From the NCBI GenBank assembly GCA_003216195.1, contig QCJF01000005.1, positions 53,298 to 117,297 of the forward strand: a stretch of DNA of 64,000 nt. Direction: 5' to 3'. Source of the stretch: Pelagibacteraceae bacterium AG-404-P08. Its GTDB lineage: Bacteria; Pseudomonadota; Alphaproteobacteria; HIMB59. The position numbers were made by a program, and so were the translations under genes. The notes beneath the pieces were generated by a model. It did no database searches. It had not been told where the DNA came from and saw only the letters and a list, made by a program, of their open reading frames with translations. Positions 1 to 64,000 of the stretch are shown in pieces (position 1 is the first letter of the stretch; each line of letters starts with the position of its first letter).

Positions 1-2
1 GG

Positions 3-266
3 ATTGCTCACAATCAGTTATCTAAAAAAAGAACCTTGCTAATACTAGAAGATATTGAGTTGTATGCATTGAAATCTTATGACCCGGAGTCTTGGATGAC
101 TATTCAAAAAGGAATAATACTTGCACCAAAAATTGTAAACTTGTTAGAGGTAAAAGAAACAATGGTGAAAGTAAGTATACCTGAGGGTAATAAATCCTCT
201 ATTAAAGGATGGATACCCATAGATGACAGATTATGGGGAGTCTCTGATAAAGAAACGAAATTTTAA
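3..266 (+). CDS. C-terminal fragment of a small protein, possibly SH3-like; 5' end outside window
   Basis: Frame is open from the left edge (IAHNQLSKKRTLLILEDIELYALKS...), so the TTG at 36 is probably not the true start; stop at 264-266 abuts the next ATG. Confidence 0.5.
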   Translation: MAHNQLSKKRTLLILEDIELYALKSYDPESWMTIQKGIILAPKIVNLLEVKETMVKVSIPEGNKSSIKGWIPIDDRLWGVSDKETKF

Positions 267-812
267 ATGATTAAATACTTACTATTTATACTACTCGTGG
301 TACAAGACTTAATGGCCTATAGTGAATCGCCTTATAAAGTAGTTCATCAGACAGATACGTATGAAATTAGATTTTATGAGGAGCGTCTAGTCGTTCAAAC
401 CCAATACACAAATCAAAATAATGGATTTCGAAAACTTTTTAATTATATTTCTGGCAATAATAAACAAAGTGAAAAAATTGCAATGACCACACCAGTGAAT
501 GTTACTCAAATTGAAAACGAGTACGTTATGCAATTTTATTTACCAAATAAATACAAACCAAATGAAATACCTTTACCATCAGATAATTCAGTAAAAATTT
601 CTTCAATTAAGCCAGGTTATTTTGCAGTAATTAGATATTCTGGCTTTGCTTCAGATAAAAATTTTTATAAACACCGAGATGTTTTAAAAAGTGAGTTAAT
701 TAGTGATAATATTGAAGTAATTGGACCCGCTATTAAAGCTACTTATGATGGCCCCTTTACATTGCCTAACCTACGAAGAAATGAAGCTATTTTTCAAGTT
801 GACTGGAAATAG
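267..812 (+). CDS. SOUL family heme-binding protein
   Basis: YKVVHQTDTYEIRFYEERLVVQT...KIAMTTPVNV motif typical of the SOUL family; N-terminal signal-like segment. Confidence 0.85.
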   Translation: MIKYLLFILLVVQDLMAYSESPYKVVHQTDTYEIRFYEERLVVQTQYTNQNNGFRKLFNYISGNNKQSEKIAMTTPVNVTQIENEYVMQFYLPNKYKPNEIPLPSDNSVKISSIKPGYFAVIRYSGFASDKNFYKHRDVLKSELISDNIEVIGPAIKATYDGPFTLPNLRRNEAIFQVDWK

Positions 813-994
813 ACTCTTTGATTTTTAATAGAAGCTCAAATAATTTCTTTGACTCAAATACTAATAGACATTGATTCTATTGCCCTATCTTTAGATATTC
901 ACTGGATGCATAGTTAAATTAACTTCTTAGCATTATTTTTTTTGTGAATCTGTAATTATAAGTCATGTATTACTCAAAATATAGAGAGGTATTT

Positions 995-1336
995 ATGAAA
1001 CTAATAACAGCTATTATCAAGCCCGACAAGGTTGAAGCTTTGAGACAGGCACTAACTGGTGTCGATATCCAAGGTTTAACTATTGTTGAGGCCAAAGGAT
1101 ATGGGCGCCAAAAGGGTCATACCGAACTGTACCGAGGCGCAGAATATGAGGTACATTTTCTTCCTAAATCTCGAGCTGAGATTTTAGTGGACTCTGCAGA
1201 CGTCGAAAAAGTCATTACTACAGTTTCTGAAGCAGTAAAATCAGGGAAAATTGGTGATGGTAAAATATTTGTAACTGAGGTGCAAGATGTTGTCCGAATA
1301 CGTACAGGAGAACGAGGCGCTGAGGCAATTAAATAA
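995..1336 (+). CDS. glnK: Nitrogen regulatory protein P-II
   Basis: MKLITAIIKPDKVEALRQAL, T-loop YGRQKGHTELYRGAEY; directly upstream of amtB. The 965 start in the track is probably too early; ATG 995 follows AGAGGT. Confidence 0.93.
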   Translation: MKLITAIIKPDKVEALRQALTGVDIQGLTIVEAKGYGRQKGHTELYRGAEYEVHFLPKSRAEILVDSADVEKVITTVSEAVKSGKIGDGKIFVTEVQDVVRIRTGERGAEAIK

Positions 1337-1345
1337 GGAGATCGT

Positions 1346-2626
1346 ATGAAAAAAATATTAACTTTTTTAATCCCTACTTTGCTTCTCTCTGGAGTTGCAA
1401 GTGCAGAGGTTTCTGCTGAAACAGCTTTTGTATTCAATACATTTTTATTTGTTTTTAGTGGAGTCTTAGTGATGTTCATGGCATTAGGTTTTTCCATGTT
1501 AGAAGCAGGATTTGTTCGTAAAAAAAACACATCGGCAATTTTACTTAAGAATATAGCTTTATATTCAGTAGCCGGAATAATGTTTTATCTAATAGGTTAC
1601 AGTTTAATGTATGTAGATGTTTCAGGTTGGATAGGCTCACTAAGTGGTGCATTTTACGATACAGCTGATGATTTGACAGTTGCAACAGAAGAGGGTGGAT
1701 ACTCTTTAGCATCAGATTGGTTCTTCCAAATGGTTTTCTGTGCAACAGCTATTTCGATTGTATCTGGTGCATGTGCTGAGAGAATAAAAGTATGGCCATT
1801 TATTATATTTGCTGCTTTTATGACAGGAATTATTTACCCAATTTATGGTTCATGGACTTGGGGCGGCGGATGGCTAACTGAAATGGGCTTTTCTGATTTT
1901 GCTGGTTCGACAATTGTTCACTCAGTTGGTGGATGGGCAGCTTTAACTGGATGTTTAATCCTTGGTCCTAGAGCTGGCAAATATGGTTCTGATGGAAAAA
2001 TAACTCCAATCGCAGGTGCAAATATGCCCTTAGCTTGTCTAGGCACTTTTATCCTTTGGTTTGGATGGTTTGGATTTAATGGTGGATCACAGCTAGCTCT
2101 TGGAAGTGCTGCTGATGCTTCTGCTATGTCAATTGTGGTCGTTAATACCAATATCGCTGCATGCGGCGGTGTTGTAGCAGCAATAATTCTATCACAGCTA
2201 ATGTACAAGAAGATTGATCTATCAATTGCGTTAAATGGTGCCATTGCTGGTCTTGTTGCAATTACAGCTGGTCCTGATTTAAGTAACCATTTCTTATCTA
2301 TGATTGTTGGTGCTATTGGTGGTATCCTTTGTACAATTGCTATCCCGATGCTCGATAAAATGAAAATCGATGATGTTGTGGGAGCGATTTCTGCTCACTT
2401 AGTTGCAGGTATATGGGGAACTTTGGCTGTAGGTATCTTTGGAAGTGGAGATTTCTTGGTCCAATTGATTGGTATCGTGGCTGCTGGTGTATTGGTTGTG
2501 CCTTTAAGTGGCGTTTTCTTTTACATTCTAAAAGGAACAATTGGCTTAAGAGTGTCTGAAGAGACGGAAGCTTCAGGTCTTGATAAAGCTGAATTGACAA
2601 CAGAAGCTTACCCAGAATTTAAATAA
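1346..2626 (+). CDS. amtB: Ammonium transporter
   Basis: AmtB family motifs (MLEAGFVRKKN, GSWTWGGGWL, DFAGSTIVHSVGGWAAL); AAGGAG upstream of ATG. Confidence 0.96.
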   Translation: MKKILTFLIPTLLLSGVASAEVSAETAFVFNTFLFVFSGVLVMFMALGFSMLEAGFVRKKNTSAILLKNIALYSVAGIMFYLIGYSLMYVDVSGWIGSLSGAFYDTADDLTVATEEGGYSLASDWFFQMVFCATAISIVSGACAERIKVWPFIIFAAFMTGIIYPIYGSWTWGGGWLTEMGFSDFAGSTIVHSVGGWAALTGCLILGPRAGKYGSDGKITPIAGANMPLACLGTFILWFGWFGFNGGSQLALGSAADASAMSIVVVNTNIAACGGVVAAIILSQLMYKKIDLSIALNGAIAGLVAITAGPDLSNHFLSMIVGAIGGILCTIAIPMLDKMKIDDVVGAISAHLVAGIWGTLAVGIFGSGDFLVQLIGIVAAGVLVVPLSGVFFYILKGTIGLRVSEETEASGLDKAELTTEAYPEFK

Positions 2627-2651
2627 TCTTATTTATAGCACTCCTAAAAAA

Positions 2652-2676
2652 GGGGCACATAATGTGCCCCTTTTTC
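2652..2676. terminator. Bidirectional Rho-independent terminator between convergent amtB and gpx
   Basis: AAAAAAGGGGCACATAATGTGCCCCTTTTT perfect stem with A and T tracts on either side. Confidence 0.85.
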
Positions 2677-3200
2677 TATATTAACTCATCAATTAAACTT
2701 GTAATTTTTGAACTGTCAGGTTTGGTCATAGAGGACCAACTTTTTACTAATTGACCCTCTCCATCAAAGAGATACTTATAAAAATTCCATTTTGGAGTTT
2801 CGTTATACTCTGATGTCATCCAACTGTATATCGGATGGGCATTTTCACCAACAACACTAATAATTTCTGATATAATAAATTTGGTTTCATAATTAACTAA
2901 ACAAAATTCTTTAACTTCCTCATTATTACTAAGCTCTTGATGAAAACTATTTGAAGGGGTTCCAATAATTACTAAATTCTTTTTTAAATACTCACGATGA
3001 AGATTGGATAGATTAGCGTATTGTTTTGTGAAACCACATCTACTAGCCGTATTTACAAGAAGAATGGGTTTACCTTTAAATTTATCAAGATTAACTGTAT
3101 TTCCATCAATATCTTGAATACTAAAGTTATATAAGTTTTTCGCCATAATGCTCCCTATGCTTGTGAGTAAAATACTCAAAGTTATCAAGAAAATTCTCAT
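2676..3200 (-). CDS. Glutathione peroxidase (Cys form)
   Basis: NFSIQDIDGNTVNLDKFKGKPILLVNTASRCGFTKQYANL, WNFYKYLFD motifs. Confidence 0.9.
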   Translation of the reverse strand: MRIFLITLSILLTSIGSIMAKNLYNFSIQDIDGNTVNLDKFKGKPILLVNTASRCGFTKQYANLSNLHREYLKKNLVIIGTPSNSFHQELSNNEEVKEFCLVNYETKFIISEIISVVGENAHPIYSWMTSEYNETPKWNFYKYLFDGEGQLVKSWSSMTKPDSSKITSLIDELI

Positions 3201-3240
3201 GACAATATATACTTACTTTAAATTATCTGGATTTATAGAT

Positions 3241-3846
3241 TTAAACTTTTGGTAAACCTAAAACTTCATTTTTTTTGATGTATTCATCTTTGTAGGGAGG
3301 TCTGCTAAATACCTCTTTAATCAAGGGTTTAAAAAAATCTAGATCTTTATTTTTATATTCGGGATCAAAAGATTTTTGATCCCATCTTTCACAGAAATCT
3401 GCACAAGTTTGGAAATAAATATTATCTTTAAATTTATCTCTAGCATTTTTATCCCATCCATAATGATGAGCATAGTAGATCATTTGAAAAATTCCATGAT
3501 GCTCAATCACCCATGTTATTTCATCTCTTACATAAGGTCTTACAACTTCAGCAGAAAACCTATCGTGATTTTGAGGGGCAAGCCCATCTCCAATATCATG
3601 AAGTAAGGCACCAACAATCCAATCAATGTCAGCTCCATCATTATAAGCTCTAGTAGCTGATTGTAGACCATGATCTAATCTTGTTATCTTGTAACCCTCC
3701 ATAGTATTTTTTCCTTGCCTTGTAAGTTCCTCTATTATTCTTTCATATGTCAAAGAAACATACTTTTCCTCATATTTTTGGAGCAATATATAATCTTCTT
3801 TATCTCCATCTTTCATATGTTTAAATTTTACATTTTTCTCAGTCAT
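3241..3846 (-). CDS. HD-domain mixed-valent diiron oxygenase, PhnZ/TmpB-like
   Basis: HD motifs RLDHGLQSATRAY, GALLHDIGDG, IEHHG, CADFCERWD; 4-bp overlap with an upstream gamma-butyrobetaine-hydroxylase-like gene, matching the TmpA-TmpB arrangement. Confidence 0.7.
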   Translation of the reverse strand: MTEKNVKFKHMKDGDKEDYILLQKYEEKYVSLTYERIIEELTRQGKNTMEGYKITRLDHGLQSATRAYNDGADIDWIVGALLHDIGDGLAPQNHDRFSAEVVRPYVRDEITWVIEHHGIFQMIYYAHHYGWDKNARDKFKDNIYFQTCADFCERWDQKSFDPEYKNKDLDFFKPLIKEVFSRPPYKDEYIKKNEVLGLPKV

Positions 3847-4967
3847 AAATTTGTCTCACTTAAATGATATTTTTCATGTAAATGTCTCAATTTTCCGTCA
3901 GTTGAATCAAATTCTAGATAACAACCTTGTAAATGTCTAGCTCCCTCACTCGAGTCATAAGAGGTCCTTCCATGGAGAAGTCTGTGGTTATCAAACATCA
4001 TGACATCTCCTGGTGAGAGCTTAAATTTTATCTCGAAGTCAGATGAAGTGTATAAATCTCCTAATAATTTTCTCGCTTTGTAAAATCTCTCTAATTTTTC
4101 ATTTTCTAAAGGTGGCACGTAATCAACTCTGGTACTATACCTGACTTGCTTATAGTCGCCATCCTTGTCTAATTCTATTAACTCTCCCCAATTTTCTAAA
4201 ATTATATCTTTATCTTGAAATCGGTAACGTAAATTAGTTTTGGTTAAAGACTCAAATGCTTCTGGCTCATTTAGTTTGATATATTCTGCAACTGAAAAAC
4301 CATCAACAAGAGTAGAAAAACCACCACTCACTTCATTTTTTAAACAATGCAAAAACTGTATCCCGGGTGCTTCTGGTTTTCTGTAAGGGTTATCAGTATG
4401 AGGCGGTAATGCAATAGGTTTATAGGCTAAGTCATTTGGATTTGGTTTAGACATTACATCAAAAAATTCTCCAAAATTTGTGACTTTAACTGGGCCGATT
4501 AAATTTACAAATTTTAAAATATACTTACTTTCAGTTGGTACATTTTTAATAATAACAAATCCATATTTATAAAAATCTATAAGAAGATTATACATAGATT
4601 CTTGTTCAACCATATCTACTTCAAAAATAGCTTCTGGTAAATCTTCTAGTTGAGAATTCCATAAAATTCTTTTTGGTAAGGGTCCTCTTTTATTTTTTTC
4701 TTCATCCATTTCAATCAAAAGATCATTTAAACTATATTGACCTTGTGCCCCATCATTAAATTCAACATCAAGTTTGTTATCCGTTAATTTACAATTTTCA
4801 ATTTTCAACTTTAAGTCAATAGAGGATGGCTCGTATAATCTTTGATTAGTATCTAAATCAAAATACTTTTCACCCGGCAGTCTTTCTCTTAACCAAATGG
4901 GATGCAAATGAAATGTTTTATTTTGATGGATTATCTTAATAGTATTATTTTCAAAATGAAAATCCAA
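3843..4967 (-). CDS. 2-oxoglutarate/Fe(II) dioxygenase, gamma-butyrobetaine hydroxylase-like (TmpA-like)
   Basis: N-terminal DUF971-like domain (HLHPIWLRERLP), TauD domain with PPHTDNPYR (HxD) and NHRLLHGRTSY. Confidence 0.75.
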   Translation of the reverse strand: MDFHFENNTIKIIHQNKTFHLHPIWLRERLPGEKYFDLDTNQRLYEPSSIDLKLKIENCKLTDNKLDVEFNDGAQGQYSLNDLLIEMDEEKNKRGPLPKRILWNSQLEDLPEAIFEVDMVEQESMYNLLIDFYKYGFVIIKNVPTESKYILKFVNLIGPVKVTNFGEFFDVMSKPNPNDLAYKPIALPPHTDNPYRKPEAPGIQFLHCLKNEVSGGFSTLVDGFSVAEYIKLNEPEAFESLTKTNLRYRFQDKDIILENWGELIELDKDGDYKQVRYSTRVDYVPPLENEKLERFYKARKLLGDLYTSSDFEIKFKLSPGDVMMFDNHRLLHGRTSYDSSEGARHLQGCYLEFDSTDGKLRHLHEKYHLSETNL

Positions 4968-5032
4968 AATTCAAACTCCAAGCATTAATAAATTAATATT
5001 TTGCTAAATTTAATTAATTGTCAATTAAGAAA

Positions 5033-5494
5033 TTAAGTCTTGATTTTAAACATTGCCTCAATTTCTACTGTAAAACCTAGAGGCAAAGAATTAACTCCTA
5101 CTGCAGCTCGAGCATGAACACCAGTCTCACCAAAAATATCTTTCATCATATTTGAGCAACCATTGATTACTAAAGGCTGTTGTGTGAAGCTCTCAATACA
5201 ATTTACAAAACCTGTCAGTTTTATTAATTGATCTACTTTATTAATTGATCCTATTTCATTTTTTAAAGCAGATAAGATAGCTAATCCACATAGCCTTGCG
5301 TGGTTTTGAGCTGTCTCTAAATCAACATCAGCTCCAACTTTTCCTTTTGCAAAAGACCCATCCTCATGTAAGGGGCCTTGACCAGATATATATGCAATAT
5401 TATCAACAATAACACAGGGTTTATAACTCCCTGCAGGTTTGGCAGGTTTTGGTATTAAAAGACCTAATTCAGCTATCTTGGCTTCGAAATCCAT
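5033..5494 (-). CDS. RidA/YjgF family protein
   Basis: VDNIAYISGQGP, ARLCGLAILSALKNEIG, HARAAVGVNSLPLGFTVEIEAMFKI. Confidence 0.88.
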   Translation of the reverse strand: MDFEAKIAELGLLIPKPAKPAGSYKPCVIVDNIAYISGQGPLHEDGSFAKGKVGADVDLETAQNHARLCGLAILSALKNEIGSINKVDQLIKLTGFVNCIESFTQQPLVINGCSNMMKDIFGETGVHARAAVGVNSLPLGFTVEIEAMFKIKT

Positions 5495-5505
5495 TAATTA
5501 AAAAA

Positions 5506-6759
5506 TTACTCTTTTTCATCAATTTTACTAATCATTTGTTCAGTAGCAGTTTGCATTCCTATTGCGGAAGTGGTGCGAGGCACAATCACTGATGGTGTAT
5601 TCTCATCATAAATTTCACTTGTTCTTCCAATACTAATTCTTTGATAGGTAAATAGTGCCAGAAAAACATAAACTATTGCACAATAATAAAACAATCCATA
5701 GGCATCAAAATAAGACATAAATCCAGAGACGATAATTGGCCCTAAAACTAAACCTAATGCATTAACTAATGTCAGAGTTGAGCTAGCAGAAACAACCTCA
5801 TCTTTTTCTAAAAAATCATTTAGGTGAGAAATAACAACTGCATAGTAAGGAAGAGATACAGCTGAATGTATTCCTACAAATAATAAAAGAATATTAAATG
5901 AAAAAGATCCTAAAATAATTACACAAATAGATGAAACCAAAGCAATGATATTTAATATCAGTAAAATTATTCTTCTATCAAATGTATCCGATAATTTACC
6001 AATCGGATACTGAAATAAAGCTCCAATGAAAGTATTTACAAAAACAAGTATAGAAATTTGAAAAATGCTAAAGCCTGACTTAGCTCCAAAAACTGCAATT
6101 AATCCAAATGATGCTCCATATATCATTCCAATACCAAAAGAACCGATAAAAGACATGGGAGAATTTTTATATAGATTTTTTAAAGATATGAACTTAGGTG
6201 TAGAAAATTCTGGTGCTGATTTTTTAGTAAGCAAAATTGGAACTAAAGCAAAAGAAATTAATAAAGATGTTAGAATATATAAGTGTGCCTCAGTAGTCTC
6301 TTTTAGATTTATTAGCAAACCACCCCCACTAGTTGATAAGTATAATATCACCATGTAAAATCCAATGAGCTTCCCCCTTGTTTTATTATCAGCACGATCA
6401 TTTAGCCAACTTTCACAAACGATATATATTGCTGCCAATGAAAACCCCGTGAGTAGTCTTAAAAAAAACCAAAAATATGGGTGAGCATAAATCCAATGAA
6501 ATAAAATCGTAATGGAAGCGATTGATGCGAATGCTGCAAATACTCTTATATGCCCTACATTTTTGATAATTTTGGGACAAATATATGAGCTTGCTAAATA
6601 ACCTATAAAATAACCTGTAAAGACATATCCAATTTCAAAATCGGAAAAATTAAATAATACGGCATTAATATTTAACAAGGTTCCTTGCAAAGAATGTGCA
6701 AGCATAATAAATCCAAAACCTGTAAATAGAGCCCAAGAGCTATATATGACGTTCAACAC
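5506..6759 (-). CDS. MFS transporter
   Basis: 12-TM hydrophobicity, GKLSDTFDRR and WLNDRADNKTRGK loops. Confidence 0.85.
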   Translation of the reverse strand: MLNVIYSSWALFTGFGFIMLAHSLQGTLLNINAVLFNFSDFEIGYVFTGYFIGYLASSYICPKIIKNVGHIRVFAAFASIASITILFHWIYAHPYFWFFLRLLTGFSLAAIYIVCESWLNDRADNKTRGKLIGFYMVILYLSTSGGGLLINLKETTEAHLYILTSLLISFALVPILLTKKSAPEFSTPKFISLKNLYKNSPMSFIGSFGIGMIYGASFGLIAVFGAKSGFSIFQISILVFVNTFIGALFQYPIGKLSDTFDRRIILLILNIIALVSSICVIILGSFSFNILLLFVGIHSAVSLPYYAVVISHLNDFLEKDEVVSASSTLTLVNALGLVLGPIIVSGFMSYFDAYGLFYYCAIVYVFLALFTYQRISIGRTSEIYDENTPSVIVPRTTSAIGMQTATEQMISKIDEKE

Positions 6760-6797
6760 CGGAGATTTTTTAAACTTTTAGTTTAAAAAAGCAATTA

Positions 6798-7901
6798 TTA
6801 TTTATTGAAGGGGAGCTTTGTCATTTCAGACTCAATCTCTTGACCATCAAGAAGAAGTATCTGTTTTTTTTCTAAAGTTTGATATTGGGTTTGCACCATG
6901 GCTATTCCAAGACAACAGCCAAAATCTGGACTAAAGCATGCAGCTCTTAACTCACCTATTCTGTCATTACCTATTTTTAAAGATAGTGCTTTTGTAATTT
7001 CAATTTTATCCAGTTTAAATTTTAAACCAACTAAAGATCTCTTGACTCCCTCTTTGTGCTGTTTTTCTAATTCAGCTTTTCCTAAATAATCTATTTTAGG
7101 ATTGAAAGAAACAAAAGAACCCAAACCACACTCCAGTGGAGTGTCATTCATATTCATATCATTTCCAAAAGATAGTAAACCACCCTCTATTCTTTCTATT
7201 AAATTTGGACAACCTGGTCTTACATCTAAATCTTTTCCCTTAGACATAAGGGTATCATAAAGATTAAGGCCGATTTCATCATTATCTACATAAATTTCAA
7301 ATCCACCTTGTTTGGACCAACCTGATCTGGCAATTAAAAATTTATGATTTTGAAAATCAAATCTTTTAAAGTTGAAAAATTTTAACTTATCTATGTCTTT
7401 AAATACCCTTGACATAAGTTCAAATGATTTTGGCCCTTGAACTGCAAGAATGTTAACGTTGGGTTCAGTAATTTCTACATCAAGATTCATACCTATTGCA
7501 ATTCCTTTAGCATAGAGAAGTACATCAGTATCTGCTATGGAAAGCCACCATGTGCTTTCCCCAACTTTCATTATCAGTGGATCATTGATAATCTTACCTT
7601 TGTTATCAACAATTGGTGCATAATAACAAAGATAATCTTTAGCTTCAGATAAATCTCTACAAGTAATTAATTGTGTAAGTTTTGCTGCGTCAGGGCCCTG
7701 AATTTGAACTTGTCTCTCTCCTGATACATCCCAAAGTTGAACATTATTTTTAAGATGTCGACTGTCTTCTTCTATGCCTTTAAATGAAGCAGGTAAAAGC
7801 ATATGATTATAAACTGTATATGATTGTACCCCATACTCTTCTATCCTTTTAGTATATGGTGTGGCGCGAAGTCGTGCACTTTTTGCAATTAAATGGTTCA
7901 T
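6798..7901 (-). CDS. GcvT-family THF-dependent demethylase, DMSP demethylase (DmdA)-like
   Basis: YTVYNHMLLPASFKGIEEDSRHLKNNVQLWDVSGERQVQIQGPDA and GCPNLIERIEGGLLSFGNDM resemble DmdA more than bona fide GcvT. Confidence 0.65.
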   Translation of the reverse strand: MNHLIAKSARLRATPYTKRIEEYGVQSYTVYNHMLLPASFKGIEEDSRHLKNNVQLWDVSGERQVQIQGPDAAKLTQLITCRDLSEAKDYLCYYAPIVDNKGKIINDPLIMKVGESTWWLSIADTDVLLYAKGIAIGMNLDVEITEPNVNILAVQGPKSFELMSRVFKDIDKLKFFNFKRFDFQNHKFLIARSGWSKQGGFEIYVDNDEIGLNLYDTLMSKGKDLDVRPGCPNLIERIEGGLLSFGNDMNMNDTPLECGLGSFVSFNPKIDYLGKAELEKQHKEGVKRSLVGLKFKLDKIEITKALSLKIGNDRIGELRAACFSPDFGCCLGIAMVQTQYQTLEKKQILLLDGQEIESEMTKLPFNK

Positions 7902-7930
7902 AAAATTTCCGGCTTAGTTAATATGTATTC

Positions 7931-8473
7931 TTGATACAAAGCAAACGATATTTTTTTATTTTTATAATATTTTTTATATGTCATATTCCAATATTTAACT
8001 CTTATTCAAGTAATTCTGATCGAGTGGACTATCTCTTAGAGTTACTTCAAGAGCCATTAGATGATGATTCTCAAAAAGAAGTAAAGGGAGCCATAATGCG
8101 AATTTGGAAACTATCAAGGAGTGAGGAAATACAACAAAAAATGAATAATATCGGGCAATTAATAAAATTCAAACAGTACCAAGATGCTGAGGATATTCTT
8201 TCTATAATAATAAATGAGCAAAATGACTTTATGGACGCCTACTATCAAAGAGCAATAATTCATTATTACCAAGGAGAAATCAACGAAGCACGTTTAGATC
8301 TTTTAAGTGTTTTGTCTTTGGAGCCAAGACATTTTGATGCATTAAGAGTATTAGCTTTTATCTATGAAAAACAAAATAAAAAAAGTGAAGCCTATTATAC
8401 ATATAAAGATCTAGAGAAAGTACTTCCTCATGATGAAGTAGTAAGAAGTAAGTTAAAACTTTTAAAGAATTAA
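7931..8473 (+). CDS. TPR-repeat protein, probably exported
   Basis: Hydrophobic N-terminus then TPR-like helices (DAYYQRAIIHYYQGEINEARLDLLSVLSLEPRHFDALRVLAFIYE); TTG start. Confidence 0.65.
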   Translation: MIQSKRYFFIFIIFFICHIPIFNSYSSNSDRVDYLLELLQEPLDDDSQKEVKGAIMRIWKLSRSEEIQQKMNNIGQLIKFKQYQDAEDILSIIINEQNDFMDAYYQRAIIHYYQGEINEARLDLLSVLSLEPRHFDALRVLAFIYEKQNKKSEAYYTYKDLEKVLPHDEVVRSKLKLLKN

Positions 8474-9529
8474 TTAAATATTAAGACCTAGTAAGTAAAC
8501 TAATATACAGACAGAAAAAAAAGTAACAAGACTATACATCATTCCAATAATTATAGGAATTAAGCCTTGATTGAAAATTTTTTTTAAATTGATAGATGCA
8601 CCAAGTGCGGTTAATGCTAAACCAAATAGGATAGTAATTACATTTTCTATGATAACTATGATGTTTTCCCATGTATAGGAGTTTAAATAAAAGACATCTA
8701 TTATTGTTCGAATAATTATTAAAAAAATAAAACCTATTACGAATAAAGGTATTGAATTTTTAATACTTTTTAATATCTGAAAATTCTTAAGAGTCTCATT
8801 TTCTTTTCTATTTTTTAAAATCAATAATGATGGAATCAATAATACAAGAAATAAATTTCTAAGAAGTTTAGTTATAGTAGCAATTTCAAGAACCTTATCA
8901 TTATGGTATAAGTCACTATATACCATTGATGCAGCTAATACTTGACTAGTATCATGGATCCCAACTCCTAAAAAGATACCCTTTGCTAAATCTGATATGA
9001 AATACCACTCTATAAAAAAAGGATAAATAAGCACCGCTAGGCTACCCCAAAGGATAACTATCAATATTGCTGTACCAACATCATTATCTTTAGATTTTAA
9101 AACACTTGAGGTGGCCATTATTGCAGTTACACCACAAATTGACGTACCAATAGCGAGTAATTTTGATAGATCTTTCTGAATTGGCCATAACTTTGAAAGA
9201 ACTAAATATGTCAATAATATCAATAAAAATACAATAATTATTATACTTATTGATTGAATACTAACGTTGGCAAGTTGAACAAAACTTATTTTTATACCGA
9301 GTAATACTATAGCCAATTGGAGAATATTTTTCTTAATAAAGTCCCGTCCCTTTTGAACCCTCTCAGAAAATTGAAATAAATTAAAAAATAATATTCCTGA
9401 AATTAGACAAAGTAAGCTTATCGGTAAAGATGATAAATTTAAAATGTAACTCAAGGGTTGACTTAAAAAAACTGTAAAAAGGTAAATTAGACTTATAACT
9501 GTAATTCCAATAATTTTACTACTAGTCAT
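8474..9529 (-). CDS. YeiH-family (UPF0324) putative sulfate exporter
   Basis: Multi-TM; LLAIGTSICGVTAIMATSSVLK and GIFLGVGIHDTSQVLAASMVY motifs. Confidence 0.85.
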   Translation of the reverse strand: MTSSKIIGITVISLIYLFTVFLSQPLSYILNLSSLPISLLCLISGILFFNLFQFSERVQKGRDFIKKNILQLAIVLLGIKISFVQLANVSIQSISIIIIVFLLILLTYLVLSKLWPIQKDLSKLLAIGTSICGVTAIMATSSVLKSKDNDVGTAILIVILWGSLAVLIYPFFIEWYFISDLAKGIFLGVGIHDTSQVLAASMVYSDLYHNDKVLEIATITKLLRNLFLVLLIPSLLILKNRKENETLKNFQILKSIKNSIPLFVIGFIFLIIIRTIIDVFYLNSYTWENIIVIIENVITILFGLALTALGASINLKKIFNQGLIPIIIGMMYSLVTFFSVCILVYLLGLNI

Positions 9530-10118
9530 TATCTGTCAAACCAGCACCAGCTCCTGAAATTTTTTTTTCTTCTGTTTCTTCAACAAAAGTATCTAGTGAT
9601 AGTTTATAAAGATAGTCCCAAGAACTTTGGGTATATTTACTTTTTCTATTTGTTGATATTGTTAGAGAAAAGTCTGTTAAATTCTTAGGAAAAAAATTTT
9701 GATTTATAAAATAAATTCCTCCAGGAGTTATAGTAAAATTTAAATCTGGCGATTTTAAATGAAAATATAGTAGATTTTTTTTTGCTGACTTGGATAAGAA
9801 AGGAACAATTAATAGAGGCTCATTTATATTTTTAAAATTATAAGTACGGTGTAATTCTTTATTATGAGATTGATCAAGAAAGAAAATTCCAAAATGTATG
9901 GGACAAAGATTTCTTGTATTAGATTGATCCACATCCAAAAGTTTATTAAGGTTATTAAGTCCTAAGCCAATGAGTCTCCTAAAACTCTCTAATCCTTGAA
10001 ATTCTGATTGTTCTAGCATTCTGACTGCTTTTCCAGTTTCTTCAGAAACACCCCAGCTTAATCCTTCAGCACGTGATGATCTTTTAATTGTTGTTTCGAT
10101 TTCATATAAAGAATGCAT
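9522..10118 (-). CDS. DUF3726-like protein of unknown function
   Basis: TIKRSSRAEGLSWGVSEETGKAVRMLE; TAATG coupling with the upstream gene. Confidence 0.6.
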   Translation of the reverse strand: MHSLYEIETTIKRSSRAEGLSWGVSEETGKAVRMLEQSEFQGLESFRRLIGLGLNNLNKLLDVDQSNTRNLCPIHFGIFFLDQSHNKELHRTYNFKNINEPLLIVPFLSKSAKKNLLYFHLKSPDLNFTITPGGIYFINQNFFPKNLTDFSLTISTNRKSKYTQSSWDYLYKLSLDTFVEETEEKKISGAGAGLTDND

Positions 10119-11773
10119 TAAGCTATCTTTTTATAAGACCAAGTATCATCAGATTTACTTATTTCTCTCATTAATGGAGCACCTTGATACATCGTAATTC
10201 TTACCCATCGATCAGAACGAGGGTCAAAGCGAGTTGCACCAAAAAATGATAGTTTTAATCGAAGCATATCTACAGGTATTAAAGTTTTTGAAATAGTGTT
10301 ATCTTGTATTTCAGAATAGGGAAGTTTCTCGCATATTAATACTCTTCTTAATATGTGACGGTATTCTTGGTTTTTTAGCAAATAATACCCTAGGTCTTTC
10401 TCTAAGTTACATGATTTTAGATCATCATAAAGTGCACTTACATCTCTCGCAATAGCCAAGGGTAGTTCTAAATCTGAACCCTCTTCAGTGAATCTATCTG
10501 ACATCCGAGGTTCTTGTTTGTTTTTTGAGTAATACCAAAAATTTAAAATATTTTCTTTATCATCAAAATTAATATCTAGAAGCCAAGTATATTGATCCTC
10601 TATTAACTCACACACCTCTTTAATAGTTCTTGATGTGTCAATATCAAAGTACTCATCTTCGTTTATTGACATTTCAAAACTTAAAGGTTCCACTATATCA
10701 GGATAGACCTCCATCATTAACGAAATGATAAATTCACAGCATTCAGATTGAGTATTAGCTTCTGTCCATTCATATATAGAATTCCAAAAAAATTTATTTA
10801 GAGGAAATGTTGAGTAAAATTTTTGAAAAATACTTAAATCTTTTAAAAGCTGTTTATTCTTTTTCTTTTGGAAATCACTTTCTGTTTTCCAAAATTTAAT
10901 ATTCTCCCGAATTATAGATAGATAAGATTGGAAAATATTTTTATCTTTTTGGCTTACTGAAGAAATTGAGCGAATTGCTTTTAATGCTTTTTCTTTTGCA
11001 ATGATCCATTGATTTAATAAAGCTGGATGATTAACTATAAATGGAGCCATTCCCAATCCTGTAGAATTTCCAATACCTAAATTTCTAGCAATATCCTCTT
11101 TCAACTTCACCGCTTTATTTGGCGAACGAGAGTAAGCAACATGATTTACTACATCAAAAGTGAATTGTCTTGCAAGATACACAAGCATCATTTCTAACCT
11201 AAATGGCCCCTTAAGTTCCTCTCGATTTTGAATTTTAATTCGGTCAGCTAATCCAAATTTTCCTGAACCATAAACAGCGGTAGTTCTATAAAGATAACCT
11301 ACGTCATATAGGAGTTTAGTATTAGGTTGCTCTCCTTTAGATAGTTTATCTACTACATGTTCAAAGACACGAACTGATTTATTAGCTCGAGATAGACAAA
11401 GCTCTTTTTCACTTACTCTTCCTTGTTCTTGAAGAGGTACGTTATCATTGAGTCTTTCAATATCCTCTTCAGTTGGAACTCCATCAAATAAAACAAATGA
11501 AGCATCCCACTTTGTGGCTATCACTCGATCAGATCTCTCGCTATCCTCAATATGATTAGAAAAACAAATGAGAGAGTATTGTTTTTGCCCGTTATTTACT
11601 ACATAAACGATATGACCAAAACCTTGTTTGTCTAGAGCAAATTTTTCAGTTGTAAATTCCCAATTCTTGAACTCTCTTATAAAACTTCTAAGAAAAGAAA
11701 GTTTAGATTGATGAAAGGATCCTAGCCGATCTAATTTCATAACCAACTCTGGTTTTCTTAAATCAATTTGCAT
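10118..11773 (-). CDS. Conserved hypothetical protein, 551 aa, no recognised domain
   Basis: Long ORF coupled via TAATG overlaps on both sides in an operon. Confidence 0.85.
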   Translation of the reverse strand: MQIDLRKPELVMKLDRLGSFHQSKLSFLRSFIREFKNWEFTTEKFALDKQGFGHIVYVVNNGQKQYSLICFSNHIEDSERSDRVIATKWDASFVLFDGVPTEEDIERLNDNVPLQEQGRVSEKELCLSRANKSVRVFEHVVDKLSKGEQPNTKLLYDVGYLYRTTAVYGSGKFGLADRIKIQNREELKGPFRLEMMLVYLARQFTFDVVNHVAYSRSPNKAVKLKEDIARNLGIGNSTGLGMAPFIVNHPALLNQWIIAKEKALKAIRSISSVSQKDKNIFQSYLSIIRENIKFWKTESDFQKKKNKQLLKDLSIFQKFYSTFPLNKFFWNSIYEWTEANTQSECCEFIISLMMEVYPDIVEPLSFEMSINEDEYFDIDTSRTIKEVCELIEDQYTWLLDINFDDKENILNFWYYSKNKQEPRMSDRFTEEGSDLELPLAIARDVSALYDDLKSCNLEKDLGYYLLKNQEYRHILRRVLICEKLPYSEIQDNTISKTLIPVDMLRLKLSFFGATRFDPRSDRWVRITMYQGAPLMREISKSDDTWSYKKIA

Positions 11774-12741
11774 TAATCAAACTTTCTATAAAAATTGTAC
11801 CAATTATTTCCTAAGATGTCGTGTGTCTCTTCTTCACTAAAGCCAACATCTCTTAAACCTCTATGAAGATTTTCAAATCCTCTAGCATCCTCAAACCAGG
11901 ATGGCTGAGGAGGAAAACCAGCATTATCTGATGTCCCCTCACCAAAATCTTTTGTTTTCGTCCAGGTGCCATTTCTCATCCATTCGACTATACTGTCAGG
12001 GTGATGAATACAAAGATCTGAGCCAATACCTATTTGTTTAATAGATATTCTTTTTGTACTTTCTGCAATCATCTCACAAAATGATTTAAGAGTACATTGT
12101 GATGCATCTTTAAGATGATGTGGATATAGGGAGAAACCAATCATTCCTTTACTATCGTTCAATGCTTTCAGTATGTTATCTGATTTATTTCTAAGCCCCT
12201 TGTGCCAGAACATAGGATTGGCATGACTTACAACAATTGGATGCTCCGAAATATCAATAGCCTCTAATGTCGAAAATTCTGCTGAGTGTGACATGTCAAT
12301 TATCATATTTACTCGGTTCATTTCTTTGATAACCTCTTTCCCCATTCTAGTAATGCCACTATCATGTTTCTCGTAACAACCTGTGGCAAGTAATGATTGG
12401 TTATTATAAGTCAGTTGCATAAATAGAACTCCTAATTCTTTTAAAGACTCAACGTAATCTATATTATCTTCGATAGGAGAGCAGTTCTGTAATCCATAAA
12501 AAATAGCAGTTTTATTTTCGAGTTTAGCTTTAACTATATCTCTCGAACTTTTCCCTTGAAAGATTAAATCTTTATTTTTTTTAAAATATGTATTCCACTT
12601 TTTTATGTTAGTGAGAACTTCATCAAAATTCTCGTGATAACAAATAGTTGCGTGAACAGCATCCAATTTTGCTTGATGATTGATTTCAAATATTTTCCTT
12701 GACCAGTTACAATACTGAAGATTGTCAACTCGAAAATTCAT
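11773..12741 (-). CDS. Divergent peptidase M19 (renal dipeptidase) superfamily protein
   Basis: VLFMQLTYNNQSLLATGCYE, MIIDMSHSAEFSTLEAI, PIVVSHANP, IGIGSDL match M19; canonical N-terminal HxD and E ligands not found. Confidence 0.8.
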   Translation of the reverse strand: MNFRVDNLQYCNWSRKIFEINHQAKLDAVHATICYHENFDEVLTNIKKWNTYFKKNKDLIFQGKSSRDIVKAKLENKTAIFYGLQNCSPIEDNIDYVESLKELGVLFMQLTYNNQSLLATGCYEKHDSGITRMGKEVIKEMNRVNMIIDMSHSAEFSTLEAIDISEHPIVVSHANPMFWHKGLRNKSDNILKALNDSKGMIGFSLYPHHLKDASQCTLKSFCEMIAESTKRISIKQIGIGSDLCIHHPDSIVEWMRNGTWTKTKDFGEGTSDNAGFPPQPSWFEDARGFENLHRGLRDVGFSEEETHDILGNNWYNFYRKFD

Positions 12742-12748
12742 TTGAAAA

Positions 12749-14188
12749 TTATACTGGTCCAGAATTAATGTAGGAAGTCTTTACCTGCGAGTAAAATTCT
12801 CTAGCGTATGTTCCTTGTTCGCGAGGACCAAAACTTGACGCTTTTCTTCCTCCAAAAGGTACATGATAATCTAAACCAGCAGTTGGTAAATTTATTGTCG
12901 CTACACCAGATTTAATATTTTGTTTGAAAAACTCAGCTTTTGCTAAAGATTGAGTAATGATCCCACTGGATAACCCAAATTCTGTTTCATTTGCTATTTC
13001 TAGAGCGTGATCTAAGTCTTTTGATGGAATAACACATGCAATGGGTCCAAACATTTCTTCCTGATTTATACGAGACTTGTTATCTCCGTCAATAAATAAG
13101 GTCGGTTCCATATAATATCCTGGTGTTCTCATGTTCATAGGGCTACCCCCAAAAGCTAATTTAGCCTCACCTTTACCTATATCGACATACTTTAAGTTTG
13201 ATTCAAATTGAGATTGACTTGAAACAGGTCCCATTTGCGTTCCTTCATCTAAAGCGTGTCCAACCTTTAAATTTTTTATATTTTCCAGCAAGGCATCTAT
13301 AAATTTTCTATAAATATTTTCATGTACTATTAGTCTTGAAGAAGCTGTGCATTTTTGCCCTGTTCCACCATAAGCTCCATTTACAGCACAAGTGATAGCA
13401 GTTTTTAAATCTGCATCATCCATTACAATCAAAGGATTTTTAGAGCCCATTTCCATTTGCATTTTTTTCATAGTTGATGATGCGTCTTTATAAAGTTGTC
13501 TTCCAGTCTGAACTGAACCAGTAAAACTTATGGCTGCTATTTCAGGGTGAACTGCAATTTTGTAACCAATATCACTTCCAGATCCTAAGACTAAATTAAA
13601 AAGACCTTTGGGAATATCTTGTTTGGAAATTATCTCAGTCAAAGCTACCGCGCTACCAATTGTTAGAGAAGCTGGTTTTAAAATTACAGCATTACCACAC
13701 ATCATTGCAGGGGCTGCTTTCCATGCAGGTATAGCTATTGGAAAATTCCAAGGTGATATAATTCCAATCACTCCAAGAGGTTCTCTAGATATTTCAACCT
13801 GAAAACCAGGTCTAGTCGATGGTATCTTTTCTCCATACAACCTTAAGCATTCTGAGCCATAATATTGAAATTGTTGACCTGCTCTTGCAACCTCGCCAAT
13901 CCCTTCAGCCAATGGTTTTCCCTCTTCTTTAGACAATAATTCTCCCAATTCCTCAGATTTTTGTATTAATTCGTCTCCAATTCGAATTAATATTTGTGAT
14001 TTTTTTTCAATACCTACTTCTTCCCATTCCTTTTGTGCAATAATTGCTGACCCAACTGCTTGTTCAAATTGCTCACTAGTGGCTGAGGTATACTCAGATA
14101 TTACATCAGCTGTATCTGAGGGATTAATATTTTTGATTGAACCAATACCCTCGACCCAATGGCCAGCAATAAAGTTCGACTTTTTCAT
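12749..14188 (-). CDS. Aldehyde dehydrogenase family protein
   Basis: PWNFPIAIPAWKAAPAMMCGNAVILKPA, EMGSKNPLIVMDDAD, GGTGQKCTASSR, EEMFGPI. Confidence 0.93.
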   Translation of the reverse strand: MKKSNFIAGHWVEGIGSIKNINPSDTADVISEYTSATSEQFEQAVGSAIIAQKEWEEVGIEKKSQILIRIGDELIQKSEELGELLSKEEGKPLAEGIGEVARAGQQFQYYGSECLRLYGEKIPSTRPGFQVEISREPLGVIGIISPWNFPIAIPAWKAAPAMMCGNAVILKPASLTIGSAVALTEIISKQDIPKGLFNLVLGSGSDIGYKIAVHPEIAAISFTGSVQTGRQLYKDASSTMKKMQMEMGSKNPLIVMDDADLKTAITCAVNGAYGGTGQKCTASSRLIVHENIYRKFIDALLENIKNLKVGHALDEGTQMGPVSSQSQFESNLKYVDIGKGEAKLAFGGSPMNMRTPGYYMEPTLFIDGDNKSRINQEEMFGPIACVIPSKDLDHALEIANETEFGLSSGIITQSLAKAEFFKQNIKSGVATINLPTAGLDYHVPFGGRKASSFGPREQGTYAREFYSQVKTSYINSGPV

Positions 14189-14191
14189 AAA

Positions 14192-15214
14192 TTATCTTTT
14201 TAAGATCTCAGAAAGTTTTTTCGTAGATAAGAAACCAACATTATTTTTATCTCTATCTTGAATTACAAGATCTTCTGGTTTTTCAGAAATAACTTTATCG
14301 ATAAATCTATCAATAAATTCATCTTGGTTAACGGGCATTGCTTTACTAATATCTTGTCCATTAAGCTTGTCCATTATATGTTTGGCTTTAATTACTCTAG
14401 CCCTATTAACATCTTCAACAAAGTCTTTAACATACTTAGTTTGTGGATTGAGTAATATCTCAGCAGGAATACCTTCTTGATCCATTATGCCATCTTTTAG
14501 GATAGCAATACGATCACCAATCTTAAGAGCTTCATCAAGGTCATGAGTAATAAATACAACAGTTTTATGTAATTCATCTTGAAGTTCCAATAGAATATCT
14601 TGCATATCTTTTCGAATTAAAGGATCAAGAGCACTAAAAGCTTCATCCATTAAAAGTATGTCTCCATCGTTAGTTAAAGCTCTAGCTAATCCAACACGCT
14701 GTTGCATTCCTCCTGATAGATGTTGAGGATATTTATCTTCATATCCAGACAAACCTACTCTTTCAATCCATCTAAGAGCCTTTTTCTTGGCTTCCTCTTC
14801 ATTGATATTTTGGATGTGTAATCCAAAAATAGTATTTTGCAATACGGTTTTGTGAGGCAGTAGGGCAAATCTTTGAAAAACCATAGCAGTTTTACTTCTT
14901 CTAAAATTTCTTAGTTCTTCTTCATTCATTTTTAAAACTTCTGCTCCATCAATAGTCACGCTTCCATCAGTGGGCTCAATTAAACGATTTATGTGTCGAA
15001 TTAAAGTAGACTTACCAGAGCCAGATAAACCCATTACTACTTGAATTGATTTTTCCTCTATGTCCAAGTTGATATCTTTAAGACCTAAAACATGATTATG
15101 TTTTTCTAAAAGCTCATCCTTACCAACTCCATTTTTGACATGTTCCATAGCCGATGTTGGGTTTTTACCAAAAATTTTATATAGGTTTTTAATTTTAATC
15201 TTTGCTTCAGGCAT
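14192..15214 (-). CDS. proV: Quaternary-amine (glycine betaine/proline-type) ABC transporter ATP-binding protein
   Basis: GLSGSGKSTLIRHINRLIEP, HLSGGMQQRVGLARAL, LLMDEAFSALDPLIRKDM. Confidence 0.93.
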   Translation of the reverse strand: MPEAKIKIKNLYKIFGKNPTSAMEHVKNGVGKDELLEKHNHVLGLKDINLDIEEKSIQVVMGLSGSGKSTLIRHINRLIEPTDGSVTIDGAEVLKMNEEELRNFRRSKTAMVFQRFALLPHKTVLQNTIFGLHIQNINEEEAKKKALRWIERVGLSGYEDKYPQHLSGGMQQRVGLARALTNDGDILLMDEAFSALDPLIRKDMQDILLELQDELHKTVVFITHDLDEALKIGDRIAILKDGIMDQEGIPAEILLNPQTKYVKDFVEDVNRARVIKAKHIMDKLNGQDISKAMPVNQDEFIDRFIDKVISEKPEDLVIQDRDKNNVGFLSTKKLSEILKR

Positions 15215-16104
15215 TAGATAAGTTTTCCAGATCGATGCTTTTGAATACGCTTTCCATATGATTGAGAGACTCGATCGAAAACAATCGCAACGATTACTAT
15301 TGCCAACCCATATAATACTCCTTTAGTAAAGTATTGATTATAAATTGATTGTAGCACAGGTTGACCTAGTCCTTTGACGCCAATCATCGAAGCAATTATA
15401 ACCATGGCAAGTGCCATCATAATCGTTTGATTAATTCCTGCAAAAATAGTTGGTAAGGCTAAGGGAAGCTGAACTTCAAATAATTTTTGCCTTTTGGTTG
15501 CTCCAAAAGCATCAGCTGCTTCAAGTGCTTCTTGATCAACTTCTCTTATTCCAAGGTTAGTTAGTCTTATGAGAGGAGGTATAGCATAGATAACAACAGA
15601 TATAAGGCCAGGTATTTTTCCAATGCCCATTAACATAACAATAGGAATAAGGTAAACAAATGGGGGCATTGTTTGCATAACGTCTAATATTGGAGTGACT
15701 ATTTTTTCAGTGCGATCAGAACGAGACATTGCGATACCTGTTGGAAGACCAATTACTACAGCCATAATCACAGATGTGAGAATAATAGCTATTGTACTCA
15801 TAGTTTCCTCCCACATTTGGAAGTAACCAATAAATACAAAAGCTAGAAAAGTAGAAACACATAATTTTATACTTCTACTTCCCCAATAGGTGAGAGCCAT
15901 TAAGACAATCATGAAAATGGGCCATGGTGTGGCAATTAATAAATCTTCAAAAAAAACTAATAGTTTTAATAATGGGTTGAAAATAGCATCAATAGTATCT
16001 CCCCATTCTCTCGCAAAATCTTTATATCCAGCATCAATTGCCTTTTTCATAGCACGATAAGTGGCTTTAGGCATTTCAGGAAACTCAGTGAAAAAATTAG
16101 ACAT
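15214..16104 (-). CDS. proW: Quaternary-amine ABC transporter permease
   Basis: ProW-type permease: GLPTGIAMSRSDRTEKIVTPILDVMQTMPPFVYLIPIVMLMGIGKIPGLISVVIYAIPPLIRLTNLGIREVD. Confidence 0.93.
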   Translation of the reverse strand: MSNFFTEFPEMPKATYRAMKKAIDAGYKDFAREWGDTIDAIFNPLLKLLVFFEDLLIATPWPIFMIVLMALTYWGSRSIKLCVSTFLAFVFIGYFQMWEETMSTIAIILTSVIMAVVIGLPTGIAMSRSDRTEKIVTPILDVMQTMPPFVYLIPIVMLMGIGKIPGLISVVIYAIPPLIRLTNLGIREVDQEALEAADAFGATKRQKLFEVQLPLALPTIFAGINQTIMMALAMVIIASMIGVKGLGQPVLQSIYNQYFTKGVLYGLAIVIVAIVFDRVSQSYGKRIQKHRSGKLI

Positions 16105-16131
16105 TATTTAATTAAAAGGTATTTGTTATAT

Positions 16132-16160
16132 AAAAACCCCCCTTAAATAATTAAGGGGGG
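16132..16160 (-). terminator. Intercistronic terminator-like hairpin between proX and proW
   Basis: Perfect 10-bp stem (TTAAGGGGGG 16151-16160 with CCCCCCTTAA 16137-16146, 4-nt loop); on the minus strand followed by TTTTT. Confidence 0.75.
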
Positions 16161-16175
16161 CTAAATTTAAATGAT

Positions 16176-17180
16176 TTACATCATTCCTAGTTCTTTTTTA
16201 ATAGCTATTCTGGCATCAGCAGAAGTCCAGTTTTTCCAAACATCTTCATTTTCTAATAAGAAGTGTTCAGCTGCTTCTGAAGCTTCAGCTTGTTCACCAT
16301 CTTTCCATGCTAACATTTGTGATAATAATGTATTTGGAAAACTTCTCTTTTCAAGATAGTTCATTACAACATAATTATCGAGCATGTCTGAACCAACATA
16401 GGTTTCAACAGTAGATGCTGGATATCTATTTTTACCTGGAGCTGCTACTTCTAAGTCATTGATTTCTGAAATCCAAGTTTCAGCGTTATGGTCTACACCT
16501 TCATCTAACTTAGTCATATCATACTTACCAAGGATCGCTGTTGGGCCCCAATAGTAACCCATCCAACCTTCACCTTTGTTATATGCTTCACCCATAGCAC
16601 CAGCGAGAGCACCACCTGAACCTGGATCAATAAATTCAAAACCAGCGTCAGCCATACCATAAGCTTTAAACATTTGTGTAGTGGTAATCTGACAGTTCCA
16701 TCCAGCAGGGCATCCGTAGAAGCCAGCTTTACTTGAGTCTTCAGGATGTGGAAAAAGATCTGGTCTTGCAAGAGCGTCTTCAATGGTTACTAAACCCTCT
16801 GCTTCAGCAAGATAAGTAGGTACCCAAAGTCCCTCTTCTCCACCATTTTGAAATACTTTACCAACGTTTTTAATTAAACCCTCTGCTTCCGCTGGATCTA
16901 AAACTTGTTTTAGGTTTTGAGACCACAGCTCAGGAGCGATTGATGGCTCACCTTTCTCAATAAGAGATGTAGATGTAGGCATTGTATCACCAGGAATTAA
17001 TTCAACATCACATCCATAACCATACTCGAGTATTGTAGCATCGATGTGAGCAATAACCTGAGCAGAAGCCCAGTTCATCTCTGCAATTGTTACATCACCA
17101 CAACTTGCCTTAGCACTACTAGAGATAGAAGTTATCCCTAATGCAAGGAAAATAGCAGTAAATATACGAAATATTGACAT
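16176..17180 (-). CDS. proX: Quaternary-amine ABC transporter substrate-binding protein (OpuAC/ProX type)
   Basis: Signal peptide then SCGDVTIAEMNWASAQVIAHIDATILEYGYGCDVELIPGDT; strong AGGAGG upstream on the minus strand; followed by proWV. Confidence 0.88.
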   Translation of the reverse strand: MSIFRIFTAIFLALGITSISSSAKASCGDVTIAEMNWASAQVIAHIDATILEYGYGCDVELIPGDTMPTSTSLIEKGEPSIAPELWSQNLKQVLDPAEAEGLIKNVGKVFQNGGEEGLWVPTYLAEAEGLVTIEDALARPDLFPHPEDSSKAGFYGCPAGWNCQITTTQMFKAYGMADAGFEFIDPGSGGALAGAMGEAYNKGEGWMGYYWGPTAILGKYDMTKLDEGVDHNAETWISEINDLEVAAPGKNRYPASTVETYVGSDMLDNYVVMNYLEKRSFPNTLLSQMLAWKDGEQAEASEAAEHFLLENEDVWKNWTSADARIAIKKELGMM

Positions 17181-17316
17181 ATTTCCTCCTTTTTAGATAT
17201 ATCTATAAGATAGTTAAACATTTAGTGCCATATCATGCAAATTATTTATAATGTTTATTTGTCGTACTTTGTTTAATAAACTTGATTACAAATAATAAAC
17301 CTATCTAATTTTTCAA

Positions 17317-18306
17317 ATGCCTTATTTAAATAAATCTCAAGCCCAAAGCCTCGCCTCTAAAAAGCTAATAAAATCAGGATGTATTAAGGAAAATAGCCTA
17401 GGTATTATTGATGGAATACTTGACGCAGAGTTCAGTGGAATAAAAAGTCATGGTTTTCACTATTTACCCATATATTGCAACCATTTAAGAATAGGTAAGA
17501 TTAACGGCCATGCCTCACCAAAACTGGAGCAAATTTCTAGCTCGTCAATCAAGGTAAATGCAGATAATGGTTTTGCTCACACTGCTATTAATATGGGACT
17601 TAAGCTTTTATGTGAAATGAGTAAAAATGAAGGTATATCATGTATGTCTGTTAACAATTCATATAATTGCGGAGTTCTTGGCTTTCATACCAAAAGAATT
17701 GCAGAGAAAAATTTAATAGGAATAGGTTTCACTAATGCGCCAGCTTCAATTGCTCCTATTGGAAGCATTAAGCCAGTGATAGGAACTAATCCTTATTCAA
17801 TAGCCGCTCCTCAAAATAAAGAGGTTTTAATTATTATTGATCAATCTGCCAGTGTGGTTGCAAAAAGTGAAATTTCTGTAAGAGCAAAACTAGATGAACC
17901 AATTCCTGAGGGATGGGCATTCGATAAAGATGGCAATGTTACAACAAACGCTAAAGATGCTCTTAAAGGGACTATGGCTCCCACCGGAGGATATAAAGGT
18001 TTTGGTGCAGGTTTAATGGTTGAAATATTAGCATCTTGTGTTGCTGGAGGAAATTTAGGGACAAAGGCCTCTTCATTTGCAGGAGAGGATGGAGGTCCTC
18101 CTTCCACAGGTCAATTTTTTATAGCTATAAATCCAAAAAAATTTAACTCAGATTATGATTCATATTTACAAGAACTAGTTAATTCTATCACAACTCAAGA
18201 GGGGTCAAGGCTTCCTGGTTCAAAACGTTTGAGTAAATTTAATGAAAATGTAAAAAAGGATATTTTCATATCTGATGAACTTATGAGTCGGATTGAATTA
18301 ATTTGA
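17317..18306 (+). CDS. Ldh2/malate-lactate-sulfolactate dehydrogenase family oxidoreductase
   Basis: AEFSGIKSHGFHYLPIY, NSYNCGVLGFHTKRIAEKNLIGIGFTNAPASIAPIGS, GTMAPTGGYKGFGAGLMVEIL. Confidence 0.85.
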   Translation: MPYLNKSQAQSLASKKLIKSGCIKENSLGIIDGILDAEFSGIKSHGFHYLPIYCNHLRIGKINGHASPKLEQISSSSIKVNADNGFAHTAINMGLKLLCEMSKNEGISCMSVNNSYNCGVLGFHTKRIAEKNLIGIGFTNAPASIAPIGSIKPVIGTNPYSIAAPQNKEVLIIIDQSASVVAKSEISVRAKLDEPIPEGWAFDKDGNVTTNAKDALKGTMAPTGGYKGFGAGLMVEILASCVAGGNLGTKASSFAGEDGGPPSTGQFFIAINPKKFNSDYDSYLQELVNSITTQEGSRLPGSKRLSKFNENVKKDIFISDELMSRIELI

Positions 18307-18317
18307 ATTAAATTATT

Positions 18318-18902
18318 TTATTTTTTAGTCACAGCGTATGGTTTAAATGAAGAGTCTGTTTTTTTGTTACCTAAATTAATATTTTTAGCTGGGACGCCAA
18401 CCATTATTCCACCTTTAGGCACGTCTTTTGTAACAACTGCATTTGAACCAATTCGTGCACAACTCTTTATTAAAACAGGACCTAATATCTGTGCACCAGA
18501 TCCTACGATAACATCATCTTCAAGAGTAGGGTGTCTTTTTAAACCAACTTGTTCTGAAGCTTTGATAGCAGGTGATATTCCACCCAATGTCACACCGTGA
18601 TAAATAGTGACATTATTTCCAATTTCAGCAGTCTCTCCAATTACAACACCCATTCCATGATCTATAAAAAAATTCTTCCCTATTTTTGCAGCAGGATGAA
18701 TTTCTATTCCAGTTAAAAATCTTGATAATTGAGAAATCATTCTTCCTAAAATTTTTAAATTAAGCCCCCAAATGAAATTTGCTATTCTGTGAAAAAACAA
18801 CGCTTTAACCCCTGGGTAAGTTAAAATTACGAGCAATAAAGAAGTTGCAGCAGGATCTCTTGCTTTAATAGACTCGATATATTTTTTTAAATTTTCATAC
18901 AT
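18318..18902 (-). CDS. cysE: Serine O-acetyltransferase
   Basis: Left-handed beta-helix hexapeptide repeats; [41 protein letters not shown]. Confidence 0.92.
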
Positions 18903-19002
18903 AAATATTTTATTATAGAAATAAGGCTTATCCTATCAAGATCAAGTCTATAATTAATTATTCGTGTAAATGAACACAATTAATTGTTAAATTGATAGGC
19001 GA

Positions 19003-19428
19003 ATGTTTACAATAGAAAAACCAAAAGAAATTCATCTTAAGAGCTGGAAAGAAATTATAAATGAAAGTGCGTCATCAAATTCTTTTCAATTTGAAGAGGT
19101 TAATTTCAACTTATTTTGGTCGAATATATTTCAAGATGATTATTTCGCATTTGCGGCAAAAAATGCAGACAAATTTATGGGTATTGTTGTTGCAAAAATT
19201 AATGAGACTTATTTTGAGAAGAATATTTTATTAGATGTACTTTACGTTTTGCCAGACTTTAGAAAAATTGGTGTTGCAAGATCTTTAATGAATAAACTAG
19301 AGGAAATAGCTAAAGATCAAAAACTCGACCTTATTATAAATGGTGTAGAAAAAAGTAATTTACTTGCTCAGAAGCTTTTTAAAAATTATACCGTTGTTAA
19401 TAGAACAAGATATTTCAAAAAAGCCTAA
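19003..19428 (+). CDS. GNAT family N-acetyltransferase
   Basis: LDVLYVLPDFRKIGVARSLMNKLEEIAKDQKLDLIINGVEKSNLLAQKLFKNY. Confidence 0.8.
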   Translation: MFTIEKPKEIHLKSWKEIINESASSNSFQFEEVNFNLFWSNIFQDDYFAFAAKNADKFMGIVVAKINETYFEKNILLDVLYVLPDFRKIGVARSLMNKLEEIAKDQKLDLIINGVEKSNLLAQKLFKNYTVVNRTRYFKKA

Positions 19429-19463
19429 TTGATTTTGATTATTTTATATTATATTTAATTATT

Positions 19464-19604
19464 ATGGTTGATCCTAATAAGAATGGCGAAAACTATGACA
19501 AGAAAAATAGGTGGGTATGGATAATTATTATTTTAATTACTTTGAGCTCTGTTTACGTGATGTCAAAGATATTTATTCAGACACCTTGGCAGTATCTGCA
19601 GTAG
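19464..19604 (+). CDS. Candidate 46-aa small membrane protein
   Basis: ATG ORF MVDPNKNGENYDKKNRWVWIIIILITLSSVYVMSKIFIQTPWQYLQ with one TM segment; below the ORF-track size cut-off; 3' end overlaps the convergent sbmA gene. Confidence 0.3.
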   Translation: MVDPNKNGENYDKKNRWVWIIIILITLSSVYVMSKIFIQTPWQYLQ

Positions 19605-20583
19605 CTTTAAGTCTTCTTTCAAATTCTCTGAGTCTTTTATACACACTCGCTAACTCAATAATCGTTGGCCAGGACTTTAATAAATATTGCATAGATCCTT
19701 CAACTCTTCCAAAAGCACGAATAATTTGTTGCATAACACCAAGAGTGATAATTCCAGCTACAATAGCAGGTGCTAAAAATACATAAGCACTTAAAACATT
19801 AGCTTGTAGGTACGCTATTCTCCCAATATTGAAATATAAGTATCTAATATATGATAAAAAATGAATTTTTCTTACGTCATCAAATAGTTCTTCTATCGTC
19901 TTAGGGCGAACGGTTTCATCATCCTCAGCAATGACTAAAACTTTACGATAAGCCGCTTCTTGTTTTTGTAAATCATATTCTACACCTACAAGGCGTAGAA
20001 TTATTCCAAGAAGAATTAAAAAAACTGTTCCACCAACTGACCAAATTAAAGCACCAACAACTAAACCATACTCCCAATCTCCAAAAAAGAATATTGGAAT
20101 CCCAGCGCTTAAACCTAATAAAATTGGTAAAAATTGAACAATTATCATAACAGACTCTATTAAACTTGTTCCTAATCCCTCCATAATTCTACCAAACTTA
20201 ATGGTGTCTTCTTGCACTCTCTGAGCAGCGCCTTCAATAGTGCGCGCGTAGTTATAAACACTGTGGTACCACTCAACCATTGCAGTTCTCCACCTAAATA
20301 GAAAATGTGCAGTAAAAAAACTTACCAAAACGGCAATTGCAACATATATTCCAGCAAGCGTTATAAAAGAAAGTAAGCCTGCCCAGTATTCTTCAATTGT
20401 AATTGAATTCGGTTCAGCAAGAGCTTTTTGAATCATGTCATAAAAAGTACCAAACCACTCATTGATCCTGACATCAATTTCTACTTGAACCCAAAGACTA
20501 CCCAATATAGCTGCTGAGCCAGCCCACGCCCATAAAAACCATTTTTTTGAGTTAAAAAATCTAAACATTATTTCAATCAACAA
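19573..20583 (-). CDS. SbmA/BacA-like peptide transporter
   Basis: FFNSKKWFLWAWAGSAAILGSLWVQVEIDVRINEWFGTFYDMIQKAL, FRWRTAMVEWY, AQRVQEDTIKFGRIMEGLG; probable start at Met 20568. Confidence 0.92.
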   Translation of the reverse strand: MLIEIMFRFFNSKKWFLWAWAGSAAILGSLWVQVEIDVRINEWFGTFYDMIQKALAEPNSITIEEYWAGLLSFITLAGIYVAIAVLVSFFTAHFLFRWRTAMVEWYHSVYNYARTIEGAAQRVQEDTIKFGRIMEGLGTSLIESVMIIVQFLPILLGLSAGIPIFFFGDWEYGLVVGALIWSVGGTVFLILLGIILRLVGVEYDLQKQEAAYRKVLVIAEDDETVRPKTIEELFDDVRKIHFLSYIRYLYFNIGRIAYLQANVLSAYVFLAPAIVAGIITLGVMQQIIRAFGRVEGSMQYLLKSWPTIIELASVYKRLREFERRLKATADTAKVSE

Positions 20584-20671
20584 TATGCGAAAAATTATAG
20601 TTTTTGAAGACTTAAAAGTGCTTCAATACGCTTAATTTATTTAAATCCTCCTATACCTATATAATGAGTTA

Positions 20672-21148
20672 ATGCCAAGTATTAAGGATATTAAAAAAAT
20701 TAGGCTTAATGACGAATATATATCTTTTGGTCCAGAGTCTATTGTAAGCGAAATAGCAGATAGTATGGATATTAAAAATATAGGTGCCGTTCCTATACTG
20801 AATGAACAAAAAACATTACTTGGTGTTGTTTCAGAAAGAGACATAGTCAGAAAATGTGTCAAAGACGGTAGAGATCCAGATTTGGTCACAGCATCAGATA
20901 TTATGACATCAGAAATTATAACTGTAGATTTAAAAACCTCCTCAGAAATTGCAATAAAAATTATGGGGGAAAATAACATAAGGCACCTACCAGTAGTAGA
21001 TGATCAAAATAAATTAATAAATTTTATTTCTCATAGAGACCTTATAAGTTCTGTTAGAGATAGCACAAAATTAAATATAATTTTAATTACATTTATATGT
21101 ATGATTATTCCAATAGTATTTCTTGTTAAGTCATTTGGCTGGATATGA
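20672..21148 (+). CDS. Tandem CBS-domain protein with C-terminal transmembrane helix
   Basis: IGAVPILNEQKTLLGVVSERDIVRK...IMGENNIRHLPVVDDQNKLINFISHRDLI then hydrophobic C-terminus. Confidence 0.88.
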   Translation: MPSIKDIKKIRLNDEYISFGPESIVSEIADSMDIKNIGAVPILNEQKTLLGVVSERDIVRKCVKDGRDPDLVTASDIMTSEIITVDLKTSSEIAIKIMGENNIRHLPVVDDQNKLINFISHRDLISSVRDSTKLNIILITFICMIIPIVFLVKSFGWI

Positions 21149-22026
21149 AAACTAAAGGTATTATTCTTGCTGCTGGTAAGGGTACAAGATTAATGCCCGC
21201 AACTATACCTTCATCAAAACCTTTATTACCTCTTTATGATAAACCCATGATTTATTACCCAATTGAAACTTTAGTAAGATTAGGAATTAACGATATATTA
21301 TTTATTGTCAAAGAGGACGACCTTTCAATATTCAAAAAAACATTTGGAACAGGTTCAGAGGTTGGTCTAAATTTTTCGTATGAAATCCAAAAAATTCAAA
21401 GGGGGATTGCAGATGCTTACTTTATTGCTGAAAATTATTTAGATGGCAGTCCATCAGTTTTAGCTTTAAGCGACAATGTTTTTCTTGGAAAAAATTATCT
21501 TGATTATGCAAACTCTGCTCTTCTGAAGATGCAAGAGAACGGTGGATGTGTATTTGGATTGCCAGTTCCAGATCCAGAAAAATTTGGTGTTATTGAATTG
21601 GATAACAATAAAAATATTGTTGGTATCGAGGAAAAACCCTCAAAGCCAAAAAGTAATTTGATCATTCCTGGTTTATATTTTTTTGACTCTGAGGCTTCAA
21701 AATTTGCAAAAACTCTCAAACCATCAAACAGAGGTGAATTAGAAATAACTGATTTAATTAAAATATATTTATCAGAAAAAAAACTTGCTTTAGAAATTCT
21801 AGATGAGTCAATTGTTTGGCACGATACTGGAAATGCAAATGCTCTACTAGAGGCAGCGCATAAAGTAAAATTATATGAGCAAAATAATAATGTTAAAATT
21901 GGCTCTTATGAAATAGCCTCGTACGAACAAGGATTTATAAACAAAAGCAATCTAAATGATATTGCAGAAAAATTAATTAAATCTGATTACGGACAATTTA
22001 TCAAAAAATATCTAACTAAGGATTAA
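21145..22026 (+). CDS. Glucose-1-phosphate nucleotidylyltransferase (RmlA-like)
   Basis: KGIILAAGKGTRLMPATIPSSKPLLPLYDKPMIYYPIETLVRLGI; 4-bp overlap with CBS gene. Confidence 0.88.
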   Translation: MKTKGIILAAGKGTRLMPATIPSSKPLLPLYDKPMIYYPIETLVRLGINDILFIVKEDDLSIFKKTFGTGSEVGLNFSYEIQKIQRGIADAYFIAENYLDGSPSVLALSDNVFLGKNYLDYANSALLKMQENGGCVFGLPVPDPEKFGVIELDNNKNIVGIEEKPSKPKSNLIIPGLYFFDSEASKFAKTLKPSNRGELEITDLIKIYLSEKKLALEILDESIVWHDTGNANALLEAAHKVKLYEQNNNVKIGSYEIASYEQGFINKSNLNDIAEKLIKSDYGQFIKKYLTKD

Positions 22027-22028
22027 TC

Positions 22029-23456
22029 TTAATTCCATTTTGCTGACTCATTATTTAAGAACGTTATAACTTTTTGTTTAAACTGGATTTTTTCATCTTC
22101 ATCTTTAATCATTTTATCAAGGTCGGTCTCTAAACTAGAGAGAATTTTATTTTTAGAATTCCATTTAGATTTATCATCATCATTAAAACGCTCTTTAATT
22201 TCAAATTCATAATTTCTTTTGTCATTTTCAGGCAGAGTGTGGGGGGCTATTTCATATAAAATTCGCACAGCTATTTCTTTATATCGGTCATCTTTGAATT
22301 GTTTTGCAATTTCATATTTCTTATCGTTCGGTGCAATATGAAAATCAATCATTAATTTTTTATCTTGATGCGATGGGAAACTCTCAAATATTCTATCTTC
22401 AACATTAAATGGTTCAGGCCATTCTTTTTGATTTGAGAGGTGAAGTTTAATCAGACGAGAGCAAAATTCCTCATTTTTTTTAATAAAATTTGCTCTTTTT
22501 CTGATTTCATCTACTCCTATTTCAGCATATTTATTATCTTTGAATGAATAACTTTCATTCAAAAGTGTTTTTGACTTTGACCCATCAAAAACTTCACAAA
22601 TTCTTTTAGCCCCATCATTCATTTTCTTAATTAAATCTTTATCTTCTAATTTTATGATTTTAACCGGATCAAAAAGCAAATTATAAACTAAATAGTGATG
22701 ATTTCTTGATGGAATGCCTCCAATTAAAGTTTGAGCTTTGATTGTGGGTCTTCTTCCCCAAAAAGTCGTGTTTGTAAAAACTAAATTATCTAGCATGAAT
22801 CTCTTAGGAGTGTCTCTATGTCGAAATTCATATGCAGAGTTCCAAATCTTTCGACACCTTATATTTAATATCTTATTAAGTTCCAATGTAATTAAGCTAT
22901 CAAAAACAGCATCATGAGGACCTGCATCATAATTTATTGATATATTATTTAGTTTAGAAATTTCATCTAATTTAAGTATCGGATACCCTTGATCATCAGT
23001 ATTAAATTTAATATGTTCAGGGCTATAAACTGAAACTAACCTTAATATATCAAAAACATCCATACGTACATTATTGTTAGTCACAGTCATATAAATTTCA
23101 GGTAATAAGTTTTGATAAAGTGCCTGTCGTAAAAAGGGTTCATCAAAATTTATATTATTGAAACCTACAAAAATAGCTGATGAGGATGACCATTGTTGAA
23201 ATGTTTCATACAATTGAGCACTAGCTTCATAATAATTTGGGTAATTATTTTGTATTAAACTAGTTGGATCTACCCCAGTTGTTATTAAAGCACCTGGCTC
23301 GAACCATTTTCCCTCTCTTAATTTACTATGTATTTCTAATTTGTCTTTAACTTCAAATTTATTATTAGTTAACACAGCACCAACTTGTGTTATTTGATTA
23401 AATTTATCATTACGACCTGTTGTTTCGAGATCCCAGAAAATATAATGATCACTCAT
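22029..23456 (-). CDS. sbcB: Exodeoxyribonuclease I
   Basis: FWDLETTGRNDKFNQITQVGAVLT, FVGFNNINFDEPFLRQAL, NYDAGPHDAVFDSLITLEL. Confidence 0.92.
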   Translation of the reverse strand: MSDHYIFWDLETTGRNDKFNQITQVGAVLTNNKFEVKDKLEIHSKLREGKWFEPGALITTGVDPTSLIQNNYPNYYEASAQLYETFQQWSSSSAIFVGFNNINFDEPFLRQALYQNLLPEIYMTVTNNNVRMDVFDILRLVSVYSPEHIKFNTDDQGYPILKLDEISKLNNISINYDAGPHDAVFDSLITLELNKILNIRCRKIWNSAYEFRHRDTPKRFMLDNLVFTNTTFWGRRPTIKAQTLIGGIPSRNHHYLVYNLLFDPVKIIKLEDKDLIKKMNDGAKRICEVFDGSKSKTLLNESYSFKDNKYAEIGVDEIRKRANFIKKNEEFCSRLIKLHLSNQKEWPEPFNVEDRIFESFPSHQDKKLMIDFHIAPNDKKYEIAKQFKDDRYKEIAVRILYEIAPHTLPENDKRNYEFEIKERFNDDDKSKWNSKNKILSSLETDLDKMIKDEDEKIQFKQKVITFLNNESAKWN

Positions 23457-23524
23457 ATTAAAAAATTATATCAAATAAATATTATAATAAAGTTTAAGTT
23501 TAATTTGTAATTTTGAGAGATTAT

Positions 23525-23580
23525 AAAAACTAGCCCCGGAGGAATAAGTAAGGATAGGAATAAGGATGGAGCTAGTTTTT
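23525..23580. other. Long-loop stem-loop with purine-rich, GGA-repeat loop; possible small RNA or terminator
   Basis: AAAAACTAGC ... GCTAGTTTTT perfect 10-bp inverted repeat enclosing CCCGGAGGAATAAGTAAGGATAGGAATAAGGATGGA. Confidence 0.5.
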
Positions 23581-23672
23581 GATTGTTGCTTTATACTAAT
23601 TTTTTTTCTAAAGTCAAATTGCAGATAATAGAACTTAGCTGTGCAAAATTTGCACAGCTAAATGTATTGAAT

Positions 23673-23831
23673 TTATTGATTTTTAAATAATTTTTTAATT
23701 TTCTTGTAATAAATTAGTGAACATTTGGCATCACAAAAAAATACTTTTTTTGGAATATCATAAAACTTAGGATCAGCCCAATATAAAGGCTCCTCAATCT
23801 TTTTTTTACATACTTCACAACTATGATTCAT
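23673..23831 (-). CDS. 52-aa Cys-rich (zinc-ribbon-like) microprotein
   Basis: MNHSCEVCKKKIEEPLYWADPKFYDIPKKVFFCDAKCSLIYYKKIKKLFKNQ; CxxC plus CxxxC; AGGAT upstream; below the ORF-track length cut-off. Confidence 0.55.
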   Translation of the reverse strand: MNHSCEVCKKKIEEPLYWADPKFYDIPKKVFFCDAKCSLIYYKKIKKLFKNQ

Positions 23832-23840
23832 TTAATTATC

Positions 23841-24347
23841 CTAAAAATTTAACTCTACTATTCTACTTTCTTCTATTGGCTCAGGGTCGAAGTATGGAAC
23901 TGACCCATATAGTCTGTTATCTAAACCCAATATTTCATCATAATATCTCATCATAATCTTATTAGGGCTGGCGTGTGGTGCGATTTCTTTTAAGTTTTCA
24001 ATTATAAGCTCAATATTTTCAGGGGAGTATTTTGCCGCTATGCCTAAACTTGTTGCAGTAGATCGACTTATACCCATATGACAATGGACTAAAATAGGTT
24101 TAGTTTTATCCCAATCATCTGTGAAATCTAATAATTCTTGAGTATGATGTTTTTCAGGTAATATAAATCCCTCTCTTGGCTCAGAAATATCATCAATTAA
24201 CATTTTCAAGTGTCTATTTTTATCCATACCTGATGGGGTTTCAGGCTCAAAATTTTTATTAATAATAGTAAGCATTTTATCTGGGCTAAATTTATCAACA
24301 CACTCTTGGATATCTGCTAATCCACAAATAATTATTTTTTTTTGCAT
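23841..24347 (-). CDS. Protein tyrosine phosphatase-like protein
   Basis: P-loop HCHMGISRST (HCxxGxxR[ST]). Confidence 0.8.
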   Translation of the reverse strand: MQKKIIICGLADIQECVDKFSPDKMLTIINKNFEPETPSGMDKNRHLKMLIDDISEPREGFILPEKHHTQELLDFTDDWDKTKPILVHCHMGISRSTATSLGIAAKYSPENIELIIENLKEIAPHASPNKIMMRYYDEILGLDNRLYGSVPYFDPEPIEESRIVELNF

Positions 24348-24403
24348 AAGAACTTCAATTAATATATAGCTTAAATAATCGTTAAGAAAGAATATTTATT
24401 TTC

Positions 24404-25363
24404 ATGGTATCTCAATTAGATAGTCTTAAAAAATTTTCATCAGTTGTTGCAGACACAGGAGATATTGACAGTATTCAAAAATTTAACCCAGATGACTGTA
24501 CTACCAATCCATCTCTAATATTTAAAGCTGTTCAATCAAACAAATACAAAAAACTAGTTGATGAAGTAATAAGTAATTCAAAAAGTAGAAAGTTTTCTCA
24601 AACTGACGATCAAGTTAATTACATTGCTGATCAACTAACTATTTCTTTTGGTATAGAATTAACCAAAATTGTGCCAGGGTATGTTTCTACCGAGGTCGAC
24701 TCTGATTTATCATTTAATACTGAAGCTACTGTTGAAAAGGCAAAGCAAATAATCAATAGCTATGAGCAATCAGGCGTACCCAAGAATAGAATATTAATTA
24801 AAATTGCAGGCACATGGGAAGGAATACAAGCAGTAAAAAAATTAGAGGCAGAGGGAATATCTTGTAATTGCACACTCATTTTTTCTTTAACACAAGCAAT
24901 AGCTTGTGCTGAAGCAGGAGCATTTTTAATTTCACCATTTGTGGGAAGGATACTTGATTGGTTTAAATCAAATACACAAAAAGATTATGACTCATCAAAT
25001 GATCCAGGTGTTGAGAGTGTAGAGAAGATCTTTAATTATTTTAAAAAATTTAATTATAACACTATTGTTATGGCAGCATCATTTAGAAATAAGGATGAAA
25101 TAATTAATTTAGCTGGATGTGATAAATTAACAATCAGCCCAACTCTTTTAGAAGAGTTAAGCAAAAATGAAGATGAAATTAAACTTAAATTATCAAAAGA
25201 AAAGTCATCTTCATTGGATATTGAGAGAATTAATGTGAATGAGAGCTCATTTCGTTGGCATTTAAATGAAAATCAGATGGCATCTTTTAAACTAGCTGAG
25301 GGTATTAGATTATTTAATAAGGATTTATTGAAACTAAAAGAATTGATTAGAGGCCAATTATAA
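24404..25363 (+). CDS. tal: Transaldolase
   Basis: DDCTTNPSLIFKAVQ, RILIKIAGTWEGIQAVKKLEAEGISCNCTLIFS, AGAFLISPFVGRILDWFK. Confidence 0.95.
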   Translation: MVSQLDSLKKFSSVVADTGDIDSIQKFNPDDCTTNPSLIFKAVQSNKYKKLVDEVISNSKSRKFSQTDDQVNYIADQLTISFGIELTKIVPGYVSTEVDSDLSFNTEATVEKAKQIINSYEQSGVPKNRILIKIAGTWEGIQAVKKLEAEGISCNCTLIFSLTQAIACAEAGAFLISPFVGRILDWFKSNTQKDYDSSNDPGVESVEKIFNYFKKFNYNTIVMAASFRNKDEIINLAGCDKLTISPTLLEELSKNEDEIKLKLSKEKSSSLDIERINVNESSFRWHLNENQMASFKLAEGIRLFNKDLLKLKELIRGQL

Positions 25364-25401
25364 TTATTGCACAAATCACTCCAAAATTATAAATAATTAA
25401 T

Positions 25402-25947
25402 ATGGAAAATAAAAATATAACAATTTTAAGTCAGTACGCACAAAGTAATTTATCAAAGATAGTATTTTCTCTTTTAGGAATTATTCTCTTATCAGTTTCT
25501 AGTAAAATCAGTATACCCTTCTATCCTGTGCCGATGACATTACAAACATTTGTTGTATATTTTATTGCTGCCTCAATGGGTATGGTTGGATTTTATGCAA
25601 CTGTATCATATGTAACTCTGGGACTTATTGGCCTTCCCATCTTTGCTGCAGGTGGAGGTTTTGGTTATGTCATGTCCCCAACATTTGGATTTCTTTATGG
25701 AATGATTTTAGCTTCTTTTGTAATAGCGTATTTTTCAAAAAATCTTTTTAATAAAAATTTAATAAAAATCATTTTATCTATTTTTATAGGAGCATTAATT
25801 ATTTTTATTTGTGGTATTGCCCACTTATCTAGCTTCATAGGATTAGAGAAATCTATAAATGCAGGTTTATACCCATTTATTTACAGTGAACTTTTAAAGA
25901 TAGCACTAGCTATTTCTTTAACATACTCGCTAATTAAAAAAAATTAA
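25402..25947 (+). CDS. bioY: Biotin transporter BioY
   Basis: ISIPFYPVPMTLQTFVVYFIAASMG, TLGLIGLPIFAAGGGFGYVMSPTFGFLYG. Confidence 0.92.
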   Translation: MENKNITILSQYAQSNLSKIVFSLLGIILLSVSSKISIPFYPVPMTLQTFVVYFIAASMGMVGFYATVSYVTLGLIGLPIFAAGGGFGYVMSPTFGFLYGMILASFVIAYFSKNLFNKNLIKIILSIFIGALIIFICGIAHLSSFIGLEKSINAGLYPFIYSELLKIALAISLTYSLIKKN

Positions 25948-26411
25948 TCTGGTATAAAGTTTAAAGCAATACCGTTATTACAGTATCTTAAACCCGTAGG
26001 TTCTGGACCGTCTTTGAAGACATGCCCGTGATGCCCACCACACTTAGCGCAGTGATATTCTTTTCTCGGAAACACCAATTTAAAATCTGTTTTAAAACCT
26101 AAAGAATTAGGAAGATAATCGAAAAATGAGGGCCAGCCAGTTCCACTATCATATTTCATATCTGATGAAAATAGTGGCAACTCGCATCCTGCACAATGAT
26201 ATGTACCTTTTCTCTTTTCATTATTAAGCACACTAATACCAGGTCTTTCAGTTCCATGTTGTCTTAAGACATAATACTCTTCATCTGATAATCTTAATTT
26301 CCATTCCTCATCTGTAAGAATTAATTTTTCCATAGCAAGAATGGGTTTATATCCAATAAAACATCCTCCAACAAGTATTGATATAAAACTTCTTCTGTTC
26401 AAAACAACCAT
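25944..26411 (-). CDS. msrB: Peptide-methionine (R)-S-oxide reductase, exported
   Basis: Tat-like NRRSF leader; CAGCELPLFSSDMKYDSGTGWPSFF, CAKCGGHHGHVF, GLRYCNNGIALNF. Confidence 0.92.
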   Translation of the reverse strand: MVVLNRRSFISILVGGCFIGYKPILAMEKLILTDEEWKLRLSDEEYYVLRQHGTERPGISVLNNEKRKGTYHCAGCELPLFSSDMKYDSGTGWPSFFDYLPNSLGFKTDFKLVFPRKEYHCAKCGGHHGHVFKDGPEPTGLRYCNNGIALNFIPD

Positions 26412-26446
26412 TAAATATCAGGGATAAATTATAATAATTGGAAATA

Positions 26447-26530
26447 CTATTTCTTTTTAGCTCTTCTTTTTGCTCTTCTTTTTCTGGAGCCGACTTTTCG
26501 TCTTCCTCTATGTTTTTTAGGATAACCCAT
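26447..26530 (-). CDS. Candidate 27-aa extremely basic peptide
   Basis: ATG ORF MGYPKKHRGRRKVGSRKRRAKRRAKKK; 16 of 27 residues K/R; TATTAT-like box close upstream on the minus strand. Confidence 0.4.
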   Translation of the reverse strand: MGYPKKHRGRRKVGSRKRRAKRRAKKK

Positions 26531-26575
26531 GTCGGCGTATAATAGATAATTAACCTCAAAAATAAACATATTTTT

Positions 26576-27799
26576 TTGATGCGATTCATATATTTTAAGC
26601 AAATGAGAACAATTCTATTAGTTTTAGTTGCCGGATTAATTCTGTCAGTAGGAAACGGATTTAGAATGTCCCTGGGGATTTACGTCCCAGACCTTTTAAG
26701 CTCTACAGTTTTTAGTGCATCGATAATAGGTCTAACTTATGGTCTTTTTAATTTACTTTGGGGGGCTATGTCACCTATTGCAGGAGCATTTGCTGAACAA
26801 AAAGGTTATGTGAAAACTCTTTGTTTCGGGTTCTTTGGTGTATCTCTTAGTTTCTACGTTGCTTCTTCAGCTATACACCCTTTGCATTTTTTATTTGGTA
26901 TTGGCATAATTGGAGGCATATCAGCTGGTGTCATTTCTGTACCAGTTATAATTGGTGGAGTCTCAAAATATTTCGATGATGACAAAACACAAAGCACAGT
27001 TACAGGAATACTTATGTCTCTTGCTGCAACAGGGATGTTTATATTTACGCCTGTTAACCAATTTTTAGTCACAACTTTTAAATGGAGCTTTTCTTTTCAA
27101 ATTACATCTATGTTTTTTCTTTTCATCATTCCTCTTTCTTTAATCTTCTTACTACCAAAGCCCCAAAAAAAAAATAAGAAAGAATATACAAAAAGAAAAA
27201 TATCAGATGTTTTAAAAATTGCTTTTAAAGACAAAAGTTATAATTATTTAATTTTAGGATTTTTTGTTTGTGGTTTACACGTAGCTTTAATTTCAAATTA
27301 TCTTCCAGTTTTTGCAAAAATTAAAGGTTTAGAAACAACAATAGCTGCAACAGGACTTACTTTAATAGGTTTATTTAATATGATGGGTACTTTAATCTCA
27401 GGAAAAGTTTCAGGTATAATTAAAAAAAAGTATGTATTGTCTTTTATTTATTTCGTAAGAAGTATAGTAATTTTTTTATTATTAATTTTGCCTACTAACA
27501 ATTTTACAATTATAGCCTTTAGTTGTTGTATTGGTCTTTTGTGGTTATCTACTGTCCCACCAACATCAGGAATTGTATCAAATAGATTTGGCACAAGATA
27601 CCTCTCGACTTTATTTGGAATTGTGATGGTTTCCCACCAAGCAGGGGCATTTCTGGGCTCTTTTATGGGTGGTTTAGTTATAGATATTTATGGATCACTT
27701 GATATTGCATGGATAATGGCAATCGTAATTTCTTTGTTTTCTGCAATCATTCACTTTCCAATTATTGAAAAAGAAAAGTCCGAAGAAGTTTTTGCCTAA
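26576..27799 (+). CDS. MFS transporter
   Basis: 12-TM protein, GMSPIAGAFAEQKGYVKTLCFGF-like loop; probable start ATG 26579 or 26603. Confidence 0.85.
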   Translation: MMRFIYFKQMRTILLVLVAGLILSVGNGFRMSLGIYVPDLLSSTVFSASIIGLTYGLFNLLWGAMSPIAGAFAEQKGYVKTLCFGFFGVSLSFYVASSAIHPLHFLFGIGIIGGISAGVISVPVIIGGVSKYFDDDKTQSTVTGILMSLAATGMFIFTPVNQFLVTTFKWSFSFQITSMFFLFIIPLSLIFLLPKPQKKNKKEYTKRKISDVLKIAFKDKSYNYLILGFFVCGLHVALISNYLPVFAKIKGLETTIAATGLTLIGLFNMMGTLISGKVSGIIKKKYVLSFIYFVRSIVIFLLLILPTNNFTIIAFSCCIGLLWLSTVPPTSGIVSNRFGTRYLSTLFGIVMVSHQAGAFLGSFMGGLVIDIYGSLDIAWIMAIVISLFSAIIHFPIIEKEKSEEVFA

Positions 27800-28667
27800 T
27801 CTTAAGATTAATCCTTTTATTATCTTAGTTATTGGAGCAGTAAGTATTGCTTTTTCTCCTATATTTGTTCGATTATCAGAGGTTGATCCTATAATGACAG
27901 CTTTTTTTAGAGTATTTGTAAGTCTTCCTTTTTTTTTATTGTTTGGGTCACTAAAAATTATTGAAAAAGTTAATTTACCAGTTTTAAAAAATAAATTTTT
28001 AATCATTTTTATTTCAGGTATCTTTTTTTCATTAGATTTAATTTGTTGGCATTGGTCTATCAAACTCACTACAGTTTCTAAGGCAACGTTTTTATCTAAT
28101 TTAGCACCTATTGTGGTAATTTTATTTTCTTTAATATTTCTAAAAGAAAAATTTTCTAAGTTTTTTTTTATTGCCATATTTATTTCGATCAGTGGAATGA
28201 CCATGTTATTAGGTGAAAGTTTTCAATTTTATAAATCACAATTTTTGGGAGATCTTTTAGGTGTTCTTACAGCATTTTGGTATGGTTTTTATATTCTTAC
28301 TATTAGCCAATTAAGAAAAGATTTAAATTCTAGCACGATTATGTTTTTTTCAGGATGTGTAAGTTCAATTATTTTAATTTTAGTCGCGATATTTTTTGAA
28401 CAAAGTTTAGTGCCAAAATCTTTTTACGCTATAGCAATTCTATTTTTATTAGGTTTTGTATGCCAATTCATTGGACAGTCTTTTATAGCTTACTCTCTAG
28501 CATTTTTATCTGCTTCCTTATCATCTTTGAGTCTTTTGATACAACCTATTGCTGCGACCTTATTGGCGTATTTTTTTTTCCAAGAAAAATTGACCTTAAT
28601 CCAATTTTTTGGAAGTGCATTAATTCTAATAGGTATTTATATTGCTAAAACAAAATATGAAAATTAA
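27765..28667 (+). CDS. EamA/DMT-type transporter
   Basis: Two EamA repeats: SIAFSPIFVRLSEVDPIMTAFFRVF; IAYSLAFLSASLSSLSLLIQPIAATLLAYFFFQEKLTLIQFFGSALILIGIY. Confidence 0.88.
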   Translation: MKKKSPKKFLPNLKINPFIILVIGAVSIAFSPIFVRLSEVDPIMTAFFRVFVSLPFFLLFGSLKIIEKVNLPVLKNKFLIIFISGIFFSLDLICWHWSIKLTTVSKATFLSNLAPIVVILFSLIFLKEKFSKFFFIAIFISISGMTMLLGESFQFYKSQFLGDLLGVLTAFWYGFYILTISQLRKDLNSSTIMFFSGCVSSIILILVAIFFEQSLVPKSFYAIAILFLLGFVCQFIGQSFIAYSLAFLSASLSSLSLLIQPIAATLLAYFFFQEKLTLIQFFGSALILIGIYIAKTKYEN

Positions 28668-29067
28668 ACAAATAAAAGTTGTAGCAGGTTTAATACTTCA
28701 AAATGATAAACTTTTAATATGTCAAAGACCAAACTTTAAGGATCATCCATTAAAATGGGAATTTCCTGGAGGTAAAATCAAAAATGATGAGACTAATGAA
28801 GAAGCTTTAATTAGAGAAATAAATGAAGAGCTATCAATAAATATAATTAATTATGAGGATCTGATGAGTTATACCTTTAATTATAAAAATTTGAATAAAA
28901 CAGTATTCATAAATTTTTATTTAATTAATACTTTTAGTGGTAAGGTTTTAAATAATTTTCATAAAGAACTAAAATGGATTGAAATTAAGGATATTCGTGA
29001 ATATGATTTTTTGGAGGGAGATCTTAAAATAATTGAATATATAAGTAGCAATGACTTTAAATATTAA
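28657..29067 (+). CDS. NUDIX hydrolase, MutT-like
   Basis: GGKIKNDETNEEALIREINEELSI Nudix box; ATG 28657 preferred over TTG 28642. Confidence 0.88.
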   Translation: MKIKQIKVVAGLILQNDKLLICQRPNFKDHPLKWEFPGGKIKNDETNEEALIREINEELSINIINYEDLMSYTFNYKNLNKTVFINFYLINTFSGKVLNNFHKELKWIEIKDIREYDFLEGDLKIIEYISSNDFKY

Positions 29068-30082
29068 AGATAAGCCAAAAGATGGGTTTGAAAGAGTAGT
29101 CTACGCAGAGGAAGATAAATTTAATTTCTGCTCAGTAATAGCTATTCATAATACTAAAAGAGGCCCTGCTTTGGGTGGATGTAGATATTTCAATTATAAG
29201 GACTTAAATAAGCAAGAAGAGGATGTTTTAAAATTAGCTGAAGCAATGACATATAAGAATTCTTTAGCTGAACTTCCTTTTGGTGGGGGAAAGGCTACTA
29301 TTCACTCTAAAATAAATAAAAAAGATGCATATAGTCTGTTTGGAGAGGTTTTAAACAAACTTAATGGTACTTATATAACAGCTGGAGATATGGGAACAGT
29401 TGATGAGGACTTAAAAGGATTTAGAGAATATTCAAATCATGTTTGTAACCCAATAGGTTCTGACTCTGGATTAGGGACTGCATTAGGTGTTTATTACTCA
29501 ATGTTAGGATGTGTTGAATTCAAATATGGAAAAGAGTCATTAAAAAATAAAAATATATTTATTAAAGGATATGGAAAAACTGGATCCAGAATTGCTTCAT
29601 TGTGTAAAAAAGATGGAGCTAATATTGAAATTTTTGACTTAGAACATAAAAAAGATTTGATTGAAAGAGATGGATATAAATTTTGTAATCAGCTTCAGGA
29701 TACCTCCTTTGAAAAAATTGACATTTACTCTCCTTGCGCAGCAGGCGGTGATTTAAACAGAGAGTTTTTGAGTTTTTCTAGAAATAAAATATCAATAATT
29801 TCTGGAGCAGCAAATAATCAACTGGCTAATAAAGATATAGAAAAAGAGTTAAATAATGAGGGTATATTGTATTGTCCAGATTATTGTGCCAATGCTGGTG
29901 GTGTAATTATTTTAGGTTCTAGAATAAGCATTAAGGAAAATCTTGAACCTAATGATAAAGTTGTAGATGACCTTTTAAGAAAAATAAAATCACGTACAAA
30001 ACTTATCTTGGAAAAATCTCAAAAAGATTTGAATTTAGCATCTAATATAGCAAGTGAAATGGCTTTAGATGGATTGAAATAA
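29051..30082 (+). CDS. Glu/Leu/Phe/Val dehydrogenase family protein (leucine dehydrogenase-like)
   Basis: GPALGGCRYFNY, MTYKNSLAELPFGGGKATI, GYGKTGSRIASLCKKDGA. Confidence 0.9.
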   Translation: MTLNIKDKPKDGFERVVYAEEDKFNFCSVIAIHNTKRGPALGGCRYFNYKDLNKQEEDVLKLAEAMTYKNSLAELPFGGGKATIHSKINKKDAYSLFGEVLNKLNGTYITAGDMGTVDEDLKGFREYSNHVCNPIGSDSGLGTALGVYYSMLGCVEFKYGKESLKNKNIFIKGYGKTGSRIASLCKKDGANIEIFDLEHKKDLIERDGYKFCNQLQDTSFEKIDIYSPCAAGGDLNREFLSFSRNKISIISGAANNQLANKDIEKELNNEGILYCPDYCANAGGVIILGSRISIKENLEPNDKVVDDLLRKIKSRTKLILEKSQKDLNLASNIASEMALDGLK

Positions 30083-30083
30083 A

Positions 30084-30440
30084 ATGAATTTTTTTCAAGC
30101 TTATATTCACCCTCAACAAAAAGAAAGGTTACTATTTTTAGGATACTGGATTGGGTCACTTATAATTTGGTCTTTTGTAATGAATGTAAGCTTAGTAATT
30201 GTTATCGTATTTTCCATAATTGGCAATTACGTAGTTGTTAGACCATTAGCAAAATTATTTTTTATTCTTAAAAACTTTGTAAATAAGAAGTTTTTCAACA
30301 ATTTTGATATATTTGAAGCTTATTATGCAGGTTTTGAACTTGGAAGAATGACTAGAATTTTTTTAAAATTATCTTTTTTTATATTTACTATGATTGTTTC
30401 AAAAATTTTTATGGAAGCTTATTTAACTTTTATAAATTAA
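30084..30440 (+). CDS. Hypothetical membrane protein
   Basis: 118-aa ORF with three hydrophobic segments. Confidence 0.6.
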   Translation: MNFFQAYIHPQQKERLLFLGYWIGSLIIWSFVMNVSLVIVIVFSIIGNYVVVRPLAKLFFILKNFVNKKFFNNFDIFEAYYAGFELGRMTRIFLKLSFFIFTMIVSKIFMEAYLTFIN

Positions 30441-31047
30441 ATTCATCGTAACAAACAATAACCCTAGATATAAAAGTTATTAAACATAAAATCCCAAAAA
30501 TAATAGATATTAAAATAAAAAAATTCGGTAGTAAGAGACACAAAACCATGAAAATTATTGTTTCTGTACCTTCAACTAATCCTGAAGTGTAATGAAAACT
30601 TTTTGTTAACCCTTTAACAGCATCATTTGTTTCTGAAATTTTATCTAATTGTGTTTGAATTGCAGCTTTTGCAAGAAATGTTGTACCCGTGCCTATATAT
30701 AAGAATAATAAAACCATTGATAAGTGTGTGTAACTACTATTGCTAAATCCAAAAGCTAAAACAAAACCGGAATAAATTGTGAAGTCACTGACAATATCTA
30801 AATATCCACCTAAAGGAGTTGGGGTTGTAAGTCTAGCCATTGTTCCATCTAAGCCATCACAAAACCTGTTTAAAATTAACAGCGCTAGTGCAGCAATATA
30901 GAACTGAAAAAAAATTAAAATACACATAAAAAAACCTAATATGAAACCTAATATTGTCATTTGATTAGGTTTTAAAAATTTTAAAAAAAGTTTAGCTATT
31001 ATGATTAATGGCTTTTGGGTAAAATTTTGAATTTGGCGATCAAACAT
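30430..31047 (-). CDS. CDP-alcohol phosphatidyltransferase family protein
   Basis: NRFCDGLDGTMARLTTPTPLGGYLDIVSDF (DGxxAR...GxxxDxxxD). Confidence 0.88.
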   Translation of the reverse strand: MFDRQIQNFTQKPLIIIAKLFLKFLKPNQMTILGFILGFFMCILIFFQFYIAALALLILNRFCDGLDGTMARLTTPTPLGGYLDIVSDFTIYSGFVLAFGFSNSSYTHLSMVLLFLYIGTGTTFLAKAAIQTQLDKISETNDAVKGLTKSFHYTSGLVEGTETIIFMVLCLLLPNFFILISIIFGILCLITFISRVIVCYDEFNL

Positions 31048-31088
31048 CTGTGTTATTGTCTGTTTAGTATAATGTTAATATAATTTTC

Positions 31089-31817
31089 ATGGTTCAAGAT
31101 ATTCCTCTAACTATAGCTTTTTTAGCAGGTATTCTAAGTTTTCTTTCGCCTTGTGTTCTGCCCATAGTTCCAGGATTTATATCATATATCGTCGGCAAAT
31201 CTTTTGCAGATTTACAAAATTCATCAGCAGTAAATACCCTAAAGTTATTACCTCATATTCTATTATTTACTCTTGGATTTTCTTTTGTCTTTATAATCAT
31301 GGGTGCTTCTATTGATTTTTTGAGTGACATATTTTTCGATTTTAAAAGGCAGTTAAATTTCATATCGGGAATATTAATAGTAATTTTGGGACTATATTTT
31401 ATTGGAATAATTAAAATTCCTTTTTTAGATTTTGAGCGTAAGTTCCACTTACATGGTTTTCAAAATAATCATTTTTTTCCCTTTATAATTGGAGTTGCTT
31501 TTGCTTTTGGTTGGAGTCCATGTATTGGACCAATTTTAGGATCAGTATTAGCTGTTGCCATAAAGGATAGTGTTAACGGAATTATATTGTTGTCTTTTTA
31601 TTCAATTGGTTTAGCAGTTCCTTTTATAATTGTTGGATTAATGATGAGCAAAATATTGATCATGACTAGTTTTTTAAATAAATACATTCGTTATTTTCAA
31701 TTCATTACTGGTATTATTTTACTTGTAACAGGTATTTTAATCTTTAATGGTTCTATTCAATCTTTAGGATTTCAATTAAATTCAATTTTACCATCACTAG
31801 AAATGCTACTTATTTAG
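31089..31817 (+). CDS. CcdA-type cytochrome c biogenesis / thiol transport protein
   Basis: AGILSFLSPCVLPIVPGFISYI, FAFGWSPCIGPILGSVLAVA. Confidence 0.93.
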   Translation: MVQDIPLTIAFLAGILSFLSPCVLPIVPGFISYIVGKSFADLQNSSAVNTLKLLPHILLFTLGFSFVFIIMGASIDFLSDIFFDFKRQLNFISGILIVILGLYFIGIIKIPFLDFERKFHLHGFQNNHFFPFIIGVAFAFGWSPCIGPILGSVLAVAIKDSVNGIILLSFYSIGLAVPFIIVGLMMSKILIMTSFLNKYIRYFQFITGIILLVTGILIFNGSIQSLGFQLNSILPSLEMLLI

Positions 31818-32512
31818 TGAAATTATCAAAAAAAATATCCATTTTATTTTTATTAATATTTTTTGTAATTTTATGGATTACATATTTTTTTAATAAAGAC
31901 TTTTTTCAACTTGAAACTTTTTTCTCTAATTTGGACTTTATACAAAACTTCATATATCAGAACTACTTACTATCGATATTTACATTTTTAACTTTATATA
32001 GCTTTTTAATTTTATGTAATTTTCCATTAGCTTCCTTATTATCAATGATAAATGGTTTCTTATTTGGAACATGGACAGGTGGAGCAATATCTTTAATTGG
32101 TGGAACACTCGGTGCTTTTGGAATTTTTATAATAGCAAAAAATTTTTTCTCGGGCATTATTAAAAATAAATTTTTAAATAAATACTCTTATATTGAAAAT
32201 TATTTTAGTAAAAATGATTTAGAGTTAATGATATTAATTCGTATCGTTCCTGTAGCTCCTTTTTTCATACAGAACCTCATTTTAGCAGGTCTTGGTGCAA
32301 ACAATAAAAAGTTTTTTTTTACTACTTTGTTTGGGCTAGCACCGTGGTCATTTATATTTAGTAGTATCGGTCAAGGTTTAGAGGAAATATTTATTAATAA
32401 AACTGAGTTAAATTTTTCTCTAATAGTTCAGCCAGAATACTTAATTCCTTTAGGTTTTATTGCTTTTCTGGTACTTATGATTATTTTATTCAAAAAAAAA
32501 TTTAAAAAGTAA
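31817..32512 (+). CDS. TVP38/TMEM64 (VTT domain) family membrane protein
   Basis: LLSMINGFLFGTWTGGAISLIGGTLGAFGIFIIAKNFF, MILIRIVPVAPFFIQNLI; GTG start overlapping the upstream stop by 1 nt. Confidence 0.85.
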   Translation: MKLSKKISILFLLIFFVILWITYFFNKDFFQLETFFSNLDFIQNFIYQNYLLSIFTFLTLYSFLILCNFPLASLLSMINGFLFGTWTGGAISLIGGTLGAFGIFIIAKNFFSGIIKNKFLNKYSYIENYFSKNDLELMILIRIVPVAPFFIQNLILAGLGANNKKFFFTTLFGLAPWSFIFSSIGQGLEEIFINKTELNFSLIVQPEYLIPLGFIAFLVLMIILFKKKFKK

Positions 32513-32519
32513 ACGTCGA

Positions 32520-34676
32520 TTAATTTATTACATAAATAAATTTTTTTTTGAACTTTTTAAACTGTCCTAGCAGTATAGGACTAAACCCAATTAATGATTG
32601 AAACTCTTTTTCAAATTTAATTTGATCTTCTTTCTCAATAGAAATCAAAAGGGGTCCATTTGTTTGAGGATCATAAAGTATGTTTTGTAATTTATTATTA
32701 TCAGATATTGAAATTTCATTTGCTGAGGACGAATAATTATTTTCAAAACCTGTGCTTTTAAAGTTATTTAAAATCTCAATATTTTTATTAATCAGTATTT
32801 CTTGATTGAGTTTTATTTCAGCAGATAATCCTGAAGATTTACAGATATCTAACAAATGTGATGCTAGTCCAAAACCACTTATATCTGTTGTAATTTTGCT
32901 TTTAAAATTTTTTGATATTTCAGATATTTCTTTATTTCCTCTTTTCATCCATGTCATCAATTTTTGAAAATCAAAACTTGATAATAGTTCTGAATTATTA
33001 AAATAAGCAGCCAAGAGATATCCTGTGCCTAAAGGTTTTGAAAGATATATTAGTTCATTCTCTTGTGCTTGGCTTTTTGTAATTTGTTTTTCAAATGAGC
33101 CATTCATTGTAATTGTAATACCAGGTTCTTTTGATTGATAACTGTGTCCTGATGCAATAATTGAACCATCTTTTATGGCTTCTGATTTAATACCTTTCAT
33201 AAAATATTCCATGAAAAAACTTTCTATAATGCCATCAGAAAACGGTAGGGCCTGTGAAACGCTTATAGTTTTTACAGAACCCCCACTTGATAAAATATCA
33301 TTTTGAGAATGCAGATAGCTAATAATTCCAAAATCAAAAGGGTTAAGTGATGTAAATAACTTTATGTGATCTATACTTTGTAATAATGATGAGGAATTAG
33401 TATTTATTATTGATGAGTCAGGTAAATCACTATGTGAATTTTCCTCATTTAAAAAATTAACTAAAGTGTTTTTTGATACTTTAGATCCACAACCCTGGCA
33501 ATACATCTTAATGTCTGTTGGCTTTTCTAATTCAAAATTTCTAAAAGACATCTTTAAATTATTAGTAAATTTAAATTTGTTAATGAAACCTCTATCAATC
33601 CACTCTTTAAGTTTCCAGCACCATAAACCATGAAATGATAAGAAAAAATAGTTCAATAATGCTTTATTTTTATAAGTGCCTATTAAATATAACCAGTTCT
33701 TTTGTGCTTTAAATTTTATAAGAGGCATACCAGTTAATTTCGAAAAAACATTTTCTTTTAAAACTTGTCCCTGACGGACTGCCATTACACCTGATTTCGG
33801 TCTAAAATTATCTTCCACTGTACAGGCATCACCTGTAACGAATATATTTTTATCACTTGTAGATAGAAGATTATTATCTACAACTATAAATCCATTTTTA
33901 TCTTTATCTAGATTGCTCTTTGAGAGCCATGTTTCAATATTAGCACCAGAAGAAAGTAAATTTAAATCACTATCAAATTTTTCTCCACTATTTAGGACTA
34001 AATGAGTTTCAGTTATCGAAACAACTTCTCCTAAATATTCTTTAATACCTAAATCGGATGAAATTTTTTTTAGGTTTTTTTTTGTTTTCTCATTTAAATT
34101 TTTTTCCTTTAAAATATTTTTTCCAAAAATAGTTATTTCTAAATTATTTTCATATCTTCTCAATAAGCTGAAAGCCAATTCATAAGACGCTACACCTCCA
34201 CCAATAATTGAAATTCTAATTCTTTTATTACTTATAATTTGATCAATCTGACTCAAGTTATTAACGAGTGAGCTAATGGGTTTTGCAAAAAAACATTTAG
34301 ATAATTTTTCTATTTTTATTCCTTGTGTATTTGAGATGGAACCAGTATTAATTGATAATAGATCATAGCTAATTGATGGAAAATTTTGCAATACTATTTT
34401 TTTATAGTTAGTTTCTAACTTTATTACTTTATCTTTTATAAAAGTTGCTCCTGCATTAAAGCACAGTCTTTGAAGATCAATGCTTATTTCTTCTTTGCTA
34501 AAATCTCTATGAATATATCCAGGTGTCATCCCTGAGTAAGTAGCTTCATAATGTTCACTAATTAAAATTGTATGCAATCCTTTAATTCTGTTCATGCATA
34601 ATTTCTTTAAAATTTGTACATTTGCATGCCCGCCCCCTATCAGCACCAGTTGTTTAATTAGATTATTTTCAAACAA
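32520..34676 (-). CDS. Pyridine nucleotide-disulfide oxidoreductase fused to selenide, water dikinase (SelD)-like domain
   Basis: N-terminal LVLIGGGHANVQILKKL and VTGDACT; C-terminal half begins MYCQGCGSKVSKNTLVNFL with AIR-synthase-like motifs (DILSSGGSV, ASGHSYQ, TDISGFGLASHLLD). Confidence 0.85.
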   Translation of the reverse strand: MFENNLIKQLVLIGGGHANVQILKKLCMNRIKGLHTILISEHYEATYSGMTPGYIHRDFSKEEISIDLQRLCFNAGATFIKDKVIKLETNYKKIVLQNFPSISYDLLSINTGSISNTQGIKIEKLSKCFFAKPISSLVNNLSQIDQIISNKRIRISIIGGGVASYELAFSLLRRYENNLEITIFGKNILKEKNLNEKTKKNLKKISSDLGIKEYLGEVVSITETHLVLNSGEKFDSDLNLLSSGANIETWLSKSNLDKDKNGFIVVDNNLLSTSDKNIFVTGDACTVEDNFRPKSGVMAVRQGQVLKENVFSKLTGMPLIKFKAQKNWLYLIGTYKNKALLNYFFLSFHGLWCWKLKEWIDRGFINKFKFTNNLKMSFRNFELEKPTDIKMYCQGCGSKVSKNTLVNFLNEENSHSDLPDSSIINTNSSSLLQSIDHIKLFTSLNPFDFGIISYLHSQNDILSSGGSVKTISVSQALPFSDGIIESFFMEYFMKGIKSEAIKDGSIIASGHSYQSKEPGITITMNGSFEKQITKSQAQENELIYLSKPLGTGYLLAAYFNNSELLSSFDFQKLMTWMKRGNKEISEISKNFKSKITTDISGFGLASHLLDICKSSGLSAEIKLNQEILINKNIEILNNFKSTGFENNYSSSANEISISDNNKLQNILYDPQTNGPLLISIEKEDQIKFEKEFQSLIGFSPILLGQFKKFKKKFIYVIN

Positions 34677-34857
34677 AATTAATTGCCGATCTCTCTGAAA
34701 AATTGGGATACATGAACATTGTCTCTAAAATGCTTAAATTTGAGCAATTTTGCATATTAGGATAATCATTCAATTAAAGAGAAATTTCAATATTTTTAAT
34801 GATTTTTGGTTATAACAACTTGAAAACAGAAATATATTTACCATTTACTAATATAAT

Positions 34858-34884
34858 TTAGCACTCTATAAAAGTGAGTGCCAA
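34858..34884. promoter_or_regulatory. CIRCE element (HrcA operator) upstream of groESL
   Basis: TTAGCACTC-N9-GAGTGCCAA; one mismatch to the consensus TTAGCACTC-N9-GAGTGCTAA. Confidence 0.9.
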
Positions 34885-34913
34885 AAACTAAATTTTAGAT
34901 ATAGAGGTATGAA

Positions 34914-35204
34914 ATGAATTTAAAACCCTTACACGATAGAGTCTTGGTAGAAAGAGTCGAACAAGAAGATCGTACGAAAGGTGGTATCATTATTCCTGAT
35001 ACTGCTCAAGAAAAGCCTATGGAAGGAAAAGTAATATCTGTGGGCGGTGGTGCTAGAAATGAAAACGGACAAGTTGTTGCTTTAGATGTTAAAAAAGGCG
35101 ATCGAATTTTGTTCGGTAAATGGTCTGGTACAGAAGTTAAAATTGATGGTAAAGAACTCCTTATCATGAAGGAGTCTGACATCATGGGAATTATTGAGAA
35201 ATAA
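34914..35204 (+). CDS. groES: Co-chaperonin GroES
   Basis: [35 protein letters not shown]. Confidence 0.98.
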
Positions 35205-35208
35205 TTGA

Positions 35209-36882
<1,674 letters not shown>

Positions 36883-36903
36883 TAATATATTTATAATTTA
36901 TTT

Positions 36904-36933
36904 AAAAAGCCGCTTTATGCGGCTTTTTTTTTA
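36904..36933 (+). terminator. Rho-independent terminator after groEL
   Basis: AAAAAGCCGCTTTATGCGGCTTTTTTTTT. Confidence 0.88.
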
Positions 36934-36951
36934 ACTATTATAGTAATCTTT

Positions 36952-38043
36952 ATGAATTTAATTGAATATTTTCATATCCAAATCTTAAACGTTTTTAAAG
37001 ATGGTGTTTTTGGTATAAGTTTATTTGACTTAACAATAATCATAATATCAATAATTTTTGCATTATTAGTTAGAAGTTTAGTTGCAAGAATTTTATTAAA
37101 TAAAGTAAAGATTATTATATCAAAAACAGGAAATAAAATTGACGATAAATTATTTGAAGCTTTATTACCACCTTTAAGGCTTCTACCTATAGTAATAGTA
37201 TTTCTGGCTATAACTCTATATTTTGATATTGAGTCTACGCTTGGTTTATATTTTCAAAAAATTAACAATACACTAGCTACAATATTTGTTTTTTGGATAA
37301 TTCATCAAGCTTTAATTCCTTTCTCTAATTTATTTAACAAATTAGAAAAAATATTAACCAAGGGATTGGTTCTTTGGATAATTAAATCTTTAAAATATTT
37401 AATTATATTTTTAGGGGTAGTTGCAGTGCTCGAGGTATGGGGAATAAAAATCGGACCTGTAATAGCAGGACTAGGTTTATTCGGTGTTGCTGTAGCTCTT
37501 GGAGCACAAGATTTATTTAAAAATTTAATTTCTGGAATAATGATTTTATTAGAAAAACGATTTCAATTAGGTGATGTAATAAATGTTCCAGGACATACTG
37601 AAGGAACAGTTGAACACATTGGTTTTAGATCAACACTAATAAGAAAATTTGACTCAACACCTATAACTATACCAAATTATATTTTTGCTGAGGCTCCTAT
37701 ATTAAATTATTCAAATAGAAATTACCGCAGGATAAATTGGGTTATAGGTCTTGAATATGGCTCTACTTTAGATCAAATTAAAAGTTTTACTGAGTCTATA
37801 TCATCATATCTTGCAAATAATAAAAGCTTTATGGTAAATGAAAATTATAAATCATTTGTAAGATTAGAGAAGTTTAATGATAGCTCAATAGATATACTTG
37901 TTCTATGTTTTACATCAACTAAGGATTGGGATAAATATTTGGAAATTAAGGAGGATCTGGGTTTGTTTATTAAAGAAAAAATTGAGGAATTAGGTCTGTC
38001 ATTTGCTTTCCCTACAAGATCTATTTTTATTGAAAAAGAATAA
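36952..38043 (+). CDS. MscS-family mechanosensitive ion channel
   Basis: GLGLFGVAVALGAQDLFKNLISGIMILLEKRFQLGDVINV, VEHIGFRSTLIRKFDSTPITIPN. Confidence 0.92.
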   Translation: MNLIEYFHIQILNVFKDGVFGISLFDLTIIIISIIFALLVRSLVARILLNKVKIIISKTGNKIDDKLFEALLPPLRLLPIVIVFLAITLYFDIESTLGLYFQKINNTLATIFVFWIIHQALIPFSNLFNKLEKILTKGLVLWIIKSLKYLIIFLGVVAVLEVWGIKIGPVIAGLGLFGVAVALGAQDLFKNLISGIMILLEKRFQLGDVINVPGHTEGTVEHIGFRSTLIRKFDSTPITIPNYIFAEAPILNYSNRNYRRINWVIGLEYGSTLDQIKSFTESISSYLANNKSFMVNENYKSFVRLEKFNDSSIDILVLCFTSTKDWDKYLEIKEDLGLFIKEKIEELGLSFAFPTRSIFIEKE

Positions 38044-38049
38044 ATATCT

Positions 38050-38172
38050 TTGAATAAGAGAAAATTATTTACCTTCTTTATTTTAATTATTACCCCTTTT
38101 CTTACTTATAAGATTTATATTACAGCCTTTGTTTGTAAGATTTCACAAATACAATTAAAAAAATTTATATGA
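38050..38172 (+). CDS. Candidate 40-aa small membrane protein upstream of the glycosyltransferase
   Basis: TTG-initiated ORF LNKRKLFTFFILIITPFLTYKIYITAFVCKISQIQLKKFI whose TGA overlaps the next ATG. Confidence 0.2.
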   Translation: MNKRKLFTFFILIITPFLTYKIYITAFVCKISQIQLKKFI

Positions 38173-39338
38173 GATTTATTTCATTTAATAAATTAAAAAT
38201 TAAAACAGCAATTAGTTTTTTTTGGGCTTTACCATTGATGCTAATATGGAGATATACTTTTTTTATTCATGGTTATAAATTAATTAAAATCAGGAGTGAT
38301 AGAATTGGACATTTCGTTCCTGATGGAGCTGAACAAATAATTAGACATAAATTAGAAAAAAATTCTAAAAACTTTTATTGTTTTGATCAAATAATATCAA
38401 ACTTTCAATGGGCAAAAATGCTTAGCAGAAAATTACCTATCTATAAATTCTTATATTACGTCCATTTTTGGAGTTGTAAAATTTTTAATGATCAATTATT
38501 TGTTTTAAGTAGTTCTCAAACTGACTCGAGAGATATTCATCTATTATTTGACAAATTTGATGCAAAGATAAATTTTACTGATGAAGAAAATGAACTCGCT
38601 CTTTCTTGGTTAAAAAAATTCGGTTTTAAATCTGGAGAAAAATTTATTTGTCTATTAGTTAGGGATGATGAATATTTAAAAAAACACCTTAGTTCTAATG
38701 ATTGGGAGTATCATAGCTATAGAAATTCTGATATTGAGAGTTACAGAGAGGCAATTAAATGGTTAATTTCAAAAGATTATTGGATAATTCGTATGGGCAA
38801 GTTAGCTTCAAAAGAGATAAAAATTGACTCAGATAAATTTATAGATTTTTCATTTTCAAATAATAAAACAGACTTAATAGATATTTGGTTATTTGCTAAC
38901 TGTAATGGCTGCATCAGTACGGGTACAGGACCAGATTCTATACCACATATATATGGTATACCATGTCTTGGAATTAATTGGTTACCTGTTATGAATATTC
39001 ACTCGTTTCAAGACATTATTACATATCCAAAATATTTATATGACTCTAATAATAACTTATTAGATTTAAGTGAAATTTTAAAATCCAATTATTATAAATC
39101 AGAGGATTTCATACGTAATAAAATCAGAATAGAACCACTTTCTTCCTCTCAAATTCTAAACTCATTTAAAGAATTTTATACTTACAAACTTGAAAACAAT
39201 AAAATTGATGAAGATTATCAAATTAAAAATAGCAAGTTTTGGATTGAAGTGCTTAAAATTGATAAAAACAATAAATTTCACAAAGAAATACATAAAAAAT
39301 CATTAATAAGTAAAGAATGGATTGATGCTCATTTATAA
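38169..39338 (+). CDS. TIGR04372-type glycosyltransferase
   Basis: HSYRNSDIESYREAIKWLISKDYWIIRMGK, CISTGTGPDSIPHIYGIPCLGINWLPV. Confidence 0.85.
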   Translation: MRFISFNKLKIKTAISFFWALPLMLIWRYTFFIHGYKLIKIRSDRIGHFVPDGAEQIIRHKLEKNSKNFYCFDQIISNFQWAKMLSRKLPIYKFLYYVHFWSCKIFNDQLFVLSSSQTDSRDIHLLFDKFDAKINFTDEENELALSWLKKFGFKSGEKFICLLVRDDEYLKKHLSSNDWEYHSYRNSDIESYREAIKWLISKDYWIIRMGKLASKEIKIDSDKFIDFSFSNNKTDLIDIWLFANCNGCISTGTGPDSIPHIYGIPCLGINWLPVMNIHSFQDIITYPKYLYDSNNNLLDLSEILKSNYYKSEDFIRNKIRIEPLSSSQILNSFKEFYTYKLENNKIDEDYQIKNSKFWIEVLKIDKNNKFHKEIHKKSLISKEWIDAHL

Positions 39339-39406
39339 CTTACTCCAAAATATTAAAAATTAAATAATATGAGATTTACTTTATAAATAAAAAATGTATT
39401 TGTTTA

Positions 39407-40192
39407 TTGATGTTTGTTTCCGAAGAAGAAATACTGTTATCTTCAGATTTTATAAAAAATGGCTTTGTAAAGAAAAAAGCTGAAGATATTAAGTCTTTAG
39501 ATTTTATTAAAAGTCAATTAGAGAATATTGTTTTATCATATGAAGGTTTTAAGAATACTAAAAATATCGATTTAGAAAATATTCATGATCATATTTCACC
39601 AGAGAATCTTAATGATTTCAGACTATACTGTATCAATCAAATAAGTAGAAATAATAATTTAAGATTTTCTTACTACAAAGTATTTAAAAAATTTACAGAT
39701 TTATTAATTGGAAATGAATTAGCTATGCAAAAAAAATTAAATCTAAGTATTCAATTACCTAATGATAATAGTTCTTTACTTACTATTCATGCAGATACAT
39801 GGTCTGGAGACTCTCCATTTGAAACAGTTTGTTGGCTTCCAATGGTTGATTGTAGAAAGTCGATGTGTATGTTTATTTTACCAGCTTATAATTATAAATT
39901 TTTTGAAGAGCGGTACTCTGAATTAAAAAATAAAAACAGTAATGATATACTTGAAAGCTTAAAAGATAAGCTTATTTGGATTGAAATTAATTATGGTGAA
40001 GTGATGGTTTTCAATCAAAACTTACCTCATGGCAATATTGTTAATTCTGAAGAAAATACAAGATGGTCTTTCAATTGTAGATTTAAAAGTATTTTTACTC
40101 CATATAAAGATAAAAAATTAGGTGAATTTTTTGAACCAATTACACTAAAAGCAACTTCTAAAGTAGGTTTAAATTATAAGTTTCCCTCATAA
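39407..40192 (+). CDS. Sporadic carbohydrate cluster 2OG-Fe(II) oxygenase
   Basis: LTIHADTWSGDSPFETVCWLPMVDC (HxD), LPHGNIVNSEENTRWSFNCRFKSIFTPY. Confidence 0.8.
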   Translation: MMFVSEEEILLSSDFIKNGFVKKKAEDIKSLDFIKSQLENIVLSYEGFKNTKNIDLENIHDHISPENLNDFRLYCINQISRNNNLRFSYYKVFKKFTDLLIGNELAMQKKLNLSIQLPNDNSSLLTIHADTWSGDSPFETVCWLPMVDCRKSMCMFILPAYNYKFFEERYSELKNKNSNDILESLKDKLIWIEINYGEVMVFNQNLPHGNIVNSEENTRWSFNCRFKSIFTPYKDKKLGEFFEPITLKATSKVGLNYKFPS

Positions 40193-40193
40193 A

Positions 40194-40856
40194 ATGAAAG
40201 AAGTAAGTTTTTTTTTAAAAACTCATAATTCTTCAAAAAGAGATTATGAAAAGTATATGAATCCTGAAAAGCCGAATTGTATGACAAAGGCAAAACTTTA
40301 TGGAAAAGATTTTTTTGATGGAGATAGAAAATATGGTTATGGGGGATATAAGTATATTCCTGGAAGATGGGATCATGTTATAGAACAGATTGTGAAATAT
40401 TATAAACTTAACAACAATTCTAAAGTGATTGATGCTGGTGCTGGAAAAGGATTTTTTTTAAATGATTTAAAATTAAAAATAAATTCTGAACATTTATATG
40501 GATTTGATATTTCAAAATATGCTGTTAAAAATTGCCCAGTGGATTTAAAAAGTAAATTTTATGTACATGATATAAAAAAAAAATTTATTTATAATGACAA
40601 ATTTTTTGATCTTCTTACATGTTTTGGAGTGCTTCATAATTTAAAAATTTTTGAAATTGAAAAAACAATTAAGGAGATTTCAAGAGTGTCAAAGAAACAA
40701 TATCTCTGGGTAGAAAGTTATAGAAATGATAGAGAACTTTTTAATTTACAGTGTTGGGCTAAAACATGTGAAAGTTTTTTTGCACCTGATGAATGGATAT
40801 GGTTATTTAATAAATTCGGTTATAGAGGTGAATATGAATTTATTTATTTTGAATAA
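40194..40856 (+). CDS. Class I SAM-dependent methyltransferase
   Basis: VIDAGAGKGFFLNDL, LYGFDISKYAVKN, FDLLTCFGVLHNL. Confidence 0.85.
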   Translation: MKEVSFFLKTHNSSKRDYEKYMNPEKPNCMTKAKLYGKDFFDGDRKYGYGGYKYIPGRWDHVIEQIVKYYKLNNNSKVIDAGAGKGFFLNDLKLKINSEHLYGFDISKYAVKNCPVDLKSKFYVHDIKKKFIYNDKFFDLLTCFGVLHNLKIFEIEKTIKEISRVSKKQYLWVESYRNDRELFNLQCWAKTCESFFAPDEWIWLFNKFGYRGEYEFIYFE

Positions 40857-40859
40857 ATA

Positions 40860-41261
40860 ATGATGGAAAATATTAGAGGATATATTTTTAGTAGGTCTTT
40901 TATGGGAGAGAGAGTTCCGCAATCTGTCCAAAGTTTATTAATTAGAGATTTCTGTAATAAAAATAATTTTAAGTTCAATCTACATGCAGTTGAGTATACT
41001 ATGGACAGCTGTTTTTTAGTATTTGAGTCTTGTTTGAAAGAACTAGATTTTTTTGACAGTATAGTTTTATATAGTTTATTTCAGCTTCCAGAAGACGACA
41101 AAAAAAGAAATAATTATTTTAATTTTGTTATTTCAAAAAACAAAAAACTTCACTTTGCTTTAGAAAATCTTAGTTTAAGTGATCATAAATCAATTGAAAA
41201 AATTGAAGAAATTTGGACTATAAAAAAAGCTTTGCCAAATTGCATTACTGACCTAGTTTAA
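40860..41261 (+). CDS. Sporadic carbohydrate cluster protein, LIC12192-like
   Basis: IRGYIFSRSFMGERVPQSVQSLLIRDFCNKNNFKFNLHAVEYTMDSCFLVFES. Confidence 0.75.
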   Translation: MMENIRGYIFSRSFMGERVPQSVQSLLIRDFCNKNNFKFNLHAVEYTMDSCFLVFESCLKELDFFDSIVLYSLFQLPEDDKKRNNYFNFVISKNKKLHFALENLSLSDHKSIEKIEEIWTIKKALPNCITDLV

Positions 41262-41268
41262 GTTTTTT

Positions 41269-42978
41269 ATGGATATTTATAAAAGACTTCTAAATAAAAA
41301 ACTAATAATTCAGTTATTTATCTTATTTTTTGGTTTGTTATTATCCACTTTTTTAGAAACAATTTCTTTTGGATCAGTTATTGCTTTCTTAGCTATAATA
41401 ACCGAACCCCAACTAATTCTAGAAAAAATAAATATTGTTTTTATCACAAACATTATATTAAGTTATGAGCAAGAAAAATTAATTTTAATATCTTCATTTA
41501 TTCTTTTTTTAATGTTCATAATTAGAAATTTTTTTTTAGGCTTTATTAATTTTTTATCTAGAAAATTTATATATAATATTGTTACTTTAAATGCCAAAAA
41601 ACTATTAAATTATTATTTACATTGTTCTTTAAAATTTCTTTATAATAAAAACCCTGAAGTAATTACAAGAAATCTTGAACAATTAATTCATGCTGTTTGC
41701 GAAAGGCTTTTTTATTTTGTAACAATTCTTCGTGAAGTATTAATGATGATAGTAATTATGGTTGTTATTTTCATTTTCAATACATTAATTAGCACAATTG
41801 CATTTATAGCCCTAATGATTGTTTCTTATTTTTTCATACAATTTTTAAAAAAAACCTTAAAAAAAAGATCCTTAGTTGCACATCAATTTGATGTTGATCG
41901 ATTAAAAACTATCAATGAACTTTATGCTAATTTAAAAGAAATTAAATTATATAATCTCCAAAATACTGTAATAAAAAATTTTGATGTTGCAATAAAAGGG
42001 GTTGAAGCTCATAGAGTATTTTTTAATACAGTTAATGCTCTTCCAAGATTATTCCTAGAAATTATTGCTATAACAGGTATTTTATTTTTAGCAGTTTTCT
42101 CAACTTTTTATGAAATAGAAAATCAAAGTCTCATAGCAACTATTACAATCGTTGCTATTTGCGCTAGTCGTTTGATACCAGGTTTTCAACAGATTTCTAC
42201 CTCAATTAATGTTCTCAATAATACAAAATTTGCAATAAAAATAATCAAAGATGACATTATGAATTTTGATAATGTTAGTAATCATTCTTTATCAACTGTA
42301 TCAAAGAAAGATTTCAATTACTTGGAACTAAAAAATGTTTATTTTTCATTTCAAAATAAAAAAAATATATTAAACAATATTAATTTGAAAATAAGAGAAG
42401 GTGAAAAAATTTGCATTATTGGTGAGAGTGGATCTGGTAAAACAACTTTACTATCTATCATGATGGGGTTATTGGAAGCTTCAAGTGGAGATATTGAAGT
42501 AAATAATGAAAAAATTAATCAAGAAAATTTATTAAACTACCAAAATCAAATTGGATACGTATCTCAAGATATTTTTATTTCTGATGACACAATATTAAGT
42601 AATATCGCTATTGGGGAAAATAAGTCAGATATAGATATGTCAAAAATAAATAAAGTAATTGAGTTGTCAAACATGGGTGATTTTATAAGTGTTTCTAGTG
42701 AAAAACTATCATCTAAAGTTGGCACTAAGGGAGTAAAATTATCTGGTGGTCAAATCCAACGTATAGGAATAGCAAGAGCTCTATACAGAGATCCCAAAAT
42801 TATCTTTTTTGATGAAGCTACAAGCTCATTAGATGAAAAAAATGAAACTAAAATTTTAAAAAATATATTTAGTGTTTTTAATGATAGAACTATAGTTTTT
42901 GTTACTCATAAGAAGCAATTAATTAAATATTTTGATAAAGTTATTAAGGTAGAAAACGGAAGGGTGACAACTTCATAG
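41269..42978 (+). CDS. ABC exporter (fused permease/ATPase)
   Basis: N-terminal TM region; GESGSGKTTLLSIMMGLL, VKLSGGQIQRIGIARALYRDPKIIFFDEATSSLD. Confidence 0.93.
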   Translation: MDIYKRLLNKKLIIQLFILFFGLLLSTFLETISFGSVIAFLAIITEPQLILEKINIVFITNIILSYEQEKLILISSFILFLMFIIRNFFLGFINFLSRKFIYNIVTLNAKKLLNYYLHCSLKFLYNKNPEVITRNLEQLIHAVCERLFYFVTILREVLMMIVIMVVIFIFNTLISTIAFIALMIVSYFFIQFLKKTLKKRSLVAHQFDVDRLKTINELYANLKEIKLYNLQNTVIKNFDVAIKGVEAHRVFFNTVNALPRLFLEIIAITGILFLAVFSTFYEIENQSLIATITIVAICASRLIPGFQQISTSINVLNNTKFAIKIIKDDIMNFDNVSNHSLSTVSKKDFNYLELKNVYFSFQNKKNILNNINLKIREGEKICIIGESGSGKTTLLSIMMGLLEASSGDIEVNNEKINQENLLNYQNQIGYVSQDIFISDDTILSNIAIGENKSDIDMSKINKVIELSNMGDFISVSSEKLSSKVGTKGVKLSGGQIQRIGIARALYRDPKIIFFDEATSSLDEKNETKILKNIFSVFNDRTIVFVTHKKQLIKYFDKVIKVENGRVTTS

Positions 42979-42987
42979 AATTTAATT

Positions 42988-44085
42988 ATGCAAATAAAAT
43001 ATGTAGATCTAAATAAAGATTATAATTTTAATAAAAAAAAACTTTTAAAAATTATAGATAAAACTTTATCTACTGGCGAGTGGGTTGGGGGTAAAGAAAT
43101 CAATCTTTTCGAAAAAAATATAGCCGCTTATACTAAATCAAAATTTGCTGTTGCTTTAAATAGCGGTACTGATGCACTAACATTATCTTTACATTTACTT
43201 GGTGTAAAAAGAGGAGATGAAGTAATTACTACACCAAATTCGTTCATAGCCTCAACGGCAGCAATTGTACACCTCGGTGCAGTACCTGTATTTGTAGACG
43301 TATTAGATGATCAAAACATTAACCCAGACTTAGTTAAAGCTAAGATAACAAAAAAAACAAAAGCCATTATGCCTGTCCATTTAACTGGTAGAATGTCAAA
43401 TATGATAGAAATAATGAAAATAGCTAAAGAGTTTAATTTAAAAGTAGTTGAGGATGCCGCTCAAGCAATAGGCTCTAAATTATGTAATAAACATGCAGGA
43501 ACTTATGGAGATTTTGGATGTTTTTCTGCACATCCACTTAAGAATTTGAATGCTATGGGAGACTCAGGATATTTAGTTACCTCAAGTCTGAAATATGCAG
43601 TTAGGGCTAAAAAACTTATTAATCATGGTATGAAAAAAAGAGGAATTGTTGAAGAATTTGGTTATGTTTCGAGAATGGATAATTTACAAGCAGCAATTTT
43701 AAATTTTAAATTAAAAGACCTAAATAAAATTATTAGAATTAGGAGAAATAATGCAAAATTATACAATCAATTTTTAAATAAAGATTATGTTCAAACCCCA
43801 AACAATGATCAGAAATATTTTGATACATACCATACCTATGTTATCAAAGTTGATAAAAGGGATAGTTTAAAAAAATATTTAGAAAAAAAAGGAATATCTA
43901 CTAGCATTCATTATCCGACCCCTATACATTTACAACCCGCAGCACATAAACTCAATCTTAAATTAGGTGACTTTCCCAATACAGAAAAACAATCTAAAAG
44001 GATATTAACTCTGCCAATTAACCAATATCTAAAAAAAAAAGAATTACTGTATATATCAAATATGATTAATAAATTTTATGAATAA
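42988..44085 (+). CDS. DegT/DnrJ/EryC1/StrS sugar aminotransferase
   Basis: VALNSGTDALTLSLHLLGVKRGDEVITTPNSFIASTAAI, EDAAQAIG, CFSAHPLKNLNAMGDSG. Confidence 0.93.
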   Translation: MQIKYVDLNKDYNFNKKKLLKIIDKTLSTGEWVGGKEINLFEKNIAAYTKSKFAVALNSGTDALTLSLHLLGVKRGDEVITTPNSFIASTAAIVHLGAVPVFVDVLDDQNINPDLVKAKITKKTKAIMPVHLTGRMSNMIEIMKIAKEFNLKVVEDAAQAIGSKLCNKHAGTYGDFGCFSAHPLKNLNAMGDSGYLVTSSLKYAVRAKKLINHGMKKRGIVEEFGYVSRMDNLQAAILNFKLKDLNKIIRIRRNNAKLYNQFLNKDYVQTPNNDQKYFDTYHTYVIKVDKRDSLKKYLEKKGISTSIHYPTPIHLQPAAHKLNLKLGDFPNTEKQSKRILTLPINQYLKKKELLYISNMINKFYE

Positions 44086-45049
44086 AAAACTAAAAACTAA
44101 GCTTTTATTTGAAATGATCAGAATGAGAGAAATAGAATATAAAATACAAAGAGAATACTCTAAAGAACAAATGCGATGCCCAATTCATTTATCGGTAGGC
44201 CAAGAGGCTATTCCAGTAGGTATTTCAAATAATTTAAAAAAAAGTGACAAAATATTGAGTGCTCACCGTTCACATTTTCATTACTTAGCAAAAGGAGGTT
44301 CTCTAAAAAGTATGATTGCTGAATTGTATGGGAAAGAGTCAGGCTGTGCTATGGGTCTTGGTGGTTCAATGCATCTAATTGATATTAAGTCTAATGTTGT
44401 GGCTGCTGTCCCAATAGTTGGTAGTACGATGCCAATTGGAGTAGGTGTAGCTTGGTCACAAAAATTAAATGGTTATAACAAAGATATAACTGTTATTTAT
44501 TTTGGCGATGGAGCAACGGAAGAGGGAGTTTTTCACGAAAGTCTCGATTTTGCATCATTATTCAATCTGAACATTCTCTTTGTTTGTGAAAATAATTTCT
44601 ATTCTGTTTATTCTAATATTTCAAAAAGACAAAATAAAAACAGATCTATAATTAAAATAGCAAAAGCTCATGGAATTAACTCTACTAAAATTGATGGTAA
44701 CAATTGCGAAGAGATTTATAAAAAATCTAAATCAATTATAAATCAAATAAGAACAAAAAATATTCCACATTTAATTGAATTAGATACCTTTCGACATTTA
44801 GAACATTGTGGTCCTAATGAAGACGATTATCTAAATTATAGAGATGCTAAGGAAATAAAAATATGGACCAAAAAAGACCCAATTAAAAATTACCAAAAAA
44901 GACTATTAAATGAAAAAATTATTTCTAACCAAGATTTAGAAAATATTTTAAAAAAAATTCATAAAGAAATTAATCAAGCATTTACTTTTGCTAAAAATAG
45001 CCCATACCCTAATAAAAAAAGCTTATTATATAAATACATCTACGCATGA
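44078..45049 (+). CDS. TPP-dependent dehydrogenase E1 component, alpha subunit-like
   Basis: MRCPIHLSVGQEAIPVGI, SAHRSHFHYLAKGG, YFGDGATEEGVFHESLDFASLFNLNILFVCENNFYSVYS. Confidence 0.9.
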   Translation: MNKKLKTKLLFEMIRMREIEYKIQREYSKEQMRCPIHLSVGQEAIPVGISNNLKKSDKILSAHRSHFHYLAKGGSLKSMIAELYGKESGCAMGLGGSMHLIDIKSNVVAAVPIVGSTMPIGVGVAWSQKLNGYNKDITVIYFGDGATEEGVFHESLDFASLFNLNILFVCENNFYSVYSNISKRQNKNRSIIKIAKAHGINSTKIDGNNCEEIYKKSKSIINQIRTKNIPHLIELDTFRHLEHCGPNEDDYLNYRDAKEIKIWTKKDPIKNYQKRLLNEKIISNQDLENILKKIHKEINQAFTFAKNSPYPNKKSLLYKYIYA

Positions 45050-46098
45050 GAAAATTAAAGTACTCTGAAGCAATTAATGAAGCTTTTTCATTAGCAATGA
45101 AGAAAGATAAGAAAATAATTATATTAGGTTTGGGTTGTGATGATCCCAAAGGTATTTTTGGGACAACCTTAGGTTTGAAGGATAAGTTTGGTAAAAATAG
45201 GGTTTTCGATGTACCAACGGCAGAAAACGCATTAACAGGTATATGCATAGGTTTGGCATCAGAGGGATTCAAGCCAGTTTTATCTCATCAAAGAGTTGAA
45301 TTTGCACTATTAACAATTGAGCAAATTTTTAATCAAGCAGCAAAATGGAACTTTATGAGTGCAGGAAAAAAAAATGTACCTTTAGTTATAAGGTTAATCA
45401 TTGGAAGAGGATGGGGGCAAGGACCTCAACACTCTCAATCACTTGAGGCTATTTTTGGACATATTCCTGGACTCATAGTAGTTACTCCATCAACAGCGGC
45501 AGATGCCAAAGGAATGCTTATTTCAAGTATAAAAAATAAAAATCCAGTCATATTCTTTGAGCATAGGTGGCTTCATGAAAATTATGGCATTGTTCCAAAA
45601 AAATATTATGAAACAAAATTAAATAAATCAAAGCTTCTAAAAATTGGAAATCATATATCGATAATATCAAATTCTTTTATGGCTATTGAGTCATTAAAAG
45701 CATCAAAGTTACTTAAGAAATTTGATATAAGCTGTGAAGTTTTAGATTTAAGAGTAATTAGACCTCTTGATAAAAAATCAATAGTCAAAACTGCAAAAAA
45801 AAATAAAAAAGTTCTTATTGTAGATAATGGTTTAACCTCATTTGGTATCTCATCTGAAGTTGTCTCTACAATAATTGATGAATGCGATCATAAAAGTATA
45901 AATATTAAAAGGATTGGTTTATTAGATGCTCCTATACCTAGCACTAGATCTTTAGCTAAGTTTATTTACCCATCATATATATCGATAATAATTGAAGTTT
46001 TTAAAATGCTTAATAAGAAAGTCCCAAAAAATATAATAAATTCAAAAGACTTTTATGCATCGGATCAACCTGATGAAAATTTCAAAGGCCCTTTTTAA
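45046..46098 (+). CDS. TPP-dependent dehydrogenase E1 component, beta subunit / transketolase-like
   Basis: FDVPTAENALTGICIGLASEGFKPVLSHQRVEFALLTIEQIFNQAAKWNFMS; LDLRVIRPLDKKSIVKTAKKNKKVLIVDNG. Confidence 0.9.
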   Translation: MRKLKYSEAINEAFSLAMKKDKKIIILGLGCDDPKGIFGTTLGLKDKFGKNRVFDVPTAENALTGICIGLASEGFKPVLSHQRVEFALLTIEQIFNQAAKWNFMSAGKKNVPLVIRLIIGRGWGQGPQHSQSLEAIFGHIPGLIVVTPSTAADAKGMLISSIKNKNPVIFFEHRWLHENYGIVPKKYYETKLNKSKLLKIGNHISIISNSFMAIESLKASKLLKKFDISCEVLDLRVIRPLDKKSIVKTAKKNKKVLIVDNGLTSFGISSEVVSTIIDECDHKSINIKRIGLLDAPIPSTRSLAKFIYPSYISIIIEVFKMLNKKVPKNIINSKDFYASDQPDENFKGPF

Positions 46099-46103
46099 AT
46101 TTT

Positions 46104-47135
46104 ATGAGAAAATTTTGGTCATTATTAAGTGTTATAAATCACAAAAAAACTAATTTAAATATTAGATTATTGAGCAAAATCGATAATTTTGGATTTTTAA
46201 CTTCAAAAAAAACTCAAAATATAAGAACTAAAAAAATTTTTTATTCTGTTTGTTTATGGGGAGAAGAATATATTAAAATTTTTAATGAAATTTTAATACC
46301 TAGTCTTTTACAAAAAGAAAATATTCCAAATTTAAAAAAATTTGGTTGTTATCAAAAAATTTTTATTTTTACAAAAGATAATGAATACCCACTTTATAAA
46401 AAAAATGAACTACTTCTTAATAGGTATTTATCAATTGAAATAGTAAAAAATCCTAACGTATCGAATAATTTAAACCCAAAAAAGTTTTTAAAAAATTCTT
46501 TAGTTACATTTATTAAAAAATCAATATTAAGCAATGCATATTCTATGGTTTTGACGCCTGACCATGTTTACGGTAATAAATCTATATTTAATCTTTTCGT
46601 TTCAGTATATGGAAAGGATTATGGAATTGCTTGTGTAGGCGCAAGAATAAATTGGAAAAGTTCTCATACAAAATTAAAAAAATACTTTAATAAAAATAAA
46701 GTTTTAAATAACCCAAATTTAGTAAAATTTACTTTTGAAAATCTTCACCCTGCATTTAAACAATGTATTAACGCACAATCAAATTATCTTGGATTAACAT
46801 TAGAGGCTATAGATAAAAATAAATATTTAGTATGTTCGTCTCGTGTAAACGTTTGTATAGTCAAATTTAAGAAAAGTGATTTAAAATTTTTTAACTCTAT
46901 AGAGGATTACAACAATATTGATTTTTATTGGCCAAGATTATTAATTAAAGAGGGTAGATACAAATTTATTGGAGATTCTGATTATATTTTTTATTCTGAA
47001 CTTACAAAAGAAGATTTAAAAATTGAAAAATTTGATAAAAGTTTACTTAATTATACTTTATATGGTAAAAATAGAAGATTAATTAACCACGTTTTAAATG
47101 ACTCTTACTATTCTATATGGAAAATAAATAAATAA
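46104..47135 (+). CDS. Unknown protein of surface-glycan locus, possibly glycosyltransferase-like
   Basis: 343-aa ORF, IFYSVCLWGEEYIKIFNEILIPSLL...MVLTPDHVYGNKSIFNLF; no confident family. Confidence 0.7.
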   Translation: MRKFWSLLSVINHKKTNLNIRLLSKIDNFGFLTSKKTQNIRTKKIFYSVCLWGEEYIKIFNEILIPSLLQKENIPNLKKFGCYQKIFIFTKDNEYPLYKKNELLLNRYLSIEIVKNPNVSNNLNPKKFLKNSLVTFIKKSILSNAYSMVLTPDHVYGNKSIFNLFVSVYGKDYGIACVGARINWKSSHTKLKKYFNKNKVLNNPNLVKFTFENLHPAFKQCINAQSNYLGLTLEAIDKNKYLVCSSRVNVCIVKFKKSDLKFFNSIEDYNNIDFYWPRLLIKEGRYKFIGDSDYIFYSELTKEDLKIEKFDKSLLNYTLYGKNRRLINHVLNDSYYSIWKINK

Positions 47136-47156
47136 ATGTATTTTTAATCGAATTTC

Positions 47157-48260
47157 ATGAAAGTTCCATTTAATTATTTAAATTTTGAATTTAAAAATAA
47201 CAAAAAAATAATTTCTGAATGGAAGAAGTTAATTAGATCAACTGACTATACTCTTGGAAAGTATGTTTATAAAGTTGAAAAAAAATTTTCTGAATACTTT
47301 GATTGTAAATATGTAATAGCGGTTAACAGCGGAACTGATGCACTGATATTGGCATTAAAGTCTTTAGGTGTAAAACCAGGAGATGAAGTTATTACAGCTG
47401 CAAATACATTTTATGCTACTGCTGGTGCAATTGTTGCATGTGGAGCTAAGCCTGTTTTGGTAGATGCAAATGACAATTATCAAATAGATGAAAAATTAAT
47501 TCAAAGACACATAACAAAAAAAACAAAAGTTATAATACCTGTTTATTGGGGAGGCGCTATACCAAACATAAAACTCATTATGAAAATAGCAAAAAAAAAT
47601 AAATTAAAAGTTGTAGAGGACTCTTGTATGGCAATCGGCGGGAAGGTAAGCTCCAAGCATCCTGGAACTTTTGGAGATATTGGATGTTTCAGTTTTCATC
47701 CTCTGAAAACTATTAATGCAATTGGGGATGCTGGAATGATATGTACAAATAATAAAAAAATATATGACTGGGCAATTAAATATAGAAATCATGGTATGAA
47801 AGATAGGGATAATATTGATTATTGGGGGGTAAATATGAGGATGCAACCTTTACAATGTGTGGTTGTATTAGAGGGGTTAAAAAGAATAGATAAAATTATT
47901 AATATAAGAAATAAAAATGCAAAGTTCTTAGATAAAAATTTAGGAAAACTAAAAAACTTAGTTAAAATTCCAAAAAGAGATAAGAATAATACAGAAACAT
48001 TTGCTTTGTATATGATAAGGGCAAATAAAAGAAATAATTTATTAAAGTTTTTAAATAATAACGGTATCGAAGCAAAAATTCATTACCCCAAACCACTTTG
48101 TCTTCAAAAACCTTATTTAAAGTATAAACAAAAGTACATTTCAAAAAATGTAATTAAGCAAAGCTCTGAACTCATAACTTTGCCAGTTCATCAGTATTTA
48201 AGTAAAAAACAATTGAAATTTATAATAACAAAATTTTTTGAATTTTATAAATTCACTTAA
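47157..48260 (+). CDS. DegT/DnrJ/EryC1/StrS sugar aminotransferase (second copy)
   Basis: IAVNSGTDALILALKSLGVKPGDEVITAANTFYATAGAIVACGAKPVLVDA, EDSCMAIGG, CFSFHPLKTINAIGDAG. Confidence 0.93.
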   Translation: MKVPFNYLNFEFKNNKKIISEWKKLIRSTDYTLGKYVYKVEKKFSEYFDCKYVIAVNSGTDALILALKSLGVKPGDEVITAANTFYATAGAIVACGAKPVLVDANDNYQIDEKLIQRHITKKTKVIIPVYWGGAIPNIKLIMKIAKKNKLKVVEDSCMAIGGKVSSKHPGTFGDIGCFSFHPLKTINAIGDAGMICTNNKKIYDWAIKYRNHGMKDRDNIDYWGVNMRMQPLQCVVVLEGLKRIDKIINIRNKNAKFLDKNLGKLKNLVKIPKRDKNNTETFALYMIRANKRNNLLKFLNNNGIEAKIHYPKPLCLQKPYLKYKQKYISKNVIKQSSELITLPVHQYLSKKQLKFIITKFFEFYKFT

Positions 48261-48703
48261 AGTAAATAACAATTATATTTCAACCTAAGATAATAAGATA
48301 ATGAAACATAATCTGTTGGAATAATTGTTTTTTTTAATGAAAATAATTTATCTTTCTTTACTAAAACATATCCTTTACCTTCAGTTACATGAAAATTATT
48401 TGGTAAATTCTTGATTTTAGAAAAAAAAATATATCTTGTAAAAAAAGATTTTTTATTTTTAATTCTAAAATCACATAAAAAAGAAATTTTTTTTAAAATA
48501 ATATTTGTTTCTTCCAAAATTTCTCTTTTTAATGCATCAAATTCATTTTCATTATTCTCAATTTTTCCTCCAAATAGGCCAAGCATTGAGGGGTACCAAA
48601 TATTTTTAATATCGTCTCTTTTTTGTAAAAGGAATGAATCACCAATCTCAATGATTGCAAAAGATGAGTTAGCAAAGTTTTTTGTAGGAACTTTAATCAT
48701 CAA
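48257..48703 (-). CDS. NUDIX hydrolase
   Basis: GGKIENNENEFDALKREILEETNI Nudix box; opposite strand to the cluster. Confidence 0.8.
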   Translation of the reverse strand: MMIKVPTKNFANSSFAIIEIGDSFLLQKRDDIKNIWYPSMLGLFGGKIENNENEFDALKREILEETNIILKKISFLCDFRIKNKKSFFTRYIFFSKIKNLPNNFHVTEGKGYVLVKKDKLFSLKKTIIPTDYVSLSYYLRLKYNCYLL

Positions 48704-48809
48704 TTAACCATTAAAATTATAATTTAAAATATAAAATAAATAATTGTAATCAAATTGCTACTTTAATATCTTAAACTTATAGATTAAATGTTGTATCTTA
48801 TATAAATTA

Positions 48810-49400
48810 ATGAAAAAAATTATTTCTACACAAAAAATAATTGATAATTATAAATACAATTACTTACAAGCAATTAATACAAAAATTGAAAAAAAAATAA
48901 TAAGTTTTGCGAAATTAGTTGAAAAATATTGGAAAAAAAATAACACTATTTATTTTGTTGGAAATGGTGGTAGTGGTGCGAATGCACAGCATATAGCTAA
49001 TGATTTTTTATTTGGTGCTGGCAAATCAAATAAAAAGGGAATAAAAGTCGAAGCACTTGTATCAAATACATCTATAATCACGTGTCTTGCTAATGATATT
49101 AATTACGAATCAATTTTTTCAGAACAATTAAGAATAAAAGCAAATAAAAATGATTTATTAGTTGTTTTAAGTGGGAGCGGTAATTCAAAAAATATAATTG
49201 AGGTAATTAAACAAGCAAAAAAAATGGAAATTAAAACTTTTGGTATAATAGGATACGATGGTGGGAAGGCGAAAAAAATTCTTGATGAGCACATACATTT
49301 TGAATTAGATGATATGCAAGTAGTAGAGGATTTACAAATGTTTGTGTGTCATGTATGTTGCAAATGGCTTTCTCAGATTAATCACAATAAACGTATATGA
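48810..49400 (+). CDS. gmhA: SIS-domain phosphoheptose isomerase
   Basis: YFVGNGGSGANAQHIANDFLFGAGKSNKKGIKVEAL, LLVVLSGSGNSKNIIEVIKQAK. Confidence 0.85.
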   Translation: MKKIISTQKIIDNYKYNYLQAINTKIEKKIISFAKLVEKYWKKNNTIYFVGNGGSGANAQHIANDFLFGAGKSNKKGIKVEALVSNTSIITCLANDINYESIFSEQLRIKANKNDLLVVLSGSGNSKNIIEVIKQAKKMEIKTFGIIGYDGGKAKKILDEHIHFELDDMQVVEDLQMFVCHVCCKWLSQINHNKRI

Positions 49401-50383
49401 AAATTGTAATTACTGGTGGAGCAGGTTTTATTGGTAGCCACTTGGTTGAAAAATTATTTGAAAATAACGACTTGCACGTTATTGATAATTTAAGCACAGG
49501 TCATTTTGAAAACATTAAACAATTTCAAAATAAAATATCATTTTATGAACTTGACCTGTATTCGGTTGATGAAAATAAAATTGATAAGGTTTTAAAAGGA
49601 GCTGATTTAGTTTTCCATTTAGCGGCACTTGCTGATATCGTTCCTAGCATGCAATACCCAGAAAAATATTACAATGCTAATGTTACTGGTACTCTAAAAC
49701 TTTTACAATCAATGGTGAGAAATAATGTAAAAAAAATTATTTATACAGCATCATCATCTTGTTACGGTATTCCAGATGTATTTCCTACTGATGAAAAAGC
49801 TGAAGAGAGGCCTCAATATCCTTATGCTTTGACAAAATTATTAGGAGAAAAGATTATTTTTCATTGGTCAATGATTTATCAAATAAATGCTATTTCTCTG
49901 AGGTTATTTAATGTATATGGCACAAGATCAAGAACATCTGGAACATATGGAGCAATGTTTGGTGTCTTTCTGGCTCAGAAGTTGGCAAAACAACCCCTTA
50001 CAATTGTTGGAGACGGCTCTCAAACAAGAGACTTTACATACGTGACTGATGTAGTGAACGCTTTAATAATTGTTGGAAAAACTGACATTACTAATCAAAT
50101 TTTCAATATAGGGAGTGGTGAAACTATATCTATTAATAAAATTGCAAATTTACTCGAATGCAATAAGGTTTTTATTCCTAAAAGACCAGGCGAGCCAGAT
50201 TGTACTTTTGCTAATATTAATAAAATTACTGAATTTACTAAATGGAGGCCAAAAATAAAGATCGCAGAAGGTATAAAATATTTAATAGATAATATTGACT
50301 ATTGGAAGAATGCTCCTGTTTGGACTCCAAGCAAAATTGATGATGCAACTAAAGATTGGTTTAAATATTTAGGTAAAAAATAA
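49397..50383 (+). CDS. NAD-dependent sugar epimerase/dehydratase (extended SDR)
   Basis: VITGGAGFIGSHLVEKL, YTASSSCYGIP, YPYALTKLLGE. Confidence 0.92.
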   Translation: MKIVITGGAGFIGSHLVEKLFENNDLHVIDNLSTGHFENIKQFQNKISFYELDLYSVDENKIDKVLKGADLVFHLAALADIVPSMQYPEKYYNANVTGTLKLLQSMVRNNVKKIIYTASSSCYGIPDVFPTDEKAEERPQYPYALTKLLGEKIIFHWSMIYQINAISLRLFNVYGTRSRTSGTYGAMFGVFLAQKLAKQPLTIVGDGSQTRDFTYVTDVVNALIIVGKTDITNQIFNIGSGETISINKIANLLECNKVFIPKRPGEPDCTFANINKITEFTKWRPKIKIAEGIKYLIDNIDYWKNAPVWTPSKIDDATKDWFKYLGKK

Positions 50384-51910
50384 ATGACTAAAATATTGCA
50401 ACCATCTAGTTTAGCCAAAGTAATAGCTGGAAATAAGAAAAAAAAACTTATAACAGTAATGTGCCATGGCGCTTTTGATGTTTTACATTACGGCCATATT
50501 AGTCATTTTAAAGAAGCGAAAGAGTATGGTGATATTCTAGTAATCAGCGTTACAGCAGATAAATATATTAATAAGGGTCCAAATAGACCATTTTTTTCTG
50601 AAAAGATTAGAATGAAAACTGTCGCTTCTTTAGATATTGTTGATTATGTAGTTTTAAGTAACAGTGATGTTTCAATAAGCATTATCAAAGCACTAAAACC
50701 TGACATCTATTGCAAAGGACCAGATTATAAAAATCATAAAAATGATATTTCAGGAAATATTAAAAAAGAAATTGAAGCTATTAAAAGTGTTGGTGGTAAA
50801 ATTTCATACACTGAAGGTAAAACTTATAGTTCAAGTAAATTAATAAATATTTTTTCAGATCATTTTAATGAAGATCAAAAAAACTATGTAAAACTCATTA
50901 AATCAAAACATTCGAACTACTATATCAATAAAATGATTGAAAAGATTTCAAAATATAATGTTCTTTGTGTTGGTGAGACAATATTAGATGAATACGTATT
51001 TTGTAAGGCTATTGGTAAATCTGGAAAGGAACCTGTACTAGTCCTTCAAGAAATGAATAGAGAAAAGTACTTAGGCGGAATAGGGATGATTTCTAATAAC
51101 GTTGCTGAGTTTGTTAATAAATCTGAAATTCTCTCAGTAATAGGAGATAGAGATATTAATTTAAAATTCATAAAAGATAATCTTAACAATAAAACTAAAT
51201 TTAATTACATAAATAAAATAAATTCTCCTACTATTACAAAAAGAAGATTTATTGACCACATTGATAAAAAAAAACTACTTGGAGTTTATGATATAAACGA
51301 TGAAAATTTTGATAGAAATCAAGAAAAAGATTTTATTAATTTATTTAGAAAATTAATTTCTAAATTTGATACTCTAATAGTAGTTGATTATGGACATGGT
51401 ATTATAAACAATACAACTTCTAAACTTATCTCAAACTCTAAAATATTTACAGCTATAAATACTCAGATAAATTCTTTTAATATTGGATTTCAAAAAATTG
51501 ATAAATATAAAAAACCTGATCTACTAATTATTAATGAGAGTGAACTAAGACATGATTTAAGAGATAATTCATCTAACGTAGATTATCTAGTTAGTAAAAT
51601 TCAGAGCACAATAAATTTTAAAAAACTTGTAATTACTCGAGGCTCTAAAGGATGTTTTTTATATTCAAAAAAACAATCTAAAGTAAAGAAAATTTTCTGT
51701 CCTGCATTCGCCACAAGAATTGTCGATAAAGTAGGATCTGGTGACGCAATGTTGTCAATGATGTCCATATGTTTAAGTGCTGGATTATCAGATGAGTTAT
51801 CATTGTTTATTGGCTCTCTGGCAGCTGCAAAGTCTGTAGAAAATATTGGAAACAGTTATACTTTAAAAAAAGTTGATTTATTAAAATCTATAAATCATAT
51901 TCTTAAATAA
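50384..51910 (+). CDS. Bifunctional nucleotidyltransferase (N-term) / PfkB sugar kinase (C-term), HldE-like with reversed domain order
   Basis: VMCHGAFDVLHYGHISHFKEAKEYGD then VGETILDEYVFC...YLGGIGMISNNVAEF...VVDYGHG...RIVDKVGSGDAMLSM. Confidence 0.88.
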   Translation: MTKILQPSSLAKVIAGNKKKKLITVMCHGAFDVLHYGHISHFKEAKEYGDILVISVTADKYINKGPNRPFFSEKIRMKTVASLDIVDYVVLSNSDVSISIIKALKPDIYCKGPDYKNHKNDISGNIKKEIEAIKSVGGKISYTEGKTYSSSKLINIFSDHFNEDQKNYVKLIKSKHSNYYINKMIEKISKYNVLCVGETILDEYVFCKAIGKSGKEPVLVLQEMNREKYLGGIGMISNNVAEFVNKSEILSVIGDRDINLKFIKDNLNNKTKFNYINKINSPTITKRRFIDHIDKKKLLGVYDINDENFDRNQEKDFINLFRKLISKFDTLIVVDYGHGIINNTTSKLISNSKIFTAINTQINSFNIGFQKIDKYKKPDLLIINESELRHDLRDNSSNVDYLVSKIQSTINFKKLVITRGSKGCFLYSKKQSKVKKIFCPAFATRIVDKVGSGDAMLSMMSICLSAGLSDELSLFIGSLAAAKSVENIGNSYTLKKVDLLKSINHILK

Positions 51911-51917
51911 TTTATTT

Positions 51918-52601
51918 ATGAGTTCTAAAACTTTAGTTATTGGTGGAGCTAGTGGAATAGGATATGAGATAAGCAAATTCTTAGTAAAAAAAAATTATAA
52001 AACATTTATTTTATCAAGAAGAAATAGCAAAAATAAAAATCATATACAATTTGATATAAATGATATAAACCATCATCAACTAAAAATTGGTAAGATTAAA
52101 AACATTATTTTCTGCCAAAGATCAAGGATTAATGATCCAATTTTAGATTATAAAACTATGATCGTTAATCCTGTAAAGTTTATTAAATCACAACTAAAAA
52201 ATTTCTTACCTAAATCTTCTATTATTTTTATAGGTTCAAGTGCTCAAAAATTTGTTTATAAGGAACAAAATGCTTTTTATCATGCATCAAGAGGATCAAT
52301 TTATTCATTGACTAAATATTTATCATATGAACTTGGAAAAAAAGATATAAGAGTGAACTGCATAATACCTTCAACATTAATTAAAAAGGAAAATAGTTCT
52401 TTTTATAAAGTTTATAAAAATCGAAAAAATTTAGAAAAATTAATTCCAAATAAAACTATGGTAAATAGTAAAAATATAGCTCAATTATGTCTTTTTTTAT
52501 GTTCTAATAATTCTATTGGAATTAATGGTGAAATCATTAATGTAGATAATGGTCTGTTTTCTATTAGTCAAGAGACAATAATGAAAGACTTATCGAGTTA
52601 A
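51918..52601 (+). CDS. SDR family oxidoreductase
   Basis: VIGGASGIGYEISKFLV, FIGSSAQK, YHASRGSIYSLTKYLSYELG. Confidence 0.88.
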   Translation: MSSKTLVIGGASGIGYEISKFLVKKNYKTFILSRRNSKNKNHIQFDINDINHHQLKIGKIKNIIFCQRSRINDPILDYKTMIVNPVKFIKSQLKNFLPKSSIIFIGSSAQKFVYKEQNAFYHASRGSIYSLTKYLSYELGKKDIRVNCIIPSTLIKKENSSFYKVYKNRKNLEKLIPNKTMVNSKNIAQLCLFLCSNNSIGINGEIINVDNGLFSISQETIMKDLSS

Positions 52602-52618
52602 ATATAAAACATTTTTAA

Positions 52619-53848
52619 TTGATTAAACATAAATTTAAAATAATTAAAACTTGTAGATTGTGTAAATCTAAAGATCTTTCATATATCTACAAATATCAAA
52701 ATAGTCCTCTTTGTGATGAATTTCTTCAAAAAAAAAATAAACAATTTTTTTACCCACTGAGGCTTCAAAAGTGCAATAAATGTCTTTTTGTACAGATAGA
52801 TACAGTTGTTGAGCCAAGAAAAATTTACGATAATTACTTATATCTTTCTCACAGTTCATCAGGTTTATCTGACCATTTTAAAAAATACGCACTAGAATTA
52901 ATCAAAGATCTAAGATTGAAAAAATTATCTAAAGTAATTGATATTGGAAGTAATGATGGAGTTTTACTTAAACATTTTCAAAAAAAAGGTTTTGAAGTTT
53001 ATGGTATAGAACCATTCAAGGAGGCTTGCGAGGTAGCTAACAATAACAATATCAGAACTATAAATTCATATTTTGATGAAAAATTGGTGAATTCTTTTAT
53101 AAAAATATTAGGTGAAGTTGATCTGATTTGCATTAATAATCTATATGCAAATGTAGAAAATCTTAATGATTTTACCAAAAATTGTGCAAAATTCCTAAAG
53201 ATCGATGGTTACCTTGTTATAGAATCATCTTATTTATTTAGCATGTTAAATAGAAATATATTTGATTTTGTTTATCATGAACATTTATCTTATTTATCTG
53301 TAACTCCACTAAAAAAGTTTATGAAATCTTATGGTTTACAGTTGATTAAAACATATAAAAATGAAAGTAAAGGAGGATCTCTAAGATACGTTTTTAAAAA
53401 AACTAGAGTGTCTATAAAGAATTATAATATAAGAAAAATTGTTGAAGATGAAAAAAAATTATATAAGAATTTTAAATATATAATGTTCAAATATGAACAA
53501 AATATAATTAATCTCAGAAATAATTTTAAAAAATTTTTATCTAAATATAATTACAAAACTATTGCTGCATTTGGAGCATCGGCAACATCAACTACTTTTC
53601 TATCAGAGATAAAGATTGGAAAAAAAATTAATTTATTTATTGATGAAAACCCTGCAAAAATTAAAACTTATTCACCAGGTTATGGAATAAAAGTCATAAG
53701 TTTGGATGATGTTGAAAAATATAATGTAGATATAATAATAATTCTAGCTTGGAGATTTAGATCCCAAATAATTAAAAAGATAAAAAAACTTAAAATAGAT
53801 TATTTAGTGCCTCTTCCAAATTTTAAAATCTACAAATACAAAAATTAA
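52619..53848 (+). CDS. Sugar C-methyltransferase-type SAM methyltransferase
   Basis: N-terminal CRLCKSKDL...LQKCNKCLFVQ zinc motif; VIDIGSNDGVLLKHFQKKGFEVYGIEP; C-terminal AAFGASATSTTFL; TTG start. Confidence 0.88.
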   Translation: MIKHKFKIIKTCRLCKSKDLSYIYKYQNSPLCDEFLQKKNKQFFYPLRLQKCNKCLFVQIDTVVEPRKIYDNYLYLSHSSSGLSDHFKKYALELIKDLRLKKLSKVIDIGSNDGVLLKHFQKKGFEVYGIEPFKEACEVANNNNIRTINSYFDEKLVNSFIKILGEVDLICINNLYANVENLNDFTKNCAKFLKIDGYLVIESSYLFSMLNRNIFDFVYHEHLSYLSVTPLKKFMKSYGLQLIKTYKNESKGGSLRYVFKKTRVSIKNYNIRKIVEDEKKLYKNFKYIMFKYEQNIINLRNNFKKFLSKYNYKTIAAFGASATSTTFLSEIKIGKKINLFIDENPAKIKTYSPGYGIKVISLDDVEKYNVDIIIILAWRFRSQIIKKIKKLKIDYLVPLPNFKIYKYKN

Positions 53849-53849
53849 A

Positions 53850-54830
53850 ATGAAAAAAATATTAGTTATTGGTGGCGCGGGTTATGTTGGCTCAAATTTG
53901 GTACCAATTTTATTGAGTGAAGGTTACAAAATAACTGTATTTGATCTATTTATATACGGCAATCATTTAAAAAATCATGAAAACCTTAATATAATTAAAG
54001 GAGATATTAGAGATTTCAATTTAATCGAAAAAATACTAAATAAAAACTTTGATGAAATAATTCATTTGGCATGTATATCAAATGATCCAAGTTTTGAATT
54101 AAATCCTCATTTAGGCAAGTCAATCAACTTTGACTCTTTTGAACCTTTACTAAAAATCTCAAAAACTAAGGGTATAAAAAAATTTATTTTTGCTTCTTCA
54201 TCAAGTGTTTATGGAGTTAAAGATGTTGAAAACGTTAATGAAAATATGTCATTGAAGCCATTAACTGATTATTCAAAATATAAAGCCATGTGTGAAGATC
54301 TTTTAATGAAATATTCAGATAAATATTTTAATACCTGCATATTGCGTCCTGCAACTGTTTGTGGTTTTTCGCCAAGACAAAGATTAGATGTTGTAGTAAA
54401 TATTTTTGCTAATTTTGCTTTTTTTAAAAATAAAATAACAATATTTGGTGGAGAACAACTTCGGCCAAATATAAATATTATTGATATGTCTTTATGTTAT
54501 TTGAAGTTAGTTGAAGAAAAGCCAGAAAATATAAATGGAGAAATATTTAATGTCGGACAAGAAAATCATTCATTAAATAAATTAGCTGAAATAACTAGAA
54601 AGGTTATTTCAAAAGACATAGCAATAGAGAAAGTGAATTCAAATGATAATAGGTCCTATCACATATCTTCAGAAAAAATATTCAAAAAATTAAAATTTAA
54701 GACAAAATACGACATAGAGGATGCTATATTTAGTTTAAAAGAGGCTTTCGAAAAAAAAGTTTTAATTAATACTTTTGATAACGATGATTACTTCAATATC
54801 AAAAAGATGCAATCATTAAACCTTGAATAA
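53850..54830 (+). CDS. NAD-dependent sugar epimerase/dehydratase
   Basis: VIGGAGYVGSNLVPILL, FASSSSVYGVK, YSKYKAMCE. Confidence 0.9.
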   Translation: MKKILVIGGAGYVGSNLVPILLSEGYKITVFDLFIYGNHLKNHENLNIIKGDIRDFNLIEKILNKNFDEIIHLACISNDPSFELNPHLGKSINFDSFEPLLKISKTKGIKKFIFASSSSVYGVKDVENVNENMSLKPLTDYSKYKAMCEDLLMKYSDKYFNTCILRPATVCGFSPRQRLDVVVNIFANFAFFKNKITIFGGEQLRPNINIIDMSLCYLKLVEEKPENINGEIFNVGQENHSLNKLAEITRKVISKDIAIEKVNSNDNRSYHISSEKIFKKLKFKTKYDIEDAIFSLKEAFEKKVLINTFDNDDYFNIKKMQSLNLE

Positions 54831-55746
54831 TTTGTCTAATCAAAATAATAAAAGAATTCTCATTTTGGGCGCTTCAGGAAAAATTGGAAACACATTATAT
54901 CATTCAATAAAGAAACATTACTACACAGTAGGAACATATTTTAATAACCAAAGAAAAGAACTTATTAAATTTGATATAAATAAGAATTCACTTTTTAAAT
55001 TAATTAAAAAAAAATCTATTTCTCATGTTATTCTGTGTCAAGGTATTGTTAATTTTGACCAAATTTCTAAAGACCCTAAAAAAGCTGAAGATACAAATTT
55101 AAAATCTTTGATAAAGCAATTAAAAGAAATTAAAGATAATAATTCTATAAATGTAATTTTTTTTTCTTCAGAGTCAATTTTTGACGGTAATGTTGGAAAT
55201 TATACTGAAGAGTCTAGTCCAAATCCTATTTTTTCATATGGTAATCAAAAATTAGTTATAGAAAATTTCATAAAATCTAATTTTCAAAATCATCTAATTT
55301 TAAGATTATCAAAAGTATATGACTCAGAAATTAATGAACAAAAATCATTGATAGTTAATTGGTTTAATTTATTAAAAAATAGTCAAAAAGTAGAGGTCGC
55401 CATTGATAATTTCATTACACCAATTCATAAAAATGATTTGATGGAATTTATTACTAGATTAATAACTAAAGATGCACAAGGCACGTATAATATTAGTTCT
55501 GATGATAACATGAGTCGTAGTAACTTTTTCGAGATTTTTTATGAAAAATATTGTTTATACTTTAATACAAAATCATTAATTGAAAAAAAACAACTTAATA
55601 TTATCTCTAAGAAAAATGCTAATATTCCAAAAAAAACATCTCTTGATAATAGAAAAGTAAAACAATTTACAGGTCATACTCCCAAATCTTTTAGTCATTA
55701 TTGTGATATATTTTTTTCTAACTTAATTGCAAATGATAAAAAATAA
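54823..55746 (+). CDS. RmlD-like sugar nucleotide reductase
   Basis: ILGASGKIGNTLYHSIK, FFSSESIFDGNVGNYTEESSPNPIFSYGNQKLVIE. Confidence 0.8.
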   Translation: MNNLSNQNNKRILILGASGKIGNTLYHSIKKHYYTVGTYFNNQRKELIKFDINKNSLFKLIKKKSISHVILCQGIVNFDQISKDPKKAEDTNLKSLIKQLKEIKDNNSINVIFFSSESIFDGNVGNYTEESSPNPIFSYGNQKLVIENFIKSNFQNHLILRLSKVYDSEINEQKSLIVNWFNLLKNSQKVEVAIDNFITPIHKNDLMEFITRLITKDAQGTYNISSDDNMSRSNFFEIFYEKYCLYFNTKSLIEKKQLNIISKKNANIPKKTSLDNRKVKQFTGHTPKSFSHYCDIFFSNLIANDKK

Positions 55747-56911
55747 AAAACAAATTATTTTCAATAGAATGCCTTTGACAAATAATTTCAGAAATTCAAT
55801 TACTTCAAATAAAAGATATTTTAAACCTTCTATTGAAGTAGATGTTAATGATGGATACTTTTTTTTAACAAAAAATTGTTCATTTAAAAAACTCAAACCA
55901 AAATTTAATTGGCTTAAATGTTATGAACCTGAGTCACATTTAGATGATGTAGTAGATGATTTAATTAAAAATAAGATAATAAAAAAAAATCAAAAGTTAT
56001 GCTTTCTTACATTTAAAGATTACACCTTATCGAATAGGTTTAAAAAAAAAGGATTTAAAAAAATAAAGTTAATAGATCCTGTTATAGATTTAAGAATTAA
56101 AAATAAAAATTTTTTGACTGAAACTTTACAATATCATTTTCAAAAAGGTTACTTAAATAAAAAAAAACATATTAATAAATATAATTTCTTGTTTGCAAGA
56201 CATATATTTGAACATGTAAGTGATTTAAGTTTATTTTTTGAAAACGCAATGAATTTAATTGTCAGCAATGGTTTCCTTTATTTAGAGGTACCGGATAGTA
56301 CCAGGGCAATAAAAACTGGAGACTCAACTTTATATTGGGAGGAGCATAATTTTTATTTCACATATAAATCGTTTAAAAGAGTTTTAAAAAGACAAGGTTA
56401 CAATATTGTTTTTTATAAAAAATATAAAGACTCACTAGAGAATTGTATAGTAGCAGTAATACAAAAAAAAACTCAAAAATATTCCATTAAACGATTGAAA
56501 GCTGATCATCATCTTTTAAATGATTACTATAAAAATCTTATGCAAAATATAAAAAATACCAAATTAATATTCAATTTTTATAAAGATAAATATCCAATTA
56601 TTTTCTATGGAGCATCTCATTTAACTTTTACATTTATAGAGCTCATGGGAATTAGTAACTATGTTCAATTTATTATTGATGATGATAAAAATAAAAATAA
56701 ACTTTTTTCACCTGTGGGAAATTTAAAAATTTTTTCATTAGATCAAACGACACTTAAAGAAAAAAATTTATTTTTTTTAGGCCTTAATCCAAATCACCAT
56801 CCCAAAGTTATATTAAAATTAAAATCAAATTATCCAAAATCAATCTTCTTTTCTATATTCCCTAAAACAAGAAATTATTATTTAAATAGCACTCTAAAAA
56901 ATGAAAAATAA
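55727..56911 (+). CDS. SAM methyltransferase, C-methyltransferase-like without N-terminal zinc motif
   Basis: ARHIFEHVSDLSLFFENAMNLIVSNGFLYLEVPDS; C-terminal IFYGASHLTFTFIELMGI. Confidence 0.75.
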   Translation: MQMIKNKKQIIFNRMPLTNNFRNSITSNKRYFKPSIEVDVNDGYFFLTKNCSFKKLKPKFNWLKCYEPESHLDDVVDDLIKNKIIKKNQKLCFLTFKDYTLSNRFKKKGFKKIKLIDPVIDLRIKNKNFLTETLQYHFQKGYLNKKKHINKYNFLFARHIFEHVSDLSLFFENAMNLIVSNGFLYLEVPDSTRAIKTGDSTLYWEEHNFYFTYKSFKRVLKRQGYNIVFYKKYKDSLENCIVAVIQKKTQKYSIKRLKADHHLLNDYYKNLMQNIKNTKLIFNFYKDKYPIIFYGASHLTFTFIELMGISNYVQFIIDDDKNKNKLFSPVGNLKIFSLDQTTLKEKNLFFLGLNPNHHPKVILKLKSNYPKSIFFSIFPKTRNYYLNSTLKNEK

Positions 56912-57404
56912 AATAGTTGAAACTTTAAGCAATTCGAAAGTAAAAGCATTGACTAAGAAGAAAATTTTAAATTTAAAAAGTTCTGCAAAAAAAAATGCCT
57001 CAAATAAATATAGAGTTTGTGCTCATCAGCCTAGAGATAAAATTCATGAGATGTTTATATTTCATGAAAAAGATTATTTCGTTAAACCCCATAAACATAT
57101 AAATAAAACTGAGTCTTTATTTATATTAAAAGGTTCTATTGACTATATAATTTTTGATAAATTAGGAACTATTGTTAATTTATATAAATTGAACGACAGA
57201 GATCATAAAAAGTTTTTATTCATCAGAGTTAGCCCAGGTACTTATCATTCAATTATTATAAAAAGCAAATATGCAATTTTTTATGAAGTTACCTCTGGTC
57301 CTTTTTATAAAAGAGATACTATATTTGCCAATTGGTATGATACTAAATTACAAAATGAATACTATTTAGAATTAAAGAATCAGGTTAAAAAATTTAATAA
57401 ATGA
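56901..57404 (+). CDS. WbuC-family cupin fold protein
   Basis: NKYRVCAHQPRDKIHEMFIFHEKDYFVKPHKHINKTESLFILKGSIDYIIFD. Confidence 0.8.
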   Translation: MKNKIVETLSNSKVKALTKKKILNLKSSAKKNASNKYRVCAHQPRDKIHEMFIFHEKDYFVKPHKHINKTESLFILKGSIDYIIFDKLGTIVNLYKLNDRDHKKFLFIRVSPGTYHSIIIKSKYAIFYEVTSGPFYKRDTIFANWYDTKLQNEYYLELKNQVKKFNK

Positions 57405-58099
57405 AAAAATATTGTTTAATAGTTGGCGAGAGCTCACAAATTTCACAATTCCTCATACCAAAATTGACACAAAAAGAGTATTCAATAATTACTACATATA
57501 ATAAGAAAAAAAATAAATTATTAAAAAATAACTCTATTTATTTAAATTTAGAGAACACTAAACGTTATAAATTTTTTATTAATAAAATAAAAAAATTAAA
57601 AATTAAATTTGATCTCATTTTATTTGTTGCTGCTATTACCCCATCACTGGATAGAAATAAAAATAGTTTTTTAAGCAATTTGAATTTTGAAGATTTTAAA
57701 AGGTATTTGAAGGTAAATTGTTACAGCTATATTTCAATTACCGAACAATTAATAAAAGAAAAAATTTTAAACAATGAATGCAAGGTATTCTTTTTCTCTA
57801 CTAAGGCCTCAAGTATTGAAAATAGAGGTAAAATTGATCATCATTTGCCCGGTGGAGATATATTATATAGAATTTCTAAAGCTGCTTTGAATTGCGCTGT
57901 TAAAAATATTGCCTTTGATTTGTCTTCTTATAAGTATAGTTTTATAGCTTATCACCCAGGATATTATAATAGTAAAATTGAGAATTTTGATAAAAATATG
58001 ATAAGAATTTCTGATCAGTTTATTAAAATAATTAGCTCTAAAAAAAAGTATTTATCTGGCTCTTTTATTGACAATGATGGAAAGTCTATTAAATGGTAA
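57401..58099 (+). CDS. SDR family oxidoreductase
   Basis: CLIVGESSQISQFLIPKL, FFSTKASSIENRG, YRISKAALNCAVKNIAFDL. Confidence 0.75.
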   Translation: MKKYCLIVGESSQISQFLIPKLTQKEYSIITTYNKKKNKLLKNNSIYLNLENTKRYKFFINKIKKLKIKFDLILFVAAITPSLDRNKNSFLSNLNFEDFKRYLKVNCYSYISITEQLIKEKILNNECKVFFFSTKASSIENRGKIDHHLPGGDILYRISKAALNCAVKNIAFDLSSYKYSFIAYHPGYYNSKIENFDKNMIRISDQFIKIISSKKKYLSGSFIDNDGKSIKW

Positions 58100-58734
58100 A
58101 TTACCTTTTAGCTCTAACTGAATTAGTCTCTACAATAGTAATTCTTTTGATATCATCTTATTTGATAAGATTTTCTTTTATTTTAAATAAGCAATATTGG
58201 ATAAAAACTAAAACACTACTTCTATCTTCTTTGTTACTCCCAATAATTACCTTTGTTATTACAAAGGTTATATCAGGTAACCTAGCATTATCTTTAGGCA
58301 TGGTAGGCGCATTATCTATTGTCAGATTTAGAAATCCAGTAAAGTCACCTTTAGAATTAGTTCTTTATTTTACACTTATTACCCTTGGTATATCTGCTTC
58401 AGTAAATATTCAATGGACTATCATTTTAAGTTTTGTGGTTATTTTCATAAATGCAATGGCTTTTATTTATGAAAATTTCCTAGTTCAAAAATTTGGTATG
58501 CCAAAATTTTTAACAAGCTTTTCAGAGGGGAATCCTTTATCCACATTGGAAATTTCTATAGATCAAGAAATTGATTTTTTGAATAATAATAACTCATTTA
58601 GCTCGCTTACCCATCATGATAGTACTTATGTTTATAGATTTGCATCGCCTAATATTTCTGATCTAAATGATATTCTTTATGAGTTAAAATCTAAAAAAGT
58701 AGAACTTATTAGCTTCAATATTCAGAAATTTTAA
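58093..58734 (+). CDS. DUF4956 membrane protein
   Basis: SGNLALSLGMVGALSIVRFRNPVKSPLELVLYFTLITLGISAS motif. Confidence 0.85.
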   Translation: MVNYLLALTELVSTIVILLISSYLIRFSFILNKQYWIKTKTLLLSSLLLPIITFVITKVISGNLALSLGMVGALSIVRFRNPVKSPLELVLYFTLITLGISASVNIQWTIILSFVVIFINAMAFIYENFLVQKFGMPKFLTSFSEGNPLSTLEISIDQEIDFLNNNNSFSSLTHHDSTYVYRFASPNISDLNDILYELKSKKVELISFNIQKF

Positions 58735-58735
58735 A

Positions 58736-61534
58736 ATGCTTTTGAAGTTTTATTTCTTCATCTCATTACTTTTTTTTTATTCTTTAAACATAAAAGCAGA
58801 CGATTATTGTAATTTTTTATCTTCAGATTATGTAGATGAAATGATGGATTACACTGAAATAGAGTCCATAGAGGTCAACGCTAACAATCAAAAAGTATGG
58901 GTCATGAATGCAATAAGGGCATTATATGAACAAAATAATATTCAAAATGAACGTAAGAGAAAATTTAAAAGTAAAATTATTGTTAATTACCCTTTTGGTC
59001 ATTGTAATTTAGATGCTGAGATAAGACTTCATGGTGATTGGGTAGATACTCATATTTCATGGGATAATCAAAAATTGAGAACTAGTCTCGATATTGAAAT
59101 CTTGAATTCAAATATAACTGGAATTACACAATTCAAATTATTTTTGCCAGAGGCAAGGAATTCTTATAATGAAGTTATCTCTTCAGAAATATTAAGAAAA
59201 TTAGGTTTTCTGAGCCCAAGAACTAAAATAATAGACTCTAAAATAAATGGTTTTAGTTATGAGGTAATTTTTCAAGAAAAAATTGTAAAAGAGTTTTTAG
59301 AAAATAATGACTTAAGGGAAGGGTCAATTCTTGAGGGTGATGAGTCGCTTATGTTTCTTGGATCAAACGCTGAAAATAATTTAAATCAAATATCATTATC
59401 TAGAATTATTAATTCAAATTGGGCAAAAAAAAATGAAACTAATTTGATATCATCAATAAAAGCTCTTGAGGCTCTACAAGAAGCTTATATTTCTAAATCA
59501 AGAGCAGACTTAAACGTTTATATTGATTGGAAAAAAATTTTTGAAAACTTACCAATAAGTGAAGATTATGAAAAATATATAAAAAAAAATGAAATTCTCG
59601 TAATGGCCCTTGGGGGCACACATTCAATGTATGCGAGTAATAGAAAATTTTATTACGATCAATTAAATGAAACACTACACCCAATATATTATGACTCTGG
59701 ACCTGACTTAAATGATACTTGTTTATTTTTAAATTGTAGCGGTGTTGCTGAAAATTTTTATAGAGATATTTTAGATAATTCTTCAGTTAGTGAAATAAAA
59801 AACGATTTTTTCCGTCTATTAGATAGTGATGACTTTAATATAAATATTTTAGAGGATCATAAAGTCCCTAAAAATATTTATTATGAGTATATAGAATATG
59901 TGAAAGAAAGATTTAAAAGATTTGAAAAAATTGATTTTGATATTGAACCACAAGAAAAAATAAATTTTAGTATAAAAGATTATCAGTCTAAAGCATTTAA
60001 TTTAAAAAAAGATTTAAGTCTTCTTTACTTAAATGATATTGACTGGATCAATAAAATTGTATCATTTGATTTATGTGATTTAAATAATTGTAAATATAAT
60101 CAATTGAAAAGTATTGATTTTTTTTATGATATTTTAAAAAGAGATATTTTATTAGAAAAAGATATCTTTTTTGTAAAATCTAATATTAATGGTTTATTTG
60201 AATTTAAAAAAATTAACTTTGATGATGATAAAATTAAAGTTTTATATAATGTAGAATCAACTGCACCATATTTTGATGAGGAAAAAAAAGAACTTATCTT
60301 TAAACAAAAAGATGGTAAAGAACAGTTTATTATTATCAATTCAAATTTGGAAAATATAGATATTCATTTTCATGGTAGTAGTAATTTATCTAATAAGAAG
60401 AGTCTCAATAAATTTAATCAAACTGGTTGTTTAAATATAATTGATACTAAAGTTGAAAACATCAATATATTTTCCACTAAAGGAATTTGTGAAGACTCAG
60501 TTAATTTTATAAGATCAAACGGATATATTAATAAAATTTATATAAAAGAAGCTTATTCAGATGCTATTGATTTTGATTTTTCAGAAATTAAGCTTGATCA
60601 ACTGATCATCGATAGAGCTAATAATGACTGTAGTGATTTTTCAGGTGGGGAATATAAAATAAGTTTATTAAATCTATCTTATTGTGGTGATAAAGCATTA
60701 TCTATAGGAGAGTTTTCAAAAGTAAAAATAGACAAATTTATTGCTAGTAGTTCTAATATCGGTATTGCTGTAAAAGATAGTTCTATTTTAGATGCTAATA
60801 ATGTTGAAATAAAAACTGTTAAATATTGTTTATCAGCCTATAACAAAAAGAATGAATTTAACGGTGGTTTGATTAATATTGGATCAGTCAATTGTAAGGA
60901 TTTTTATAAATTCAAGGATATTGATCAATTTTCTAAGATTATTATCACAAATAATAATAAAAATATCGATTTTGGCATTACTGAAAAAATTAATAACAAA
61001 AATTTAATTGAAGATACTAAAAGTTTTGCCTCAAAAAATTATATAAATGTAATTGTTGAAATACCTAAAGGAACTAATGAGAAGTGGGAGGTTGATAAAA
61101 TTACAGGATCTTTAATGCAAGATTATGAAATGGGAGAACCTAGATATACATCTCTAAATTATCCTTTTAACTATGGCATTATCCCTAGAACTTCTTTGCC
61201 AATAAAACTTGGTGGAGATGGCGATCCATTAGATGTCATAATTATTGGAGAAAATTTACAAAGAGGTCAAATTTTGGAAGCTAAAGTTTTAGGTGCAATA
61301 AAAATGACTGATACTGGAGAAAATGATGACAAAATTGTGGCTGTAACTAAAAATTATAAAGATTTAACAAAAAAAGATATTGATAATATTTTCAATGAGT
61401 CAAAAACTTTCTTCGAAAATTATAAAGGTAATTATAGAGTAGAATTCTTAAAATTTTTATCAAGAGATGAAGCATTAAACATTATTTCTACTTCAAATAA
61501 GCAATATAATAAGTTTGGTATCAGAAAAAGATAA
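58736..61534 (+). CDS. Secreted CotH kinase-like + beta-helix + C-terminal family I inorganic pyrophosphatase fusion
   Basis: Signal peptide MLLKFYFFISLLFFYSLNIKA; CotH-like LHGDW...FLPEARNSYNEVISSEILRKLGFLSPRT; PPase motifs VEIPKGTNEKWEVDK, NYPFNYGII, GDGDPLDVIIIGE, KMTDTGENDDKIVAV. Confidence 0.85.
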   Translation: MLLKFYFFISLLFFYSLNIKADDYCNFLSSDYVDEMMDYTEIESIEVNANNQKVWVMNAIRALYEQNNIQNERKRKFKSKIIVNYPFGHCNLDAEIRLHGDWVDTHISWDNQKLRTSLDIEILNSNITGITQFKLFLPEARNSYNEVISSEILRKLGFLSPRTKIIDSKINGFSYEVIFQEKIVKEFLENNDLREGSILEGDESLMFLGSNAENNLNQISLSRIINSNWAKKNETNLISSIKALEALQEAYISKSRADLNVYIDWKKIFENLPISEDYEKYIKKNEILVMALGGTHSMYASNRKFYYDQLNETLHPIYYDSGPDLNDTCLFLNCSGVAENFYRDILDNSSVSEIKNDFFRLLDSDDFNINILEDHKVPKNIYYEYIEYVKERFKRFEKIDFDIEPQEKINFSIKDYQSKAFNLKKDLSLLYLNDIDWINKIVSFDLCDLNNCKYNQLKSIDFFYDILKRDILLEKDIFFVKSNINGLFEFKKINFDDDKIKVLYNVESTAPYFDEEKKELIFKQKDGKEQFIIINSNLENIDIHFHGSSNLSNKKSLNKFNQTGCLNIIDTKVENINIFSTKGICEDSVNFIRSNGYINKIYIKEAYSDAIDFDFSEIKLDQLIIDRANNDCSDFSGGEYKISLLNLSYCGDKALSIGEFSKVKIDKFIASSSNIGIAVKDSSILDANNVEIKTVKYCLSAYNKKNEFNGGLINIGSVNCKDFYKFKDIDQFSKIIITNNNKNIDFGITEKINNKNLIEDTKSFASKNYINVIVEIPKGTNEKWEVDKITGSLMQDYEMGEPRYTSLNYPFNYGIIPRTSLPIKLGGDGDPLDVIIIGENLQRGQILEAKVLGAIKMTDTGENDDKIVAVTKNYKDLTKKDIDNIFNESKTFFENYKGNYRVEFLKFLSRDEALNIISTSNKQYNKFGIRKR

Positions 61535-62133
61535 TGTCTTACAGGGTTGAGGATAAAATTCCTATTACTAAATACGATAGATTTATACTGCATAAAGAAC
61601 TAAAAAACAAAGGAATGAAAAAATTATTCCCCGATAGACATATAAGTTCAGTTTACTTTGATAATATGGAGTTAAAAATATATCAAGACTCAATAGAGGG
61701 ACTTCTTCCAAGGAAAAAGTTAAGAATAAGAAATTATAATAAAATAAATAAATATAGTTTTGAAAAAAAGATTTCCTCAGTAGAGGGTAGGTTTAAGACA
61801 TCTCAACAAATTAATATAGAAGAATATGATAGAAAAATTAAGAATGGTTATTTAGACAGCCAGTATGGTTTAGTTAAACCATTAATTACTATTTCTTACA
61901 CAAGAATGTATTTTCAATATAATAAATTTAGGATTACAATTGATAGTGATATTGAATGTTATCAATTTGTAAATTCAAAAAAATATTTTAAATCTGATAA
62001 AAATGTTCTTGAAATAAAATCACCAAATTTAAATGATAGAGATTTGATTAATCGTCTAATTCCATTTGAAAAAAAAAGATTCTCTAAATATACTGAAGGC
62101 ATAGAGAATTTAAATTTATTGAATTTTGTCTAA
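61534..62133 (+). CDS. VTC-domain (polyphosphate polymerase-like, CYTH/TTM superfamily) protein
   Basis: YRVEDKIPI, SVYFDNMELKIYQDSIEGLLPRKKLRIRNYN, YSFEKK, RITIDSDIE, VLEIKSPN. Confidence 0.85.
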   Translation: MSYRVEDKIPITKYDRFILHKELKNKGMKKLFPDRHISSVYFDNMELKIYQDSIEGLLPRKKLRIRNYNKINKYSFEKKISSVEGRFKTSQQINIEEYDRKIKNGYLDSQYGLVKPLITISYTRMYFQYNKFRITIDSDIECYQFVNSKKYFKSDKNVLEIKSPNLNDRDLINRLIPFEKKRFSKYTEGIENLNLLNFV

Positions 62134-62164
62134 CATTTTTAGAATAATGATGTAATCTGACTAT

Positions 62165-62911
62165 ATGCAAAACAGAAAAGGTATTGATATTTTTGAACAC
62201 AGTAGTAATAAAAATTTTGAACAAATTAACACTATAATTGGGCATTTTTTTAATCTCAAAGAGTCTGTATATTTTAAAATGAATTCAGATGACTACAGAG
62301 ATATTGTTGTATCTGCCCAAAAAAAACTAAATTCGATTAATATAATTAAAAAAACTATAAAAAATATATCTGAAGAGCTTTTTTATGCTCTTGATACAGA
62401 TAAAATTTTAGTTCAATCTTTGGCTTACCTAAGAGCTACTCGACCTAGCAATGTAAAATCAGGAGAATTTATACAATTTCATAGAGAGTCATTTTTTGGA
62501 AAAGGTATGGAAAAATGCTTTAATGTTTGGACGCCTATTAAAGGTGTTAGTGAAAAAAATAGTTTAAATATTATCCCAATGAGTCATAGGATACCTCTTT
62601 CAAAAATTAAACTTAAAAGAAAAGACAGTAAATTCACAAAAAGATACTCAGCTGGCCATAAGATTGGTCTACTATATAAAGATATGATCATTACTTCAGG
62701 CGTAGATTTGAAGAAAAAAACACCACTTGTTGTTAAAAAAAATCACTCAGCTGTTTTTGAATGTAATTTGATACATGGAAGCGCTGAAAACAAAACTAAT
62801 AAGATTAGATTTTCATACGATTTTAGAATTATTCGAAAAAAGGATTATAATAAAAATATGTTTAAGAAGCAGAATTTTGCCTCAGGCAAAGACTATTTTA
62901 TAGAATTATAA
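62165..62911 (+). CDS. Phytanoyl-CoA dioxygenase-like 2OG-Fe(II) oxygenase
   Basis: FIQFHRESFF (HxE), NVWTPIKGVSEKNSLNIIPMSH, NLIHGSAENKTNKIRFSYDFRI. Confidence 0.65.
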   Translation: MQNRKGIDIFEHSSNKNFEQINTIIGHFFNLKESVYFKMNSDDYRDIVVSAQKKLNSINIIKKTIKNISEELFYALDTDKILVQSLAYLRATRPSNVKSGEFIQFHRESFFGKGMEKCFNVWTPIKGVSEKNSLNIIPMSHRIPLSKIKLKRKDSKFTKRYSAGHKIGLLYKDMIITSGVDLKKKTPLVVKKNHSAVFECNLIHGSAENKTNKIRFSYDFRIIRKKDYNKNMFKKQNFASGKDYFIEL

Positions 62912-62917
62912 ATTTAT

Positions 62918-63649
62918 ATGTACACTTTGGAAAGTCATGGATTTCAAAAATTCAAAGTTCCAAAAAAAAATTTTAACTACCTTATAGAATTTAAAAATCT
63001 AGTTGAAAATACATCTAATTCAATAATAAATAAAAAGCAAAAACTTAATAATATTCATAAACATAATTTTGATAAAGAAGATTTTAATAGTTTTAGATTA
63101 AAAATCTTTAATCAAATAAATAATAAAAAAAATATACATGAAATAATCTTTAGAATTTACGACGATCTTATTGTGAGTTTAATTGGAAAAGATATTTGTG
63201 TACAAAAAAATATTAACTTTAGTATTCAAAGACCTTTTGATCAACAAAGGGCTCCTTTTCATAAAGATTCTCCTCCTAATTCTCCTTACGAGATAGTTGT
63301 ATGGCTGCCTTTAGTTAATTGTTTTAAAGATATGTCAATGTATTTATTTGATATCAAAAAAAGTAAAAAGATTGATTACTTTTTATCAAAGTCTAATGGT
63401 ATATCACATGATACTTACGCAAAAAAAAATGGAGTTTGTTGTGAATGTAAGTTTGGAGAATTATTGATTTTTTCAGCTCCAACTTATCATTATATACCAG
63501 TAAATAGTCAAAAAGACTCAAGGTGGTCAATTAATTGCCGATATAAAAATACTTTTTCACCAAATGGTATGAAAGGCTACTTGGATTTTTTTGAGCCTTT
63601 ACGGTACTCTGAGATAACAAAGTTAGCAATAAAATATGAAGAAAAATAA
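62918..63649 (+). CDS. Sporadic carbohydrate cluster 2OG-Fe(II) oxygenase (second copy)
   Basis: FSIQRPFDQQRAPFHKDSPPNSPYEIVVWLPLVNC, PTYHYIPVNSQKDSRWSINCRYKNTFSPNG; parallels the 39407 ORF. Confidence 0.8.
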   Translation: MYTLESHGFQKFKVPKKNFNYLIEFKNLVENTSNSIINKKQKLNNIHKHNFDKEDFNSFRLKIFNQINNKKNIHEIIFRIYDDLIVSLIGKDICVQKNINFSIQRPFDQQRAPFHKDSPPNSPYEIVVWLPLVNCFKDMSMYLFDIKKSKKIDYFLSKSNGISHDTYAKKNGVCCECKFGELLIFSAPTYHYIPVNSQKDSRWSINCRYKNTFSPNGMKGYLDFFEPLRYSEITKLAIKYEEK

Positions 63650-64000
63650 CTTACTAGCTATTTTAGATTATTGCATAATTCAAATTGTTCCTCAAATGGC
63701 ACAGATTGATATTCTCAAGGAATATGTCTCTAAATTTAATAAGTCGATAGACTTTTACTCTATTGAGTCACAGTTAACTATTGAGAACTGCTCTGTATTA
63801 AGAGATAAAATTAAAGAACAGCCTAAAATTGATGGCTTTGTATTTTATTCTCTTCTGCAATTATCTTATGGAAATAAAGTTGATTTAAAATTAATTGAGG
63901 AAATTCTTAGTAAGAACTATAAGATTTATTTTTATAGAGAAAAGTTAAAAATTCTTAGTAAAAATGATTTTAAAAAAAAATATGAAAAATTATCTTTGTT
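63636..64000 (+). CDS. LIC12192-like sporadic carbohydrate cluster protein (second copy), truncated by window end
   Basis: Open from ATG 63636 to the edge: MKKNNLLAILDYCIIQIVPQMAQIDILKEYVSKFNKSIDFYSIESQ...DGFVFYSLLQLSYGNKVDLKLIEEILSKNYKIYFYREKLKI, which aligns by eye with the 40860 ORF. Confidence 0.6.
   Translation, partial: MKKNNLLAILDYCIIQIVPQMAQIDILKEYVSKFNKSIDFYSIESQLTIENCSVLRDKIKEQPKIDGFVFYSLLQLSYGNKVDLKLIEEILSKNYKIYFYREKLKILSKNDFKKKYEKLSL

Follow-up and report, generated by a model that had tools for sequence, protein, structure and literature searches.

A family I pyrophosphatase domain fused to a putatively exported CotH-like/beta-helix protein in a DUF4956/VTC cassette of marine alphaproteobacteria

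Introduction

Inorganic pyrophosphatases (PPases) are textbook cytosolic enzymes. One of the closest described cases of a family I PPase at another site is the acidocalcisomal enzyme of trypanosomes, TbVSP1, which is found on the lumenal side of the membrane in organisms that make polyphosphate (polyP) by VTC, and whose substrates are PPi and, to a lesser extent, longer polyP (PMC3022644). In yeast, synthesis by the VTC complex (Vtc4) in the cytosol is coupled to translocation across the membrane, and PPi is usable as a primer (PMC9911596). A further related protein is the Bacillus spore-coat kinase CotH (5jd9/5jda), which is inactivated by changes at Asp228 or Asp251 (PMC7821199). CotH, a polyphosphate polymerase, and DUF4956 form a known accessory group of Gram-positive Pel clusters, located beside the pel genes in streptococci, clostridia, and bifidobacteria, and the excerpt of the source considered here makes no mention of a PPase (PMC7112168).

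A locus with the same three kinds of proteins as the Pel accessory group is described here, and the cassette type is therefore already known. The locus lies in the window, that is, the whole 64,000-nucleotide stretch of DNA that was analysed; the source genome is a 1.24-Mb MAG in 27 contigs and is 82% complete. Unlike the published group, the cassette of the window is marine alphaproteobacterial and carries a beta-helix and a PPase tail. It also differs from the other known systems. The yeast VTC relative is encoded here as a separate 199-aa protein without TM parts, and DUF4956 may replace the VTC membrane domain. VSP1 is a eukaryotic organelle enzyme whose N-terminal extension is unrelated. 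Bacillus CotH has the fold of the N-terminal domain of the fusion protein, whereas the latter is probably exported and is joined to a beta-helix and a PPase. In the literature searched, no description was found of the addition of a PPase to the CotH-DUF4956-polyP-polymerase grouping, nor any biochemistry of a cassette member. Nothing relevant on exported or periplasmic bacterial PPases was found there either, which is weak evidence as subscription papers and preprints lie outside its coverage.

The locus and the fusion protein

Three genes for a DUF4956 protein, the fusion protein, and a VTC-type protein are adjacent on one strand at 58093-62133. Their features are as follows.

58093-58734, + strand: DUF4956 membrane protein, 213 aa, about 4-5 TM-like windows (PF16316, E 5.7e-9)
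58736-61534, + strand: CotH-like/beta-helix/PPase fusion protein, 932 aa, a single unbroken ATG..TAA frame
58736-58801, + strand: putative signal peptide, residues 1-22 (hydrophobic residues 1-19)
58811-59935, + strand: CotH-like (kinase-fold) domain, about residues 26-400 (structure match to 5jda, hhalign, residue counts)
60422-60973, + strand: parallel beta-helix, about residues 563-746, with conserved Cys (AF2 model, Cys alignment)
61025-61516, + strand: family I inorganic pyrophosphatase domain, residues 764-927, no Cys (PF00719, fold match, residue list)
61534-62133, + strand: VTC/CYTH-type polyphosphate-polymerase-like protein, 199 aa, no TM window (PF09359, E 6.8e-24)

A TM-like window is a 19-aa window with KD>1.6. 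The DUF4956 protein has five of them, and the fusion protein contains a single one, the hydrophobic stretch of 19 aa at its N-terminus (residues 1-19). Eight Cys are invariant across all nine rows of the family alignment, six of them within the beta-helix region. The hydrophobic start and these family-conserved Cys suggest that the protein is exported. The AlphaFold model, built with 46 aligned rows, has a pLDDT of 87.8 and a pTM of 0.86. Beta-helix strands follow one another over a long stretch, from about 563 to 746, with pLDDT mostly >95; residues 748-757 form a poorly modelled linker, after which a PPase fold extends from about 764 to about 927. The original prediction of a multidomain protein in which a repetitive segment resembles a parallel beta-helix thus agrees with the model, and its proposal of export fits the N-terminal stretch that precedes the CotH fold, the beta-helix, and the PPase.

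That two genes were fused by an assembly error is conceivable for a MAG in 27 contigs, and it was rejected as extremely improbable. Six further SAR11 proteins with the fused architecture were found, with an equivalent junction, and five of them come from separately named assemblies; this recurrence rules out an assembly join. Moreover, the GC content is similar on either side of the join (0.243 vs 0.268), and the locus is continuous, with a downstream VTC gene that overlaps the end of the fusion ORF by TAATG.

The pyrophosphatase domain

PF00719 is the sole Pfam domain found in the fusion protein. The match spans residues 772-924 and positions 1-152 of the 153 in the profile, with E 3.1e-33 and 115 bits against a cut-off of 23.5. 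When the domain is placed against the sequence of E. coli PPase, all 14 expected catalytic or metal-binding residues are present (E775, K783, E785, R803, Y809, Y813, D828, D830, D833, D859, D864, K866, Y896, and K897); the R43 position adjoins a small insertion. An alignment of 12 cassette PPases has 22 invariant columns, to which 13 of the 14 catalytic positions belong; the remaining one, E31, is Gln in one row. Structure prediction might have rejected the PPase fold; instead, the Foldseek search gave plant and Legionella family I PPases as its best PDB matches (E 4e-12, TM normalised by target 0.77). Sequence matches to trypanosome VSP1 (5c5v/5cuy) are at about 1e-10. A complete family I domain with intact catalytic residues, as originally proposed, is hence what profile, fold, and residue positions indicate. 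The absence of a Met near its start was also correctly noted: the first Met inside the domain is codon 794, behind three of the 14 catalytic residues, so that no internal ATG yields a complete separate enzyme. A separate PPase gene from an internal start was rejected on this ground.

The domain could still be an inactive structural element or a decaying leftover, and the patchy distribution of the PPase among CotH lineages would fit such a fate. This is nevertheless very unlikely. The catalytic positions show little or no variation, although the whole domain is only 40-61% identical in pairs among the six full-length fused copies, that of the window included; the frames are intact, and one close pair of separate cassette PPases gives a dN/dS of 0.26. 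It is highly probable that the domain is an exported, active PPase belonging to the DUF4956/CotH/VTC cassette.

A housekeeping role was also considered and rejected. PF00719 occurs once in the 82%-complete assembly of the window genome, as the fused domain, and in none of the 51 other genomes of the genus. In the five SAR11 fusion genomes searched, the fused domain is likewise the sole match. For cytosolic PPi the window genome has the H+-PPase HppA, and the searches of the genus gave no other family I PPase; a role of the fused domain in handling cytosolic PPi is therefore unlikely. The PPK1 C-terminal domain was not found in the window genome. As the MAG is only 82% complete, absences from it are soft.

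The CotH-like domain

The Pfam CotH profile (PF08757) matches neither the fusion protein nor the nine members of its family alignment, and it passes the cut-off only in L005 and L141, two cassette relatives at a greater distance. The assignment is made through structure and a chain of profiles. The model of residues 26-480 has a pLDDT of 87.4, and its best PDB match by Foldseek is CotH 5jda (E 5.8e-10, TM 0.56 by target). By hhalign, the family of the fusion protein matches a second cassette CotH family with probability 100 and E 1.2e-52; this second family matches B. cereus CotH 5jd9 with E 2.3e-13, and some of its members score above the Pfam CotH cut-off. According to the predicted structure, the first domain has the CotH fold.

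Alignment to CotH, together with spacing, places the catalytic Asp251 at D320, which is Asp in 37/37 relatives; Glu181 and Gln180 are likewise invariant in all 37. The Asp228 position corresponds to H296, and 35 of the 37 relatives have His there, so kinase activity cannot be assumed. The first reading of this region as CotH-kinase-like is therefore supported for the fold and not for the kinase label.

The DUF4956/CotH/VTC cassette and its distribution

The protein encoded downstream of the fusion is, by sequence, a relative of the VTC polyphosphate polymerases with a putative role in polyP synthesis. Its family profile matches yeast Vtc4 (3g3q) with E 2.4e-11. The alignment of 29 rows has 19 invariant columns, mostly R/K/E/D/S/Y, among them charged residues of the tunnel type. 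By appearance, the genes at window positions 55727-58099 and 62165-63649 encode sugar/glycan modification proteins (methyltransferase, SDR) and PhyH-type/2OG-Fe(II) oxygenases.

A scan of 84,980 species genomes left 80 cassette loci, mostly in SAR11 and also in SAR86, roseobacters, Marinomonas, and marine Actinobacteria. Marinomonas sp. MED121 and Brevirhabdus pacifica are cultured bacteria with the unfused form. The three-gene order is common to most of these loci that have enough flank, and a DUF4956 neighbour is present in nearly all of them. The PPase is fused in five of the 80 (L048, L051, L101, L110, and L115), and L137 is a further, partial fused protein. In these six, the order is always DUF4956 - CotH::PPase - VTC where flanks are present. 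As most cassettes have no PPase, it is an accessory rather than a core step. The CotH-beta-helix relatives in 162 genomes of the order keep the cassette and end near residue 740-760, without a PPase. All carriers found of the fused form are marine bacteria with small genomes.

Paralogs of the CotH-like proteins also occur. A second, shorter one (538-560 aa) lies upstream of DUF4956 in two fusion cassettes (L051:1665-3344 and a 538-aa ORF in L101). One genome of the source's order (G160) has three CotH-beta-helix paralogs, two in full DUF4956/CotH/VTC cassettes (L017 and L020) and one (L006) with DUF4956 and no VTC match within its stretch.

When the 397 genomes of one SAR11 family (that of G546) were searched with the PPase domain, nine matches were obtained, all nine in the cassette. 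Four are fused, in open frames of 901-1020 aa, and five are separate proteins of 207-230 aa. All five separate PPases start with a hydrophobic, signal-peptide-like stretch, and they occupy three different cassette positions: before DUF4956 (L138 and L140), between CotH and VTC (L139), and after VTC (L141 and L142). This context of the fusion, namely, the DUF4956 and VTC neighbours, the separate and apparently exported PPases at the cassette locus of relatives, and the status of sole family I PPase found in the genome, was absent from the original prediction.

Class- and phylum-wide searches, with open frames of 569, 837, and 1887 aa left out, gave no further convincing fusion except a ParB-like::PPase; this was also the only fusion at E<=1e-36 in 321 sampled genomes of one class (that of G1168). 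No CotH-beta-helix relative was found in viral contigs.

A second class of phosphohydrolases recurs at these loci. Calcineurin-like phosphoesterases, mutually related and mostly with a hydrophobic N-terminus, are encoded beside eleven cassettes (L004, L012, L051, L054, L057, L071, L085, L102, L112, where the gene is split in two frames, L116, and L141), and PF00149 was confirmed in six of the eleven. Six with hydrophobic N-termini are at L004:2735-3850, L012:2125-3186, L054:6758-7594, L057:2432-3355, L116:887-1813, and L141:2896-3819. The L141 cassette carries both a PPase and a phosphoesterase. The recurrence of two unrelated phosphohydrolases beside one cassette suggests, through guilt by association, that the cassette has a phosphate-bearing product outside the membrane.

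Evolution of the fusion

In a 73-row PPase tree, with an outgroup of Alphaproteobacteria and viral contigs only, the seven fused and five separate cassette PPases form one clade with two ParB-like::PPase proteins (99/99), within which the seven fused domains group together (92/88). In an 89-row CotH-beta-helix tree, obtained by a quick search, the seven fused proteins are scattered and require seven changes, as expected by chance. Since the fused PPases cluster and their CotH parts scatter, the PPase tail has either moved among CotH lineages or been lost from them repeatedly. Many viral contigs (L150-L229) encode family I PPases, and those included in the tree form groups of their own outside the cassette clade.

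The ParB-like::PPase proteins are the nearest clade to the cassette PPases. They are encoded at L230:2966-4507, on the Vibrio pelagius plasmid NZ_CP090616, and at L144:1495-3036, in a related gammaproteobacterium, and are annotated only as ParB-like. As in the cassette fusion, a hydrophobic start is combined with a C-terminal family I PPase; the fusion partner is instead ParBc_2 (PF08857), and no CotH, DUF4956, or VTC is present in the stretches examined.

Proposed function and alternative explanations

In the proposed cassette, a VTC-type polymerase would work in the cytosol, the DUF4956 protein would lie in the membrane, and the CotH-like/beta-helix protein would be placed in the periplasm or at the surface. 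The VTC protein, together with DUF4956, would convert ATP to polyphosphate, or to another phosphoanhydride, and pass it across the inner membrane, where the CotH-like/beta-helix protein would receive or use it. In the source lineage and in scattered SAR11 relatives, a PPase is joined to the C-terminus of this apparently exported protein; thus tethered, it would turn PPi or short polyP ends into phosphate, which would draw the reaction onward while Pi is recovered. We infer the polyP product, the DUF4956 conduit, and the PPase activity alike. The PPase would most likely act on PPi or short polyP at the outer side of the DUF4956/VTC membrane module. For the explanation as a whole, with the fusion protein as the exported part of this module and a tethered PPase, the chances of being right or wrong seem evenly balanced to us, and slightly less than that is granted to its substrate being PPi or polyP from the VTC module. 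As VTC builds its polymer from ATP, ADP is released rather than PPi, and the source of PPi outside the membrane is consequently not obvious.

Another source of PPi would be the CotH-like domain itself, if it were a nucleotidyl transferase that transfers AMP, or passes through an AMP intermediate in a glutamylation-like reaction, and releases PPi, whose removal by the fused PPase would drive the reaction. The His in place of Asp228, when Asp320, Glu181, and Gln180 are all kept throughout, suggests an altered chemistry on the CotH fold, and a fusion in cis suits product removal. On the other hand, most relatives work without a PPase, the PPase of five genomes is encoded next to the CotH gene instead of within it, the presence of ATP beyond the membrane would need an explanation, and a release of PPi does not account for the recurrent metallophosphoesterases. 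Alternatively, the PPase might scavenge environmental PPi or polyP for phosphate, the CotH-like/beta-helix part being a mere surface anchor and the link to the cassette a hitch-hike. The marine, small-genome carriers of the fused form are consistent with such scavenging, as are the recurrent metallophosphoesterases nearby and the gammaproteobacterial ParB-like::PPase proteins, with their hydrophobic N-termini and no cassette in the stretches examined. Nevertheless, a free-standing scavenger would not need the cassette, and 9/9 SAR11-family PPases are found in it. Both the transferase and the scavenging explanations are considered unlikely, to a similar extent, and a PPase working on the product of the DUF4956/VTC module is preferred to either.

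Biological significance

In broader terms, the marine cassettes may constitute a transmembrane polyphosphate machine, with VTC inside, DUF4956 in the membrane, CotH-like/beta-helix proteins outside, and exported PPases or metallophosphoesterases as exchangeable processing modules. This extension is tentative and rather doubtful at present; if true, the machine would parallel, in bacteria, the VTC/acidocalcisome arrangement of eukaryotes.

SAR11 bacteria, which are among the most abundant of the ocean and mostly lack any family I PPase, include members whose family I PPases are apparently exported and tied to a VTC-type cassette. The recurrence of the fusion is a hint that polyphosphate chemistry may take place beyond the cell membrane. 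Should the polyP reading be true, the widespread CotH-DUF4956-VTC cassette would gain a testable function and a link to marine phosphorus use.
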